Under the pieces are notes generated by a model. It had not been told where the DNA came from and did no database searches. It worked only from the letters and a program-made list of their open reading frames with translations. The position numbers were made by a program, and so were the translations under genes. From Myxococcales bacterium SG8_38 (lineage in GTDB: Bacteria > Myxococcota_A > Polyangia > Polyangiales > Houyiibacteriaceae), in the NCBI GenBank assembly GCA_001303415.1, contig LJTN01000002.1:1-64000 (forward strand): a stretch of DNA of 64,000 bases. The letters run 5' to 3'. This document shows positions 1 to 64,000 of the stretch, piece after piece. Every line of letters begins with the position of its first letter. Within the stretch, counting starts at the first letter, position 1.

Positions 1-667
1 CCTGATACGAGGGAACGTTGAACTGCACCTGGAGTTGTTCCGACATGAAGCACATGGTGAAGACGGCCACGCACTCTTGCGGCATGGTTGCGGCCATCGG
101 ATGCATTGCCTCGAAACCAGGGACTAGGCTGTATAGTTGATCGAGCACTTTTTGATCTTCCGCGATCCGCGGATCGTCATGCCAGGTTTCGGGAGTCGCC
201 GGCGGGACCGGGAACTGGACCTCCCAAAACAGAGGCGAGCGGTTGGCCGGATCCTTCTCGAGCAGCGCGTGTAGAATCGTGGTTCCCGTGCGCGGCATTC
301 CCACGATGAAGAGTGGCTCGAGGATCTCTTCGTTCTCGATCTCGGGGTGTCGCTTGCGCCAGTGGACGAGACGCAGCCGGTTGGCTAGGTTTCCGGTGAC
401 GTAGCCCTGCGCGAGCATGCGACCGAGCAACGTGAGCTTCGCCTCGTTCTCGACGCTGTCGAGAAACCGCCGCAGGCCTTCGCGAAAGTCATCGCCGCCG
501 AAGTCCGCGCTTCCCGCTTGCGCGATCGCCTTCTTCAGCAGCCGATCTTCTTTCAACGTGACGAGCTGAATCCCCAGCAGGCTGGCGATCCGACCGAGCT
601 GGTTCATCGCCTTCACGGCCACGGGCCGATGCGGTCTGCCAACCCGGACTTCCCCACGCTCCCTCAT
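1..667 (-). CDS. Sulfotransferase family protein (3' end outside window)
   Basis: Minus-strand frame open from ATG at 667 to the window edge; contains LFIVGMPRTGTTILHALLEKDPANRSPLFWE, the 5'-PSB loop of sulfotransferases. Absent from the supplied ORF track because it runs off the edge. Confidence 0.85.
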   Translation of the reverse strand, partial: MRERGEVRVGRPHRPVAVKAMNQLGRIASLLGIQLVTLKEDRLLKKAIAQAGSADFGGDDFREGLRRFLDSVENEAKLTLLGRMLAQGYVTGNLANRLRLVHWRKRHPEIENEEILEPLFIVGMPRTGTTILHALLEKDPANRSPLFWEVQFPVPPATPETWHDDPRIAEDQKVLDQLYSLVPGFEAMHPMAATMPQECVAVFTMCFMSEQLQVQFNVPSYQ

Positions 668-681
668 CGGCGCCGAGGATA

Positions 682-819
682 GGGGACACGCAACACTCCT
701 GGGAACACGGTCCTTTCGAGCACTTACAACCCACGGCGCGCAAGCTCGCCGGTTGGGTTTGCGCGGTGTGGTCTGCAAGGGTGTGAAACCACGCTTGTTT
801 TGGAGGGCTTGCGTGTCCC
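682..819. repeat. Inverted-repeat element with inner hairpin (REP/MITE-like candidate)
   Basis: GGGACACGCAA at 683-693 matches TTGCGTGTCCC at 809-819 as an 11/11 inverted repeat; inner stem AACCCA(728-733)/TGGGTT(754-759) with GGCG(735-738)/CGCC(747-750). Confidence 0.5.
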
Positions 820-909
820 ACCTCACAGGTTTGTGGAATTGCTGGGTCTTGGGGCGGACAGAGTTGCCGCAGCGGAAAATTTCCGTGATTTTGTCATGAG
901 GAGGCCCTC

Positions 910-1887
910 ATGGCTTATCGGTGGCTTGGTGCATTGCTGATGTCGGCAGCGTGTCTCGTCGGCTGCGGAGCGGACGAGCCCGGCGATCCATTCTGCTTGG
1001 GAAGCGGATGCGGCGGCTCTGGCGGCGATGGCGGCACAGGTGGCGTCGGTGGCACCGGTGGGCTTGGAGGTGCCGGCGGCGGAGGTGGCGGCTCAGTGCC
1101 TGCCTGCGAGACGAGCTTGTTGTGTCAGTCCTGCCCGACCGAAGGCTTTTGCGACACGAGCGAAGACTGCTCGGTCGGCTCGGTTTGCATCGAATCGGGT
1201 TGCAACACTCTGACCGGCGCGCCGATTGGACATTGTGTGTTCGCAGGCGGCGGCGCGTGCGACAGCACCGACGATTGTCCCGCGGAACGAGAGTGCATGG
1301 ACGTGCCGGTGGAAGGCAAGCGCTGCGTCAAGACGACGCCGGGCTGCTCGATACGCTTCGATTGTGTCCCCGGTTTCTCCTGCGAGAATGGGAGCTGCGT
1401 CGACCGTCGCGTGCCATGCGACCTCGATAGCGACTGTCCCAAGAATCACCTGTGCTTGGGCACGACGGCATCGGAGTTCTGTGTACGCATCCAAGTGGAC
1501 TGTGCCGAAGACTTCGATTGCTTCGGGCTCGCCCCCTTTTGCGCGGACATCGACGGCGACGGTAATAAGGAATGCGCAGGGGAGATCGATCCGTATGCGC
1601 TTTCCCTCGACACCTGCCTGAACGCCGAGTGTAGCGACCCATCAGCGCCCGTCTGCGAAGCCGCGACGGTCGGAAGCGCCAGCGAGTGCGGACAGTACGG
1701 GCTCTGCCTCGATGATGGCGACTGCGCGGCAGGCTTCAGCTGTGTCGGTCTTTGGCCCGATGGGCGCAAGGAATGCGTACCGAACGGAGGCAGCTGCTCG
1801 AGCTTTGTCGACTGTGGCATTCGACAGGTCTGCGCTTCGCCGCGGGATGGCGGGGCGCCAAGCTGTCAGGCGGGATACCAAGAATGA
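910..1887 (+). CDS. Cys-rich lipoprotein with Gly-rich linker
   Basis: Lipobox LMSAACLVGCG, GGSGGDGGTGGVGGTGG linker, then many Cys in a repeated spacing; GAGG RBS upstream. Confidence 0.8.
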   Translation: MAYRWLGALLMSAACLVGCGADEPGDPFCLGSGCGGSGGDGGTGGVGGTGGLGGAGGGGGGSVPACETSLLCQSCPTEGFCDTSEDCSVGSVCIESGCNTLTGAPIGHCVFAGGGACDSTDDCPAERECMDVPVEGKRCVKTTPGCSIRFDCVPGFSCENGSCVDRRVPCDLDSDCPKNHLCLGTTASEFCVRIQVDCAEDFDCFGLAPFCADIDGDGNKECAGEIDPYALSLDTCLNAECSDPSAPVCEAATVGSASECGQYGLCLDDGDCAAGFSCVGLWPDGRKECVPNGGSCSSFVDCGIRQVCASPRDGGAPSCQAGYQE

Positions 1888-2981
1888 GCCAGATTGATCG
1901 CACCCGGCTCATCGGCGCTCGTGGAGCCAATATCGTTGCACCGGCATCGGCGCTGTTGCTGCTCACGCTTACCGTGAGCTGCGGTGATCCCGATGCACCG
2001 CCGGTCTACATCGGAACAGGCGGTACGGGCGGCTCGGGAGGGTCCATTGGCACAGGGGGAAATGTCGGAACGGGTGGCACTGTCGGCACGGGCGGCACCG
2101 GAGGCATGATCGGCGCCGGCGGCACCGCGGGAATGGGAGGAGTCAGCGGCACTGGCGGGATCGGCGGATCGGGCGGGTCTGTGGGCCCTTGCGTCACCAA
2201 CGCGCTTTGTCACACCTGCCCCAGCTCGTCCCTATGTGATACCGACGGCGACTGCTCGTTCTCTGGCTACGTCTGCGTGGCTTCCGGCTGCGAGACACAC
2301 CAGGGCGCACCGATCAAGCAGTGCCAGCCCTCGCGGGGCCCGTCTTGCGCGAACGACGACGAATGCCCTAACCCCAGCGACTACGACTGCATGCCGGTCG
2401 GCGCAAGCGCGGAGCGTTGTGTTCGCGTCACGCCGGGGTGCGACGCAGCCGCGGAGAGCATCGATTGTCCACCAGGGTTCTCTTGCGACAACGGCGCTTG
2501 CGTGGATCGGCGCCTGCCCTGCGACAGTTACCTCGACTGTCCGAAGAGCCATGTCTGCGTGACGACACCGAGCTCGAGCTATTGCGTTCGCACCCATCGG
2601 ACCTGCAGCGAGGACACCGATTGCGGTGGGTTCGCGGCCGTCGGCTCGTTCTGCGCTGATGTCGACGACGACGGCGTCAAAGAGTGCGTCGGCGCGCTCG
2701 GCAGTCAGGCCTGTGTCAACAACTCCTGCAACGGCGGTTCGCCGGTATGTGAGTCAGGCGCCGCGCCGTCTTCGGCGCTTTGTGGCGACTACGGCTTGTG
2801 TTTCGACAGCAGCGACTGCGACACAGACTTTTCCTGCGTGGGCCTCTGGCAAGATGGACGCAGGGAGTGCGTCCCGGCCGGCGGCACCTGCGGCCACGTG
2901 ACCGACTGCCCGCAGCAAGTTTGTGCGGCTCCTCGAAACGGCGGACCCCCCCGCTGCCAAGCCGGTAAGGAGGCAATGTGA
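1884..2981 (+). CDS. Cys-rich lipoprotein, paralog of the upstream gene
   Basis: ATG at 1884 overlaps the upstream stop (ATGA); same architecture and near-identical Cys spacing (e.g. CVDRRLPCDSYLDCPKSHVC vs CVDRRVPCDLDSDCPKNHLC). The track start at 1752 is judged too early. Confidence 0.8.
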   Translation: MSQIDRTRLIGARGANIVAPASALLLLTLTVSCGDPDAPPVYIGTGGTGGSGGSIGTGGNVGTGGTVGTGGTGGMIGAGGTAGMGGVSGTGGIGGSGGSVGPCVTNALCHTCPSSSLCDTDGDCSFSGYVCVASGCETHQGAPIKQCQPSRGPSCANDDECPNPSDYDCMPVGASAERCVRVTPGCDAAAESIDCPPGFSCDNGACVDRRLPCDSYLDCPKSHVCVTTPSSSYCVRTHRTCSEDTDCGGFAAVGSFCADVDDDGVKECVGALGSQACVNNSCNGGSPVCESGAAPSSALCGDYGLCFDSSDCDTDFSCVGLWQDGRRECVPAGGTCGHVTDCPQQVCAAPRNGGPPRCQAGKEAM

Positions 2982-5413
2982 AACCTCGAGCTCTGACCCC
3001 ATTCATCCTTTTCTCACTGGCGGTTGCGCTACCGGCTTGCCAAGGCGGCGACCCGGGAACGGTAAACGCCATCTACGGCGGCCAGGTCGCTCCGCCAGCC
3101 GCATGCACCAACGACCCTGACCCCACCTGCAACGTCGCGCTCGACTACCCGACCCAGGCCGATCTGACCACGACGAACTCCCAAAACATCGAGTTCGTGA
3201 CCGGCACCAACCAGGTTCAGCTCGAGCCGGGCAGCGGGACCATCGTGGATACCGATGGAGACGGCGTGCCCGATCCCGCCGACGACTGTCCCGGGCCCGG
3301 GTGGCGGCTTCCTTGCGATGGCGACGCGAGCAACGACGGAATCTATCAAACCCTCTTCTTCAAGGACGATCAAGAAGCGACGGTGCAGGCCGATCTCGCC
3401 ATCAGCGGCGCGATCACCAGCGCGGATGCCTACATCTTGATGGATGCGACCGGCTCCATGACGGGCGAGCAGGTCCAGCTACTGAACGACTTGACCACGG
3501 GGACATTCGTCAACCCGTCCGAATGCGCGATCGCAGGTGGTACGGGCATCGTCGGCGCCTTGAAATGCTCCATTCCCGATCTCTGGATCGGTGTGGGTGA
3601 CTTCAAGGAGGTTGGCTATTATCCGTATGCGGAACGCTACGATCAGGCACCGTATCACCACTACCTCGATACGACCAACGACGTGCAGCACATGGTCGAC
3701 GCAGTGGCCCAGATGATCGCCGACTACAACCGAGATGCGCCCGAGGCCGCGACGCAGGCGATCTACTCGGTCGTGACCGGTCAAGGCTTGGGCGACTTGG
3801 TGCCGAACCGAGGTGCCTGCCCGTCGACGCCTGCAGGACGCTGGGGATACCCCTGCTTCCGTCCTGGAGTCCTTCCCATCATTCTGTTGTTCACCGACGC
3901 CGAGATGTACAACGGCCCCCGCTTGGCGAGCCCGACCTACATCAACCCCCCCTTCGACGGGGTGACCGGTGGCAGCACGCGGCTGCCACCCGTCGAGCAA
4001 TCGCCCAACGTGCTCTATTCGAGTGATCCCTTCACGGCTTGGGATCTAGGCGACCTCACCACCAAGTCGATGACGGTGATGGGGAGCACGAAGAACTTCG
4101 GAAACGACGCCAAGACCTGGGACAAGGGTGTATGCAGGCGCGGCAGCTCCTGGAGCGGCTATTGGAGCGATGGACGCGACGCATTCTTGAGGTTCTCCCT
4201 AAGCGCATCGACCAACATGTTCATCAGCGGTCAAGGGACGGCCTACAACACCACCAATGTCGCATTATTCGATTCCGCCCTCGGATACGTCACCTGCAAT
4301 GGCGGGCCCGGCACTGGCGGAGACTACTGGGGACGCTTCACGCGGAGCCTTGGGGCCGGTACCTGGTACGCGGTGTCCGATGGAGCGGTAAGCACGAGCT
4401 CTTCGTCGTCTGAGCGACTCGGAGACTTCCAGCTCCGATTTCACAATCTCACCGCTGATTCAGGCGGGTATCCCAGCTGGGACACAGCCACGTTGCCCGT
4501 CCCCTGGACCGTGGTGGAAAGCGAGCTCTTGGCCCGCAACGTGAACTTCGTCAGCGTCATCAGCCCAAGCACGGGCGGCGTCTACACCGCCATCCCCGAC
4601 GCCATCGAGCTGGCGAATGCCACTGGCTCTGTGGACCAGGATGGAAATCCCTACCTGCAGCAGATCGCGGGCGACGGCTCGGGGCTCTCGACGGCGCTTC
4701 TCGACGCGGTGCGGGCGCTCGTTGGCAACACCCGCCGGGACATCTCAATGGTGCCCGAGGACAATCCCACAACGACCTCAGTCGATGAGACCGCGTTCGT
4801 GAAGAACGTCACCGCGTCCGAGTGCCCCACCACCGGCATCAACAATTGTCTCGGCGGAGCGGGAACCACGGTTTGCCAGGACTGCCTGCAGGGGGCCGAA
4901 GTCGAATTCCGGTTCCGGCTGGGCAATACGACGGTGGCGCAGGACATCACGCCGCAAGTTTTTGATTTCGAGATGGTCGGCTACGCCGGAGCCGCGGAGA
5001 TTGGGCGCATTCCGGTGCGCGTCATGATCCCGGAGGCCGGCGGGTCGTATGGCTCCGGCTACTACCAGAACACCTACGACTCGGACGTGGTCTGCGAGAT
5101 GCCACCCGAGCGCCCCGACTGGGGCACGTTGACATGGCTGGGCTCGACGCCATCCGACAGCACCGTGGAGTTCGAGATCTACACCGCCAACACGCTCGCG
5201 GAGCTCGACACCGTCATTCCGGTCTCGATACGCTATCCGACCGACACGACGGCGCAGGCGTACGATGTCGGCGAGGAGCTCATCAATGCAGGCCAGGAGA
5301 ACTGGATGCCCTTCCTTCGCGTGCGGGCCAAGCTCAACGCATCGAGCGACAGCTTGAGCACGCCGACCTTCGAGGGCTGGTCCATGCAGTTCAACTGCGT
5401 GCCCTTCGACTAG
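2978..5413 (+). CDS. Lipoprotein-like von Willebrand factor A domain protein with thrombospondin type-3-like motif
   Basis: GTG start in a GTGA overlap with the upstream stop, preceded by TAAGGAGG; DTDGDGVPDPADDCPG motif; MIDAS-like DAYILMDATGSMTG and IILLFTDAEMYNG. Confidence 0.8.
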   Translation: MKPRALTPFILFSLAVALPACQGGDPGTVNAIYGGQVAPPAACTNDPDPTCNVALDYPTQADLTTTNSQNIEFVTGTNQVQLEPGSGTIVDTDGDGVPDPADDCPGPGWRLPCDGDASNDGIYQTLFFKDDQEATVQADLAISGAITSADAYILMDATGSMTGEQVQLLNDLTTGTFVNPSECAIAGGTGIVGALKCSIPDLWIGVGDFKEVGYYPYAERYDQAPYHHYLDTTNDVQHMVDAVAQMIADYNRDAPEAATQAIYSVVTGQGLGDLVPNRGACPSTPAGRWGYPCFRPGVLPIILLFTDAEMYNGPRLASPTYINPPFDGVTGGSTRLPPVEQSPNVLYSSDPFTAWDLGDLTTKSMTVMGSTKNFGNDAKTWDKGVCRRGSSWSGYWSDGRDAFLRFSLSASTNMFISGQGTAYNTTNVALFDSALGYVTCNGGPGTGGDYWGRFTRSLGAGTWYAVSDGAVSTSSSSSERLGDFQLRFHNLTADSGGYPSWDTATLPVPWTVVESELLARNVNFVSVISPSTGGVYTAIPDAIELANATGSVDQDGNPYLQQIAGDGSGLSTALLDAVRALVGNTRRDISMVPEDNPTTTSVDETAFVKNVTASECPTTGINNCLGGAGTTVCQDCLQGAEVEFRFRLGNTTVAQDITPQVFDFEMVGYAGAAEIGRIPVRVMIPEAGGSYGSGYYQNTYDSDVVCEMPPERPDWGTLTWLGSTPSDSTVEFEIYTANTLAELDTVIPVSIRYPTDTTAQAYDVGEELINAGQENWMPFLRVRAKLNASSDSLSTPTFEGWSMQFNCVPFD

Positions 5414-5418
5414 TCAGC

Positions 5419-7647
5419 TCAGGTGCCGCCCCTGATTAGGGTCAGCATCGGCTTCGGCGCGTAGCCGGCGACATAGCCGCTCTCTTCGGCGATGTAGACC
5501 CAGCCGCGTTCGTCGACCCGCATGAGATCGGGCACGAGGTCACAAGGGAGGCTGGACGAAAGCCTCTGGCCGTCCGACGGCCGGACCACATGCACGGAGG
5601 AAGCCGGCACGAACAGCGCGCCGCCGCGCAACACCGGCTCGAGCCGCCTCGGAATCTCGTCCGCGAGGGCGTCGGCGAGGTTGGTGGTCCAACGAAGGTT
5701 GCCGGTGCCCACGTCGAGCGCGCTCAGCTGGCCGAACGGTGCGTTGACGACCCAGGTCTCGTCGATCGTCAGGCCCGCCCCGCCAATGGCCAGTCCCGGA
5801 TCCCGCGTCTCCCAGCGGAGGGCGCCGGTCTGCAGGCAGTGGGCTGATAGAGTCGCCTGGTCCCTCGCGGTCGATACGAGGACCGCCCGCCCTGCCGCGC
5901 AAGGATCGGATGTGGGCGGACCGGTGAGCTCGCGCTGCCATCGGGGGCGGCCGCTGTAGAGATCGATGGCGAACAAGGCTCCCTCGTTGCGCCCGCGGAC
6001 CGCAGCTGCGACGACGGTTTCTTGATCGACCAGCGGCTTGAGCTGAAAGCATCCACGCTCCGCGAAGCGCCATACGTCTTCACCGGTGGCGATGTCGAGC
6101 GCGTGGATCGCCTCCTCGCCGCAGGTTACCAGAAGGATGCGGCCGACCTTGGTCAGCCGGAATTCGCCCCCGCTTCGAGAGGCAAAGCGCCATCGAGGCT
6201 CGCCCGTGCGCACGTCGAGGGCGACGAGCCGGTGGCTGCCTTCGGTCAGCACGGCGACCGGAGGAATGTTGCCGCCGCCGGCCATCAAGCCGACCGGTGG
6301 TCCCCCGATGCGCGGCGTGATGTGCGTCGAGCAGTAGGGCTCGCCGTTGTCGACGCTGCACAGCTCGACATCGCCATCGGCGGAGAGCCGAATCAAGGCC
6401 GAGCCGGCCATCAAGGTGGCCGAGGACTGACCAGGCCGCGCCCATAGCACCTTGCCGTCATCGCGAGAGACCGCCACCACGTGCGTCTGGGTCGCGATCA
6501 CCAGCCGGTCTCCGCACATGAATACCGAGTTGGCATCGAGGCCTTCGAGACAGATCCGCCACCGCTCCTCGAACTGCAACGAGGGAAGGCTTGCCGTCGC
6601 CATGCCCTCTCCGCCCTCCGGGCTGTGGTGCATGCGGAGGCGATCAGGGTCGAGGTTCACGAAGCTGTCGGCGGCGCGGCGCGCGCGGATCTCACGCCGG
6701 AGCGCGCGAACCTCCTGCCGCAGGGCACGGACCCGCAAATTGCGGCTTTGGCCGCGGTCGGCCGCCGCGAGGCTCCGCAGCAGATCGCTGGTCAGCTTCA
6801 GGACGGGAAGCGCTGCCTCGGTGATGGTCAACGACGTTGCGGTCAGATCCCCACGGCCCTCCGCTGACAGCTCGACGCTGACGAGCTGGTGAGAGGACTT
6901 GCGCATCGCGATCTGGAAACCGCCAGCGCGCAAGCGCACGTGGGTCGGCCGCGCCCCGTCCCAGGCCTCGATCAGGGTTCGCACGGCCATCACCATGCGA
7001 TGGGCGGCCAACATGATCGGGCCTCTTGAAAGCGAGAGCTTGCGACCGCGGACGTAGGCCCATAGGTGGCCCTTGAAGAGAAGCGCGTGCACGTCGGCAC
7101 GGGCCGATCGGCTCTGCGACGAGGAGGAAGAGGGATAGATGGCCGCCTCGTATCCAAACGCCAGCGGCACGTGGTCCCCCGGTGCCTCGAGCTCCCCGCC
7201 GCGTTGGTGGATTGGCGCGCTCATGCCCTCGGGATCGGGCGCGATCTTGGTTGCCATGGCGCGCTCGGCGACCCGGATCGCGATTTGCCTCGCCGTCGGA
7301 TCCAGCTCTCGCGTCGCCGCATCGAGCATCGATTGGGCGCAGGTGTCGAGCAGCAATCGAAGCGCCACTGCGCGATCGAGCTGATAGGCCACTGGCGAGC
7401 TTGCCGTGCCGTAGCAGCTCACCAGCACCGAGTCCCCGCGCCGGACCAGCGCATACTCGATCGCGGCGGACGCGAGGGGAAGCAGCGCCTTGCGCCTCGA
7501 GCCGATCGCAAGCGCGACGGCGGTGGCCGTGAGATCGGCCAAGGCGGGGATGTCGACGTCGAGCCCCGCCCCCAAAAGGAGCCTCGAGACACCGGAATTC
7601 GGCTGTTTTTGAGCGTATGAGAACGATTCGTCCAAGTGGGCGACCAT
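5419..7647 (-). CDS. PQQ-like beta-propeller protein with uncharacterised N-terminal region
   Basis: C-terminal half has repeated blades (VVAVSRDDGKVLWARPG, LVALDVRTGEPRWRF, IHALDIATGEDVWRF, LFAIDLYSGRPRWQR, LSALDVGTGNLRWTT). ATG at 7647 preferred over the track start at 8199, which would overlap the Nudix gene. Confidence 0.8.
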   Translation of the reverse strand: MVAHLDESFSYAQKQPNSGVSRLLLGAGLDVDIPALADLTATAVALAIGSRRKALLPLASAAIEYALVRRGDSVLVSCYGTASSPVAYQLDRAVALRLLLDTCAQSMLDAATRELDPTARQIAIRVAERAMATKIAPDPEGMSAPIHQRGGELEAPGDHVPLAFGYEAAIYPSSSSSQSRSARADVHALLFKGHLWAYVRGRKLSLSRGPIMLAAHRMVMAVRTLIEAWDGARPTHVRLRAGGFQIAMRKSSHQLVSVELSAEGRGDLTATSLTITEAALPVLKLTSDLLRSLAAADRGQSRNLRVRALRQEVRALRREIRARRAADSFVNLDPDRLRMHHSPEGGEGMATASLPSLQFEERWRICLEGLDANSVFMCGDRLVIATQTHVVAVSRDDGKVLWARPGQSSATLMAGSALIRLSADGDVELCSVDNGEPYCSTHITPRIGGPPVGLMAGGGNIPPVAVLTEGSHRLVALDVRTGEPRWRFASRSGGEFRLTKVGRILLVTCGEEAIHALDIATGEDVWRFAERGCFQLKPLVDQETVVAAAVRGRNEGALFAIDLYSGRPRWQRELTGPPTSDPCAAGRAVLVSTARDQATLSAHCLQTGALRWETRDPGLAIGGAGLTIDETWVVNAPFGQLSALDVGTGNLRWTTNLADALADEIPRRLEPVLRGGALFVPASSVHVVRPSDGQRLSSSLPCDLVPDLMRVDERGWVYIAEESGYVAGYAPKPMLTLIRGGT

Positions 7648-7752
7648 GCTGCTTTTCCAACGCGAGTCGGGAAGAAAAATGGTACTTGGTGCCTTCGACC
7701 CGGATCCAAAAAAAGGCGCGTTGGCGCATATGTTGACAGCACGTGTGTGGCG

Positions 7753-8175
7753 ATGGGCGACGAGACGAAACAATGGGTTGCGGTGACGGTGCTCGTCTTC
7801 CGCGGCGACCGGATGCTTTCCATGTGCCGTGCTTCGAACGACGATGCGGCGCCCGGCTTGTGGGAAGGCGTTTCCGGACGAGTGAAAGCAGGTGAAGATC
7901 CGTTGGATGCGGCACGACGCGAAGTGGCCGAGGAGACCGGATTGCGAGTTCGCGTTCAACCGCGTCCCATCACTGCCTATGCGGCGACCCGGAGAGGAGA
8001 GCCGATGACGGTCATCGTGTTTCGCGCGGACCACCTGGAAGGCGAGGTGGTGCTTTCCGACGAGCACGAGGCACATCGCTGGTGCGAGCCGGAGGACCTC
8101 AGCGCGCTCGGGGTGCCGGAGAAGCTGCTTGCTGCCGCCCGGCAGGCTTGGGCTCGGAGCGCGCCTCACGACTGA
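7753..8175 (+). CDS. Nudix hydrolase
   Basis: Nudix box GRVKAGEDPLDAARREVAEETGL; start at MGDETKQW. Confidence 0.88.
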   Translation: MGDETKQWVAVTVLVFRGDRMLSMCRASNDDAAPGLWEGVSGRVKAGEDPLDAARREVAEETGLRVRVQPRPITAYAATRRGEPMTVIVFRADHLEGEVVLSDEHEAHRWCEPEDLSALGVPEKLLAAARQAWARSAPHD

Positions 8176-9295
8176 AGAGCGCGTCGATCGACGATGCAAA
8201 TGCGCCTCTCGAGTGATGTGCGGCGAGGTAGCGAAGGGCTCGTTCGCGAAGCGAGCCTGCCAAGCGCGGATCGTCGATCACGCGGCGGGCGGCTGCCGCC
8301 AACGCATCTGGATCGTCATTTTCGACCACCACGCAGGCCCCGTCTATCGAAAGGCCCGCTTTGGCACGCTCCATCGCGATGACGGGCAGTCCGCGGGCAA
8401 AGGCGTCCAGCATCTTGATGGGGAGCCCACCTTCGGTTCGCCTGGGAACCCAGGCCACATCGCTCGCGGCGTGAACCAGCGCACGGGCCCGCTCACCGTC
8501 GAGACCGCGGAAATGCACCGAATCTTCGACGCGCCATCGCCGCGCTTCGCGCCGCGCCGGGGTCGGGTCGGACTCCGTCGCGATCAGCAGCGAAGCGGTG
8601 GGGTGGGTGGAACGGAGAATCGCCAGCGCCGTTGGGAGATGCTCCCAGCCTTGGTAGCGATCGAGATTGCCCGCATAGAGACAGATGCGCGCATCCAAGG
8701 GCAGGTCGAGCGCATCGCGGGCTCGAACACGGCTTGGCTGCTCGGCGCTCGAGGCCGACCGCCAAGGCACCGGCAGGTAGACTGCTTCGTTCCCCAGGAG
8801 CTCGGCGAGCGCCGGGGCGACCGCAGCGACTCCATCGGCCTGCCTGCAAACGAACGCTTCGCTCGGCGCCGCCACGGCAGACACCATCTCTTCGGGAAGC
8901 GTGGGCAGGTACACCGGAAGCTCCCGGTGCACGCAAGTGTGCGCGACGTAGTACAGAGGCCGAACCCTTGCTGCAAGCGCTGCGAGCGCAGCTTCGACGT
9001 GGTGCGCCACGATCGCGTCGGGTTGGAGAGTTCGCGCCAAGCGCCGCGTCTCGGCAATGCATCGCGCATCGAGCGCAAGCTTTCCGAGGGAGGGGCCGGA
9101 GCGTAGCGATCGGACCTTGGGGAAGTCCGGGATTCGGTGAATGGGGTAGCGCGCCTCGGGCGCGTAGGCGCCATGCGAGTAGACCAGCAGGTGAGCGGAG
9201 CGATTGGACTCGATCGAAGCGCGCAGCATGGCGTCGATCGCCGCCTGGGTGCCCTGGTAGCTCGGAAAGGGGAGGCAAGCGAGATGCAGGATCAT
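8099..9295 (-). CDS. Glycosyltransferase family 4/1-type
   Basis: ICLYAGNLDRYQGWEHLPTAL...FRGLDGERARALVHAASDVAWVPRRTEGGLPIKMLDAFARGLPVIA; ATG at 9295 overlaps the upstream stop (ATGA). Confidence 0.85.
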   Translation of the reverse strand: MILHLACLPFPSYQGTQAAIDAMLRASIESNRSAHLLVYSHGAYAPEARYPIHRIPDFPKVRSLRSGPSLGKLALDARCIAETRRLARTLQPDAIVAHHVEAALAALAARVRPLYYVAHTCVHRELPVYLPTLPEEMVSAVAAPSEAFVCRQADGVAAVAPALAELLGNEAVYLPVPWRSASSAEQPSRVRARDALDLPLDARICLYAGNLDRYQGWEHLPTALAILRSTHPTASLLIATESDPTPARREARRWRVEDSVHFRGLDGERARALVHAASDVAWVPRRTEGGLPIKMLDAFARGLPVIAMERAKAGLSIDGACVVVENDDPDALAAAARRVIDDPRLAGSLRERALRYLAAHHSRGAFASSIDALFSREARSEPKPAGRQQAASPAPRAR

Positions 9296-11004
9296 TCGAT
9301 GTAGCCCAGGGCGCGCAGCCTCGATTCGATCAACCCCTGGTTGCGGCTTTGCCCTGACCCAAGAGGCTCTGGTGAGGGTAGGGGCTGCGCGGAAGCATCC
9401 CGGTCTTGTCGCAGGGCCTCCCAAAGAACGCGACCCTTGAACGAGGTCGGAACCGAGAGCCCGAGCCGACACAGCAGCGTGGCGGTCAAGTCTGCGATGT
9501 GCGCGTCGATCCGGCCCGCGGCGCCGACGCTCGGCCCGGCCAGGGCCATGAACCCGTGCGAGCGGTGACTGCCCGGCAAGCTTCGCCCTTTTTTGCCGAT
9601 CTTCTCTTGCTCGGCGAGGCGACGGAAAGACGAGCTGCGCGACCTGTCATTCGGGCCACCACGATGCGGCTCGGAGGGCGCTCGAGCGCTTGGCATGAGG
9701 TTATACGAGTAGCCGTCGTCGAGATGAAGGTCGAGCAGAAGGTCGGGGGCGCGATCGAGAAACGGGCCCTCGAAGAGCGCTTCGCGCGGGATCACATCCC
9801 GGAACACCGGACGATGGGTCCAGGGATCCCGCGCGGTGAGCAAAGACGCACGCACGCGGCGCATCGTCTCGCCCGCCTGCTCCGGCGGCACGATGCCACG
9901 CGGCTCGCGATCCGCCAGGTTCAGATAGATGCCCGGGAAATAGTTGAGCTCGTCGCTGAAGGCGACCGTGTGTCGCATGTCGATCGCACCGAAGCGGACG
10001 CTCGATTCGAGCCGGCTCGGCAGCCATGCGTTGCCCAGGCGAAAAATCCGCTCGCGTAGACGCGGTGGAAAGCGACGGAGCGCAATCTCCTTCAGCCTGG
10101 CGCCGGCACGGCTTCGGCGCGGGCGAAAACGAAGCAGCCCATGCTCCGCAAGCAACCGATTGAGATAGAGCACCTTGTCCGAAGAGCCGCCCGATCCATG
10201 ATCGCTGAGCACCGTGACCTCGGTTGCGGCCCCGCCTGCGCCGGCCACGAGCGCGCCCACCGCGCGGTCGAGCGACTCGTAGACCCGGGCGAGCCCTGCA
10301 CCCGCTTTGGGCGTGACGTGCGCAGGCTTGCGCGGTGAATCGGGATCGTGATGCGCCCAGAGGTAGTGCGACGCGGTGTCGCTTTCCCCGAAGTAGACGG
10401 CAAAGACGTCCCAGTCTCGCCGTTCGAGAAGCCATCGCGCCCACTCGGTCTTTCGCTCCACTCTTTGCTCGAGCGCTCCGGGAAGATGGTCGATCCACCC
10501 AGGGCTATCCGCATGAAACTCATCGACGTCATCGAACGTGGGAGCGCCGAATCTGCGCACCGTCTCGTCATAGAGCGAGGGCGGCCACATGAACGAACGG
10601 TCCGCTTCGAAAGCGACGGGCGCATCCCAGCCACTCACGAAGATGCCGTGCTCGAGCCTTTCAGGCGGCCAAGTCGCGGGAAAGCTCAGACAGGCGCAGC
10701 GAAGCCTTAGTGCATCGAGCTGCTTGAAGATCGTGGGGACCTCCCGCGCGGTGCCCGCCGTGAAACGGATCTGGTACCCCTTGCGCGTGGTGAAGTCGAA
10801 AACCCCATGCTGTGCCGGGTCGACGCCCGTGAGGAAAGTGGTCCAGTTGGGAAGCGTCGCCGGAGGCTGCACCGATTCGAGGGCGGCATAGGCGCCGCCC
10901 GCCATCAGCGCGTGGATGTGCGGGAGCCGCTCCGGTCCGAGCTGCTCGACCAGACGCAAATCAAACCCATCGAGCCCCACCACCAACGCACGCGCACCCA
11001 CCAC
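9292..11004 (-). CDS. Alkaline phosphatase / type I phosphodiesterase-nucleotide pyrophosphatase family protein
   Basis: ALVVGLDGFDLRLVEQL...LPNWTTFLTGVDPAQHGVFDF...TVLSDHGSGG, typical of the AlkP/NPP superfamily. Confidence 0.85.
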   Translation of the reverse strand: MVGARALVVGLDGFDLRLVEQLGPERLPHIHALMAGGAYAALESVQPPATLPNWTTFLTGVDPAQHGVFDFTTRKGYQIRFTAGTAREVPTIFKQLDALRLRCACLSFPATWPPERLEHGIFVSGWDAPVAFEADRSFMWPPSLYDETVRRFGAPTFDDVDEFHADSPGWIDHLPGALEQRVERKTEWARWLLERRDWDVFAVYFGESDTASHYLWAHHDPDSPRKPAHVTPKAGAGLARVYESLDRAVGALVAGAGGAATEVTVLSDHGSGGSSDKVLYLNRLLAEHGLLRFRPRRSRAGARLKEIALRRFPPRLRERIFRLGNAWLPSRLESSVRFGAIDMRHTVAFSDELNYFPGIYLNLADREPRGIVPPEQAGETMRRVRASLLTARDPWTHRPVFRDVIPREALFEGPFLDRAPDLLLDLHLDDGYSYNLMPSARAPSEPHRGGPNDRSRSSSFRRLAEQEKIGKKGRSLPGSHRSHGFMALAGPSVGAAGRIDAHIADLTATLLCRLGLSVPTSFKGRVLWEALRQDRDASAQPLPSPEPLGSGQSRNQGLIESRLRALGYIE

Positions 11005-11047
11005 CCGACCCTAGCGCGTCCCCCAACCCCCCGCACACGTACCAGAT

Positions 11048-11291
11048 CCCCCGGAGGACGGGTCGCGACGGGCGTGCTCGCGAGCGGGACCCGCTCGCCT
11101 GACGCCTCAAGTCATCGCACGACTAGGCTCCCGCCCCCTCGCTGTGCTGCCCATCCCGACCCGTCCTCCTGCGTAGACGTCGGTTTCAGCGACAGCGGCA
11201 GTGGCAGGGTCAGCGACAGTGGCAGCGACGGGAGCAGCGTCAGCTTCAGCGACAGCGTCAGTGACAGAGGCAGCGATCCCGTCCTCCGGGG
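11048..11291. repeat. Inverted repeats bracketing a hexamer array
   Basis: CCCCGGAGGACGGG (11049-11062) inverted against CCCGTCCTCCGGGG (11278-11291), 14/14; a third copy ACCCGTCCTCC at 11159-11169; near-palindrome GCGAGCGGG-A-CCCGCTCGC at about 11080-11098. Confidence 0.7.
11185..11274. repeat. Degenerate hexanucleotide array, about 15 units of NNCAGN
   Basis: TTCAGC GACAGC GGCAGT GGCAGG GTCAGC GACAGT GGCAGC GACGGG AGCAGC GTCAGC TTCAGC GACAGC GTCAGT GACAGA GGCAGC; strict 6-nt phase. Confidence 0.8.
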
Positions 11292-11366
11292 ACTTGGGTT
11301 GAGCGACCGGGGTTGACGTTTCCTGACGTCGGGTGTCGTGTCTTGCCAAGCGAAGAGTCGTGTGCA

Positions 11367-11553
11367 GGGGCGCGGAAAAACGCGACATGGGGCGGAGCGG
11401 GCGTGCGAAGTGCCAATCGGCAAGACAGCAACCACCTCCGATTGGCGCGCCGCCCGAGGGGCGGGTTGCGTGGCCCAAGCCCACAAGTGCATCGGGGCAC
11501 CTATGCAAGCCGCCCCGTCCCGTGCAGCCCCGTGTCGTGTTTTTCCGCGCCCC
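11367..11553. repeat. Long imperfect inverted repeat with nested hairpin
   Basis: GGGGCGCGGAAAAACGCGACATGGGGC (11367-11393) vs GCCCCGTGTCGTGTTTTTCCGCGCCCC (11527-11553): 25/27 complementary; nested GCCAATCGG(11412-11420)/CCGATTGGC(11438-11446). Confidence 0.75.
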
Positions 11554-11560
11554 GGGGGAC

Positions 11561-13021
11561 CTAGGAGCGGGTGCGTTGCTGCAGTCGACATGTGGACGCG
11601 GGGTTTGGACCCGTCATCCCCACCCCGCCTCCCCCAACGCTAGCGCCTAGGTCCTTTCCTTGGATGCCCGGGGGTCTTGGGATGCCGAAGGCGGCGAGGA
11701 TGGTTGGCGTCACGTCGTAGATCTCCGCGCCCTCGATTCGACCCCGTCGTGGGGCGTTGCCGCCGCTCATCACGAAGATGCCTTCCCAGTCGTGATTGCA
11801 GCTGTCGGGGCCAGTGTCGTTTTCGAGCACGACCCGCCTACGGTTTCCAACCGAGCCGATCGCGCGTAGCGCGAGGTCGTCGAAATACACCATCAAGTCG
11901 GGTGGAAACCCTCGTGCGCTTCGGTAGTGCTCCTCCGGAATCCGAGCCACGGTTGGGATCGGCTTGCCTTCGTCGTCCCGGATATCTTCGAGGGCACGCC
12001 GGAGCTCGGCGCGCATCGCGCCGAGCGCATTTGGCGCAACCACGCCAAACGGCTCCCGCCCCGCGACGTTGACGAAGACCCTCGCATAGTACCCGCCCTC
12101 GGCCCACGCTCTGGTTCGCGTCCAGTCGATGAGACCATGATCGAGCGGGGTCGCCGCAGCCGGCGGCTCGCGGAGCGTCAGGTACCGGCGCTCGATCAAC
12201 CAATCATTGATGCAAACGCCGCCACGCATCGCGCGCGCGCCATGGTCGCTCACCACCAGGACGGTGGTCTCGTCGCCCGCCAGCTCGCAGAGCCGCCCGA
12301 TGTGCGAGTCGAGCCGCGCGTAGTATTCATGTCCGAGCCCTTTCCAGGGGTTCTTGGGGTCGTGCCGGGGGTGCTCCGGATCGATGTGGCGCCAGAACGC
12401 GTGGTGAAACCGGTCGACGCCGATCTCGACCATCATCAAGAAGTCCGGATTCTTTTCCTTCCAGACGAGCTCGGCGATCTGGAAGTGTTGCTCGGTCATC
12501 GCAACGATGTCGCTGTAGATGCGATCGAGATCCTCCGCCCGAAACCGCTGCACGTCCGCCCGGTAGGCGCCGACTCGATCGACGATCTCGGTCTCCAAGC
12601 TTCGCGGGAAGCACCAAGGCGCATCGGCGCCGGGCCACAAGAAGCCGGAGATCATGTGTCCCCGTACCGGGCTCGGGGGGAACGTGAGCGGAACGAAAAG
12701 CGGTGCAACGCGAAAGCCGTGATCGCCGAGCCAATCCCACACGCGCTTGGAGTGCACGTCTCGACCATCGGCGAGACGAAGCGCGGTCTCGCCCTCGACC
12801 CGATTGCGAAAGCCATAAAGACCCAGCTCCCCAGCATCGCGTCCCGTGACCATGCAGGTCCAAGCCGGCACCGTGATCGGCGGCTCCGAGCTTCGAAGCG
12901 CGCCCCAGGAGCCACGTTCCATCAGCGCCGATACGTTGGGCATCGCATCGCGGTAGCGCTCGAACACGAGCTGCGGCGGCGCGCAGTCGATTCCGATCAC
13001 GATCATCCGCCCCTTACCCAT
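11561..13021 (-). CDS. Alkaline phosphatase / type I phosphodiesterase family protein (second paralog)
   Basis: MIVIGIDCAPPQLVFERY...VPAWTCMVTGRDAGELGLYGFRNR...TVLVVSDHGARAMRGG...PDLMVYFDD. Confidence 0.85.
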   Translation of the reverse strand: MGKGRMIVIGIDCAPPQLVFERYRDAMPNVSALMERGSWGALRSSEPPITVPAWTCMVTGRDAGELGLYGFRNRVEGETALRLADGRDVHSKRVWDWLGDHGFRVAPLFVPLTFPPSPVRGHMISGFLWPGADAPWCFPRSLETEIVDRVGAYRADVQRFRAEDLDRIYSDIVAMTEQHFQIAELVWKEKNPDFLMMVEIGVDRFHHAFWRHIDPEHPRHDPKNPWKGLGHEYYARLDSHIGRLCELAGDETTVLVVSDHGARAMRGGVCINDWLIERRYLTLREPPAAATPLDHGLIDWTRTRAWAEGGYYARVFVNVAGREPFGVVAPNALGAMRAELRRALEDIRDDEGKPIPTVARIPEEHYRSARGFPPDLMVYFDDLALRAIGSVGNRRRVVLENDTGPDSCNHDWEGIFVMSGGNAPRRGRIEGAEIYDVTPTILAAFGIPRPPGIQGKDLGASVGGGGVGMTGPNPASTCRLQQRTRS

Positions 13022-13051
13022 CGGCCGACGTTATAGCCCGGCTCCGAGGGG

Positions 13052-14695
13052 CTATTTCGGCTCGACCAGATTGGCCGCTTCGTAGATGGTGCGCTCGAGG
13101 TGGCTCAGCTCAAAAGGCTTTTCAATTCGGAGGTTTGGAACACTCTGCAAGAAGTCCCGAGCCCGCTGTGTGAAGGCGCCGCCGGTCATGAAGACGATCC
13201 GGTCGTGCAGCGGATTGGCTCGCTGCAAGGCGGCCCGATAGACGTCCATGCCGGTCATCTCGGGCATGATCAAGTCGCACAAGATGACGTCGTAAGCGTT
13301 CTCTTGCATGAGCGCCACCGCTTCGCGTCCGTCATTGGCCGTCGTCACGTCGTGGTCGACGAGCGCCTTTTGGATGAGCCGTGCAATGACGGGCTCGTCG
13401 TCGACGACCAAGACCTTGAGCTTGCCTGCCGCTGCCCGACGGATGGCGCTCATGGACGGAGGCGGCACGGTCAACGGGCGCTGTGCGCGCGTCGCTTTGG
13501 GCAGCACGACCCTCGCCACCGTTCCTTGTCCCGGATGACTCTGCAGCTCGATCGTTCCTTCGAGTGAATGCACGATGCGTCGGCAGATCGAAAGCCCGAG
13601 CCCCGTCCCGCGTCCGGCCGGCTTGGTGGTCACGAACGGATCGAAGATACGGCGGAGAAGCTGTGGTGGAATGCCGGGACCCGTGTCTTGCACCTCGATG
13701 CAGACGCTCTCGCCCGTGCTGCGCACCCGAACGGTGATCGTGTTCTGCGCGCGGTCTCCGGGATCGATTGCCTGTGCAGCGTTCACGATCAAATTGAGAA
13801 ACACCTGGCTGATGCGGGTCCTCGAGCCACGCACGTAGAGGCTCCCTTGCTCGTACTCGCGAACCACGGAGGCGCGATGCTGAATCTCGGGTTGCGCCAT
13901 GCGCAGGGCCGAGTCGAGCACTTGTTGCACGTGGACCACCTCGACTTCGGCCCCGGTGCCGCCATGCGACAACGATGTGATTTCATTGGATATTACGCGA
14001 ATACGCTCCGCCCCCTCGAAGGCCTCGCGAACGAGATCGGTCGCGGTTTCACCCAGGGGCTCGTTGGATTCTCGAAGCGATCGAAGGTGGTTCCACACGA
14101 AGGTGAGCGGGTTCTTGATCTCGTGGATGATGCTGGCGGTCAGCGTGCCAATCGCCGACATCCGCTCGGCCAGCAAGAGCCGCTCCTGAAGATCACGCTC
14201 CGCGGACATGTCGACGACGGAGACGATCGCGCGCTCGAATCGACCCTCGTCGTTCGGCACGAAGCGCCAGTGCACACGCACGTCCCTCGGCTCTCGCGCG
14301 CAGGTGACGATTGCCGTTTCCAGATGAACGTCGTGCTCGCAGCGAAACGCGGCCATGAGCACGCGAAGAAAATCGGCTTTGGATTCCGCGGTGAGCAGCT
14401 CCGACGATCTACGGATGCATTCTTCTTCACTCGCCGCTCCCACCAACGAAACGGCGCCTGCGCTCACGCGATTGATGCGCAACCGATTGAGGCATTCGCT
14501 CAGCGCCCCTGGATCGTTTCGCACCAACCGCTTGAACGCGTCTGCATCTTCACATCCCTGTGCCTCGATCCATGCGAGCGGGCCCGTGAAGTCCAAGTCC
14601 CAAAGTGCGCTCGGAAGCAACGCCCACGTGCGATCGTCACGTGCGGGCGAGGGCTCTTTCGACTGGCGGATGAGGCGAACCATGGCGCGAGGCAC
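13052..14695 (-). CDS. Hybrid sensor histidine kinase with C-terminal receiver domain
   Basis: H-box ASIIHEIKNPLTFV, N-box NLIVNAAQAI, G-box DTGPGIPPQ...GRGTGLGLSI, then receiver KVLVVDDEPVIARLI...YDVILCDLIMPEMTGMD. Confidence 0.92.
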   Translation of the reverse strand: MPRAMVRLIRQSKEPSPARDDRTWALLPSALWDLDFTGPLAWIEAQGCEDADAFKRLVRNDPGALSECLNRLRINRVSAGAVSLVGAASEEECIRRSSELLTAESKADFLRVLMAAFRCEHDVHLETAIVTCAREPRDVRVHWRFVPNDEGRFERAIVSVVDMSAERDLQERLLLAERMSAIGTLTASIIHEIKNPLTFVWNHLRSLRESNEPLGETATDLVREAFEGAERIRVISNEITSLSHGGTGAEVEVVHVQQVLDSALRMAQPEIQHRASVVREYEQGSLYVRGSRTRISQVFLNLIVNAAQAIDPGDRAQNTITVRVRSTGESVCIEVQDTGPGIPPQLLRRIFDPFVTTKPAGRGTGLGLSICRRIVHSLEGTIELQSHPGQGTVARVVLPKATRAQRPLTVPPPSMSAIRRAAAGKLKVLVVDDEPVIARLIQKALVDHDVTTANDGREAVALMQENAYDVILCDLIMPEMTGMDVYRAALQRANPLHDRIVFMTGGAFTQRARDFLQSVPNLRIEKPFELSHLERTIYEAANLVEPK

Positions 14696-14778
14696 TCGGG
14701 CAAAGACCTTTGGATCCTAGCGAACGGCGGGCCGAGGGCCCAGAAGCCCGCAAGCTCCGTAGCTACGCCGTAGATCGA

Positions 14779-15525
14779 TCAGCGCGCGCCGTCGAGCGCC
14801 ACCCGGGCATCGAGGACCAATCGTTCGACCTGGGCGCGGGCAGCCTGGGCCGTCGCGCGCGCGTCCGGGCCGCGAGACAAGGGGTTTCCGAGCTGCACCG
14901 CGATGCGAGTCCGCGGCCGCGCGGCCACGCGGGCGACGTGCTGCGCAAACGACTCCTTCCCGTAGGGTACGGCGGGCGAGTAGGCCAGCCCTACCGGAAT
15001 CACCGGCACCTCGAGCGATTGAACGGCCGCGAAGGCGCCTGGGTGGAACTCGTGTACCGAGTCCCCCGGGAAGGTAGCGCCCTCCGGAAACGCCACCACC
15101 GTTCGTCCTTGCGCCACGCGCCTCCGGATCTCGCGAAGCGCTGCGGCTCCGCTTCGCCTGTCTTCTCGGTCGACGAAGATCGTGTCGCCGTGTTTGGCGA
15201 GCCGTCCGAGCAGGGGCCAGTCGGCGACGTCGTGCCGGCTCACCAGAACGGCTTGAAACAGCGCGAGCATGACGCCGATGTCGAGCGCGCTCTGGTGGTT
15301 TGCGACGATCAGCGCACCGTCGTTCGCGGGGCGCTCACCCTCGACCAAGAGCTCGGCGCCGAACACCCGGAGCAGCCCGTGGCTCAACCGCGCACGGTAC
15401 CGGTTCGCCAATGCATGACGCTGCGCTTCGGGCGTCATGGCGCGCCTGGCTTCGTAGGCTCCGAGGATGGTCGCGGACCACCCTACGAACGCGCCGCTCC
15501 GCAAGACCGCGCGCAAACGGCTCAT
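14779..15525 (-). CDS. 1-acyl-sn-glycerol-3-phosphate acyltransferase (PlsC family)
   Basis: NHQSALD (NHX4D) catalytic motif, FVDREDRRSG, VAFPEGATFPGDSV, VIPVGLAY; start at MSRLRAV. Confidence 0.85.
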   Translation of the reverse strand: MSRLRAVLRSGAFVGWSATILGAYEARRAMTPEAQRHALANRYRARLSHGLLRVFGAELLVEGERPANDGALIVANHQSALDIGVMLALFQAVLVSRHDVADWPLLGRLAKHGDTIFVDREDRRSGAAALREIRRRVAQGRTVVAFPEGATFPGDSVHEFHPGAFAAVQSLEVPVIPVGLAYSPAVPYGKESFAQHVARVAARPRTRIAVQLGNPLSRGPDARATAQAARAQVERLVLDARVALDGAR

Positions 15526-15583
15526 TTGCGAGCCTCCCCATTTTCGACTCGCGAGGGTGCCGATTTGATGGCAGTCTCGGCTC

Positions 15584-16156
15584 GTGGCGGCATCACTGGC
15601 ACCGGGCTTCCTCGTCGCTGCACCGTCGATGCGGTGCCCATTCTTCAATCATACGCTCGTGCTGCTGGTCGATCACGGAGACGAGGGGTCCTTTGGGTTC
15701 GTCATCAATCGCAGGACCGACCTCGACATGACCGATGTGTTCAACGAGGTAGGTGTCCGCGTGCGCGCCGAGGGGGCCGTACGTGCTCCCGTGCTGCTCG
15801 GCGGGCCCGTCGCGCCCGAGTCCGGTTGGATCCTCTACGATGCAGAAGGCATTCCGGCCCCTTCCTCCGGCAAGACCATCACGGTCGGCGACCGGATCGC
15901 CTGCAGCGCCTCCGTCGACCTTCTCGAGCGCATCGCGCGGGGCGACGGCCCGGACACCTGTGCGATGATGCTCGGCTATTCGGGTTGGGGCGCAGGCCAA
16001 CTCGAAAGCGAAATGAGGCAAGGTTCGTGGATTCCCGTCGATCTCGATTACCATCTCGTCTTCGACACGCCGATCGAAAAGCGCTGGGAAGCGGCGTTGG
16101 CGACTCTGGGAATCGATCCGGCCCTGGTGATCGACAGCCAGATCGGTAGCGCCTAG
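15584..16156 (+). CDS. yqgE: YqgE/AlgH family protein
   Basis: LAPGFLVAAPSMRCPFFNHTLVLLVDHGDEGSFGFVINR and VLLGGPVAPESGWILYD; non-ATG start. Confidence 0.88.
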   Translation: MAASLAPGFLVAAPSMRCPFFNHTLVLLVDHGDEGSFGFVINRRTDLDMTDVFNEVGVRVRAEGAVRAPVLLGGPVAPESGWILYDAEGIPAPSSGKTITVGDRIACSASVDLLERIARGDGPDTCAMMLGYSGWGAGQLESEMRQGSWIPVDLDYHLVFDTPIEKRWEAALATLGIDPALVIDSQIGSA

Positions 16157-16210
16157 ACCGAGTGCACCTTGACTTGTTCCGGGCCAACTCTGGGGCTACT
16201 TCCTCATACG

Positions 16211-17017
16211 ATGGTTTCCCGTCTCGGTAGAGCCATGCTGTTGGGCCTCGTGATGCTCGGCCTCGCGTGCGGGGGCGGCTCGGGCTCGGGTAGAAAGGGC
16301 AAGACCGGTAAGAGCCTGCTCGACCCCGATGACGACGCCCAGAGCGGGTATGAGAAGGCGCTGCTCGATTTTCGGCGTGGAGACTGCCTGTCGGCGCAGC
16401 CGACCTTCGAGGAAATCCGTCGGGAGTTCCCCTACAGTCGTTTCGCGGCCCTGTCGGAGCTTCGCATCGGCGATTGCCAGTTCAAGAACGAGCAGTACCC
16501 GGAGGCGATCGAGACGTACCGTCAGTTCGTGCGTATTCGACCGTCGCACAAGGAGATTCCCTACGCGCGGTTCCGGATTGCAGAGGCTTACTACAACCAG
16601 ATTCCCGGGGGCTGGTTCATGACGCCCCCGGCTCACGAGCGCGACCAGAGCGCTGCCCGCGACGCCTTGGTCCAGCTGCGCCGCTTCGTCGTCGATTTCC
16701 CCGATGATCACCGGGTCCCCGACGCCAATAAGCTGATGCAAAAGTGCATGAGCCTGCTCGCCGCCCACGAGCTCTACGTCGCGCGCTTCTACCTGCAGCG
16801 TGACGCCTACCGGGGCGTGATTTCGCGGCTTCAAGGGCTCCTGGCCGCGTATCCGGGAAGCGACGTGGAGGCCGAGGCCATGCTCCTTTTGGGCCAGGTC
16901 TACTTGGAGATCGACGAGACCGACGCGGCGCGGGAGACGCTCGCCGAGGTCGTCCAGCGATTCCCGAATACGGGAGAGGCCAAACGAGCCCGGACTTTGC
17001 TGCGCAAGCTCGGTTGA
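16211..17017 (+). CDS. bamD: Outer membrane assembly lipoprotein BamD-like
   Basis: Lipobox LGLACG, YEKALLDFRRGDCLSAQPTFEEIRREFPYSRFAALSELRIGDCQFKNEQYPEAIETYRQFVRIRPSHKEIPYARFRIAEAYY. Confidence 0.82.
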   Translation: MVSRLGRAMLLGLVMLGLACGGGSGSGRKGKTGKSLLDPDDDAQSGYEKALLDFRRGDCLSAQPTFEEIRREFPYSRFAALSELRIGDCQFKNEQYPEAIETYRQFVRIRPSHKEIPYARFRIAEAYYNQIPGGWFMTPPAHERDQSAARDALVQLRRFVVDFPDDHRVPDANKLMQKCMSLLAAHELYVARFYLQRDAYRGVISRLQGLLAAYPGSDVEAEAMLLLGQVYLEIDETDAARETLAEVVQRFPNTGEAKRARTLLRKLG

Positions 17018-17071
17018 ATCGCGGGCGCTGATTTCTGGCCACCGATCGGACCGATCGTTACCTTCGGCGCC

Positions 17072-17779
17072 ATGGCTCCTTGGGCTCGACAGCTTCTCGA
17101 CGCCGCAAACGAACACTACGATCGCGGCGACTATCCGCTCGCGCAACCCTACTACGAAAAGCTCGTCCAGCAGGGTCTGCGATATCCCGACGTGTTCAAT
17201 CGACTCGGGGTCATCTATCACCTCGGCGGCCGGCTGCCCGAGGCCCGCTGGTGCTTCCAGCAGGCGCTTGAGGGAAATGCGGGTTACACGGAAGCAGCGC
17301 TGAACCTGAGCGTCACCTGCAACGAGCTCGGTGAATACGGCTCGGGCCTTCGCGCCCTGAAACGAGCGCAGCGCCACTCGGATTCGTCGAACGATGCCTA
17401 CCGCCGCGGCAAAGTGGCGAATCTCCATCGGGCTCTGGCGCACGCTTATCTCGACCTCGACCGGCCCGAAGACGCGATGCACGAGCTCGGCCGCGCCCTC
17501 CGCCTCTGCCCGAAGTTCCACGACATCCGTCTCGAGCTGGCCAGGCTCCTGAGGCTCCGCGGCAACGCGCGCGGGGCGCGGGAAGAGCTGATGCTGATTC
17601 TGCAGATCGATCCCGGCCATCACGACGCCCGAACGCTGCTCGGCGTCATCGAGATCGAGACGGGGGACCCGGACCGGGGCAAGGAGCATCTTCGGGCGGT
17701 CGTGGACCAGCGCGCCGACCACCCCGTTGCTGGCGCATACCTCGAGAAGTCCGACCCGAGCTTCCGCCGAGCTTCCTGA
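17072..17779 (+). CDS. Tetratricopeptide repeat protein
   Basis: Several TPR-like units (YDRGDYPLAQPYYEKLVQQGLRYPDVFNRLGVIYHLGGRLPEARWCFQQAL). Confidence 0.85.
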   Translation: MAPWARQLLDAANEHYDRGDYPLAQPYYEKLVQQGLRYPDVFNRLGVIYHLGGRLPEARWCFQQALEGNAGYTEAALNLSVTCNELGEYGSGLRALKRAQRHSDSSNDAYRRGKVANLHRALAHAYLDLDRPEDAMHELGRALRLCPKFHDIRLELARLLRLRGNARGAREELMLILQIDPGHHDARTLLGVIEIETGDPDRGKEHLRAVVDQRADHPVAGAYLEKSDPSFRRAS

Positions 17780-17836
17780 GATCGAAGAGTCCGATCGCTT
17801 TGTGGCGCCGCCAAACGGTGCCAGACTATCGATCAC

Positions 17837-19879
17837 GTGGCCCCCAACGTCCTTCTTCTCGACGACGACACCCAGTTTCGGACCAGCGTCACGCCCGCGC
17901 TCGAAGCGTTTGGGTTGCGGGTAACGAGCGCCACCAAGGGGAGCATCGCCCGGGCTCTCATCGAAGAGGAGGAGCCTTCGCTTCTGGTGGTCGATGGGTT
18001 GCTGCCCGATACCAACGGGATCACTTGGATTGAGGACCTCCGGGCGGACGGCTACGACACCCCCATCATCTTCGTGTCGGCCTTCTATCGGGACCTGACC
18101 ACGTTCAAGCACCTGACGCGCGATCTCGGCGTCATCCGAGTCTTTCACAAGCCCGTCACCGTCGAGCGGTTTGCGCGCGAGGTGGCAAACGCGTTGTCCG
18201 CCCCGATGAGCGTCGCGCCCGCCCCGCATCACCGGGCGCGAGATCAAGCCGACGATCCCGCCGAGCGGGTGCTTTACCCTGAAGAGCCTTCCGAGCCCGG
18301 CGTGGATACGGAGCGCGCGAGGGAGTCGTATGTCAGTCTCCTGCCGATCGCAGCCGACAATCTGACTGGCGCCATTCGGCGAGTGCATTCCGAGATCGAC
18401 CGGGCGAGCGTCGTCGCGGAAGCCCTGCGACAAGCCCACGATCTGCATGGCGCGGCCGCGACCCATGGCCTGGCGGAGATCTCGGAGGCCGCCGCGCGCA
18501 TCGAGCACGAGCTTCGTCAGCTTCAAGAATCTGGGCGGCTGGACTGGCCAACGATGTTCGAGTCGATCGATGCCGTCCGAGCCCATGCAGCTGCGGCGGT
18601 CGGGCGCGCCTCGCAACCCGTGGCGGCTGCTCCGCCTCCAGTGACGCCCGCGGCCAGCTTCTTTTTGCATCGGCCCATTCCAAGCGACTTCGTGCCGACC
18701 CTCTTGGTGCTCGAGGACGACCCCGCGATGATCGCGTATCTGCGTGCTGCTTTCGACGAGGTATTGGTCCATCTGAGGCCGGTTTCCACGGTCGACGAGG
18801 CGCTGAAGATCGCGAGCCGAAATCCGCCCACGGCTGTGCTCGTCGGTTGGCCGCTTCGGGATCGAGATGCTCTCGCACGTTTCGTCCAGATGTTCCGCGG
18901 CTTGTACGGCTGCGGACAGGCTCCGATCATCATGCTGTCGGTCGACGATGACCCGCATACGCGAGCGCAAGCTGCTCAGCTCGGAATCGACATCTTTCTT
19001 CCCCATCCGATCGAGCTGGTCCGCTTGCACCATGCGCTCGGCACGGCGGTGGAACGCGCGATGACGCCGCGGCCGAAGATAGCGATCCTTCGAGACCCCG
19101 ACGCCGCGCGATCGATCGAAGACGCGGGTCTCGAATGCCTCCTCTACTTCAGCTTGGAGGAGCTGTTGCGCGAGCTCGACGTCGAATCGCCGGACGTCGT
19201 GTTGTTGGGCTCCAGCGTCACCGCGAAGCAGGTGCCCGGGATCATCGGGATGTCGGCGTGGGACTCGGAGTGTGCGCTGCTCTGCTTTGACGACTCGCCG
19301 CTTGCGATGGAGCCCCAGATCACGGAGCGGCTGAGCCGTGCCTCCGGCTGGCTGGCACACCTCCACCGGGAAGCCGAGCGAGTCGCGCGTCTGCGCCGCC
19401 AGCAGGTGCGATGCGGCCAGACCGGCGTGCTCGCTCGCTCGGCGGCGGTTGCAGCTCTCGAGGCGGGGCTCTCGTCCGCGCAGCGTCATGGCCGCACCTA
19501 TTCCGTGGGCTTGATTCGAGCCACCGACTTGGAGGGCCTCGACCACGTTCTGGCGCGCCGCCTGCAGAGCCACTTGGGACGGCTCATCTACGGCCGGTTT
19601 CGGCGCGAGGACGTGCGAGGTCGCTGGGACGACGACACGTTCGTGGTGGGCCTCGACGGTACGAGCGCGCGAGCAGTGGTCCAGGTCCTTCGCAGGCTCC
19701 AAGAAGAGGTCGGGGCGCAGCGGATGCGGGACCCCGAGGCGCTCGCCTTCCTTCATGCCGCAATCGGGCTTTCGTCGTATCCGCTCGACGGCGATACGAG
19801 CCGGGCGCTCATCCTGGCCGCTCACGAACGCTTGCAAACGGCGGTCGAGCGGGACCCCGATGCCTTGGTCTGGCGATAG
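17837..19879 (+). CDS. Multi-domain response regulator: REC - Hpt-like - atypical REC - REC-like - degenerate GGDEF
   Basis: VLLLDDDTQFRTSV...LLVVDGLLPDTNG; Hpt-like RQAHDLHGAAATHGL; LLVLEDDPAMIAYL...AVLVGWPLRDRD; C-terminal GGDEF-like fold with RWDDDTFVVGL in place of GGDEF. Confidence 0.75.
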   Translation: MAPNVLLLDDDTQFRTSVTPALEAFGLRVTSATKGSIARALIEEEEPSLLVVDGLLPDTNGITWIEDLRADGYDTPIIFVSAFYRDLTTFKHLTRDLGVIRVFHKPVTVERFAREVANALSAPMSVAPAPHHRARDQADDPAERVLYPEEPSEPGVDTERARESYVSLLPIAADNLTGAIRRVHSEIDRASVVAEALRQAHDLHGAAATHGLAEISEAAARIEHELRQLQESGRLDWPTMFESIDAVRAHAAAAVGRASQPVAAAPPPVTPAASFFLHRPIPSDFVPTLLVLEDDPAMIAYLRAAFDEVLVHLRPVSTVDEALKIASRNPPTAVLVGWPLRDRDALARFVQMFRGLYGCGQAPIIMLSVDDDPHTRAQAAQLGIDIFLPHPIELVRLHHALGTAVERAMTPRPKIAILRDPDAARSIEDAGLECLLYFSLEELLRELDVESPDVVLLGSSVTAKQVPGIIGMSAWDSECALLCFDDSPLAMEPQITERLSRASGWLAHLHREAERVARLRRQQVRCGQTGVLARSAAVAALEAGLSSAQRHGRTYSVGLIRATDLEGLDHVLARRLQSHLGRLIYGRFRREDVRGRWDDDTFVVGLDGTSARAVVQVLRRLQEEVGAQRMRDPEALAFLHAAIGLSSYPLDGDTSRALILAAHERLQTAVERDPDALVWR

Positions 19880-19998
19880 CTTTGCGGCTCGCGTCGGGCA
19901 CTCGGAGAGGCTAAGCTTTCAGCATCGAACCTACTTCGCAGACCGGCCTCGTCGAGGCCGATGTAGCAGCGGATATCGAAGTCGCTGATCCGAGCCTC

Positions 19999-20928
19999 TT
20001 GCTCAAGCTGACGGGTCCGGGCGGCTCCAACCTGCGGGTGCTCGAAGCGGAGCTCGGTGCGTCCATGGGCTTGCGCGGATCGACGATTCACGTGCAGGGC
20101 CCCAATCGCCAAGTCGAGTTGGTCGAGCGCGTCCTGCACGAGCTGATCGATGCGTTGCAAGTCCGCGAGCTGAGCCCCGTCGAGATGGCCCGCGCCGCCA
20201 GGACGCTCAGCGCCCATCCGCAGATCAGGCTGCGCGCATTGCTCGACGACGTCGTGCTCACCACGTCGAGCCGGCGCATCGTGTCGCCAAAGGGCGTTAC
20301 CCAGCAGAACTACGTCCAAGCGATTCGAAGTCACGACATCGTCTTTGGGATCGGCCCCGCGGGAACGGGCAAGACCTATCTGGCCATGGCCATGGCGGTT
20401 CGCGCCCTCCAAGAGCGGCAGGTCAAGCGCATCATCTTGACACGCCCCGCGGTCGAAGCCGGGGAGCGGCTGGGCTTTCTGCCAGGTGATCTCGCCGAGA
20501 AGATCAACCCCTACTTGCGTCCTCTCTACGACGCCTTGCACGACATGATGGAGCCCGGCCGTGTGGCTGCGTTGATCGAGCGCGGGACCATCGAGGTCGC
20601 GCCGCTGGCGTTCATGCGAGGCCGTACCCTCAACGATAGCTTCGTGGTCCTCGACGAAGCGCAGAACACGACAGCCGAGCAGATGAAGATGTTCCTGACG
20701 CGGTTGGGATTCGATTCGAAGACGGTGATCACGGGCGACGTCACGCAGGTCGATCTGCCTGGCGGTGCACGAAGTGGGTTGCGTCATGCAGTGCAGGTGC
20801 TCTCGAAGATCGAAGGCATCGAGTTCGTCAACTTCTCGCACGCGGACGTAGTCCGCCATCCATTGGTTCAACGGATCATCCAGGCCTACGATGTTCACGA
20901 AACGCGCTCTTCTGACGATGACATCTAA
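19999..20928 (+). CDS. phoH: PhoH family ATPase
   Basis: VTQQNYVQAIRSHDIVFGIGPAGTGKTYLAMAMAVRAL, ILTRPAVEAGERLGFLPGDLAEKINPYLRPLYDAL, FVVLDEAQNTTAEQMKMFLTRLGFDSKTVITGDVTQVDL. Start uncertain: TTG at 19999, frame open upstream. Confidence 0.93.
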   Translation: MLKLTGPGGSNLRVLEAELGASMGLRGSTIHVQGPNRQVELVERVLHELIDALQVRELSPVEMARAARTLSAHPQIRLRALLDDVVLTTSSRRIVSPKGVTQQNYVQAIRSHDIVFGIGPAGTGKTYLAMAMAVRALQERQVKRIILTRPAVEAGERLGFLPGDLAEKINPYLRPLYDALHDMMEPGRVAALIERGTIEVAPLAFMRGRTLNDSFVVLDEAQNTTAEQMKMFLTRLGFDSKTVITGDVTQVDLPGGARSGLRHAVQVLSKIEGIEFVNFSHADVVRHPLVQRIIQAYDVHETRSSDDDI

Positions 20929-20954
20929 GCGCCGCCTGGTATGCTAGCCGCCAC

Positions 20955-21863
20955 ATGAACGACCGAATCTACGACGGCGCCCTGGAACTGATCGGGCATA
21001 CGCCTTTGGTGCGCCTGTCGCGAATCAGTGGCGGCAAAGGCGCGGAGCTATGTGGCAAGCTCGAGTCGAGCAACGTGGGCGGCTCGGTCAAGGACCGGCC
21101 GGCGCTTGCGATGATCCTGGCTGCCGAGCGATCCGGCGAGCTGCGGCCCGGCTCGACCGTCGTAGAGGCCACGAGCGGCAACACGGGCATCAGCCTTGCC
21201 ATGATCTGCGCGGTACGCGGCTACCAGTGCGTCATCGTCATGCCCGAGGACATGAGCGAGGCGCGCCGGCACCTGTTGAAGTCGTTTGGCGCCGAGGTGG
21301 TCTTGACCGGCGCAGAGGACGGCATGGCCGGCGCCGTGGAACAGGCGGAACGCATTTTGGAAACCACGCCCGGGGCGATGATGTGCCGGCAGTTCGAAAA
21401 CCCCGCCAACCCGCAGATTCATGCAGCGACGACGGCCGAAGAGATCTGGAGCGCCACCGACGGTAAGGTCGACGCGTTCGTGGCCGGCGTGGGGACCGGT
21501 GGCACGCTCACCGGCGTCGGCAGCGTCTTCCGGCAGCGCAACCCGGACATTCGACTGGTCGCGGTCGAGCCTCGCGCAAGCGCGGTGCTTTCTGGAGGCA
21601 AGCCCGGCCTGCACGGCATCCAGGGTCTCGGTGCGGGCTTCATCCCTGCCGTGCTCGATACCGACATCATCGACGAGGTGATCACGGTGACGGACGTGGC
21701 CGCCGAGCGCATGACCAAGCGTCTGGCGCGCGAAGAAGGGCTGTTGGTGGGTCCCTCGGCAGGGGCAAACGTGCACGCTGCCCTCGAGGTGGCGCGCCGG
21801 ATGAAGCCGGGGCAGCGAGTGGTCACCATCCTTTGCGATGGGGGCGAGCGCTACCTCTGCTGA
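20955..21863 (+). CDS. cysK: Cysteine synthase
   Basis: ELIGHTPLVRLSRI, SSNVGGSVKDRPAL, VVEATSGNTGISLAMICAVRGY, GVGTGGTLTGVG. Confidence 0.9.
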   Translation: MNDRIYDGALELIGHTPLVRLSRISGGKGAELCGKLESSNVGGSVKDRPALAMILAAERSGELRPGSTVVEATSGNTGISLAMICAVRGYQCVIVMPEDMSEARRHLLKSFGAEVVLTGAEDGMAGAVEQAERILETTPGAMMCRQFENPANPQIHAATTAEEIWSATDGKVDAFVAGVGTGGTLTGVGSVFRQRNPDIRLVAVEPRASAVLSGGKPGLHGIQGLGAGFIPAVLDTDIIDEVITVTDVAAERMTKRLAREEGLLVGPSAGANVHAALEVARRMKPGQRVVTILCDGGERYLC

Positions 21864-21869
21864 GCTCCG

Positions 21870-22583
21870 ATGTCCGATCTGGTCAAGGTTTCGCGCGCTT
21901 TGTGCCGCGCCGTGTCCAAGCTCGAATTCGCCGAGCCGGTCACGCACGTGTACAACCCCCTCCAATACGCGAGGCGTCCCCACGAGCTCTACCTGAAACG
22001 ATTCGGCGCCGGCTCCAAGGAAGTCGTTCTGGTCGGCATGAACCCCGGGCCTTATGGCATGGCGCAAACCGGCGTGCCGTTTGGAGACGTGGCGTGCGTT
22101 CGCGACTGGATGGGCATCGAAGCGAAAGTGGACCATCCTGAAAAGGAGCATCCCAAGCGGCCCGTGCAGGGCTTTTCGTGCAGCCGCTCGGAGGTGAGTG
22201 GCTCGCGGCTTTGGGGCTGGGCGCGCGAGCGCTTCGGCACACCGGAGCGCTTCTTTTCGAGGTTCTTCGTGCTCAACTACTGCCCCTTGCTCTTCCTCGA
22301 GGCGAGCGGTCGCAACCGTACGCCGGACAAGCTTTCTGCCGACGAACGCGAGTCCTTGCTGCCCGAGTGCGACGAAGCGCTACGGGCCTCCGTCGGGATG
22401 CTCGAGCCGGAGCTGGTGGTGGGAGTCGGAGCCTGGGCGACCAAGCGGGTGCGTGCCGCATTGGGCGACGGACCCGCACGAATCGGGATGTTGCTGCACC
22501 CGAGCCCCGCGAGCCCAAAGGCGAATCGCGGCTGGGCAGCGCAGGCGGAGCGCGATCTGCGTCGTTTGCGCGTGTCGTTCTAG
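21870..22583 (+). CDS. SMUG1-like uracil-DNA glycosylase
   Basis: VLVGMNPGPYGMAQTGVPFGDVACVRDW, FVLNYCPLLFLE, LLHPSPASPKANRGW. Confidence 0.8.
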   Translation: MSDLVKVSRALCRAVSKLEFAEPVTHVYNPLQYARRPHELYLKRFGAGSKEVVLVGMNPGPYGMAQTGVPFGDVACVRDWMGIEAKVDHPEKEHPKRPVQGFSCSRSEVSGSRLWGWARERFGTPERFFSRFFVLNYCPLLFLEASGRNRTPDKLSADERESLLPECDEALRASVGMLEPELVVGVGAWATKRVRAALGDGPARIGMLLHPSPASPKANRGWAAQAERDLRRLRVSF

Positions 22584-22628
22584 GCGCGCGTCGCCCCGGC
22601 TTGGGCTATGCTTCCCCGAAGGGGAGCG

Positions 22629-22901
22629 ATGAAGAGAGCCTTCGAAATTGCGGCCGCCACGCTGCTCGTGCTCGGTTGCGGCCACGAGTCTGCCGCCACA
22701 CAGCAGATTCGAACCGCCGCCGCGGTCGACCTCGACTGCGACGAATCGGTAATCGAGCTGGCGGACGACGGTCCGATGGTGAAACGCGCAAGCGGTTGCG
22801 GCCGGACCTTGACTTACATGTATCGATGCAACCCGACCGCAGGCGGCGGCCAGGATTGCCGCTGGAGACCAGTGCGAGACGATCGCAACAAGCTCTACTG
22901 A
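22629..22901 (+). CDS. Small putative lipoprotein
   Basis: MKRAFEIAAATLLVLGCGHES lipobox, four further Cys; GGAG RBS. Confidence 0.65.
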   Translation: MKRAFEIAAATLLVLGCGHESAATQQIRTAAAVDLDCDESVIELADDGPMVKRASGCGRTLTYMYRCNPTAGGGQDCRWRPVRDDRNKLY

Positions 22902-24157
22902 CCGCCGTCCGGAATTCTGGAAGGCAGCCTCGCCTCGAGCTCGTCGATGTCCGGGTTGCTAGGGTCGAACTGGCGCGCCCGGTCGATCGCTGTCGCTGCA
23001 GCGCCGAAATCCCCCTGCTCCAGCGCTTCGCGAGCGCGTGCGAGCTCATCCTTCGCCGCCTCTTCTCGCTCGTGCGGCGAAAGCGCGCTCGGCCCTGCGT
23101 CGGCGCCGGTGCTGGCGTCCCCGATGCCGGCTCCTGCATGCATTCCCGCCTCCTCGCTGGCACCGGCGTCCGAGAGGGTGCCCGCGTCCGTCACGGCGCC
23201 CGCATCGATCCGCGAGGTTTCGCAGTTCTGAACCGCGATCCACAGGGCGGCGAGCACGCCCACGATCAACGTCATGACAAATGGCAGGCTCATTCGCCTC
23301 GGCCTGGTATGCGGTACTCGCCGTCCGTCATAGGCTTCCCTCAGCGCCGACACAAACGTGCGTGCGCTCGCCCAGCGATCCGCTGGATTCTTCCGCAGCG
23401 CCCGCAGGATGACCGAATCGACGGCCGTGGGAATGACCGCGCCCCGGTTCGCTTCGCTCGGCGGGACGGGATCGGCGTTCATCACTTGGTGAGCGACGGC
23501 CATCGCTTCGGCGCCCGGAAACGCGCGCTCGCCACACGCAGCCTCGTAGATGACCGCACCGAAAGAAAAGAGGTCGCTTGCCTCGCTGTACTCTCCCTTG
23601 CGCAGGGTTTCCGGTGCGGCGTAGCAGGGTGTGCCGAGGAACTGACCCTCCTTGGTGAGATCTGCGTTTGGAATCCGCGCGATGCCGAAGTCGGCCAGCT
23701 TGACCTGTCCGTTGTCGGTGATCAGCAGGTTTTCGGGCTTGAGGTCGCGATGGATCACACCGGCGACGTGCGCGGTTGCGAGCGCATCGGCGACCTGTCG
23801 TGCGAGCTCCAATAACCGCTCCCGAGGGAGCGGTCCCTTCTTCTTGAGCTCTTCCTTGAGCGTGCGTCCTCGCACGTACTCGAAGACCAAGTACGGGCCG
23901 ACCCGCGGGTCATCTCCGACATCGAAAATCTGAACGATGTTGGGATGATGCAAGCGCGCGGCCGCGCGAGCCTCGTTTTGGAATCGACTGAGGAAGACCT
24001 CGCGCATTTCCACGTCGAGCACGAGGTCACGCAGCGTTTTGATCGCGACCGGTCGATCCAGGTCCGCATCGTGCGCCAGGTAGACGTTGCCCATCGAACC
24101 GGACCCGATGAGCCGTTCGATTCGGTAGCGGCCGATCCGTAGGGGCAATTCTTCCAT
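22895..24157 (-). CDS. Serine/threonine protein kinase, PknB-type, with C-terminal TM and extracytoplasmic region
   Basis: IGSGSMGNVYLAHDADLDRPVAIKTL, VIHRDLKPENLLI, ADFGIARI, TM segment LPFVMTLIVGVLAALWIAV. Confidence 0.93.
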   Translation of the reverse strand: MEELPLRIGRYRIERLIGSGSMGNVYLAHDADLDRPVAIKTLRDLVLDVEMREVFLSRFQNEARAAARLHHPNIVQIFDVGDDPRVGPYLVFEYVRGRTLKEELKKKGPLPRERLLELARQVADALATAHVAGVIHRDLKPENLLITDNGQVKLADFGIARIPNADLTKEGQFLGTPCYAAPETLRKGEYSEASDLFSFGAVIYEAACGERAFPGAEAMAVAHQVMNADPVPPSEANRGAVIPTAVDSVILRALRKNPADRWASARTFVSALREAYDGRRVPHTRPRRMSLPFVMTLIVGVLAALWIAVQNCETSRIDAGAVTDAGTLSDAGASEEAGMHAGAGIGDASTGADAGPSALSPHEREEAAKDELARAREALEQGDFGAAATAIDRARQFDPSNPDIDELEARLPSRIPDGGQ

Positions 24158-24190
24158 GGAGCGCGATCTAATGCATGCCAGCGGTCGGGG

Positions 24191-25600
24191 CTAGAGATGG
24201 TGCAATTTCAGGGTGTTCGTTCGGCCCGACGTCGGCCACCCCACGACCATGGCGAAGGCGTCGCCCCGTTTGCAGATCTTTTCGCGAACCAGCAACGAGG
24301 TGGCGATTCGCAGCGTCTCGTCGAGTGATTCGGGCGGCACCTCGACTCTCGGAACGACGCCCCACTCGAGCGCGAGCCTTCGCGCCACGCGGACGTCGCT
24401 AGTGACAGCCACGATCGGCGCCCTCGGCCGATGCTCTGCGAGCAGGCCGGCCGAACGGCCGTCCTGCGTGAACACGACGACGGCCTTGAGCGGCAAGTGT
24501 CTCGTCACCACTGCCGCAGCACGTGCGGCGGCATTCGAAAAAGGCCAATCCTCGTCTCCAACGCTCTGAAGCTCCCCGAACTCCCGAGCGATGTCCTCGA
24601 TGTAGTCGGATTCGACCTCTCGAATGATCGTGTCCATCATCTGCAGCGACTGCACCGGGTAGCGTCCGGCAGCGGTTTCGCCGCTGAGCATGACCGCGTC
24701 GGTTCCGTCCATCACCGCGTTGGCGACGTCGGCGGCCTCGGCGCGGGTGGGCCGCGGGTTGCGAATCATCGAATCGAGCATCTGGGTGGCGGTGATGACG
24801 ACCTTGCCGCGTGCGTTCGTCTCCCGAATGATTCGCTTCTGCATCAAGGGTACTTTCTCGGCCCCGAGCTCGACGCCGAGGTCGCCGCGCGCGATCATGA
24901 TCCCATCTGAGGCATCCAGAATCTCCGGAAGCCGGAGGACCGCCTCCGGTCGCTCGATTTTCGCGATGATCGGGACGTCGCCCGCCAAGGCCTTGGCCTG
25001 GTGGACGTCGGATGCGGACCGGACGAACGAAAGCGCGATGTAGTCGACACCCAGCTCGGAGACTGCGAACTCGAGATCCTCCCGATCCTTGTCGCCGAGC
25101 GCCGGGGCGCTGATGGACACGCCGGGCAGGTTGAGCCCCTTGTGGTCGGACAAGATCCCCCCGTCTTCGACGATGGTGTGAACGGTGTTGCCCTCGATGG
25201 ATTCGACCCGGAGCCGTATGAGGCCGTCATCGAGCGCCACCCGGTCGCCCGGTTTGACGTCGGCGGGCAGCGAGCCGTACGTCACGGAAACGATCTTTCG
25301 GGTTCCTTCGACTTCCTCGGTCGTGAGCGCAAAACGGTCGCCTTGCTCGAGCTTGACGGGACCTTCCGAAAACACGCCGATACGCATCTTCGGGCCCTGG
25401 AGATCAGCCAAGATCGCGAGGGGCACGCGTGCTTCGGATGCGGCCTCGCGAACGAGCGCCGCCACGGCCGCGTGAGAGGCGTGATCGCCATGTGAAAAGT
25501 TGAGACGCGCGCAGCTCATGCCTGCCCGGACGAGCTCACCGATCGTGGCTTTCGTGTTGCTGGCAGGCCCCAGCGTGCACACGATCTTGGTGCGTCTCAC
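24191..25600 (-). CDS. pyk: Pyruvate kinase
   Basis: RRTKIVCTLGPASNT, ARLNFSHGDHASH, IMIARGDLGVELG, GTDAVMLSGETAAGRYPVQ; GTG start at 25600 preferred. Confidence 0.95.
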   Translation of the reverse strand: MRRTKIVCTLGPASNTKATIGELVRAGMSCARLNFSHGDHASHAAVAALVREAASEARVPLAILADLQGPKMRIGVFSEGPVKLEQGDRFALTTEEVEGTRKIVSVTYGSLPADVKPGDRVALDDGLIRLRVESIEGNTVHTIVEDGGILSDHKGLNLPGVSISAPALGDKDREDLEFAVSELGVDYIALSFVRSASDVHQAKALAGDVPIIAKIERPEAVLRLPEILDASDGIMIARGDLGVELGAEKVPLMQKRIIRETNARGKVVITATQMLDSMIRNPRPTRAEAADVANAVMDGTDAVMLSGETAAGRYPVQSLQMMDTIIREVESDYIEDIAREFGELQSVGDEDWPFSNAAARAAAVVTRHLPLKAVVVFTQDGRSAGLLAEHRPRAPIVAVTSDVRVARRLALEWGVVPRVEVPPESLDETLRIATSLLVREKICKRGDAFAMVVGWPTSGRTNTLKLHHL

Positions 25601-25637
25601 AGCGAGCTTTTTACCCGGCTTTGACGCCCGCGCCAAG

Positions 25638-26282
25638 CTACCTGCGACGGTATCGTGGCGACTCCCAGCGGCTGATGTTCGACTTGAAACCGAGGCGCAA
25701 CACGAAGGTCGCATACAGCGTCCATTGCGTACCATCCAGCGTCGGTTGCGTGTTTCGATACGATGCATCGGCGTTCAGGTATCGAGTGGCGATGCGCAAC
25801 CACAAGCCCTCTACCGTCGTCAGAGGCCTGTACAGCGGAATCGCGAACCCGAAACCCACACCGAGAGCCGTGCTTTGCTCTCCATCGAGAAGAAAGGCGG
25901 GTCCGATCTCGACGAAGATCGATTGCAGAATCAGGTCGGTGAGCTCGTGCCACGTTTGCTTGTACAAGAAGAACAGCGCGGGAAAGAGGGGACGGAGGTC
26001 GACGCCCAAAAACAAATGCTGGCCGGAGTCGGGGCCCCACCGGCCCGACAGCACCAAACCCGCGACGTCGGCGATCAAGAACCGGGCCTCGCCGATCACG
26101 TTTGGATCGGCTTTGCGTTCGATCCAGGTTGCCCCGCCCCCCGCGCCGAGCGCAAGAGTCAGCCCGCGGTCCCAGCGCCCGTAGAGCCCATCGCCCCTTC
26201 GTTGTGCGCTTGCGGATGCGTCCAGCGCGGAAAGGACGAGGACTACGCCGACGATCACGCCTAAGCGGGCGCCCCCTGCCAT
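25638..26282 (-). CDS. Putative outer-membrane beta-barrel protein
   Basis: Signal peptide MAGGARLGVIVGVVLVLSALDASASAQ then alternating strands ending in YATFVLRLGFKS. Confidence 0.6.
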   Translation of the reverse strand: MAGGARLGVIVGVVLVLSALDASASAQRRGDGLYGRWDRGLTLALGAGGGATWIERKADPNVIGEARFLIADVAGLVLSGRWGPDSGQHLFLGVDLRPLFPALFFLYKQTWHELTDLILQSIFVEIGPAFLLDGEQSTALGVGFGFAIPLYRPLTTVEGLWLRIATRYLNADASYRNTQPTLDGTQWTLYATFVLRLGFKSNISRWESPRYRRR

Positions 26283-26336
26283 GATTTCCCCATGCACCGG
26301 TCGGCGTGGCGGGTCAAGAGAGAGTGCTTGTAGACT

Positions 26337-27713
26337 ATGGTCATGGGGCGTCCCTTCGGCTTGGGGCTTCGAAGCCAGCTCATGCTCGCGCTCATGGTGG
26401 CGTTTGGCGGTGCGTTCGTCTTGCTGAGCTTGGTGACGGCGCGGCTCGACGAAGGCGCGCATGCCGAGGCGCAGCGGGCGCGGGCCGAAGCGCTCGCCGA
26501 AACGCTGGCTGCGAGCGTTGGCACGGACGGCACTGCGCTTCGGGAGCCTGCAATCGCCGCCGTGGTCGAAAACGGTTTGGCCGCAAGAGTCGATGTTCGA
26601 ACGCCGGATGGATCTTCGCGGTCGTGGGGATCGCACCAGGGAGCGCCCGAGGCTACGGTCATCACCGAGGATGGCGCGGAGCTTCGTGTCTGGGCGCCGC
26701 CGAACCCGCGCGGCGATGACGCCCGGCGCAACCTATTCATTTTCTACCTCGGGCTCACCGCGGCCACGGTCCTCTTGTTGGCGTACGTGCTTCTGACGTA
26801 CTTCATCGTGCGGCCCATCGATCGTTTGCGTTTGGCATCGGAGCGGCTCGCGGCCGGCCGACTGCGCACGAGCGTGCCGGTTCAAGGCGCCGCGGAGGTA
26901 GCTCGGCTCGCGGCCACGTTCAACGAAATGGCGGCGCAGCTCCGACGAGACCGGGCGGCATTGCAGGAGCGTTTGGCCGAGCTCGAGCAAACGACCGGGG
27001 AGCTGACCAGCGCGCAAGAGCAACTGATCCGAAGCGCTCGGCTGGCCGCGGTGGGACGGCTCTCCGCGGGCGTTGCGCACGAGATCGGCAATCCGCTCGC
27101 CGCGATCCGTGGCTTGATCGAGCTGCTGGAGGTCGGTGACCTCGATCCCGAAGAGCAGAAGGAATTCATCGGCCGCATCCAGCGCGAGACGGAGCGCATT
27201 CATTTCACGATACGCGATCTACTCGACTTCTCTCGAAGCGAGCCCGGCGACAGGGGGCGCATCGAGAGCTCCGCGGATCTATCGGAGGTCCTATCCGACA
27301 CCGCCAAGCTGCTCGATCGCCAGAGCCGCTTTCGCGAGATCGAGCTCAGCCTGGCGCTCGATGCAGGGCTTCCCCGGGTTCGCGGGGACGGAGAGCGGCT
27401 TCGGCAGCTGTTGTTGAACCTGCTGTTCAACGCTGCCGATGCGCTCGGCGGCAAGGGCCGCATCGAGGTTCGCGCTTCGAACGGTGGTGGGATGGTGGAT
27501 CTCAGGGTTGAAGACGATGGGCCCGGCATCGACGCCGCGATCCTCGATCAGGTGTTCGACCCGTTCGTGACGACGAAGCCGGCGGGCCAAGGCACCGGGC
27601 TCGGCCTGGCCGTGTGCCACGCAATCGTCGAGCAGTTGGGCGGCTCGATCGAGGCGGCAAATCGAGATCGCGGCGGCGCGAGCTTTCACGTGCGACTTCC
27701 AGCCGCGCTTTGA
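26337..27713 (+). CDS. Membrane sensor histidine kinase (HAMP-HisKA-HATPase)
   Basis: Two TM segments, HAMP region, LSAGVAHEIGNPLAAIRGLIELL, NLLFNAADALGG, GQGTGLGLAVCHAIVEQLGG. Confidence 0.92.
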   Translation: MVMGRPFGLGLRSQLMLALMVAFGGAFVLLSLVTARLDEGAHAEAQRARAEALAETLAASVGTDGTALREPAIAAVVENGLAARVDVRTPDGSSRSWGSHQGAPEATVITEDGAELRVWAPPNPRGDDARRNLFIFYLGLTAATVLLLAYVLLTYFIVRPIDRLRLASERLAAGRLRTSVPVQGAAEVARLAATFNEMAAQLRRDRAALQERLAELEQTTGELTSAQEQLIRSARLAAVGRLSAGVAHEIGNPLAAIRGLIELLEVGDLDPEEQKEFIGRIQRETERIHFTIRDLLDFSRSEPGDRGRIESSADLSEVLSDTAKLLDRQSRFREIELSLALDAGLPRVRGDGERLRQLLLNLLFNAADALGGKGRIEVRASNGGGMVDLRVEDDGPGIDAAILDQVFDPFVTTKPAGQGTGLGLAVCHAIVEQLGGSIEAANRDRGGASFHVRLPAAL

Positions 27714-27726
27714 ACAGCCTCTTTCG

Positions 27727-29625
27727 TCAGTCGGGCTGAAACGCGTGTTCGACCGCCAGGTCCTCGGCAGCCTCGGCATCCGGCACGAGTGGGCGGTGAT
27801 CTCCGATGGCCTGCCTGATCGCTACGGCCTGGCGCCGCGTCGCGCCCGCTTCGATCAGAGCTTCCTCCGTTGCCGAGAGGACCGCTGCGAGCGAGCCGAG
27901 GCTCGCGAGGAGCTTGTTCCGGGTCTTGGGTCCAATCCCCGGGACCCCGTCGAGCTCACTGCGCAGCCGCTTCTTGCGCCCGACCTTCTTGCGGAGCGCG
28001 TTCGACGCACGGTGCGTCTCGTCACGCGCCAACAAGAGGAGCGACAGCGCGGAGGTGGAACGGACCGGAATCGGGTTTTTCTGACCGGGCCGAAAGACGC
28101 GCTCGCCCTCTTCTTGCCCGGAAGCGGTGATTCTCGGCTTGGCCACGGAGGCGACCTCGAGGTCCGTGACGCCCACGTCCTCGCAAGCGCGAACGGCGAC
28201 GCCGAGCTGACCCTTGCCTCCGTCCACGACCAACAAGTCGGGAAGCTCCCAGCCCTCCTCGCCCCGGTGGCCTCGGCGCAAGCGACGCGCCAACACCTCG
28301 TACATCGCAGCATAGTCGTCGCCGCCGCTCACCTGCTTGACCCGAAAGCTCCGGTATCGCTCTTTGGCGAGCACGCCGTCCTCGAGCGCCACGAAGACCG
28401 CCACGGTTTCTTCGCCGCCGATGTGCGAGATGTCCACGCATTCGATGCGGCGTGGCAGCACCGACAATCGAAGCTGCGCTTGCAGCGCTTCCAGCCGAGC
28501 ATCCACGTCTTCGCGCGCCCGTTCCTTCTCGTTGAACGCATGCGCCGCATTCTCCCGCGCGAGATCGAGGAGCTTGACCTTGGCCCCGCGTCGTGGTCGC
28601 ACGATGCTTACGCGCCGCTTTCGGTTCTCGCTGAGAAGCTCTTCCAGTGCCTCGCTCATTTCGATCGGGATGGGCACGAGGATCTCGTCGGGCATCTCGG
28701 CTCGCTCGGCATAGTGCTGACGAATGAAGTCCCCGAGCATCTCGTCGTTCGGTACGGCGACCCGGCGAAGCGGCATCGTTCTCACCGCGAACAATCGCCC
28801 TCCGCGCAAGCTCAGGAACGCGATTTCCACTTGGTCTCCTTGCCGGTGGAAGCCGATCACGTCCTGGTCCGACTTCTGCACGCCGGCCACGCGTTGTTCC
28901 TCGCGGGCGCGTTCGACGGCTCGAAGCTGATCGCGGTAGCGGGCCGCCCGCTCGTACTCGAGGTCCTCCGAGGCCGCCTTCATCCGGTTTTCGAGGTCGC
29001 GCACGAGCTCGTCGTGCCGCCCCTCGAGAAACCTCGCAACGTCGCCGACCTGGATCCGATACTCCTCCTCGTCCACGTCCAACACGCAGGGGGCCGGACA
29101 GCGCTTGATCTGATGCTGCAAGCACGGGCGCGACCGAAGCCGAAACTCGGTATCCGTGCATGTTCGAAGCTGGAAATGGCGGTTCACCAGCCGAAGGGTC
29201 TGACGCGCGGCCGTCGCGGAATGATAGGGCCCGAAGTATTGAGCCCCATCGGGCTTCGGCCGCCGCACCACTTCGAGCCTCGGCCACGGCTTCTTGGTGT
29301 CGAGCCGCAGCGACAAGTACTCCTTGTCGTCTCGAAGCTTCACGTTGTACTTGGGCTGATGCGACTTGATCAGCTGGTTCTCGAGGAGGGCAGCCTCCTT
29401 GTCGGTGTGCGTGACGAACGTTTCGATGTCCGCGAGCTCTCGCTCGAGCCGACTCACGAACGCGCGCAAGTCACTCGAGCCCGGCTGAAAGTAGCTGCGG
29501 ACACGGCTTCTCAGGCTTCGCGCCTTGCCGACGTAGAGCACCTTGCCGCGCTCACCACGGAATACGTACACGCCGGGCGATGCGGGCAAGGTCTCGAGCT
29601 TTCGCTGTACCGCTTCGGCAATCAC
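27727..29625 (-). CDS. uvrC: Excinuclease ABC subunit C
   Basis: LPASPGVYVFRGERGKVLYVGKARSLRSRVRSYF, LLENQLIKSHQPKYNVKLRDDKEY, LPDLLVVDGGKGQLGVA, helix-hairpin-helix VPGIGPKTRNKLLASLGSL. Confidence 0.96.
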   Translation of the reverse strand: MIAEAVQRKLETLPASPGVYVFRGERGKVLYVGKARSLRSRVRSYFQPGSSDLRAFVSRLERELADIETFVTHTDKEAALLENQLIKSHQPKYNVKLRDDKEYLSLRLDTKKPWPRLEVVRRPKPDGAQYFGPYHSATAARQTLRLVNRHFQLRTCTDTEFRLRSRPCLQHQIKRCPAPCVLDVDEEEYRIQVGDVARFLEGRHDELVRDLENRMKAASEDLEYERAARYRDQLRAVERAREEQRVAGVQKSDQDVIGFHRQGDQVEIAFLSLRGGRLFAVRTMPLRRVAVPNDEMLGDFIRQHYAERAEMPDEILVPIPIEMSEALEELLSENRKRRVSIVRPRRGAKVKLLDLARENAAHAFNEKERAREDVDARLEALQAQLRLSVLPRRIECVDISHIGGEETVAVFVALEDGVLAKERYRSFRVKQVSGGDDYAAMYEVLARRLRRGHRGEEGWELPDLLVVDGGKGQLGVAVRACEDVGVTDLEVASVAKPRITASGQEEGERVFRPGQKNPIPVRSTSALSLLLLARDETHRASNALRKKVGRKKRLRSELDGVPGIGPKTRNKLLASLGSLAAVLSATEEALIEAGATRRQAVAIRQAIGDHRPLVPDAEAAEDLAVEHAFQPD

Positions 29626-29668
29626 CTTCAGTCTATACCACTGCTGGCTCCGCCGATCGCGTCGGGCC

Positions 29669-30271
29669 TCACTTGGTTCGAAGGACGCGCCGATCGGTGA
29701 CCACTAAATCGACGGGGACGTCGAATGGAAGCTGCGGCACCTCGGAGACCAGCTGAAAATCGTAGGCGACGACACACGCGCAGGCATGTTCGAGACGGGG
29801 CAGCAGCCGGTCGTAGTAACCACCGCCATACCCGATCCGATAGCCGCGTGGGTCGACGGCCAGCGCAGGAACCAGAACGAGCTGAACTTCTTCCGGCCGC
29901 ACGAGCTTTGCATCTGCTGGCGGCTCCGGAACCGAGAACGCGCCCTCGACGAGCTCGGTTCGTGCGTCGACCAGACGCAGCTCGAGATCGTCGTCCACGA
30001 TGCGCGGCAGGGCCACGCGCTTGCCAGCGGCCCACATGCCTTCGATGAGCGGTCCCAAGAGCACCTCGTTTCCGATCGACGCAAACGCGAGCACCGTGGT
30101 CGCGTGCGTGAGCTCATCGAGCTCGAGTAGCCGCCTGACGATCTCGACCGAGCGCGCGTCCCGCGCCGATTGCGGCAGTGTTGCCCGTATGGCCCGCAGT
30201 TGCTTGCGTAGCGCCAGCTTGGCGAGTCGACGGATCTCGTTTTCGTCGTGCTCCGGCTGGTCGGCGCTCAC
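29669..30271 (-). CDS. fau: 5-formyltetrahydrofolate cyclo-ligase
   Basis: LALRKQLRAIRATL, VLVPALAVDPRGYRIGYGGGYYDRLLPRL. Confidence 0.9.
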   Translation of the reverse strand: MSADQPEHDENEIRRLAKLALRKQLRAIRATLPQSARDARSVEIVRRLLELDELTHATTVLAFASIGNEVLLGPLIEGMWAAGKRVALPRIVDDDLELRLVDARTELVEGAFSVPEPPADAKLVRPEEVQLVLVPALAVDPRGYRIGYGGGYYDRLLPRLEHACACVVAYDFQLVSEVPQLPFDVPVDLVVTDRRVLRTK

Positions 30272-30585
30272 GGCTCGATCTGCTGCGCGAGCTCGGCGTC
30301 AGCCTGCAGCCTCTGATCGATGCGCCGAATGGCCGCGCCGACCACTTGGCGTGTCTTCATCTCCAGCGTCTCGCGCCTGCGCTCCGATGCTTCGAGGTCC
30401 TCGGCGAGACTCAGCGCCACGACCGCGAGCAGCTGCGCTGGCGTAGCCGTACGCGCCGCCTTGGGTCCCAGCGCTTGCACTCGTTCGTTGACGATGTCAG
30501 CAAGTCGCTGAAGGTAGGCTTCGTCGGCGTCCGAGGACATACGGTAACGGGCGCCAGCAATTTCGATCTGTACGGTGCGCTTCAC
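30268..30585 (-). CDS. zapA: Cell division protein ZapA
   Basis: VQIEIAGARYRMSSDADEAYLQRLADIVNERVQAL; 4-nt overlap with fau. Confidence 0.85.
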   Translation of the reverse strand: MKRTVQIEIAGARYRMSSDADEAYLQRLADIVNERVQALGPKAARTATPAQLLAVVALSLAEDLEASERRRETLEMKTRQVVGAAIRRIDQRLQADAELAQQIEP

Positions 30586-30740
30586 GGTTGCAGCGAAGGT
30601 AGTCCCCGAGCTCCGCGGGCGTCAAGGTAGGACATTCACGCTCATGTTCCTTTGTTCCGCTGGCGCCGGAATCCCACTACGGGGGTTTATGAGGGACGCA
30701 TCGAGCGTGTTATGTTGATCACCGGGGGACGAGTAGGGTC

Positions 30741-33700
30741 ATGATCAAGGTTAGCTGCCCGTCATGTAGTGCGTCTTACGAGGTGGACCAGAACCGTCTG
30801 CCGAAGGACGGGCTGCGAATGCGCTGTCCGAAGTGCAACCAGAGCTTTCACGTTCATCGCGACGGCTCGACGGCAAAGGCCGGAGCAGGTGCCGCGGCGT
30901 CCGTGAGAAAGCCCGCGCAGCGAAAGCCAACGCAAGCGGGAATCGGCCCCGCCTCGCCGCCCGGCCTTCCCGCGGCGGCCAAAAAACCCGTTCCTTCGAA
31001 GTCGGCCGATCCGCAGATCGATCTGCCGACTCCGTTGGCCGGCGATGCGCACGATGATTTGCCTATTCCCGGAAAGAGGAAGGGCCCTCTCGGATTCGAT
31101 TTGTTCGACGACGCCGGCGCAGCGGATCTTCCGGCGCCTAGAGACGAGGCAGCGCCATCCGGCTTCGATCCCTTCGCCGATTTGGATCTTCCCGCGCCGC
31201 TCGAGGGGCCGGGCGCCGCCGGTCTGGCGGATCTACCCGCCCCGCGTGGGGGCTCCGCCAACACCGATCTGCCGGCACCGCTTCGCGGCCGCGGCGCTTC
31301 CGGCCCCGACCTGCCCGCTCCGAGAGGCGCAGCCCAGGCTCGGTCGATCGATCCGATCGAAGAGGAAGTCGACCTTCCCATGGCGCTCACCGACGCGGAG
31401 CTGCCTAAGCCGAAAACGGATTCCAAGCTGCCGAATCCGATTTCGCTCGACTCGGATCTTCCCGTGCCGAGCCGGCAGCAGGATCTGCCCGTGGCGCGTG
31501 ATGACTTCATGGATCTCGATCTCGATCTCGACGGTCCGGAGCGCGTTCACGGAGGCGGCCCGATCGAGCTGGACCTACCGGAGGGGGACGATCTCGATCT
31601 GGACATGGACCTCGAGGAGCCGGTCAAGGCGCCGTCGCCACCGCCTCCGATCGGTCAGCCGTTTGGCGAGGCCAAAAGCCAAGACCGTATCAGCCACGAT
31701 TCTGCCGACCTCGACCTTCCCGACCTGACCGAAGATGGGGACGAAGTCCATCGCATGCCGAGGCTCGAACGAGCTGAGCCGGTAGCGGCTCCCAAGCGCA
31801 AGGCCAAGGCGATTGCGTTCAAACGCCCGCCGTGGCTCATCAAAGCCGCCGCGGCGCTCGGTGCCGCCGGAGTGGTGCTCGGCGCCGGGTTCTACGCCGG
31901 CACGACCAAGTACGGGCTGTTCGGCATCCACATGGTGGAGCCTTTCCTTCCTGCCTCGGGCGATGCGGTGGCGGTGGCTCAGGCGATCGAAGAGGCCGAG
32001 CAAATCGCCTCGTCGGATACGTTTGCCGACACCCGCCGCGCGCTCGATTCACTCGAAGCCGCGCGTCGAGACGCGGGTCTGAATCGTGCGCTCATCGCGC
32101 GGAGCCTCTTGCACGAGTCGTACTACCTGGCTCGCTACGGACAGGATGCTCAACGTGCGGCGGTGGCCGACTCGTTGCGGCTGCATCTGCAGCGGCGGGG
32201 TGATGAGGCGCCGCGGATTCACGTGGCCTTGGCTGCGGATGCCTTGCGCAATGCCGACACGGCTACGGCGGAATCCGAAATCGCGCTTGCCGCACAGGAG
32301 GACCCGACCGACGCCTACGTCGATCTGGTTTCGGGCGAGATTGCCCTGCGCAAACGGCAAGGGCAGGCGGCGCTCGACGCATTTGGGCGCGGTGCGAAAA
32401 AGCACGACAGTGGGCGGGCGCAGTGGGGCCTCGCCCGCGGTCGTCTCGTGCTCGGCAATGGAGACGAGGCCCTGCGGGCTGCGCAGGCCACCCTCGCCCT
32501 GAGCCCAAATCATGCGGGCGCGCGCGTTGCCGTGGCCGAGCGGTCGATTGCGGATGGCAATCTCGATGATGCCTACGAAGCTCTGAAAGCGCCGGCCGGT
32601 CTCGTGCCGGTCGAAAACGCGACGCTGCAGGTGGCGCGCGGCGACAAGTCGGCGGCGCTCTCGCTCATCGCACGCATCGAGGAGCACCGAGGACGGATGG
32701 GCGCCGCTCGGGAAATGTACGACAAGGCGCTCGAGCTCGATAGCGGCAACACAGAGGCGGCGCTTGGCGCGGCGCGACTGGTGCTCTTGGAGCGCGGCTA
32801 CCAAGACGCCTACGCTCGGTTCCAGACCGTTCTCGGTGCCGAGATCGAGCCTGGCGCACCGATGGACCCGACGGGCAAGCCCAAGGTGATCGTCGCAGCC
32901 AAGCTCGGCGCAGCCGAAGCGTTGCTCGCCATGAACAAGGCAGAGGAAGCCAATCGGGTGTTGTCGGACCTCGGGACGCCCGAGCCGGTCAATGCGCGGG
33001 TGGAGATGTGGCAGGGCAAGATCGAAGCAGCCCTCGACCGAAGCGACGAAGCGGTTCGCCACTTTCGAAACGCCATCACGCTCGATCCCGGAGCGATCGA
33101 CGCATATATGGCGTTGGCTCAGCACTACACCGACACCAACCGGCCGACCGAGGCCGTGGCGGTCCTGGTCGAAGCGCAAAAGAACGTGCAGATCACGGCC
33201 GGGGTGCGGCGCCTCTTGGGGTGGGCGGAGCTCCAGCGGAACGAGCTCGATGCGGCGATCACCCAGTTCGAGCAGGCCCTCGAAATGGAGCCAAGGGATT
33301 CCTCCGCACAGTTCGGCGTGGCGCAAGCGTATCGCCGCAAGTCGAGGCTCGAAGAAGCGGCCGCCGCGCTCGCCAAGGTAGAGGAAATCGACGCCAAGTT
33401 CCCCGGGCTCCAGCTCGAGAAGGGCCGGCTCGCCGAAGCGCGAGGGGACCTGCAGGCGGCCATCGCGAGCTACCGCGAGGCATTGGCGCAGACTCCCAAC
33501 GATGCCGCGCTCAAGTCGCGTCTGGGCGCCTCCCTCGTGCTCAGCGGCGAGCTGAAAGAGGCCGAGGCGCTATTGCGCGAAGTGCTCGAAGCCCAGCGGT
33601 ATTCCGCCGAGGCCGAGCACTACCTCGGCCGCATTGCGCTCGAGCGGAATCAGCTCGACGAAGCACAGCAGCATTTCCAAAGAGCCTCGCGCCTCGAGCC

Positions 33701-34298
33701 TCACAGCGGCCTCTATCGGATGTATCTCGCGTGGACGGCGCTCGAATCGAACGAGATGGCCGCCGCGCTCCGAGAGCTCGATGCGGCGCTCGAGCTAGAC
33801 CCCACCCTCGGCGATGCCTACTGGCTGCGCGCCCGAATTCGCACCCGGGCCGGCATCGTTCGAGACGCCCTGGCCGATTTGCAAAAGGCCCTCGAGCTCA
33901 ATCCCGACCGGATCGAAGCCTGGGCGGCCATGGCCGAGTGCCACTACCAGCTCGGGCAAACGAAAGAGGCCATCGCGGACCTGCAAAAGGCCGTCGAGGG
34001 GCGGCCGGAACGCGGCTACTGGTGGTACAGGCTGGGACGCTTGCAGCTCGACGAAGGCCAGGCCGAGCAAGCGCTGGCATCGCTCAACAAGGCCACCTCC
34101 CTCGGCGACAAGGCCCCGGAAAAAAGCGGCTGGTTGGCGGACGCGCATCGCCTGATCGGAGACATCTACTATGCGCGCAAGAAGCGGCGCGACGCAGTGG
34201 TCGAGTACGGTCGGTACCTGGAGCTCGCCGCCAGCGACGCCATCGATCGGGCCGACGTCCAGAACAAGCTCCGGCGAATCGGCGAAGGGCTCGACTGA
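30741..34298 (+). CDS. Zinc-ribbon / DLPAP-repeat linker / TM / TPR protein
   Basis: N-terminal MIKVSCPSCSASYEVDQNRLPKDGLRMRCPKCNQSFHVH (MJ0042-type finger), about 12 DLPxP units, TM segment AAAALGAAGVVLGAGFYAG, then many TPRs. Confidence 0.85.
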   Translation: MIKVSCPSCSASYEVDQNRLPKDGLRMRCPKCNQSFHVHRDGSTAKAGAGAAASVRKPAQRKPTQAGIGPASPPGLPAAAKKPVPSKSADPQIDLPTPLAGDAHDDLPIPGKRKGPLGFDLFDDAGAADLPAPRDEAAPSGFDPFADLDLPAPLEGPGAAGLADLPAPRGGSANTDLPAPLRGRGASGPDLPAPRGAAQARSIDPIEEEVDLPMALTDAELPKPKTDSKLPNPISLDSDLPVPSRQQDLPVARDDFMDLDLDLDGPERVHGGGPIELDLPEGDDLDLDMDLEEPVKAPSPPPPIGQPFGEAKSQDRISHDSADLDLPDLTEDGDEVHRMPRLERAEPVAAPKRKAKAIAFKRPPWLIKAAAALGAAGVVLGAGFYAGTTKYGLFGIHMVEPFLPASGDAVAVAQAIEEAEQIASSDTFADTRRALDSLEAARRDAGLNRALIARSLLHESYYLARYGQDAQRAAVADSLRLHLQRRGDEAPRIHVALAADALRNADTATAESEIALAAQEDPTDAYVDLVSGEIALRKRQGQAALDAFGRGAKKHDSGRAQWGLARGRLVLGNGDEALRAAQATLALSPNHAGARVAVAERSIADGNLDDAYEALKAPAGLVPVENATLQVARGDKSAALSLIARIEEHRGRMGAAREMYDKALELDSGNTEAALGAARLVLLERGYQDAYARFQTVLGAEIEPGAPMDPTGKPKVIVAAKLGAAEALLAMNKAEEANRVLSDLGTPEPVNARVEMWQGKIEAALDRSDEAVRHFRNAITLDPGAIDAYMALAQHYTDTNRPTEAVAVLVEAQKNVQITAGVRRLLGWAELQRNELDAAITQFEQALEMEPRDSSAQFGVAQAYRRKSRLEEAAAALAKVEEIDAKFPGLQLEKGRLAEARGDLQAAIASYREALAQTPNDAALKSRLGASLVLSGELKEAEALLREVLEAQRYSAEAEHYLGRIALERNQLDEAQQHFQRASRLEPHSGLYRMYLAWTALESNEMAAALRELDAALELDPTLGDAYWLRARIRTRAGIVRDALADLQKALELNPDRIEAWAAMAECHYQLGQTKEAIADLQKAVEGRPERGYWWYRLGRLQLDEGQAEQALASLNKATSLGDKAPEKSGWLADAHRLIGDIYYARKKRRDAVVEYGRYLELAASDAIDRADVQNKLRRIGEGLD

Positions 34299-34304
34299 AG
34301 CCGC

Positions 34305-34703
34305 TCAGACCAGCTGGTCGGAGCCAAAGGCGTGCGGCAGCAGCGAGGCGAGCGTGTACTCCGCCCAATCGGCCGCGGCATAGCTGCGGATCACCAGGTC
34401 TGGGGCGAGCTCGTGCAGCGACTGCCGACAGATGCCGCAGGGCGGCGTAGGGCCGGGTGCGTCCGAGGCAATGGCAAGCGCCGCAAGCCCGCGCTCTCCT
34501 GCGCACACCGCAGCGGCCAAGGCCGCGCGCTCCGCGCAAATCGTGGCGCCGTAACTCGCATTTTCGACGTTGCATCCCACGAGGATGACGCCGGCCTCGG
34601 TTCGCAAGGCGGCCCCGACTGCGAACCCCGAATAGGGAGCATAGGCCTTCGCGCGCGCGGCAAAGGCCGCTTTGCGCAATGCTTCCCAGTCGCTCTCATT
34701 CAT
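34305..34703 (-). CDS. cdd: Cytidine deaminase
   Basis: AYAPYSGFAVGAALRTEAGVILVGCNVENASYGATICAERAAL and PPCGICRQSLHEL zinc ligands. Track ORF to 36272 is an artefactual N-terminal extension. Confidence 0.93.
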   Translation of the reverse strand: MNESDWEALRKAAFAARAKAYAPYSGFAVGAALRTEAGVILVGCNVENASYGATICAERAALAAAVCAGERGLAALAIASDAPGPTPPCGICRQSLHELAPDLVIRSYAAADWAEYTLASLLPHAFGSDQLV

Positions 34704-35512
34704 CACAGCGAATCCAGGATACCCGAAAGCAGCGCCCGGAACCTCGACTGAACGCGTCGGGCGGTCTCCTCGACCTCTTGGTGGCTGAGCGGCCCCGAGG
34801 ACAGGCCCGCGGCGAGGTTCGACACGCACGAGATCCCGAGCACCCGCATCTTCATATGGCGCGCGGCAAGCACTTCGAGCACCGTGCTCATGCCGACCAC
34901 GTCCGCGCCGAGGGTTCGCAACATGCGCACCTCCGCCGGCGTTTCGTAGGCGGGTCCGAGCAGCCCGGCGTACACGCCGCGCTTGAGCTCGAATCCGAGA
35001 TCGCCGGCGACCCGGCTTGCAACCTCGATGAGATCGGGGGCGAAGGCTTCGGTCATGTCGACGAAGCGAGTCCCGAGCAGGTCGTCGTTCGGTCCGATCA
35101 GGCAGCTGGTTCCGGTGAGGTTCAGTTGATCGGTGATGGCCATGAGGTCGCCAGGCTGGAGCTCGGACGAGATGCCGCCTGCAGCGTTGGTCACGATCAA
35201 GGTCTCGGCTCCAAGCCGGCCCATCAGCCGAACGCCAAACGCGACCTCGGCCGCGGAGCGGCCTTCGTAGAGATGTGTCCGGCCCTGCATGACGATGATT
35301 TGCTTTCCTGCCTTGCGACCGGTCACGAGATTGCCGGCGTGTCCGGAGACGCTCGAGAGGGGCATGCGCGGGATCTCCGCGTAGGGGATTGCATGCGCAT
35401 CCTCCAGGGCGTGAGCGTAGTCTCCGAGGCCTGAGCCGAGCACCATCGCGACGTCGGGCTTGCCGGCGCGGCTGCGGACGGCATCGACGGCTTGATCGAG
35501 CGCTTCCATCAT
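34703..35512 (-). CDS. Purine nucleoside phosphorylase
   Basis: VAMVLGSGLGDYA, MPLSSVSGHAGNLVTG, MQGRTHLYEG, LIVTNAAGGISSELQPGDLMAITDQLNLTG; TGATG junction with cdd. Confidence 0.92.
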   Translation of the reverse strand: MMEALDQAVDAVRSRAGKPDVAMVLGSGLGDYAHALEDAHAIPYAEIPRMPLSSVSGHAGNLVTGRKAGKQIIVMQGRTHLYEGRSAAEVAFGVRLMGRLGAETLIVTNAAGGISSELQPGDLMAITDQLNLTGTSCLIGPNDDLLGTRFVDMTEAFAPDLIEVASRVAGDLGFELKRGVYAGLLGPAYETPAEVRMLRTLGADVVGMSTVLEVLAARHMKMRVLGISCVSNLAAGLSSGPLSHQEVEETARRVQSRFRALLSGILDSL

Positions 35513-35555
35513 CGCACCCGCATTGTACGCGACCTCGGCTATAGTGCCCGCCGCG

Positions 35556-36194
35556 ATGAGAAGTCGAGTCGGGATGGCCGGTCTGGCCCTGTTGGCGGCG
35601 TGCTCGGGAAGGACCGCGGCCGGCCCCGAGACCGAAACACCGGAAGAGATCGTGGAGACGATCGTCGCGCCGGAGGCGCTCGAGCCTCCGCGGTTGGTGT
35701 CGATCGTCCCGCGCTCGACTGCGGTGGAGATTCCCCGAGACTGCGCCAATCCGGTCGAGGAGCGATGCAATGCCCTCGACGATGACTGCGACGGCGTGAT
35801 CGACGAGGGCTGCGGCTACGGGACCGGTTTCATCCAGGTCACCGCCTCCTGGGACACCGGCTCCGACATCGATCTCTACGTCAAGGGGCCTCTCGGCGAC
35901 ACGCTGAGCTTCCAGCGGCTCTCCACGCCGTCCGGGGGGCGGGTAGATCACTCCGGGCGAGGAGACTGCACCGACATGCCGAACCCGCGAGTCGAGAACG
36001 TCCGGTGGGTGGACGAGCGTCCGATCGGCGGAATCTACGAGGTCGAGATCCACTACTGGGGCGAGTGCATCACGGGCGGAGGGCCGACCGAGGTGACGGT
36101 ATCGGTCGCGGTTGGCCGGGAGATCGCAGGCCAGTATCGCCACAGCCTGCTCCCGGGTGAGCGACTCCGGATCGTTCGTTTCGTGATCCAATGA
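35556..36194 (+). CDS. Putative lipoprotein with MopE-like acidic Cys motif
   Basis: Lipobox LLAACSG; CNALDDDCDGVIDEGC; TGSDIDLYVKGPLGD. Confidence 0.7.
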   Translation: MRSRVGMAGLALLAACSGRTAAGPETETPEEIVETIVAPEALEPPRLVSIVPRSTAVEIPRDCANPVEERCNALDDDCDGVIDEGCGYGTGFIQVTASWDTGSDIDLYVKGPLGDTLSFQRLSTPSGGRVDHSGRGDCTDMPNPRVENVRWVDERPIGGIYEVEIHYWGECITGGGPTEVTVSVAVGREIAGQYRHSLLPGERLRIVRFVIQ

Positions 36195-37477
36195 CGGTTC
36201 CCCGGGGCTCGTCGTTCCTGTTTTGCCTGGCCGCACAGGGGTGCCTGGTCCTGGCAACATCTGTGTGGGCACGTTCGGGGTGCGCGCCTTCCGCGGTGGT
36301 TTTCGGCCTCGGGCTCTCGTTTGCGCCCTACGCCGGTCTGCTCGCCCTCGGGCCCGTCTTCGACAAGCGCACGTTGGACCGGATTGCAGTGCTGGCAGCG
36401 CTCCTTTTCGGAGGCGCGTTCGTGCTCGCGCCTCCGGTGATGTCGGACGATCTCTACCGCTACCTATGGGAAGGGCGTCTGTGGCTCGAAGGGCTCAATC
36501 CCTACCGGCTGGCCCCCGACGACCCGGCGCTGGCGCATCTGCGCGACGGCTCGTGGGAGCCGATCAACAACAAGGCGCTCGCCAGCATCTATCCGCCTCT
36601 CTCGCAGGTCTTGTTCGTGGTGTCGGCTGGGCTCGGAGGCAAGGTCTGGATCGTCAAGGCGTTGGCCCTTGCCGCGCACATCGCGTCTGTCGTCACCGTG
36701 GCGCGCATTGCGAGTGGGCCGAGAGCCGCATTGGCGCTCGCGCTCAATCCGCTCTTGTTGAGCGAAGCCGCGCTCAACGGGCACTTCGACATCCTGACCG
36801 GCCTCGCGCTGCTCCTTTCCGCTTGGGCAGTGGCCCGGCATCGGATCGTACAGGCGGGGGTCGCCACCTGCGCCGCGGTCGGTCTGAAGGTCGTCGGGCT
36901 CGTGTTGCTTCCGCTCTTTTTGCGTGCGCCCAAAGCGCTCGGGGCGATTTCATTGGTCTCCGGGCTGCTGCTTCTGCCGCTGCTGTGGTCTCGTCCGCTC
37001 TTCGACGAGGGCTCGGGCCCGGGCCAGTTTGCAACCCGCTGGCGAGGCAACGAGAGCGTCTTCGCGATCGTCGATTGGGTCGCACGTCAGGTTCTTCCCG
37101 AGGGCTCCGCTGCGATGTGCTCGCGCGTCGCCGTCGCTGCCGCGTTGATCGTGCTCTGGGGAGTCATCCTGCGGCGCCATCTGCCCCCGCTCGCTGCCAG
37201 CCGCGTCGTGCTCTGGGCGGCGCTCCTCTTGTCACCGCAGATTCATCCCTGGTATCTGGCGTGGCTCCTTCCGCTCGAGGTGCTGGCAGGAGGTGTCGCC
37301 GGCCTGGTGTGGAGCGCGGCCGTGCTCCTTTCGTATGCGCCGCTCGACCGGTGGGTCAGCGAGCGCGTCTGGGATATGCCCGCTTGGCTGCAGCTCTCGA
37401 GCTATGCAATCGTGCTGATCGCGCTGATCCTCGACCCGCGCCGGCCAAAGCTCCGGCCCAGCCCCGGCGCGCGATGA
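36191..37477 (+). CDS. Polytopic membrane glycosyltransferase (GT-C/mannosyltransferase-like)
   Basis: Multiple TM helices; DDLYRYLWEGRLWLEGLNPYRLAPDDPAL; LNPLLLSEAALNGHFDILTGLAL; ATGA overlap with upstream gene. Confidence 0.75.
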   Translation: MTVPRGSSFLFCLAAQGCLVLATSVWARSGCAPSAVVFGLGLSFAPYAGLLALGPVFDKRTLDRIAVLAALLFGGAFVLAPPVMSDDLYRYLWEGRLWLEGLNPYRLAPDDPALAHLRDGSWEPINNKALASIYPPLSQVLFVVSAGLGGKVWIVKALALAAHIASVVTVARIASGPRAALALALNPLLLSEAALNGHFDILTGLALLLSAWAVARHRIVQAGVATCAAVGLKVVGLVLLPLFLRAPKALGAISLVSGLLLLPLLWSRPLFDEGSGPGQFATRWRGNESVFAIVDWVARQVLPEGSAAMCSRVAVAAALIVLWGVILRRHLPPLAASRVVLWAALLLSPQIHPWYLAWLLPLEVLAGGVAGLVWSAAVLLSYAPLDRWVSERVWDMPAWLQLSSYAIVLIALILDPRRPKLRPSPGAR

Positions 37478-37608
37478 ATTTCCGCGCCATTCTGCTATGT
37501 TACCTCGGCGTTGGGCCCGGGTCGGCCGGCTGCTCGGTTTTGGCTTGCAGGGAAGGCGCAAGCCCCTAGACTACGCGGCCCCAAACCAGAGGGATTGACG
37601 GATTCACC

Positions 37609-37917
37609 ATGTACGCGGTCATTCAAACAGGCGGAAAACAATATCGAGTCGCAGAAGGCGACAGGATTCGCGTCGAAAAGCTGGACGGAGAGGTCGGCTC
37701 CAAAGTCGAGTTCACCGACGTCCTGATGGTCGGCGGCGACAAGGTCGCCGTTGGTAAGCCGCACGTGGGCGGAGCCAAGGTTACCGCCGAGATCATCGGG
37801 CAGGATCTCGCCAAGAAAATCATCGTCTTCAAGATGAAGCGCCGGAAAGGCTACCGGAACCGTCGCGGTCACCGGCAGCCCTACACCGAGCTGCGCATCG
37901 AGAGCGTGAAAGGCTGA
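37609..37917 (+). CDS. rplU: 50S ribosomal protein L21
   Basis: [25 protein letters not shown]...[21 protein letters not shown]. Confidence 0.97.
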
Positions 37918-37926
37918 GGAAGCGCC

Positions 37927-38187
37927 ATGGCACACAAGAAAGGTCAGGGCTCATCCCGCAACGGCCGCGATTCCAACGCGCAATACCGTGGGGTGAAGGT
38001 CACCGGGGGGCAGACGGTTCCCGCAGGCAGCATTTTGGTTCGTCAGGTGGGCCAATCGTTCCAGCCCGGCGCCAACGTCGGCGTCGGCAAGGACTACACG
38101 CTTTGGGCCAAAGTTGATGGCATCGTGAAGTTCGAGCGCCGCGGCCGCACCGGCAAACGGGTCAGCGTCTATCCGGCCGACAACTGA
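37927..38187 (+). CDS. rpmA: 50S ribosomal protein L27
   Basis: [61 protein letters not shown]. Confidence 0.97.
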
Positions 38188-38195
38188 GCGACTCC

Positions 38196-39683
38196 TTGCA
38201 GGAGCGGTTCCCGGCGCCGGAGTTCGACTCCCCCTCGGGCAGCGTATTTCCGCCGCCCGTCGGACGTAGGGTCTACTGCAACCGCAACCTCCGGCTCGAC
38301 CAGGTCAAAGCCGTCGGCTTCGACATGGATTACACGCTCGCGATCTATCGCCAGGCGGAGATGGATCGGTTGAGCATCGAGGCGACGGTCGCCAAGCTCG
38401 TGGAGCAGGGGTACCCCGAAGAGCTTCTGTCCATGAAGTACCGGACCGATTTCCCGATTCGGGGGCTGCTCATCGATCGCAAGCTCGGCAACGTCCTCAA
38501 GATGGATCGTTACCGGTACGTGAAGACGGCCTATCACGGGTTCCGCAAGCTGACCCGCGACGAGCGGCGGCACGCCTACCACACCCGGCGGCTCCGGCCG
38601 GGCACCGGCAGGTATCACTGGGTCGATACCCTCTACTCGCTCTCGGAGGTTGCCGTGTATGCGGCCGTGGTGGAGCACCTCGAAACCCATGGTCGAAGCG
38701 TCGACTATGGAAGGCTTTTCAGCGACATCCGGCGCTGCGCCGACCTCTCGCACCAAGACGGCTCCATCCTCGATGTCGTGCTGGAGGACCTCCCCCGCTA
38801 CGTGGAGCGCGACCCGGAGCTCGGAGTCTTGTTTCACAAGCTGCGTAGCGCTGGGAAGCGCTTGTTCCTCATCACGAACTCCGGTCCACAATACACCGAC
38901 GCGATGATGTCCTATCTCCTCGACGATGCGCTCGAGGAGTACCCGAGCTGGAGGAACTACCTGGACTACGTCTGCGCCGCATCGAAAAAGCCTGGTTTTT
39001 TCACGGGGAAGGCCCCGTTCGTCGATCTCCTGACCGGCTCCGAAACCCGGGACCCGGAGCGCGGCCGCCTCTACACCGGAGGGAACATTGCAGATCTGCA
39101 ACGCGCGCTGGGTTTTGCCGGCGACGAGGTCCTCTACGTGGGCGACCACATCTACGGCGACGTGCTTCGCGCCAAGAAGGAATCGACCTGGCGAACGGCG
39201 ATGATCATTCAAGAGATGGATGACGAGCTTCGGGTCCTTCGGGAGCATGCGGTCGGGCTCGAGCGTGCAAGCACCCTCGAGCAGATGCGGGACGCGGTCC
39301 AAGACGAGCTGCGCGAGCACCAGGCGCGTCTCAAGCGCGTCGAGCGCAAGCTCGCCGAGCAGGGGTCGGGTCCGGAGCGCGCGTCATGGGAAGCCAAACG
39401 GGTTCGCCATCGGCGCTCGATCGATCGATTGCGGGCGCAGCTCAAGGAGGTCGACGCGGAGCGCTCGGCGCTCGATGAAGCTCTGTCCCAGGCGTTTCAT
39501 CCGTTTTGGGGCTCTCTTTTCAAGGCTGGAAACGAGGTTTCGAGCTTCGGGAACCAAGTCGAGCAGTACGGGTGCATCTACACTTCGCGTGCCACCAACC
39601 TCGCGCAGTACTCGCCCATGCACTACTTCCAAAGCCCGAGACATCGGATGCCGCACGAGATCGGCAGCACGCCCGGCGTGTGA
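38196..39683 (+). CDS. HAD-IG family 5'-nucleotidase
   Basis: AVGFDMDYTLAIYRQAEMDRLSIEATVAKLVEQGYP, RLFLITNSGPQYTDAMMSYLL, GDEVLYVGDHIYGDVLRAKK; non-ATG start. Confidence 0.88.
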   Translation: MQERFPAPEFDSPSGSVFPPPVGRRVYCNRNLRLDQVKAVGFDMDYTLAIYRQAEMDRLSIEATVAKLVEQGYPEELLSMKYRTDFPIRGLLIDRKLGNVLKMDRYRYVKTAYHGFRKLTRDERRHAYHTRRLRPGTGRYHWVDTLYSLSEVAVYAAVVEHLETHGRSVDYGRLFSDIRRCADLSHQDGSILDVVLEDLPRYVERDPELGVLFHKLRSAGKRLFLITNSGPQYTDAMMSYLLDDALEEYPSWRNYLDYVCAASKKPGFFTGKAPFVDLLTGSETRDPERGRLYTGGNIADLQRALGFAGDEVLYVGDHIYGDVLRAKKESTWRTAMIIQEMDDELRVLREHAVGLERASTLEQMRDAVQDELREHQARLKRVERKLAEQGSGPERASWEAKRVRHRRSIDRLRAQLKEVDAERSALDEALSQAFHPFWGSLFKAGNEVSSFGNQVEQYGCIYTSRATNLAQYSPMHYFQSPRHRMPHEIGSTPGV

Positions 39684-39769
39684 TCGCGTTTTTTTCTGTT
39701 CGCAATCGCTTCCGCTTGTCTATACTGCGCAGCAATCAACCTGCGCGACAACTGACAATGGAGCGTGAC

Positions 39770-40195
39770 ATGGCGAAAGCAGCCACCAAGACAAGCAAGA
39801 AGCGGGCGTCGAAAAAGTCGTCGTCCAAGAAGTCCTCGAAGAAAGCCGCCAAGAAGGCAGTGCCCAAGAAGGCAGCCAAGAAGCAGGCTTCCGCGCTGAA
39901 GAAGAGGGCGCAGAAGGCACGCGCCAAGATCAAAAAGAGCGTGACCAAGGCTCGCAAGGACATCGAGAAAGAGGTTGCGGATTTGAGGAAGAAGGCCGAC
40001 GAGCTCCGCGCGAAGGCGGCCCAAAGCGCGGCGGCGCAACGGAAGAAGCTCGAAAAGCAGGTCGACTCACTCGAGAAGAAGATTGAGACGATGGCTGAAG
40101 AGGCGACCAAGAAGCTGAGGCCGAAGAAGAAGGCCTCCAAGAAGACGTCGGCCAAGAAGACCACGTCGAAGAAGGCGCCCGCGAAGAAGAAGTAG
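39770..40195 (+). CDS. Lys/Ala-rich histone H1-like (AlgP-like) DNA-binding protein
   Basis: MAKAATKTSKKRASKKSSSKKSSKKAAKKAVPKKAAKKQ...TTSKKAPAKKK; GGAG RBS before 39770. Confidence 0.82.
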   Translation: MAKAATKTSKKRASKKSSSKKSSKKAAKKAVPKKAAKKQASALKKRAQKARAKIKKSVTKARKDIEKEVADLRKKADELRAKAAQSAAAQRKKLEKQVDSLEKKIETMAEEATKKLRPKKKASKKTSAKKTTSKKAPAKKK

Positions 40196-40202
40196 CCCGT
40201 CG

Positions 40203-40246
40203 AGGACCTTGGCGGGGCGTGAGCGTTCACGTTCCCCGCCGGTCCT
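40203..40246 (+). terminator. Hairpin downstream of the histone-like gene (no clear T-tract)
   Basis: AGGACC-tt-GGCGGGG-c-GTGA ... TCAC-gtt-CCCCGCC-GGTCCT. Confidence 0.6.
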
Positions 40247-40266
40247 TGCGGATCGGCGGCTTGCCG

Positions 40267-40968
40267 TCAGCCGATTCGCTCCATGATCAGCTCGGGTGCG
40301 CCCGGCGGGCCGTAGGGCCCCTCGAAGCGTAGAACCGTGTTCGGGGCCTTTGGATCGAACCACAGGTGGTATTTCGGCATGATGGGCTTCGCGAGCCGCG
40401 CCATCGTGGAGCCGACGCGGACGAAGTCGTTGAGGTCGGGAAACAGCACCATCTCCAAGGCCCTCGTCGTCCGGCCCCCGAGCTCTAGGTCGGTTTCGCC
40501 CTTGGTTTCGACGTACACCCGGGAAACGAAGCGATCGTTGATCCACGAGTAGAAGGCCCGCGTCCGCTCGGCTGCGGGCCAGCCGAGCATCAGAGGCAGC
40601 AGGACCTCGGGATAGGTGTTGGGCGCGAGCCCGAGGTCCGCGCCGAAGTCGACTTCCTCTCGACGAACCTGCCTACCCTCGGAGTCCAGCATCCGCCGCA
40701 TGAGGCGCTCGCTCTGCAGCCCATGCAAGGTCTTTCGCAAGATGAAGCTCTCCTCGATTGCGCCCGAGGCGATGTCGTACCTCGTGGCGAGCTCGATGTG
40801 CGCATCGTCGAGGTCGCTGAATCTCAGCGTGCCCTTGGACCCCGGCGCCAAGAGCCGGTTTGAATCGAGGATCGTGTGGAAGGCACGCTTGGGCCGGGGG
40901 CGCAGCCGATATTCGACCGTGGTTTCGAAGCCCGGAGGCGGCAGGGGAAGGAATGCGTTGGGGGTCAT
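40267..40968 (-). CDS. Conserved hypothetical protein
   Basis: Continuous ORF MTPNAFLPLPPPGFETTVEYRLRPRP...; family not recognised. Confidence 0.65.
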   Translation of the reverse strand: MTPNAFLPLPPPGFETTVEYRLRPRPKRAFHTILDSNRLLAPGSKGTLRFSDLDDAHIELATRYDIASGAIEESFILRKTLHGLQSERLMRRMLDSEGRQVRREEVDFGADLGLAPNTYPEVLLPLMLGWPAAERTRAFYSWINDRFVSRVYVETKGETDLELGGRTTRALEMVLFPDLNDFVRVGSTMARLAKPIMPKYHLWFDPKAPNTVLRFEGPYGPPGAPELIMERIG

Positions 40969-40977
40969 CGGTTTGTG

Positions 40978-43900
40978 TCATTCTATGACAGAATCGACCG
41001 GCTCGATCTCGCCGGGCCGCCACGTTTCGTCGAACCAGGCCCCGAGCGGCCGATGGAGCCGTAGCATCACGAACCAACCCTTGCCGGGGACGGTCTGGAT
41101 CCAATTGCGTTCCTGGCCTCGAGGCGGCGCGGGCCCGAAGTAGAGCGTCCTCGATCCGTCCGCGCTGGGCACCACGTCGCGGCTCTCACTGCTCAAGCTT
41201 GGGCTCGGCGAACGCGGTGCCTGGAGCATCGAGCGGGTTTGCGGATCGTAGACTACGATCGACCAGAAGCCTTTGGCTGGGATGCGGGGAGGGAGCGTCA
41301 AGCGGTACGTCTTTCCTCCATCGAGGTACTTGCCGTTGGCGTCGGTCACAGCCAGCGCATGCGCGAAACCGGCGCCGACCTGGTCGTCCGCCATTCCCGG
41401 GCTCCTCATCGCGCTCAGGTAGAAGAACATCGCACGGACATCGAGCAGGCGTACGCCATTTCGCAGATGCTCGCCGCCGGCGGCTTGCAAGGCGTACCAG
41501 GCCGAGCCTTCGTAGAGGTACGCCGCGTCGTTGCGGTGGCGAAACGCGATAGCGCGCGCAGTGCCATTCGCAACGGCGGCCGCTTCGACCAAAATTGCCT
41601 TCATGCGCGGATCCGGCGCAAACGGCTTTCCCTTCTCGATCCCGATCGATGCCAGCAAACCGAGGATCTCGGGTCCGAATGCCGCTCGAGGCTCTTCTTG
41701 GATCATCGTGTCGACGTCCTCGTAATAGCGGAAGTCGCTCGGGAAAATTGTCTGCAGGGATTTTCCGGAGAGACTTAGGAAGCGCATCGGGTCCTCGTCT
41801 TCTTCCTGGTCTTCGACGGGTTCCTCTTCCGTCGTCTCCGTGGCGCTCTGCTCCGCGTCGAGGCCGAGATCCTCGAGGAGCGGCACATCGAAGGGGTAGA
41901 TGCGGATCCGCTCCTTTAGGGCGCCGACCGCCGCGCCTCGGTTGCTTTCAGCCGCAAAGCTGCCCCACATGAGCAGGTTGCCGTAGGTGGGTGACTTGAA
42001 GATGAAGTACTGCTCGGAGAGCTGCCCCTGATATTCGGGAGGCGCAAACAAGAATAGGCCCCCGGCTCCCTCGTCCGGACCTGCTTCTCCAAGATCGGCG
42101 ACACGGCGCCCGAAGAAGTCGACGACGATGCCGACCGTGCTGGGCGGGCTCTGCACGATCATCGCGCCCTTACGAAGATCGAGCCAGGTACCCGCATAGA
42201 TGCTTTCGGTGTCCCCTGTGAGGAACAGCGAATGAGCATCCATCGGATCGAAGATGGCGACGGTGGCGTTGTCGTCGACTCCCGCGCTCCGAAAGCCCCG
42301 CCGCATGGCGACCATCGACGCACCGGAAATCGTGTGGAGAAAGGCATCCACACCGCGGATGAAGTCGAGATGGTCGTAGAGCCGCTTCGCAGTTGGCTCG
42401 GTCGGGACGCCGTGCACGAGCTCGAGCACGCCCATCCGCGTCTTCACGCGTTCCGGCGCGCGGAGCGATGCCGGCACCTCGGTCCACAACTTCGGCCGCT
42501 TCCGGTCCGGTCTCGCCGGTGGAGCCTCGGTGACGAGCTCGATGTCCCCGGGCCGCCAAGTCCGATCGAACCAAGCCCGGCCGGTGCCGCGAAGGCGCAG
42601 CACGGCGTGCCAGCCCTTGCCGGGCACGGTTTGAATCCAATTGGAAGCCTTCTTCTTTGACCGGGGCGGCGTCGGCCCGAAGTAGATCGTAATCGACCCG
42701 TCTTGGTTGGGACGCGCATCGCCGCGCGCATCGCTCACGCTCGGAAGGCGCTGATCGGTCTGCAGCATCGATCGGGTCTCGTTGTCGTATACCGTGACCG
42801 ACCAGAGCTCCTTGCTCGGCACGTCGGGCGGCAAGGTCAGGGCGTAGCTTCGGCTCCCGTCGAGCAGCCGGCCCTTGTCGTCTCGGAACGCGATCACGGC
42901 CTGCGATCCGGATTCCGGCTCGCTCGGGCCGAGGGCCGCCGCGTCGATTGCCGCGCAGTAGTGGAACCGCACGCGGGCATCCGTCAAACCCATGCCATCG
43001 CGGATGAAGTCGCGGCTGCTTCCGACCAGAGGGGTCTGCCATTGTCGATCTTCGTAGAGGTACGCCTCGGCGTCGCGGGGCGAAAATAGAAGCGCTCGAG
43101 CGGTCGCATCGGCGACCGCCGCGGCATCGGCGAGGATCGCCTTCATGCGCGCATCCGGCGCGAACCGCTTTCCTTTCTCGATGCCGATCGACGCGAGGAG
43201 GCCCAGGATCTCGGGGTCTTGGCTCTCGGCCGGCTCCTCCTGCACCAAAGTGTCGAGCCGCTCGAAGTAGCTCGCATCGCTTGGGTGAATCGTCTGCAGG
43301 GGCAAGCCGGAGATGTCGAGAAACGGATTTGGGGGTGGTCTGCGGGCTTCGGTCAACGGATAGATCTTGAGATATTTCTTGAAGCTGCCGACCGCCGGCT
43401 CAGGGCGTCCGTCGATGAGAGGCCCGCGGAGTGCAGCCCAAACGCCGTAGGTGCGCGACCGCACGGCGAACTCGCTTCTCGGAACGTGGCCCGCGTAGCC
43501 CGGCGGAACCACCACGTACATCCCGCCGCGCCCTCGATCAGGCCCTGCTTTTCCCGTCTCGATGAGGCGACGACCCCAAGAATCATAGAGCGTGCCCTCG
43601 ACGTAGGGCGGCGTCTCGACGACGATGGGTCCACCCTTGAGGTCGATCCAGGCGGTCGCATAGACCGCCTCGCTGCTCGGCGTCAGGAACAGCGAGCGGG
43701 CATCCATCGTCGATTCGGTCAACAGCACCGTGTAGTTCGGAAGCGCGCCCGCGTCGTACAGCCCCTGTCGCATGGCGACCATCGAAGCGCCGGGAATCGT
43801 TTGCAAGAAGGCGCGAGCTGCACGAAGGAAGTCGAGGTGGTCGTAGACTGTGTCCACCGTCTGCTGGTCGGGCAGCCCGTCGAAAAACCGGAGTGTGCCG

Positions 43901-44040
43901 ATGCGTGTCCGCACCGAGTCCGGCGTCAGCACGGACGGCGGTGGCGGGGCATAGGACTCGACGGGCGTCTCGTCGGGGACTTGCGTGCCGGCGCATCCGG
44001 CCAGCAGCGAAGCCAGCAGCCACGACGCCACACGGTTCAT
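40978..44040 (-). CDS. Large lipoprotein with two tandem DUF1254/DUF1214-type modules
   Basis: MNRVASWLLASLLAGCAG lipobox; repeated blocks YDHLDFLRAARAFLQTIPGASMVAMRQGL / YDHLDFIRGVDAFLHTISGASMVAMRRGF and NWIQTVPGKGWHAVLRLRGTGRAWFDRTWRPGDIELV / NWIQTVPGKGWFVMLRLHRPLGAWFDETWRPGEIEPV. Confidence 0.82.
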   Translation of the reverse strand: MNRVASWLLASLLAGCAGTQVPDETPVESYAPPPPSVLTPDSVRTRIGTLRFFDGLPDQQTVDTVYDHLDFLRAARAFLQTIPGASMVAMRQGLYDAGALPNYTVLLTESTMDARSLFLTPSSEAVYATAWIDLKGGPIVVETPPYVEGTLYDSWGRRLIETGKAGPDRGRGGMYVVVPPGYAGHVPRSEFAVRSRTYGVWAALRGPLIDGRPEPAVGSFKKYLKIYPLTEARRPPPNPFLDISGLPLQTIHPSDASYFERLDTLVQEEPAESQDPEILGLLASIGIEKGKRFAPDARMKAILADAAAVADATARALLFSPRDAEAYLYEDRQWQTPLVGSSRDFIRDGMGLTDARVRFHYCAAIDAAALGPSEPESGSQAVIAFRDDKGRLLDGSRSYALTLPPDVPSKELWSVTVYDNETRSMLQTDQRLPSVSDARGDARPNQDGSITIYFGPTPPRSKKKASNWIQTVPGKGWHAVLRLRGTGRAWFDRTWRPGDIELVTEAPPARPDRKRPKLWTEVPASLRAPERVKTRMGVLELVHGVPTEPTAKRLYDHLDFIRGVDAFLHTISGASMVAMRRGFRSAGVDDNATVAIFDPMDAHSLFLTGDTESIYAGTWLDLRKGAMIVQSPPSTVGIVVDFFGRRVADLGEAGPDEGAGGLFLFAPPEYQGQLSEQYFIFKSPTYGNLLMWGSFAAESNRGAAVGALKERIRIYPFDVPLLEDLGLDAEQSATETTEEEPVEDQEEDEDPMRFLSLSGKSLQTIFPSDFRYYEDVDTMIQEEPRAAFGPEILGLLASIGIEKGKPFAPDPRMKAILVEAAAVANGTARAIAFRHRNDAAYLYEGSAWYALQAAGGEHLRNGVRLLDVRAMFFYLSAMRSPGMADDQVGAGFAHALAVTDANGKYLDGGKTYRLTLPPRIPAKGFWSIVVYDPQTRSMLQAPRSPSPSLSSESRDVVPSADGSRTLYFGPAPPRGQERNWIQTVPGKGWFVMLRLHRPLGAWFDETWRPGEIEPVDSVIE

Positions 44041-44043
44041 CGG

Positions 44044-44116
44044 TGGAGCCAAGGGGGATCGAACCCCTGACCTTCGCACTGCCAGTGCGACGCTCTCCCA
44101 GCTGAGCTATGGCCCC
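44044..44116 (-). tRNA. tRNA-Ala(GGC)
   Basis: Minus strand GGGGCCATAGCTCAGCTGGGAGAGCGTCGCACTGGCAGTGCGAAGGTCAGGGGTTCGATCCCCCTTGGCTCCA; acceptor GGGGCCA/TGGCTCC, anticodon stem TCGCA/TGCGA with loop CTGGCAG, T-loop TTCGATC. CCA not fully encoded (next bases CCG). Confidence 0.96.
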
Positions 44117-44211
44117 GAAAGGGAGCCCGGCTTAGCAACCCTGAGCCCCGGGCGCAAACGACCGCCGGATTTCTTGACGTTTCCCCCCGTCCCAGCGAAA
44201 CGAAACAGACG

Positions 44212-45711
44212 ATGCGCGCAGCCCTCTTGTGCCTGGCTCTGCTCACTGCGTGCAGCAGCTACGACGACCTGCCGCTACTCGAGGTGGACGAAATCGAGCC
44301 CTCGGAGATCGAGCCGGGCGCAACCCTGCACATTCACGGCCGCGGCTTTCCGTTGGGCCGTGCGCCCGAGATCTGGCTCCGCGGCTCGGTCTATCGGCCT
44401 GGGGTGGGGAAGGTGAAGGCCGAGGTGCGACTCGCGGGCATCGTGCAGTCGGAGGCGCTCGTGGAGGTCCCGGTCGATGACGCCTTGATCGAGGCCCTCG
44501 GGGGACGCGCCACGATGGACGGAGAGCTGCGGATCGGGTTCCGGGCGGCAGACGGCCGTCGCGACGTCTTCGCATCGGAGCGCGCGCGGCTCGACTTCCT
44601 GCCCGACACACCCACCCAGCTCCGCGCCCAAAGCATTCGCCAGGAGCGCACCAGCGCGGAGCCGCTCGCTGCGGAAGGTTTCGGGATCGAGCTTTCTAGA
44701 GAAGAGCTCGGCACGGTCGGGGTTCGCGTGGTTTCGGTCGCTCCTGGGAGCGTTGCATCCAAGCAGGGGCTGAAGGCCGGGGACATCGTCGTGGGGCTCG
44801 ACGGCGTTCGCATCTACGGTTGGCGCGACTTCGTCCCCGACCCGAGCACCAGCGAGTCGACGGTATTCGTCGCGCGGGACGGCCTGCGCAGCGTCCACGC
44901 GCTGCGATGGCCGCACGAAGCCTCCGAGCCGCCCTTGGATCCAGTTGCCCTGTCGCTTTTCGTTCTTCTCGGCTTGGTGCTCGGCTGGGTCTCCCCGGCC
45001 GCGCTCGGAATCCGCGCCCGTCTTTCGAGAGTTGCTCCGTCGACCTGGATCACCCGCCTGAGCCTCACGCTGACGCTAGCCGCGCTGCTCCTGATCGTCT
45101 CCTCGCTTCAGTGGGTGACCATGTGGATCGTCGTGCTCGGCGTGTTTGCTGCGCTCTTCAGCCTGGCCGCCAAGGATCGCGCCGGCGCCACGAGCTTCGC
45201 CTGGGTCTTGACCTCGACCCTCACCGTGATGTTGCTCGCCCGCACCGCCAGCATCGCGGAGATCGTCGCGGCGCAGAGCCCGGCGGCTCTGAGGTGGTAT
45301 ATCTTCCAGTCGCCGGCTTCGTTTCTCGCCTTTGGCGTCTCGCTTCACGCGGTCGGCACCGTGTGCGCCAGGGCCCGCCTCTCGGGCTCGTTGTACGCGG
45401 GCGCGCTGGCCGTGCTTGCCGCGGCCCTGTTCCTAGGGGGCGTGCCGCTCGACGACGCGGCATGGGGCGTCGCGATCCTTTCGGCAAAGGCGGGCGCTGT
45501 CCTCGTCGCAGCCCACGCCTTCGAGATCAGCTCGAAGACCGCTGTCACGCTGTCGGCCCTCGGTCTGCTCCTCGCATTGCTGAGCTTCTTCGTCGATCTC
45601 GAGACGCTGTTTCCTGCGTGGAGTGCGCTTGCCGTGGGATGCGTCTGTGCGCTCGGTGCACGCGCCATCGTGCCACCTCTACGCCGGGCCTCGGAGCCGG
45701 TACCTGTCTAA
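44212..45711 (+). CDS. Lipoprotein with IPT/TIG-like and PDZ-like regions fused to a multi-TM domain
   Basis: Lipobox LALLTACSS; EPSEIEPGATLHIHGRGFPLG; PDZ-like VVSVAPGSVASKQGLKAGDIVVGLDGVRI; then at least six hydrophobic segments. Confidence 0.72.
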   Translation: MRAALLCLALLTACSSYDDLPLLEVDEIEPSEIEPGATLHIHGRGFPLGRAPEIWLRGSVYRPGVGKVKAEVRLAGIVQSEALVEVPVDDALIEALGGRATMDGELRIGFRAADGRRDVFASERARLDFLPDTPTQLRAQSIRQERTSAEPLAAEGFGIELSREELGTVGVRVVSVAPGSVASKQGLKAGDIVVGLDGVRIYGWRDFVPDPSTSESTVFVARDGLRSVHALRWPHEASEPPLDPVALSLFVLLGLVLGWVSPAALGIRARLSRVAPSTWITRLSLTLTLAALLLIVSSLQWVTMWIVVLGVFAALFSLAAKDRAGATSFAWVLTSTLTVMLLARTASIAEIVAAQSPAALRWYIFQSPASFLAFGVSLHAVGTVCARARLSGSLYAGALAVLAAALFLGGVPLDDAAWGVAILSAKAGAVLVAAHAFEISSKTAVTLSALGLLLALLSFFVDLETLFPAWSALAVGCVCALGARAIVPPLRRASEPVPV

Positions 45712-45725
45712 GCCTTGGTCCCGGG

Positions 45726-46076
45726 TTAGGCGGCAGCCTGCGCGAGGAAGTCCAGAAGCTGCGCCCGTTGCTGCTCGGAAGGCGAAAGGAATTGCACGCC
45801 CGCTTCATAGCCGTGCTCACCCACGGGGTTGCTCCAGCGAATCGAGGCGGCACATTCGAATGGCGACCGATCTGGATCTTCGATGCCGTCTTGCGTCAGG
45901 AAGAACGTGACCGTCACCACCTCGCCCGGAGACAGCGGTCGGGCAAACACGATCGCTGCGCCGCCGGCGCTGAGGTTCTTCATTTCGGCGTGGAGGGTCT
46001 CGCCCGAGATGGTCAGCTCGCACGAGATCCGAACCGGATAGCGCGCATGCTGTCTTGGCTCTTGAGCCCGGATCAC
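45726..46076 (-). CDS. PilZ domain protein
   Basis: RQHARYPVRISCEL ... MKNLSAGGAAIVF ... EAGVQFLSPS, the RxxxR and (D/N)xSxxG motifs of PilZ. Confidence 0.82.
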   Translation of the reverse strand: MIRAQEPRQHARYPVRISCELTISGETLHAEMKNLSAGGAAIVFARPLSPGEVVTVTFFLTQDGIEDPDRSPFECAASIRWSNPVGEHGYEAGVQFLSPSEQQRAQLLDFLAQAAA

Positions 46077-46121
46077 CTCTTCATGATGATCAAGAAGAGG
46101 CGGAGAGCAAAATTGCCGGCG

Positions 46122-46856
46122 CTAGTGAAGCTCGGATCGACGGGCCCGCGAGCGCATCCTGACCTCTTCCGCTTCGGCGCTCAGCTCGCCGTCATCGGGC
46201 TGATCCCGAAGCAACTTGGCGTAGATTGCCAGGGATCGCTTGAAATGGCCTTGCTCGGCGAGAATGCGCGCCATGGTCCGCGTGGGAAAAGGCTCCTCGA
46301 ACGTGCCGGCGCTTCTGGAAAAGACGCCCGCGGGAGGCCAGCTCGACGAGCTGGTCGGGCCGCCATCCTCGCCCTCGACTGCAACCCGGGGCGCGGGCTC
46401 CCAAGAGGCAAGGGGCACCGTCTCCGCCGGAGTCTCCGGCTCCACCGCTGTCGCGGACGGCGTCACCGGCGCTGACGCTGTGACAGCCGCTGGCTGTGCG
46501 GCTGGTGTGTCTCCAGACGCGGATGCTCCCGCCGACCCCGAAGAGGGCCCTGCCGCAGCCTCTGGCTCCGATGCCCCCGATCCCACCCTGGGCACCGGCA
46601 CCTCCGAATCGCCGCGCAGCGGCGTATCATGCTCCTCTTCCGGCCGCGGCGTCGCAGCGGCCGTGGTCTGCAGCGCCCACTTCGCAAAGCCGAGCACCTT
46701 GCCCAACAGGCCCTCGGGCTGCGATCCGCTGCGGTGGCTTCGAATCGCTTGAATGAGCTGTCCGCGGCTCATCGCGTAGGTGTCGCGGACTCCCAGTCGC
46801 TCGGCCTCGTCACGCAGCTCAGGGGTGGTCAGGTTGTAGAGTCGGGTCAGATCCAT
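46122..46856 (-). CDS. Rho N-terminal-like domain protein with low-complexity linker and TPR-like C-terminus
   Basis: MDLTRLYNLTTPELRDEAERLGVRDTYAMSRGQLIQAIRSH; Ala/Pro/Ser-rich middle; RILAEQGHFKRSLAIYAKLLRDQPDDGELSAEAEEV. Confidence 0.7.
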   Translation of the reverse strand: MDLTRLYNLTTPELRDEAERLGVRDTYAMSRGQLIQAIRSHRSGSQPEGLLGKVLGFAKWALQTTAAATPRPEEEHDTPLRGDSEVPVPRVGSGASEPEAAAGPSSGSAGASASGDTPAAQPAAVTASAPVTPSATAVEPETPAETVPLASWEPAPRVAVEGEDGGPTSSSSWPPAGVFSRSAGTFEEPFPTRTMARILAEQGHFKRSLAIYAKLLRDQPDDGELSAEAEEVRMRSRARRSELH

Positions 46857-47776
46857 CGAGCCAGCTCCGGGCTCGACAGTTGTAGCGCGTTCTTGGCCTG
46901 GTCGCAGTCCCGAACGATCTGTTGCCGCAGTGCACCGAGCCCATCGAACTTCATCTCACCCCGTAACCGCGCGGCAAAGCCGATTCGCAAGCGCCGGCCG
47001 TAGAGGTCCCCGTCGAAACCAAACAGATGCACCTCCACCGCGTGTCCGGCGTCGAAGGTCGGACGGTTGCCGAGGTTTGCGACCCCATGGAGCCGCCCGA
47101 GCTCGGCACCGTCGAGCACGCGCGCCACGACCGCGTACACGCCGTCTTTCGGCAATTGAATCGGCTCGACCTCGAGGTTCGCGGTAGGAAACCCGACTTG
47201 CCTTCCGCGCCGATCGCCCGGGACCACGCGACCGGTGATTTCGTGAAATCGGGTCATCATCGCGGCTGCATCCTCTACGTTGCCGTCTTCGCTCATGATG
47301 CGCCGGATGCGGGTCGAAGACACCGATTCGCCTTGGAACATGACCGGCTCGACGAGCTCGACCGTGAATCCCTCTCGCTCGCCCCAGCTGCGCAGCGTAC
47401 GGACATTGCCGGAACGCTTGTGACCGAAGTGGAAATCAGGTCCCACCACGACTCCTTTTGCGCGGCAGGCATCGAGCAAAACGCGTTCGACGAACTGGGC
47501 CGGGCTGGTCTTGGCAAACGCGCTGTCAAACGGCAGAACCACGACGTCGTCGCAGCCCGCCCCCTTCAGCAGCTCAACGCGCCTCTCGAGGCTGGTGATG
47601 AGCAGGGGGGCGCGTTTCGGGGCCAGCACTGCCGTGGGATGGGGGTCGAAGCACATGGCCAGCGTCTCCCAGCCCTGGGCCTCTGCGGTCCGCTTCGCCG
47701 CGTCGATGAGAGCCCTGTGGCCCAGATGAACGCCATCGTGGTTACCGGGAGTGACGACGGAGGGGATTTGGCGCAT
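46847..47776 (-). CDS. ribF: Bifunctional riboflavin kinase / FAD synthetase
   Basis: VTPGNHDGVHLGHRALI, GESVSSTRIRRIMSEDGNVEDA, GRVVPGDRRGRQVGFPTANL. Confidence 0.92.
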   Translation of the reverse strand: MRQIPSVVTPGNHDGVHLGHRALIDAAKRTAEAQGWETLAMCFDPHPTAVLAPKRAPLLITSLERRVELLKGAGCDDVVVLPFDSAFAKTSPAQFVERVLLDACRAKGVVVGPDFHFGHKRSGNVRTLRSWGEREGFTVELVEPVMFQGESVSSTRIRRIMSEDGNVEDAAAMMTRFHEITGRVVPGDRRGRQVGFPTANLEVEPIQLPKDGVYAVVARVLDGAELGRLHGVANLGNRPTFDAGHAVEVHLFGFDGDLYGRRLRIGFAARLRGEMKFDGLGALRQQIVRDCDQAKNALQLSSPELARWI

Positions 47777-47905
47777 CAGCTCGTAATTACGCGTGGACGT
47801 GCGGCTCCTTCACCCCCCTACAGCGGCCTCGGGGACACTTCAACACGAATGCGATCGACGGACACCTTGGTGACGTCGGGCTTTGGGTACGGTATGGTGG
47901 AAAAC

Positions 47906-48172
47906 ATGGGGAAATCGAAGGGGCGGGCAGGCTTGTCAGACGAGGCTCCTTTTGAGGAAGTCATGGAGCGCCTTCAGGCGGTCGTCGAGCAGCTGGAAGA
48001 GGGAGATTTGCCTCTCGAAGAGTCTTTGGCGATGTTTGAAGAGGGGGTTCGCCTATCGCGGGCCGGAGCAAAACGACTGGACGAAGCGGAGCGAAGGGTA
48101 GAGGAGCTGCTCGCAGCCGGGGATGAGCTGCAAACGAGCCCTCTCGAAGAAAGCGAAGCGGGGGAGCAATGA
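47906..48172 (+). CDS. xseB: Exodeoxyribonuclease VII small subunit
   Basis: PFEEVMERLQAVVEQLEEGDLPLEESLAMFEEGVRLSRAGAKRLDEAERRVEEL. Confidence 0.9.
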   Translation: MGKSKGRAGLSDEAPFEEVMERLQAVVEQLEEGDLPLEESLAMFEEGVRLSRAGAKRLDEAERRVEELLAAGDELQTSPLEESEAGEQ

Positions 48173-49230
48173 GCAAAGTCCTCACGGTACCAACACACTT
48201 CAACGACATCGGGGAGCTCTCCGAGGGATTTCTGGATCGCATCGAGCAAGACATCTTGATCCTCTACGGACCGGTTCCCTACGAAGACGGCGCCGAGATC
48301 GAATTCGCCGTTCTGTTGGCGGACGGCACTCCGGCGCTGCAAGGCACCGGGATCGTGCGTGCCGCCGTCGATGGCGGCGCGGAGCGCGTTCCGGAGACCC
48401 GCTACGACGTCGTCGTCGAGCAGCTGCAATTCGAAGGGCGATACGAGGTCGTGTTCGAGAGATTGATTCTCGCGCGCCAGGCGGTTTCCGATCGGCCGGA
48501 GGCCGACGAGGTCATGTCGATTCCGCCAGCCGAGGAGCTCATGTCAGTTCCCCCCGGGGACGACGTCATGTCGTCGGAATTCGAGGACGCCGAGGCCTCA
48601 GATGATGCGCCTCCGGACACCGTACCGCCCGAATCCTTTCCCGAGGAAGAGGAAGCGCTGCTGGAGGACCACGAGCTGGACGACGAGCCTGCAACGGTGA
48701 TCGCGGCAGTCGATCCGGAAGCGATCATGGCCGAGGCCGCCCAAGAATTTGCTCGAGAGGTTGCGCAAGAGGTTGCCCAAGACGACGAAGAGCCCGAGGC
48801 CGTCTTCGAGGGAACGCTCAAGCTCGATTCCATGTACGCCTTCGAGCATGGAATCGCCTCTGAGCCGAAGGTTGGCATGCCTGTGCCGATGCCCTCGATG
48901 GCCGCGCCTCCGGAAGCGCCGCCTTCGCCGCCCATTCTTCGTCTTGCCGAGCCGCCGCAGGGGTTGACGCGCCCCTCGTTGGCACGGCCGCAAGACGCGC
49001 TTTTTGCGACGGACGATGAAGTCAGCGACGTGCACACGACCGGGCTCTTCGCCTACGAAGACGGGCTGCCGATTCCGTCCCGGCCGCCCCTGCCGGACCC
49101 AAACCGGCCGCGGCGGACGGCTGCCGTTGAAGCTCTCGACGAGGACGACGTCGAAGACGCATACTCCGATGACGATGAATACGAAGAAGTGCGTCTCAGC
49201 GATTTCGCGGGCACTGCCGAAGAGGGCTGA
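48169..49230 (+). CDS. Acidic hypothetical protein
   Basis: ATGA overlap with xseB; ordered N-terminus MSKVLTVPTHFNDIGELSEGFLDRIEQDILILYGPVPYEDGAEIEFAVLL, then Glu/Asp/Pro-rich C-terminus. Confidence 0.65.
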   Translation: MSKVLTVPTHFNDIGELSEGFLDRIEQDILILYGPVPYEDGAEIEFAVLLADGTPALQGTGIVRAAVDGGAERVPETRYDVVVEQLQFEGRYEVVFERLILARQAVSDRPEADEVMSIPPAEELMSVPPGDDVMSSEFEDAEASDDAPPDTVPPESFPEEEEALLEDHELDDEPATVIAAVDPEAIMAEAAQEFAREVAQEVAQDDEEPEAVFEGTLKLDSMYAFEHGIASEPKVGMPVPMPSMAAPPEAPPSPPILRLAEPPQGLTRPSLARPQDALFATDDEVSDVHTTGLFAYEDGLPIPSRPPLPDPNRPRRTAAVEALDEDDVEDAYSDDDEYEEVRLSDFAGTAEEG

Positions 49231-49236
49231 CGCGGT

Positions 49237-49545
49237 ATGATCCGCGCGGTTGCCATCGTGGTTTGTGCGCTCGGGCTGCTGATGACCTCCGAGGTCAGGG
49301 CAGACACGGTCGTTCACGTCAGAGTCCGCAACGCAGAAAACCAAGCGGTCGACGGCCGGGTGGAGCTGAGCGGGGATGGCGGGCGCTTCACCTGCACAAC
49401 CAATCAGGGCAGCTGCACGATCCGCTCGGTTCCCGGAGGGCGGTACACCGTCGTATTCAAGCCGAAGAGCGGGAGCGCGACCGCCCCGAAGAAGGTCATG
49501 ATCCCGCCGGATGGAAGCGCGGACCTGCTCATCGCCGCCAAATAG
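49237..49545 (+). CDS. Small secreted protein with carboxypeptidase-regulatory-like fold
   Basis: Signal peptide; VHVRVRNAENQAVDGRVELSGDGGRFTCTTNQGSCTIRSVPGGRYTVVFKPKSG. Confidence 0.65.
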   Translation: MIRAVAIVVCALGLLMTSEVRADTVVHVRVRNAENQAVDGRVELSGDGGRFTCTTNQGSCTIRSVPGGRYTVVFKPKSGSATAPKKVMIPPDGSADLLIAAK

Positions 49546-49607
49546 GTCCCAAGTTGGCCGAGGCCGCGCCTGAAATGGCATCATTTCAGAGGGGGTAGGC
49601 GAGCGAC

Positions 49608-51647
49608 ATGCGCAGAGGCTGGATACTGCCCTGGCTGGGTGCCGTCGTCGCATTGACGTGCGCGACACGGGCGCATGCCGAGGAGACGCCGGCGTCCCCT
49701 GCGGAGGAGCGTCAGGCCAAGCTGGCCGAAACCCAAAACAGCTTCAGCGGTCCGACTGGAGGCATCCGCATCATCGACGCGGGCTCCGGTCCGAAAGGAA
49801 CGTTTCGGCTCGCGCTGAGCACCGAGTTCTTCGTCATCAGGGACTTCTTCGTTCCGCATGATCGCGCGCACGCATTTGCAGGAAACCTCTCGCTGAGCGT
49901 TACGGCCACGAAGTACCTCGAGGTCTTCGCCTCGGCCGAGGTCACGTCCGCCTGGGACGACTCGAACGACCCGTTGTTGATCCAGCGAGTGGCCGACGTG
50001 CTCTTGGGACTCAAGGGTTTCTACCGAGCCAAGCCTTGGGTCACGGTCGGGGGGGACGCCAGCATCGTCTTTCCGGGCGGGGTCGGCGACGCCCAAGCGA
50101 CATTTCGCGCGACGAGCTTTGGCTTTCGCGGGAACGTGCGCTTCGACCTACGGGATCTGAAGCGCCGCGAGGTGCCGCTCATCGCGCGCTTCAACACCCA
50201 ATACTGGTTCGACAATTCCGCCCAGCTGACAGCAGGAATAGAGGACCAGAGGTACGATGCGCTCGGCGGGGCGGTTCCGCGCGCGATGGAGACGCGCCAT
50301 CTGTTGACGCCCTTCGAGCGGTACGCGTACCGAGTCAATCGGACCGATCGGGTGCGCATCGCAGCGGGCTTCGAAGCGCCCCTCGAGGCCCGCAACGTGG
50401 GCCTGCGCCCCATGCTCGAATGGGAGTGGGATATTCCAGTCGACCGCCAAGGCTTCGATTGTGCCCAAAGCAGCGGCGCCGGCGACGACGGATGCCTCGG
50501 CGACGACGGGCTCAGCGCGTTTCCCATGATGCTGACCTTGGGCTTGCGAATCCTTTCACCGCCGTCGGGGCTCGCGTTTGCCGTGGCAGCCGACATCGGT
50601 CTAACCGGCACGCGCGATTTCGTGCGGGAGCTCGCACCGACCCCGCCTTACAACGTCATCATCGGCGTGGCGTATGCATTCGACCCTCGGCCCGCGGCGC
50701 CCGTTTCGCCTCCTCTCGAGCCGGAGCCCGAGCCCGCTGAGGTGGCGCCGCCGACCGGCCAGGTGCGGGGACGCATCCTCGAGAGCGGCACTGGCAAGCC
50801 GGTGGCCGGAGCCGTCGTCAGTGTGGTGGGCGCGGATGCATCCCCGCTGCACACCGATGCAGAAGGACGCTTCGTCACCTTCGATCTCCCGGTGGGCGAA
50901 GCTTCGTTCGAGGTTTCGCACCCCGAATACGGCCCTTCGCAGTGCACTGTGATCGTGCCGTCCGACACCGCCTGCACGCTCGACCCCGTGAGCGTCGATG
51001 GACAGCTGCGTATCCTAGCCGTCGACGGGAAAGGCAAGCCAGTGCCCCGCATCTCGATCCACGTGCGGGGGCCCTCCGAGCACGTCTTGATCTCCGACGA
51101 AGCGGGCAGCGGACGCATCGGTGCGATCGCGCCGGGGTCCTACACCGCCTACGTCGACGATCCTGCCTATCTGATCGCAGTGCGCGACTTCGACATTCGA
51201 CCGCGCGAAGAGACGGCGGTGGAGCTCCGCATCTTGCCGAGACCTTCCCGACCGCGGGTCGTGATCAAGACGGCCGAGATCAGCCTCCGGCGGCAGATCA
51301 GCTTTGCACTGGGCAGCGACGAGATCCTTCCAAACAGCGAGCCGATCCTCATGGAGGTCGCCGACGCCCTCGTGCGAAACCCGGATTTGGAGCTCATCGA
51401 GATCCAAGGCCACACCGACAGTCGCGGAGATCTGGAGGTCAACATGCTGCTGTCGCAGAGGCGCGCCGAAGCCGTCCTGCAGTGGCTGGTCGAGCACGGC
51501 GTGCAACCCGCGCGCCTGATGGCGAAAGGCTATGGCCCGACTCGGCCGCTCGCGCCGAACATCACCGCGTACAACCGCGCCCGCAACCGGCGCGTTCAGT
51601 TCAAGATCATACGCCGCGTGGACGTGACCGCTGTCGCGCCACCATGA
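49608..51647 (+). CDS. Outer-membrane OmpA-family protein with carboxypeptidase-regulatory-like repeats
   Basis: Signal peptide; VRGRILESGTGKPVAGAVVSVVGADASPLHTDAEGRFVTFDLPVGEASFEVSHPEY; OmpA C-terminus LIEIQGHTDSRGDLEVNMLLSQRRAEAVLQWLVEHGVQPARLMAKGYGPTRP. Confidence 0.88.
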   Translation: MRRGWILPWLGAVVALTCATRAHAEETPASPAEERQAKLAETQNSFSGPTGGIRIIDAGSGPKGTFRLALSTEFFVIRDFFVPHDRAHAFAGNLSLSVTATKYLEVFASAEVTSAWDDSNDPLLIQRVADVLLGLKGFYRAKPWVTVGGDASIVFPGGVGDAQATFRATSFGFRGNVRFDLRDLKRREVPLIARFNTQYWFDNSAQLTAGIEDQRYDALGGAVPRAMETRHLLTPFERYAYRVNRTDRVRIAAGFEAPLEARNVGLRPMLEWEWDIPVDRQGFDCAQSSGAGDDGCLGDDGLSAFPMMLTLGLRILSPPSGLAFAVAADIGLTGTRDFVRELAPTPPYNVIIGVAYAFDPRPAAPVSPPLEPEPEPAEVAPPTGQVRGRILESGTGKPVAGAVVSVVGADASPLHTDAEGRFVTFDLPVGEASFEVSHPEYGPSQCTVIVPSDTACTLDPVSVDGQLRILAVDGKGKPVPRISIHVRGPSEHVLISDEAGSGRIGAIAPGSYTAYVDDPAYLIAVRDFDIRPREETAVELRILPRPSRPRVVIKTAEISLRRQISFALGSDEILPNSEPILMEVADALVRNPDLELIEIQGHTDSRGDLEVNMLLSQRRAEAVLQWLVEHGVQPARLMAKGYGPTRPLAPNITAYNRARNRRVQFKIIRRVDVTAVAPP

Positions 51648-52656
51648 CCCAGAGCAGGAGCGCGATCAGCGCCGTGGACCAAGGAGGGACGGAAGACGCG
51701 CCGGCTGTGCGGTAGGCGCTGCACCCGCCGTTGCTCGGTGCGGCGCCGGGGCCGTCGCAGGCCAACGGGTTGCCGTCTGCATCCGTCTCGCAGTTGAGCA
51801 ACAGGCCGCCCATCGGTGTCGGATCGCACGAGGTATCCAAGTCGCCAGGCGGATAGATGTCGCAGACCGCGTTGATGTCGTCGAGCGCGAGCGTTCGCTT
51901 GTCGACGGAGCTTCGCTCGTTCCTGTAAAACATGGTTGCTTGCACACAAGGGTCATTGGGATCCTCGGGGTCCTCGGGACTGCAATGGCCAATGCCGATG
52001 AAATGCCCTGCTTCGTGGGTCACGATGCTCCGCAGGTCTGCTGGGCCGAGGGCACCGGGGTTTCCGGCGGGGCACCCTGTGTCGGGACAATCATCATAGG
52101 GACCGCCCGCGTTGAGGCGCGATGCGAGCTGGTCGTTGATCATCATGTCGGCGTCGAGGATCTCGCCGGTCGTCGTGTTGTGCCAGACGATAGTGACCGC
52201 AAATGCAAGCGGCTCGTAGGGGGGATCGTCCTCGTCCCTACAGGGATTCTCCCACGGGTCGAGAAACGCGATGGTGTTGACGTTGCCCGTGGTGTTGTAC
52301 TCGGATCGCTGACAGGTAGATGGCTGCAAGGGCCTGAAGATCACGTTCGGAGGGTTCCCGCTCCCCACCACGCGTGCGTCGCAGTCGACGTTCCGCCAAG
52401 CGGCAAACGAGGCGTCTACGGCGGCCTCGATTTCGGCGTAGTCCATGTACACCGAGCCCCGGTAGTCGATTGCGTACGAGAGACACGGGTCCTTCCAGAC
52501 CAGCGGCGCACCTCGTTCGACGCAGCGCGCTTCGCCGACCTGCGGTTCACCCTGGGTTGTCATTCGGCAGTAGGCCGAAGCGCGCGCGGCCGAGAACCCT
52601 GCCACGAGCGCCATCCCGACCGCCACTACGCGAAGCGGGAGTCTACTCACCGGCAT
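51607..52656 (-). CDS. Secreted matrixin-like zinc metalloprotease with MYXO-CTERM-like tail
   Basis: HEAGHFIGIGH (HExxHxxGxxH); signal peptide at MPVSRLPLRVVAVGMALVAG; C-terminal NGGCSAYRTAGASSVPPWSTALIALLLWVMVARQRSRPRGV (Cys, TM, Arg-rich). Confidence 0.83.
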   Translation of the reverse strand: MPVSRLPLRVVAVGMALVAGFSAARASAYCRMTTQGEPQVGEARCVERGAPLVWKDPCLSYAIDYRGSVYMDYAEIEAAVDASFAAWRNVDCDARVVGSGNPPNVIFRPLQPSTCQRSEYNTTGNVNTIAFLDPWENPCRDEDDPPYEPLAFAVTIVWHNTTTGEILDADMMINDQLASRLNAGGPYDDCPDTGCPAGNPGALGPADLRSIVTHEAGHFIGIGHCSPEDPEDPNDPCVQATMFYRNERSSVDKRTLALDDINAVCDIYPPGDLDTSCDPTPMGGLLLNCETDADGNPLACDGPGAAPSNGGCSAYRTAGASSVPPWSTALIALLLWVMVARQRSRPRGV

Positions 52657-53236
52657 CACCTGCGCCCTGCTCTGCCAGGGCGCGAACCCGGGAAAGGAAT
52701 GCATCGAGCCGCTCGGATTGGGGAAGCGCACCGAGGCTCTTTTCGAGGCGCCCTTGCGCGTTTCGGCGCACGAGCATCAGGCCTTCACGGCTCTGGGTGA
52801 CCATTTCGATGCCCTGCTCCACGCGGACGCGCATCACGCCTTGCGCCATGCCCACGGGCCGAAAGGCGGTGTACGGGCCGCCGCCCCGGATGAATACCAC
52901 GACCCGCTCGCCGATGGCGAACGAGGGCTCGCCCTCGACTCGCATGCCGATCTCGCCGATCTGGCCGCCCATGGTTTCGACGATGACCTCCGAATCCCCA
53001 ACCGCGCCGCCGCCGACGTCTCGCTCGACCTCGATGCGGTGCCAGGTGCCCAAGGTTCCGTCGGAACGCTGGAAAGACTCGGAAAACAGGACCCGGCCGA
53101 GCACGATCTGGTCCGCACGCGCGACCAGCTCCTCGAGCTCGAGCCCTTGCACGATGGAGCCCTCGGCCGGGCTCGCCACCACCAGGCCGGCGAGCACGGT
53201 TCCCATCAGCCCCGGGAACAGCCTCATTCTAAGCAT
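52643..53236 (-). CDS. Secreted hypothetical protein, gene-paired with the metalloprotease
   Basis: Signal peptide MLRMRLFPGLMGTVLAGLVVASPAEG; 14-nt overlap with the downstream protease gene. Confidence 0.68.
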   Translation of the reverse strand: MLRMRLFPGLMGTVLAGLVVASPAEGSIVQGLELEELVARADQIVLGRVLFSESFQRSDGTLGTWHRIEVERDVGGGAVGDSEVIVETMGGQIGEIGMRVEGEPSFAIGERVVVFIRGGGPYTAFRPVGMAQGVMRVRVEQGIEMVTQSREGLMLVRRNAQGRLEKSLGALPQSERLDAFLSRVRALAEQGAGDAGE

Positions 53237-53332
53237 TTCCTAAACCTGGCGGCCGGAGCACCCCGCGTCAAGCAATCCGTCACACACGATCTCGATTGAC
53301 AGTTTCTCCAAAATTTTCGTAGATCTCGCCCC

Positions 53333-54259
53333 ATGTCTCAGGACCTGTTGTCTCGCCATCTACGATCGGTGATGGGGGCGTTGTGTGTCATGGCGCTCGG
53401 TGGCTGCGACGTCGCGAAGTTCACCGCGGACTCTACGGCCGGCCTTTTTTCTCGCGCGGCCCCAGCGTTCGAGTCCTATTGGGACTACGACCTCGCCGGC
53501 GAGGCCGTGCCCGCGACGATCGTCCAGCTCGAGGGCATTTTGCGGGTCGTTCCCGACAACGACGCCATTCTCGCGCAGCTGTCGCAGGCCTACGTCGCGT
53601 ACGCGTACGGCTGGATCGAGGTGGAAGTCGAGGAGCTCGAGTTCGAAGGCGAGTATACCGAGGCCAACGACCAGCGGCAGCGCGCACGTACCATGTACCT
53701 GAGAGCGATGGATCTCACCAGGCACCGCATCCGGCTGTGGCACCCCAACGTCGATGACGCCGTGGGGGGCAGCATCGAGGGACTCGAAGCTTGGCTCCGA
53801 GACGAATTCGCCGCCGAGGGCGACGCGGAGATTCTCTTCTGGCACGGGTATGCGTGGGGCTCCTACATCAACACCGCCAAGGACGACATGGAGGCCATCG
53901 CAGACCTCGCGTACGCCAAGGCGTTCGTGACGCGCTCGATCGAGCTCGATCCCGATTACTACAACGCCTCCGGGTACACGTTCATGGGTGTGGCCGTTGC
54001 ATCGGAGATGGCCGGCGACATGGACGAGGCAAAGCTCTATTTCGAAAAAGCGCTTGCCCGCACCGAGGGACGGGCGCTGCAGACGCATGTAAACATGGCG
54101 CGCTACTACGCAGTCAAGACGGGGAATCGGGAGCTCTTCGACAAGCTGCTCAACGAAGTCATGGATGCGGATGATCCGCTCCCGGAAGCCCGCTTGGCAA
54201 ATCGAATGGCCCGAGAGCGGGCAGCCCTTTACATCGAGAACGCAGACCAACTTTTTTAG
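53333..54259 (+). CDS. TRAP transporter TatT component family protein (TPR-like)
   Basis: LCVMALGGCDVAKF lipobox; AQLSQAYVAYAYGWIEVEVEELEFEGEYTEANDQRQRARTMYLRAMDL; adjacent to the TRAP genes. Confidence 0.8.
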   Translation: MSQDLLSRHLRSVMGALCVMALGGCDVAKFTADSTAGLFSRAAPAFESYWDYDLAGEAVPATIVQLEGILRVVPDNDAILAQLSQAYVAYAYGWIEVEVEELEFEGEYTEANDQRQRARTMYLRAMDLTRHRIRLWHPNVDDAVGGSIEGLEAWLRDEFAAEGDAEILFWHGYAWGSYINTAKDDMEAIADLAYAKAFVTRSIELDPDYYNASGYTFMGVAVASEMAGDMDEAKLYFEKALARTEGRALQTHVNMARYYAVKTGNRELFDKLLNEVMDADDPLPEARLANRMARERAALYIENADQLF

Positions 54260-54298
54260 TGATATCAGCCACTAGGAAAGGTACGCTGCCGAGCTTCG

Positions 54299-55309
54299 AT
54301 GAAACTACAGATCACACTGAGCCTCGCAATTGCGTTGGCTGCGTTTGGGATCCCGGGCGGGCTCGCGCACTCCGCGTCCCCGGAGAGCACGACTGAGCTC
54401 CGAATTGCGACCCTGGCGCCAAGCGGCTCCTCTTGGATGAAGATCTTCAACGCGTGGAACCTGACCGTCCAAAAGGAGACGAACAACGCCCTGCGGATGC
54501 GCTTCTACGCGGGGGGGAGCCAGGGGGACGAGCGCGATTTCGTCCGCAAGATGCGCGCAGGTCAGGTGGATGGCGCCGCGCTCACGAACATCGGCCTTGG
54601 CCAGCTCGTCCGTCCCATTTTGGTCCTTTCGGTTCCCGGCGTGTTCAGCGAGTATGACGAGCTCGACCGGGTCCGCACCGAGCTCGGCCAGCGCTTCGAG
54701 GAGATGTTCGAAGCCGAGGGTTACAAGCTGCTCGGGTGGGGCGACGTCGGCAAGACGCGTCTCTTTTCGACGGAGCGAATCGAGCGTCCCTCGGATCTGA
54801 AGAAGCAGCGCCCTTGGGCGTGGAAGGACGACCTCATCTTCACCGAGTTCCTGAAGGTGGTGGGCGCAAATCCGGTTCGTCTTGGCGTTCCCGAGGTGTA
54901 CCCTGCGCTTCAGACCGGTATGGTAGACACGCTTCCCGCCTCGGCTCTCGCAGCCGTCTCGCTCCAGTGGTACACGCGACTCAAGTACATGGCGGCGAAG
55001 AATAGCGGGATCATCGTGGGCGCAGCGATCATGCGGAAGGACAAGTTCGACGCGCTCACCGACGAGCAGCAGAAGGTCTTGGTCGAGACCGGCGCTCGTG
55101 CGCACGCCGCGCTCAACAAGTCCATCCGGCGCGACGACGAAAAGGCCTACCAAACGGTGCTCGAGCGAGGGCTCACCCCGGTCGACACGTCCGAGCACGA
55201 CGCCGAGTGGAAGGAGGCCGGCAAGCAGGTGCGTGAGCGCCTCGCGGGGCGTGTCTACCCGGAAACCCTACTCGACGAGGTCCTTGCTGCAGCAGGGAAG
55301 CAGGAATGA
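54299..55309 (+). CDS. dctP: TRAP transporter substrate-binding protein, DctP family
   Basis: LRIATLAPSGSSWMKIFNAWNLTVQKETNNALRMRFYAGGSQGDERDFVRKMRAGQVDGAALT. Confidence 0.88.
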   Translation: MKLQITLSLAIALAAFGIPGGLAHSASPESTTELRIATLAPSGSSWMKIFNAWNLTVQKETNNALRMRFYAGGSQGDERDFVRKMRAGQVDGAALTNIGLGQLVRPILVLSVPGVFSEYDELDRVRTELGQRFEEMFEAEGYKLLGWGDVGKTRLFSTERIERPSDLKKQRPWAWKDDLIFTEFLKVVGANPVRLGVPEVYPALQTGMVDTLPASALAAVSLQWYTRLKYMAAKNSGIIVGAAIMRKDKFDALTDEQQKVLVETGARAHAALNKSIRRDDEKAYQTVLERGLTPVDTSEHDAEWKEAGKQVRERLAGRVYPETLLDEVLAAAGKQE

Positions 55310-55983
55310 ATTTCGTACGAAAGCTCGATCGAAATCTGGCGCGCGGAGAAGCGGCCATCGCGTCGACCGTCCTTTTGTTCATGATCGTGGTCGCCGCCAC
55401 GCAGGCCACGCTGCGTAATCTCACCAATCTCGACGTCGAATGGGCCAACTTGGTCCTCGAGCGGATGAGCTGGGCGGATTCATTTCTGCAGAAGGGTACC
55501 TTGTGGCTGGCGTTCTTTGGAGCGTCTCTGTCGACGTACGAAGAAAGGCACATCGCGATCGACGTGCTACCGAGGCTGGCGCCGCCCCGCGGAAAGCAGC
55601 TTCTTCGCGCCATCGTCAATACGTTCGGGTCGGTCACTTGCTTCTACCTCGGCCGCGTCTTCTGGCTGTCGGTTCTCAACAACGCCCAGGAGATCCCCCT
55701 CGAATACTCCGTCCTGGGCGCTTCGGACCAAATGATTCACGTCTGCGACGCGCCGCGTGACCTCGTGGTCGATGCGGGGCTGTCGCGACCCGATCTGTTC
55801 TGCGCAGTACGAGACGCGCTCGACGTGTTCGGAGCCCAGATGTCGACCCCGGACGTAGCGCTGCAGCTGATCGTGCCGGCGATGTTCATGTTCATGGCGG
55901 TTCGTTTCATCAGCCGCGCCATCGCGGCGAGCGTCGTGTTCATCACAAAGCAACACCCCGAGGAAGAAGGAGGGGAGGGCTGA
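55306..55983 (+). CDS. dctQ: TRAP transporter small permease, DctQ family
   Basis: Four hydrophobic segments; WLAFFGASLSTYEERHIAIDVLPRLAPP; ATGA overlap with dctP. Confidence 0.82.
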   Translation: MNFVRKLDRNLARGEAAIASTVLLFMIVVAATQATLRNLTNLDVEWANLVLERMSWADSFLQKGTLWLAFFGASLSTYEERHIAIDVLPRLAPPRGKQLLRAIVNTFGSVTCFYLGRVFWLSVLNNAQEIPLEYSVLGASDQMIHVCDAPRDLVVDAGLSRPDLFCAVRDALDVFGAQMSTPDVALQLIVPAMFMFMAVRFISRAIAASVVFITKQHPEEEGGEG

Positions 55984-55986
55984 CCG

Positions 55987-57483
55987 ATGGATACGCTTTG
56001 GATCGTCCTTCTCGTCACCCTCGCCCTGCTCGGCGCACCGCTTTTTGCGATCTTCGGCGCGGCCTCGATGCTGCTCTTCGCTGGGCTCCCCGACACCAGC
56101 ATCACCGGTGCGGCCAACGACGTCTTCAGCGAGAAGTTCGCAGACTCGCCGCTGCTCGTCACCATTCCGCTGTTCACGTTTGCCGGCTACGTGCTCGCGG
56201 AGAGTGGAACGCCGCATCGTCTGGTGAAGCTCTCGCGGGCCTGGCTCGGATGGATGCCGGGCGGTCTGGCGATGGTCTGCTTGATGGCGTCCGCATTCTT
56301 CACGACCTTTACGGGGGGCAGCGGGATTACCATCGTAGCCATCGGCGGGCTTCTGTATCCAGCGCTCCTCGCAGACAAATACAAAGAAAACTTCTCTCTC
56401 GGCCTGGTGACCACCGGCGGCTCCCTAGGGCTCCTGTTCCCGCCGAGCGTTCCCATGATCATCTACGGTGTCGTTGCCGGCATCATGATCGAGAAGCTGT
56501 TCTTGGCGGGTCTCATTCCGGGCATCATCACCGTGGCTGCGCTCGCGACCTACAGCTCGATCACTGGCATCAAGGCCAAGATGCCGCGCACCAAGTTTGA
56601 CGCGCCCGAGGCTTTGAAGACGCTCTGGGAGGCGAAATGGGAGGCGCTGCTGCCCGTCGCGCTGCTCGGTGGGATGTACAGCGGCTTGATGCGTATTCAC
56701 GAAGCCGCCGCCTTTACGGCCATCTATACCTTGATCATCGAGGTGTTCGTCTACCGGGACGTGGGCTTCCGTAGAGACCTCCCGCGCATCATTCGAGAGT
56801 CGATGACGCTGGTCGGCGCCATCCTCGCGATCCTGGCGACGGCCATCGGCTTCACGGCGTTCCTGATACAAGCTCGCGTTCCCATGATGATCCTCGACGC
56901 CATGGAAGGGTTCATCCAGTCGCAGGTGATGTTCCTCATCGCGCTGAACTTGTTCCTCATCGGCGTCGGCATGTTGATGGACATCTTCTCGGCGATCGTG
57001 GTCGTGGTTCCGCTCATCGTGCCGATCGCTCAAAGGTTTGGCGTCGACCCGTATCATTTGGGGATCGTGTTCCTCCTCAACCTCGAGATCGGCTACATGA
57101 CGCCGCCGGTCGGCCTGAACCTTTTCATCTCTAGCTTCCGCTTCAACAAGCCGATTACGCAGCTCTACCGGGCCGTGTTGCCCTTCATAGGCCTGCTGGG
57201 CCTGGCTCTCATCATCGTCACGTACATCCCGACGCTTTCCACTTGGATTCCCAGCATGGTGGAAGCCACCGCGGTGGACCTCGATGCGCCGATCGAAGGT
57301 GCCGAAGGCGAGGGCGAGGGCGAAGGCGATGCTCCGAAGCTCGATCTCGATCAGCTCGAGGGTGACGACGTCGGCTTCGACCTCGACGACTTGGAAGTCG
57401 ATGACGAAGCGCTCGACCTCGACACCCTGGAGGGCGAGGAGCCCGCGGAAGAGCTCGAAGACGCCCCAGAGAAGACCGAATAG
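55987..57483 (+). CDS. dctM: TRAP transporter large permease, DctM family, with acidic C-terminal tail
   Basis: TTGGSLGLLFPPSVPMIIYGVVA, LNLEIGYMTPPVGLNLFIS; tail GEGEGEGDAPKLDLDQLEGDDVGFDLDDLEVDDEALDLDTLEG. Confidence 0.9.
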   Translation: MDTLWIVLLVTLALLGAPLFAIFGAASMLLFAGLPDTSITGAANDVFSEKFADSPLLVTIPLFTFAGYVLAESGTPHRLVKLSRAWLGWMPGGLAMVCLMASAFFTTFTGGSGITIVAIGGLLYPALLADKYKENFSLGLVTTGGSLGLLFPPSVPMIIYGVVAGIMIEKLFLAGLIPGIITVAALATYSSITGIKAKMPRTKFDAPEALKTLWEAKWEALLPVALLGGMYSGLMRIHEAAAFTAIYTLIIEVFVYRDVGFRRDLPRIIRESMTLVGAILAILATAIGFTAFLIQARVPMMILDAMEGFIQSQVMFLIALNLFLIGVGMLMDIFSAIVVVVPLIVPIAQRFGVDPYHLGIVFLLNLEIGYMTPPVGLNLFISSFRFNKPITQLYRAVLPFIGLLGLALIIVTYIPTLSTWIPSMVEATAVDLDAPIEGAEGEGEGEGDAPKLDLDQLEGDDVGFDLDDLEVDDEALDLDTLEGEEPAEELEDAPEKTE

Positions 57484-57603
57484 CCCGGGCGCCGATCCAA
57501 TCGATCGCTGTCCCCGTGGGGATATCCGCAATGAGGGAGTCCGGCGGCCTCTGGCTAACGCAAAATATTCGTCTTTGATCGAACGCTTTCCATCGGTAGC
57601 ATC

Positions 57604-58656
57604 GTGCCCAAGCCATGGAAGGGAGGCGCGGTGGAACCGGACGGCGTCGCGCTCTACAGCCAGATGCTCAAGAGCCGGCGCTTCGAGGAAGCGGTCACGG
57701 CCCTTTGGCGCGAAGGACACATCTCGGCGGAGATGCACCTCAACATCGGTGAAGAGGGGATCATCGCCGGTGTGGTCGATCATCTCTCGGAGGGGGACGC
57801 CATGGCGCTCGACCATCGTGGAACGGCGCCCCTGGTGATGCGTGGCGTCGATCTGGTGTTGCTTATCAAGGAGCTCATGGGCGAGGAAGATGGGCTTTGC
57901 GCAGGGATGGGCGGACACATGCACTTGTTTGTCCCAGAGTTGCTGGCAGCTTCGTCTGGGATCGTCGGGGCTTCAGGTCCAGCAGCTTGCGGGTTCGCGC
58001 TGGCCAATCAGCACCTGCGGCCGGGAAAGATTGCAATCGCATTCTTCGGAGAGGCCGCCATGAATCAAGGCATGCTGATGGAGTCCATCAATCTCGCCGC
58101 AGCCTGGTCTCTCCCGGTGGTTTTCGTGTGTAAGGACAACGGCATGGCAATCACCACCCCTTCCAGGAAAGTGACGGGTGGTAATCTGTGTACGCGCGCC
58201 GAAGGTCTCGGAGCCCAAGCCGTCTCGGTGGACGGGGCCGATGTCGGCGCTGTCTGGCGGGCGGCCGAGAAGGCGGTGGAACGAGCCCGCAAGGGACAGG
58301 GACCTACCTTCCTTCACGCGACCTGCCGACGTCCTGAAGGACATTTCCTCGGTGATCCCTTGCTTCGGATCGTCCGCAACCCCGTCGACGAGCTCAAGAG
58401 CAAGGTCGGTCCTTTGGTGAGAGCGGCGACGGGTAGTGGCGGCGCTTCAGTGGGAAGGAGGGCGGCTAGCCTCGGCTCGATCATGGACATGCTCGGCCGG
58501 GCGGGGAAGATGCGGAAGCTAGGCCGCCACGATCCACTCGAGCGGCAGGCCAAGCGCCTTTCCGGCGCGGAGCGTAGTGGCGTCGATGCCGCCGTCGAGG
58601 GCGAAGTCGCTGCGGCGATTCGTGCTGCAACGGAGCGCATGGAGGCTGGGCCATGA
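57604..58656 (+). CDS. pdhA: Thiamine-diphosphate-dependent dehydrogenase E1 component, alpha subunit
   Basis: GGHMHLFVPEL, IAIAFFGEAAMNQGMLMESINLAAAWSLPVVFVCKDNGMAITTP; GTG start. Confidence 0.85.
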   Translation: MPKPWKGGAVEPDGVALYSQMLKSRRFEEAVTALWREGHISAEMHLNIGEEGIIAGVVDHLSEGDAMALDHRGTAPLVMRGVDLVLLIKELMGEEDGLCAGMGGHMHLFVPELLAASSGIVGASGPAACGFALANQHLRPGKIAIAFFGEAAMNQGMLMESINLAAAWSLPVVFVCKDNGMAITTPSRKVTGGNLCTRAEGLGAQAVSVDGADVGAVWRAAEKAVERARKGQGPTFLHATCRRPEGHFLGDPLLRIVRNPVDELKSKVGPLVRAATGSGGASVGRRAASLGSIMDMLGRAGKMRKLGRHDPLERQAKRLSGAERSGVDAAVEGEVAAAIRAATERMEAGP

Positions 58657-59681
58657 GAACCATGACGTTTGCCGACGCGATCGAAGACGTGCTGATGGAG
58701 GCGATGACCGCGGACCCCCGGATCATCGTTTTCGGCGAAGACGTGCACGCGATTCGCATGAATCTCTATGCGCGCTTCGGCGAGATGAGAGTGCGTCCGA
58801 CCCCCATCAGCGAATCGGCGTTTCTCGGCGCGGGGGTCACCGCGGCCATGGGCGGGCTCCGTCCGATCGTCGAAATCATGATGGTCGACTTCATCGCCGT
58901 CGCTGTAGATGCACTGGTCAATCACGCGGCGAAGATCGAAGCCTTTTCTGGGGGAAAGTGGAAGGTCCCCATGGTGGTGCGAGTCGCGTGCGGAGGGGGC
59001 TACGGTGACGGAGGGCAGCACGAGCAAGCGCTGTGGGGACTCCTCGCGCAGGTGCCTGGGATGAAAGTCGTCGTCCCTTCGAACCCGGCAGACGCCGGGG
59101 GGCTGATGCTATCGGCTATCGAAGACGATGGGCCGGTCGTCTTCATGGAGCACAAGCTGCTAGCCGACTACTGGCTCGACTATCTCGCAGACGGGGGGCG
59201 TATGAATTTGGACTACGACATACCCGAGGAGGGCGCATTCGGGCCAGTGCCTGATGTCTGGCAGCCGACGCCCATCGGCGAAGCCAAAATCGTGCGGGAA
59301 GGTGGCGACCTCACCATGGCTGCCGTCGGAGTCGGGTTGCACCGTTGTCTCGAAGCCGCGGCACGACTGACCGAGCAGGGGATCGAGGCCTCGGTGGTCG
59401 ATCTACGCACGGTCTCTCCGCTCGACACGGACACGCTGTGCGAATCGGTGTCCAAGACGAGGGGTTTACTGGTGGCGGACGAGGACTACAAGAGCTTCGG
59501 GCTGTCGGGCGAGCTTGCGGCGACCCTCATGGAAGCGGGCATACCTGCCCGGTTCGCTCGCGTCTGCGTCGAAGAGACGATTCCCTACGATCGACGCAGA
59601 GAGGGACAAGTCCTGCCGAACGTACAGCGCATCGTCGAAGTTGCGCGTCAGCTCGTGGATCCGGGCTCGCTGGTCGCCTGA
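58653..59681 (+). CDS. pdhB: Thiamine-diphosphate-dependent dehydrogenase E1 component, beta subunit
   Basis: MTFADAIEDVLMEAMTADPRIIVFGEDV, PISESAFLGAGVTAAMGGLRPIVEIMMVDF, GEAKIVREGGDLTMAAVG; ATGA overlap with the alpha gene. Confidence 0.88.
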   Translation: MRTMTFADAIEDVLMEAMTADPRIIVFGEDVHAIRMNLYARFGEMRVRPTPISESAFLGAGVTAAMGGLRPIVEIMMVDFIAVAVDALVNHAAKIEAFSGGKWKVPMVVRVACGGGYGDGGQHEQALWGLLAQVPGMKVVVPSNPADAGGLMLSAIEDDGPVVFMEHKLLADYWLDYLADGGRMNLDYDIPEEGAFGPVPDVWQPTPIGEAKIVREGGDLTMAAVGVGLHRCLEAAARLTEQGIEASVVDLRTVSPLDTDTLCESVSKTRGLLVADEDYKSFGLSGELAATLMEAGIPARFARVCVEETIPYDRRREGQVLPNVQRIVEVARQLVDPGSLVA

Positions 59682-61540
59682 CAAGGATGGGCAGGCTTCT
59701 TTTCGATCTTGTCGTAGAGGGCTTGGAGCTCCTCTTCACCCAAGGTCTCGTTCTCGAGCAGTCTCTGGGCGCCCTCCTCGAGCGCAGCTCGTTGCTCACG
59801 CAAAATGGTGAGCGCTTTTTTGAATGCCCCATCCACCATCGTTCGCACTGCATTGTCGATCTCTCGCGCGGTGTCGTCGCTATACTCGCGCTCTCGGAAC
59901 GGACTGGCGACGGAGCCGAGAAATGCCGGTGATTGGCTCTCATACGTGATGTGACCGAGCTCGGGAACCATTGCGTAACGCATCACCATGCTGCGTGCGA
60001 TGTCCGTCACCTTAGCCAAGTCGTCCGCGGCACCGGTGGACAGGTGCCCGAACACGAGTTGCTCCGCTGCGCGGCCGCCGAGAAGCGCAGCCATCTTTTC
60101 TTCGAGCTCCTCGCGGGTCATCAGGAACCGGTCCTCGGTGGGCCGCTGCATCGTGTAGCCGAGGGCGCCGACGCCCCGCGGAATGATCGACACCTTGTGC
60201 ACCTTGTCGCAGCGCTCGCACATCAGCGCGACGAGGGCGTGGCCCATCTCATGATAAGCCACAATCGTGCGCTCTCTCGGATTGAGCAGTCGATTCTTCT
60301 TTTCGAGGCCGGCTACGATCCGCTCGATGGCGGCGGTGAAGTCCTCCATGGAGACGGCATCAGCGTTTCGTCTCGTTGCGACGATTGCGGCTTCGTTGAC
60401 CAAGTTGGCCAAGTCGGCTCCCGTGAATCCAGGCGTCAGCCCCGCGACCGCTTCGATCTCGACCTCGGAATCAAGCGCCACCTTCTTTGCATGTACCTTC
60501 AGGATCTGCGTGCGTCCGGTCCTGTCCGGCCGATCTACGAGCACCTGCCGATCGAACCGTCCCGCACGCAAGAGGGCGGGGTCCAGGATCTCGGGCCGGT
60601 TAGTCGCGGCCAAGAGCACGATACCAGTCGACGGATCGAAGCCGTCCATCTCGACCAACAATTGATTGAGCGTTTGCTCCTTCTCGTCCGTCCCGCCGGT
60701 GAATGGCGCCGCGTTCCTCGCGCGGCCGAGCGCATCGAGCTCGTCGACGAAGATGATGCAGGGGGCCTGCTGGCGCGCTTGGTCGAAGAGATCGCGGACG
60801 CGTGCGGCGCCGACACCGACGAACATCTCGACGAACTCCGAGCCGCTAATTGAGAAGAAGGGAACACCGGCTTCGCCCGCCACGGCTCGCGCAAGGAGCG
60901 TCTTTCCGGTCCCAGGCGGCCCGATGAGCAAAATGCCCCTCGGCATGCGCGCGCCCAGCCTGCCGTAGGACTGGGGGTCCTTCAGAAAGGCAACCACCTC
61001 CTCGAGCTCCTCCTTTGCCTCGTCGACGCCCGCGACGTCCGAGAAGCTCACGCGGGTGTCGGTCTCCATGTAGACCTTGGCTTTGCTCTTGCCGACCGAC
61101 ATCAGCCCGGCGCCCGGACCCCCCATGGCCGCCATCCGGCGGCTCAAGAAGATCCAAAACCCGAAGAGCAGCAGCAACGGCAAAAGCCATGATGCGAGCG
61201 CCTGGATCAGCGGGCTTCGTGGCTCCTTCGAGTACTCGACCCCGTGCCCTTGGAGTGTCTCGGCGAGGTCGTGGTCGACCCGATTGGTCGAAAAACGGAC
61301 CTTTCCGTCGATCGGCTCGGTCAGCTCGCCGCTGAGGACGTCGTCGGTGACGACGACCTCTTTGACCTTGCCCTGTTCGAGCAAGCGCTCGAACTCGCTG
61401 TACGGAATCGTGGCAACGGGCTCCGTGCTTTCCCACACCTGAAGCAACAACGAGCCCGCCACGATGGCGACGAGAAGATACAGAAGACCGAGGCGCGGCC
61501 GGCCCTTGGTCCCTTCAGGCTTGCGTTTGTCGTCGGGCAT
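59648..61540 (-). CDS. ftsH: ATP-dependent zinc metalloprotease FtsH
   Basis: [75 protein letters not shown], zinc motif HEMGH. Confidence 0.96.
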
Positions 61541-61641
61541 CCTGCCCTGCGCACACTAGTCGGGCGTCACCCCGCGGCAAGCCGTCTGGGGCTCGTCCAA
61601 TCTTCGATGGGGGCCGACCCTGCCGCGGTCATCGAGTCAGC

Positions 61642-62934
<1,293 letters not shown>

Positions 62935-63091
62935 GCAGCCGATATTAGGATCGATTCCGTCCTTCGTGAAGGGCTGCCTGCGATCGTCTTGCGCCTCAGA
63001 GAGCTGGAATAGGGTTTGTACTCTCACTCACTCAACCACGCCGTATCAATTCGACCTGGTTGCGCTTCAGACTTCCTCTACCCTTGTACTC

Positions 63092-64000
63092 TCAAAGACC
63101 CGAGATCTCGATCAAGGCGAGAATCACGGCTCCCACACCGTAGTTGAGGTCGTCTTCCAAGGGAACCGATGCGTACCCCTCGAACGTGGACACGTCGGTG
63201 GGTCCGGAAATGTCCGTGACGTACGGCCGTCCTTGATCGTCGGTCGCGACCTTACCCTTGACCGCCTCCACCGCGCTTTTCGCCGCGCCGAGCTCTCGCT
63301 CTCCAAGGAAGTTGTAACGATATCCCCTCGCCATCCCGTACGCGAAAAGCGCGGTGGCGCTGGTCTCGAGATAGGTCTCGCCAGGTCGGTTCATCACGGT
63401 CCACCACATGCCGGAGGGCGCGTCCTGGGTCTCGAGCACGCCCGCGACGTGATCTTCGAACATGCGGCTGGCGACCGGGTCGGATTCGCCGCGCAACAAC
63501 AGGATCCGCAAGTAGTCTGCCAACGAAGCCGTGACCCAGCCGTTGCCTCGCCCCCAATAGATGTCCGTGTCGAATGGTTCGGACCAGTCATCGGCATGAA
63601 CCAGAAGCCCGTTGTCGTCCTGAAGCACTTCTTGGAAGATGCCGAGTTGCTCGGACATCAGGGCAAGTGACTCGGCGTCGTCATCGAGCTCGCCATGGCG
63701 ACTCAGCACCATGCCGAACATGAACAAGCTATCGACCCAAATGGTCAGGTAGATTCTGCCGTAGTGGCTGATGCCGCCATCCTCGGTACGTGGGGCGGTT
63801 CGCAGATACTCGAGCACGTCGTCCACGACTTTCCGGTAGCGCGCATCTTCAGAGTCGCGCAGGAGCGCCAACGCGGTGAGCGCCGGCGGGCACGAGTCGC
63901 TCCAGAAAAGCCGGTAGCCTTCGGCGATGCGGGAGTCCATATACTCTTGGTAGTAGTCGCGCACTCTCGAGTCGCCGGTCACGCGGTAGAGCTCGGTGAG
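63092..64000 (-). CDS. Glycoside hydrolase family 88/105-like (unsaturated uronyl hydrolase), 5' end outside window
   Basis: IYLTIWVDSLFMFGMVLSRHGE, DIYWGRGNGWVTASLADYL, GETYLETSATALFAYGMARG; frame open to the window edge. Confidence 0.85.
   Translation of the reverse strand, partial: LTELYRVTGDSRVRDYYQEYMDSRIAEGYRLFWSDSCPPALTALALLRDSEDARYRKVVDDVLEYLRTAPRTEDGGISHYGRIYLTIWVDSLFMFGMVLSRHGELDDDAESLALMSEQLGIFQEVLQDDNGLLVHADDWSEPFDTDIYWGRGNGWVTASLADYLRILLLRGESDPVASRMFEDHVAGVLETQDAPSGMWWTVMNRPGETYLETSATALFAYGMARGYRYNFLGERELGAAKSAVEAVKGKVATDDQGRPYVTDISGPTDVSTFEGYASVPLEDDLNYGVGAVILALIEISGL

What the first reader, a model, noticed from the sequence alone, without database searches (positions are those of the whole stretch)
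11005..11560. Dense nested inverted-repeat region between two phosphodiesterase-family paralogs
About 555 bp with no convincing gene contain: a 14/14 inverted repeat bracketing a hexamer array, a third copy of its core, a near-perfect 19-bp palindrome, a 25/27 inverted repeat with a 133-bp gap and a nested 9-bp hairpin. This is far more structure than other intergenic gaps in the window. It could be a non-autonomous mobile element, a structured ncRNA or a regulatory/attenuation region.
Basis: seen in the sequence. Interest (0 to 1): 0.65.

Follow-up and report, generated by a model that had tools for sequence, protein, structure and literature searches.

The report
Mosaic of mobile palindromic DNA repeats
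The stretch is a patchwork of three kinds of foldable repeat that have multiplied through the genomes of one genus of uncultured Myxococcota, one of which forms a conserved branched structure that almost always sits where genes end, and these copies inserted here after related species had split off.

Summary
Window 11049-11654 is a mosaic of dispersed repeats: module A (133 bp), a hexamer array, an inverted copy of A's end (A'), module B (about 190 bp) and part of module C. The own genome (a 3.6-Mb Myxococcota draft) has about 64 B copies, and 18 of 19 same-genus genomes carry B. Outside the genus only 1 of 183 sampled phylum genomes did. Orthologous gaps in other species of the genus are about 40-140 bp and lack A and B, so the block is an insertion. 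C's insertion replaced the end of the upstream phosphodiesterase gene. B has a three-way-junction fold with strong covariation (23 of 62 pairs changed on both sides) and is more stable on the + strand in 66 of 72 copies. B lies between convergent genes in 38 of 53 intergenic copies (background 20%), often a few bases from a stop codon, and A/T tracts flank its basal stem. Best reading: trans-mobilised, MITE-like composite repeats that settle at gene 3' ends, B probably acting as a structured 3'-end element or bidirectional terminator. No mobiliser with matching ends was found: the RAYT has other termini and RT genes are rare. The hexamer array links these units to PF05635 four-helix-bundle genes.

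The parts
11049..11182 (+). Module A: dispersed repeat of about 133 bp. Its ends GGAGGACGGGTCG...CGACCCGTCCTCC (11053-11169) pair, and it holds the palindrome 11080-11098
   Evidence: BLASTN copies of 93-98% identity in the own genome; the A-end pattern occurs 32 times in G000 and 39 times in G013 with 0-1 hits for the reversed control; fold z -3.5
11080..11098 (.). 19-bp palindrome GCGAGCGGG-A-CCCGCTCGC inside module A
   Evidence: sequence; present in aligned A copies
11183..11277 (+). Hexamer array, (N)CAGYGN-type units with 12-bp higher order; of the same kind as the arrays that flank PF05635 genes in this genus
11278..11297 (-). A': inverted copy of A's left end (14/14 with 11049-11062; fuller copies elsewhere reach 26 nt)
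11360..11556 (+). Module B: structured repeat of about 190 nt, a three-way junction with a 35-bp basal stem (arms 11367-11401 / 11519-11553), a CAATCGG/CCGATTG hairpin and a GGGGCGG...CCGCCCC arm
   Evidence: covariance model R1 213.7 bits at 11360-11556; covariation; strand preference
11586..11654 (+). Module C, right arm only (ATCCCCACCCCGCCTCCCCCAACGCTAGCGCCTAGG); intact C elsewhere is a TIR element of about 140 bp
   Evidence: inverted pairs spanning 139 bp on C54, C79 and C99
11561..13021 (-). Upstream type I phosphodiesterase/nucleotide pyrophosphatase-family gene; its last 29 codons are read from module C
   Evidence: PF01663 E 8.9e-43; orthologs stop about 3 residues after GRD/GKD
9292..11004 (-). 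Downstream phosphodiesterase-family gene, the other flank of the insertion
   Evidence: PF01663 E 1.2e-36; synteny in sister species

Best explanation
The region is a nest of non-autonomous, MITE/REP-like repeats that inserted between two co-oriented genes after this lineage split from its sister species. Repeats A (with its inverted end copy A' across a hexamer array), B and C are members of genus-wide families. They are moved in trans by an enzyme not yet identified, and they accumulate just downstream of stop codons, mostly between convergent genes. B is kept as a branched hairpin on one strand, with A and T tracts around a GC-rich stem, so its most likely effect is to end transcripts or give them a structured 3' end from either side. 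Shown: repetition, empty sites, the structure and its covariation, strand preference, 3'-end location, and the new C-terminus from C. Inferred: current mobility, the mobiliser, transcription, and terminator activity.
For: Repetition: many A, B and C matches of 74-98% identity in the own genome, 64 B copies by covariance model, 18/19 same-genus genomes. Empty or different orthologous gaps. TIR-type ends and composite order A-hexamers-B-A' elsewhere. Covariation: 65 both-side-changed cells versus 18.3 shuffled, 97.1% of cells paired versus 37-49% when slid. Strand preference: in pairs predicted on both strands, 122 G-U versus 22 A-C; + strand more stable in 66/72 copies. Location: convergent gaps 38/53 versus 49/251 background, binomial p about 3e-16; divergent 1/53 versus 68/251. 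C supplies the last 29 codons of the upstream gene.
Against: No target-site duplication was evident by eye. No transposase or other large gene lies between inverted A ends in G000 or G013. The simple terminator scan finds nothing, since the B hairpin is interrupted by a branched insert. Gene calls were heuristic and copies share descent, so the p-values are optimistic. G.T pairs also favour one strand in single-stranded DNA. All genomes are uncultured and nearly all are drafts; no RNA data.
Confidence: 0.78

Rival explanations
1. REP/REPIN system: the repeats are moved by the single-copy RAYT (Y1 tyrosine transposase, PF01797) of these genomes, which cuts single-stranded hairpins.
For: A Y1 gene, mostly a single one per genome, in 13/19 same-genus genomes; A starts with GGAG, similar to REP tags; hairpins, no visible TSD.
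Against: The own RAYT gene is flanked by a different 67-nt inverted repeat (GGGGACACTCTCC type) with no A, B or C at its ends. It is absent from G001 and G009, which have 40 and 54 B copies, though those genomes are about 80% complete.
Confidence: 0.15
2. The units are derivatives of an element built on PF05635 (23S_rRNA_IVP/Avd-like) four-helix-bundle genes. The hexamer array is their seat and the four-helix-bundle proteins act as nucleic-acid chaperones for copying or homing.
For: Convergent PF05635 pairs lie inside hexamer arrays of the same kind. On G000:C71 the order is A-hexamers-4HB-hexamers-B. PF05635 is homologous to the DGR protein Avd (PMC10053308).
Against: Most PF05635 loci of the genus lack A and B nearby. 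G004 and G009 have 43 and 54 B copies but no PF05635 hit. RT is in only 2/19 genomes. No catalytic domain is known in the family.
Confidence: 0.15
3. A fixed regulatory or attenuation element of the two phosphodiesterase genes.
For: It sits between two co-oriented genes and is strongly structured.
Against: Most orthologous gaps of the genus lack A and B; the same DNA occurs at dozens of unrelated loci; B copies are placed by gene ends, not by gene identity.
Confidence: 0.03
4. B is a host-selected bidirectional terminator family spread by gene conversion or recombination, with no active mobile element today.
For: Convergent-gap placement, A/T tracts at the stem, covariation.
Against: Nested insertions of C inside B and independent insertions in one gap of several species look like transposition.
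Confidence: 0.2

Closest known systems
Bacterial MITEs (for example Correia/NEMIS-type elements)
   Same: short, multicopy, inverted-repeat ends, no transposase gene, intergenic, fold into hairpins
   Different: no target-site duplication seen, no partner IS with the same ends found, nested composite with a hexamer array, branched covarying structure in B
REP/REPIN and BIME repeats (PMC3116915, PMC3733652, PMC2817692)
   Same: GC-rich palindromes in mosaics, extragenic, often near gene ends, many copies, probably trans-mobilised
   Different: much longer units (133-190 bp); the RAYT present has unrelated termini; B is a three-way junction, not a simple hairpin
CGTC-tagged palindromic repeats (PMC3733652)
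   Same: palindromic repeat families without a dedicated transposase
   Different: those are short REP-size repeats; size, sequence and mosaic form differ here
23S rRNA intervening sequences with PF05635 proteins
   Same: complementary ends and, in some copies, a PF05635 gene inside
   Different: here dispersed between protein genes, not in rRNA; most copies carry no PF05635 gene
Bidirectional intrinsic terminators
   Same: GC-rich stem flanked by A and T tracts, between convergent genes
   Different: 140-nt branched insert in the hairpin; a dispersed repeat family

Membership tests
MITE | multicopy short element without its own transposase | tested here: met
MITE | terminal inverted repeats | tested here: met
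   A/A' 14-26 bp, B 35 nt at 86%, C inverted arms
MITE | target-site duplication | tested here: inconclusive
   flanks of complete composites compared by eye, none evident
MITE | autonomous partner with the same ends | tested here: not met
   no inverted A-end pair enclosing a large gene in G000 or G013; the spacings seen are about 190-530 bp
MITE | empty orthologous sites | tested here: met
REP/REPIN with RAYT | Y1 transposase (RAYT) in the genome | tested here: met
   13/19 genomes
REP/REPIN with RAYT | RAYT gene flanked by the same repeats | tested here: not met
   own RAYT flanked by an unrelated inverted repeat; two more RAYT loci with usable flanks also showed no A/B/C
REP/REPIN with RAYT | 20-40 bp palindrome with GTAG/GGAG or CGTC tag | tested here: inconclusive
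   A ends read GGAG...CTCC, but the units are 133-190 bp
Known structured RNA (Rfam 15) | match to any curated family | tested here: not met
   no hit at E<=1
Structured RNA (new) | covariation above shuffled and slid controls | tested here: met
Structured RNA (new) | transcribed and stable | not testable with these tools
   no RNA-seq held
23S rRNA IVS / PF05635 element | PF05635 gene between complementary ends | tested here: not met
   no such ORF in the window unit; present in a few other copies
Intrinsic terminator | simple hairpin followed by U tract | tested here: inconclusive
   simple scan negative; basal stem followed by TTTTT on both strands, but with a branched insert

The most novel reading that the evidence does not exclude
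Across Myxococcota, PF05635 four-helix-bundle genes mark a little-described kind of mobile element whose flanks are short tandem arrays (period 6-8), often inverted; the A-hexamer-B units of the window are its non-autonomous descendants, and B is the RNA that the Avd-like proteins recognise for copying to gene 3' ends.
Probability: 0.12. Interest if true: 0.85.

Novelty: new variant of a known kind. Interest (0 to 1): 0.55.

Why it matters
It gives a well-delimited repeat system, with copy counts, empty sites, a covarying branched structure and a strong preference for gene 3' ends, in a bacterial group where we found no such families described. It makes two questions testable: what moves palindromic repeats that lack a transposase with matching ends, and whether mobile DNA supplies transcription termination between convergent genes. 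Its link by hexamer arrays to PF05635 genes, relatives of the Avd protein of diversity-generating retroelements, offers a lead on a protein family whose role outside DGRs is unknown.

Tried and rejected
RAYT as mobiliser: its own ends are unrelated. Reverse transcriptase: only 2/19 genomes. Autonomous copy with A ends: none in G000 or G013. Rfam: nothing. Simple terminator scan: nothing. Fixed regulatory element of the PDE genes: empty orthologous gaps. Proposal that PF05635 units always sit in A-B frames: most do not. Hexamer array as part of a serine/aspartate-repeat gene: the + frame reads SD-like residues, but it lies in a repeat with no open gene around it and hexamer arrays recur in several contexts; not tested further. 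Literature searches for PF05635 with tandem arrays or transposition found no description. Full texts of subscription journals were not searchable.

Full report
What is there. The window belongs to a 3.6-Mb draft genome (105 contigs). Searches place it in an uncultured genus of Myxococcota: all exact matches to a B-core pattern in 84,980 prokaryote genomes lie in MAGs labelled Myxococcales, Polyangiaceae, Deltaproteobacteria or uncultured bacterium. Between two co-oriented type I phosphodiesterase-family genes (PF01663) lie, in order: module A 11049-11182, a hexamer array to 11277, A' 11278-11297 (the inverted copy of A's left end), module B 11360-11556, and the right arm of module C to 11654. 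The structure is above chance (B z -8.8, A z -3.5, C z -2.3).

It is repeated. A search of the own genome with 751 bases gave 98 matches, in which A, B and C appear as separate families. A covariance model of B (R1) finds 64 copies in the own genome, up to 69 in a sister species, and copies in 18 of 19 same-genus genomes. In a sample of 189 genomes of the phylum only the genus and one other genus of the family (G021, 6 copies) were positive. The A end occurs 32 times in G000 and 39 times in the single-contig genome G013, against 0 and 1 for the reversed control pattern. C is an element of about 140 bp with inverted arms, 16 arms in the own genome. Several draft contigs end inside B, as repeats cause in assemblies.

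Anatomy. Elsewhere the usual order is A - hexamer array (present or absent) - B - A', with A and A' as inverted ends of up to 26 bp. In the window B and part of C lie outside A'. C is found inserted inside B in two other copies (L025, L034), so the families nest in each other. No copy encloses a transposase: inverted A ends are spaced about 190-530 bp in G000 and G013.

Empty sites. The two flanking genes are neighbours in most same-genus species. Their gaps are about 40-140 bp without A or B in G003, G004, G005, G006, G007, G010, G011, G012, G013 and G015. G002 has an independent A-like insertion in the other orientation, G013 a short C-like piece, and G007 and G011 a GGGG(A/T)CAG(T/A)CCCC palindrome of a different type in the same gap; G016 and G018 have inserts of 3-4 kb that I did not study. 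The window's 638-bp gap is therefore an insertion, made more than once in this gap by different elements. C inserted into the last codons of the upstream gene: orthologs end about three residues after GRD, while here GKD is followed by 29 codons read from C.

Structure and strand of B. RNAalifold on 18 diverse copies gives a three-way junction of 62 pairs; 23 pairs have a change on both sides with the pair kept. Controls: 65 such cells against 18.3 in shuffles (0/500 as high), 97.1% of cells paired against 37-49% when slid. To avoid choosing the strand by the fold, I folded the alignment on both strands and used only pairs predicted on both: 122 G-U cells against 22 A-C on the + strand; single copies are more stable on the + strand in 66 of 72. 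Selection has thus acted on a folded single strand with the window's + polarity. This fits RNA; single-stranded DNA with G.T pairs is not excluded.

Where B sits. With heuristic gene calls (longest ORFs with high-GC codon bias), 53 intergenic B copies from 12 species had both neighbours: 38 between convergent genes, 14 between tandem genes, 1 between divergent genes. In unbiased stretches of two genomes plus the window, 49 of 251 gaps of at least 100 bp are convergent and 68 divergent; binomial p is about 3e-16 for the excess and 1e-6 for the deficit. In 47 of 53 the gene on B's right runs towards B, often with its stop codon 1-15 bp away. The window copy follows this rule. Copies share descent (for example L278 and L285 look orthologous), so the p-values are optimistic, but the effect is large.

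Mechanism. The most likely account is trans-mobilised repeats that survive, or land, at gene 3' ends. B's basal stem is preceded by an A tract and followed by a T tract, so each strand offers a GC-rich stem followed by U residues; a role as bidirectional terminator or structured 3' end is inferred, not shown. The simple terminator scan is negative because of the branched insert.

Search for the mobiliser. A single-copy RAYT is present in 13 of 19 genomes, but in the own genome it has its own inverted termini without A, B or C. RT genes are in 2 of 19. The hexamer array gives a third lead: PF05635 (23S_rRNA_IVP) genes of this genus, usually convergent pairs about 50-90 bp apart, lie inside arrays of the same kind, and one own-genome unit reads A - hexamers - 4HB - hexamers - B (L034). 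Most PF05635 units are not in A-B frames, however, and genomes without a detected PF05635 gene are rich in B. I keep this as a lead.

A wider pattern noticed. In 25 PF05635 loci from other genera the two 200-bp flanks are complementary beyond every in-locus control in 16 cases (about 1 expected), and several of these flanks are tandem arrays of 6-8 bp units. PF05635 is related to the Avd protein of diversity-generating retroelements (PMC10053308) and has been seen in cas loci (PMC3936711); I found no paper on the array flanks in the library searched.

Comparison and verdict. It works like MITEs and REP/BIME mosaics. MITE membership fails or stays open on the partner transposase and the target duplication; REPIN membership fails on RAYT flanking. 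I rate it a new variant of a known kind, of moderate interest, with a small chance of something more unusual through the PF05635 link.

Noticed in passing
L244-L268, L064-L069, L078-L083 (PF05635 loci of other Myxococcota genera): PF05635 four-helix-bundle genes often have inverted flanks made of short tandem arrays (period 6-8, for example GTCAGAG x4 / CTCTGAC x4 in L249); 16 of 25 loci exceed all in-locus controls.
   Followed up: partly
L084-L101 (G016, G002, G012, G013, G015): PF05635 genes in this genus come as convergent pairs in hexamer arrays; in L084 and L034 each gene is preceded by a long hairpin that covers its Shine-Dalgarno sequence.
   Followed up: partly
window 11561-11654: The last 29 codons of the upstream phosphodiesterase gene are read from repeat C, replacing the conserved end of the protein.
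   Followed up: yes
L196 1350-2198 (G000:C101): Single RAYT (Y1 transposase) gene flanked by a 67-nt inverted repeat of GGGGACACTCTCC type, unlike A, B or C.
   Followed up: yes
L178 and L183 (G011, G007), PDE gap: GGGGACAGTCCCC / GGGGTCAGACCCC palindromes lie in the same gap where the window has A, B and C.
   Followed up: no
G016:C5 about 93285-97362 and G018:C28 about 30381-33679: Inserts of about 3-4 kb separate the same two phosphodiesterase genes in two species; content not examined.
   Followed up: no
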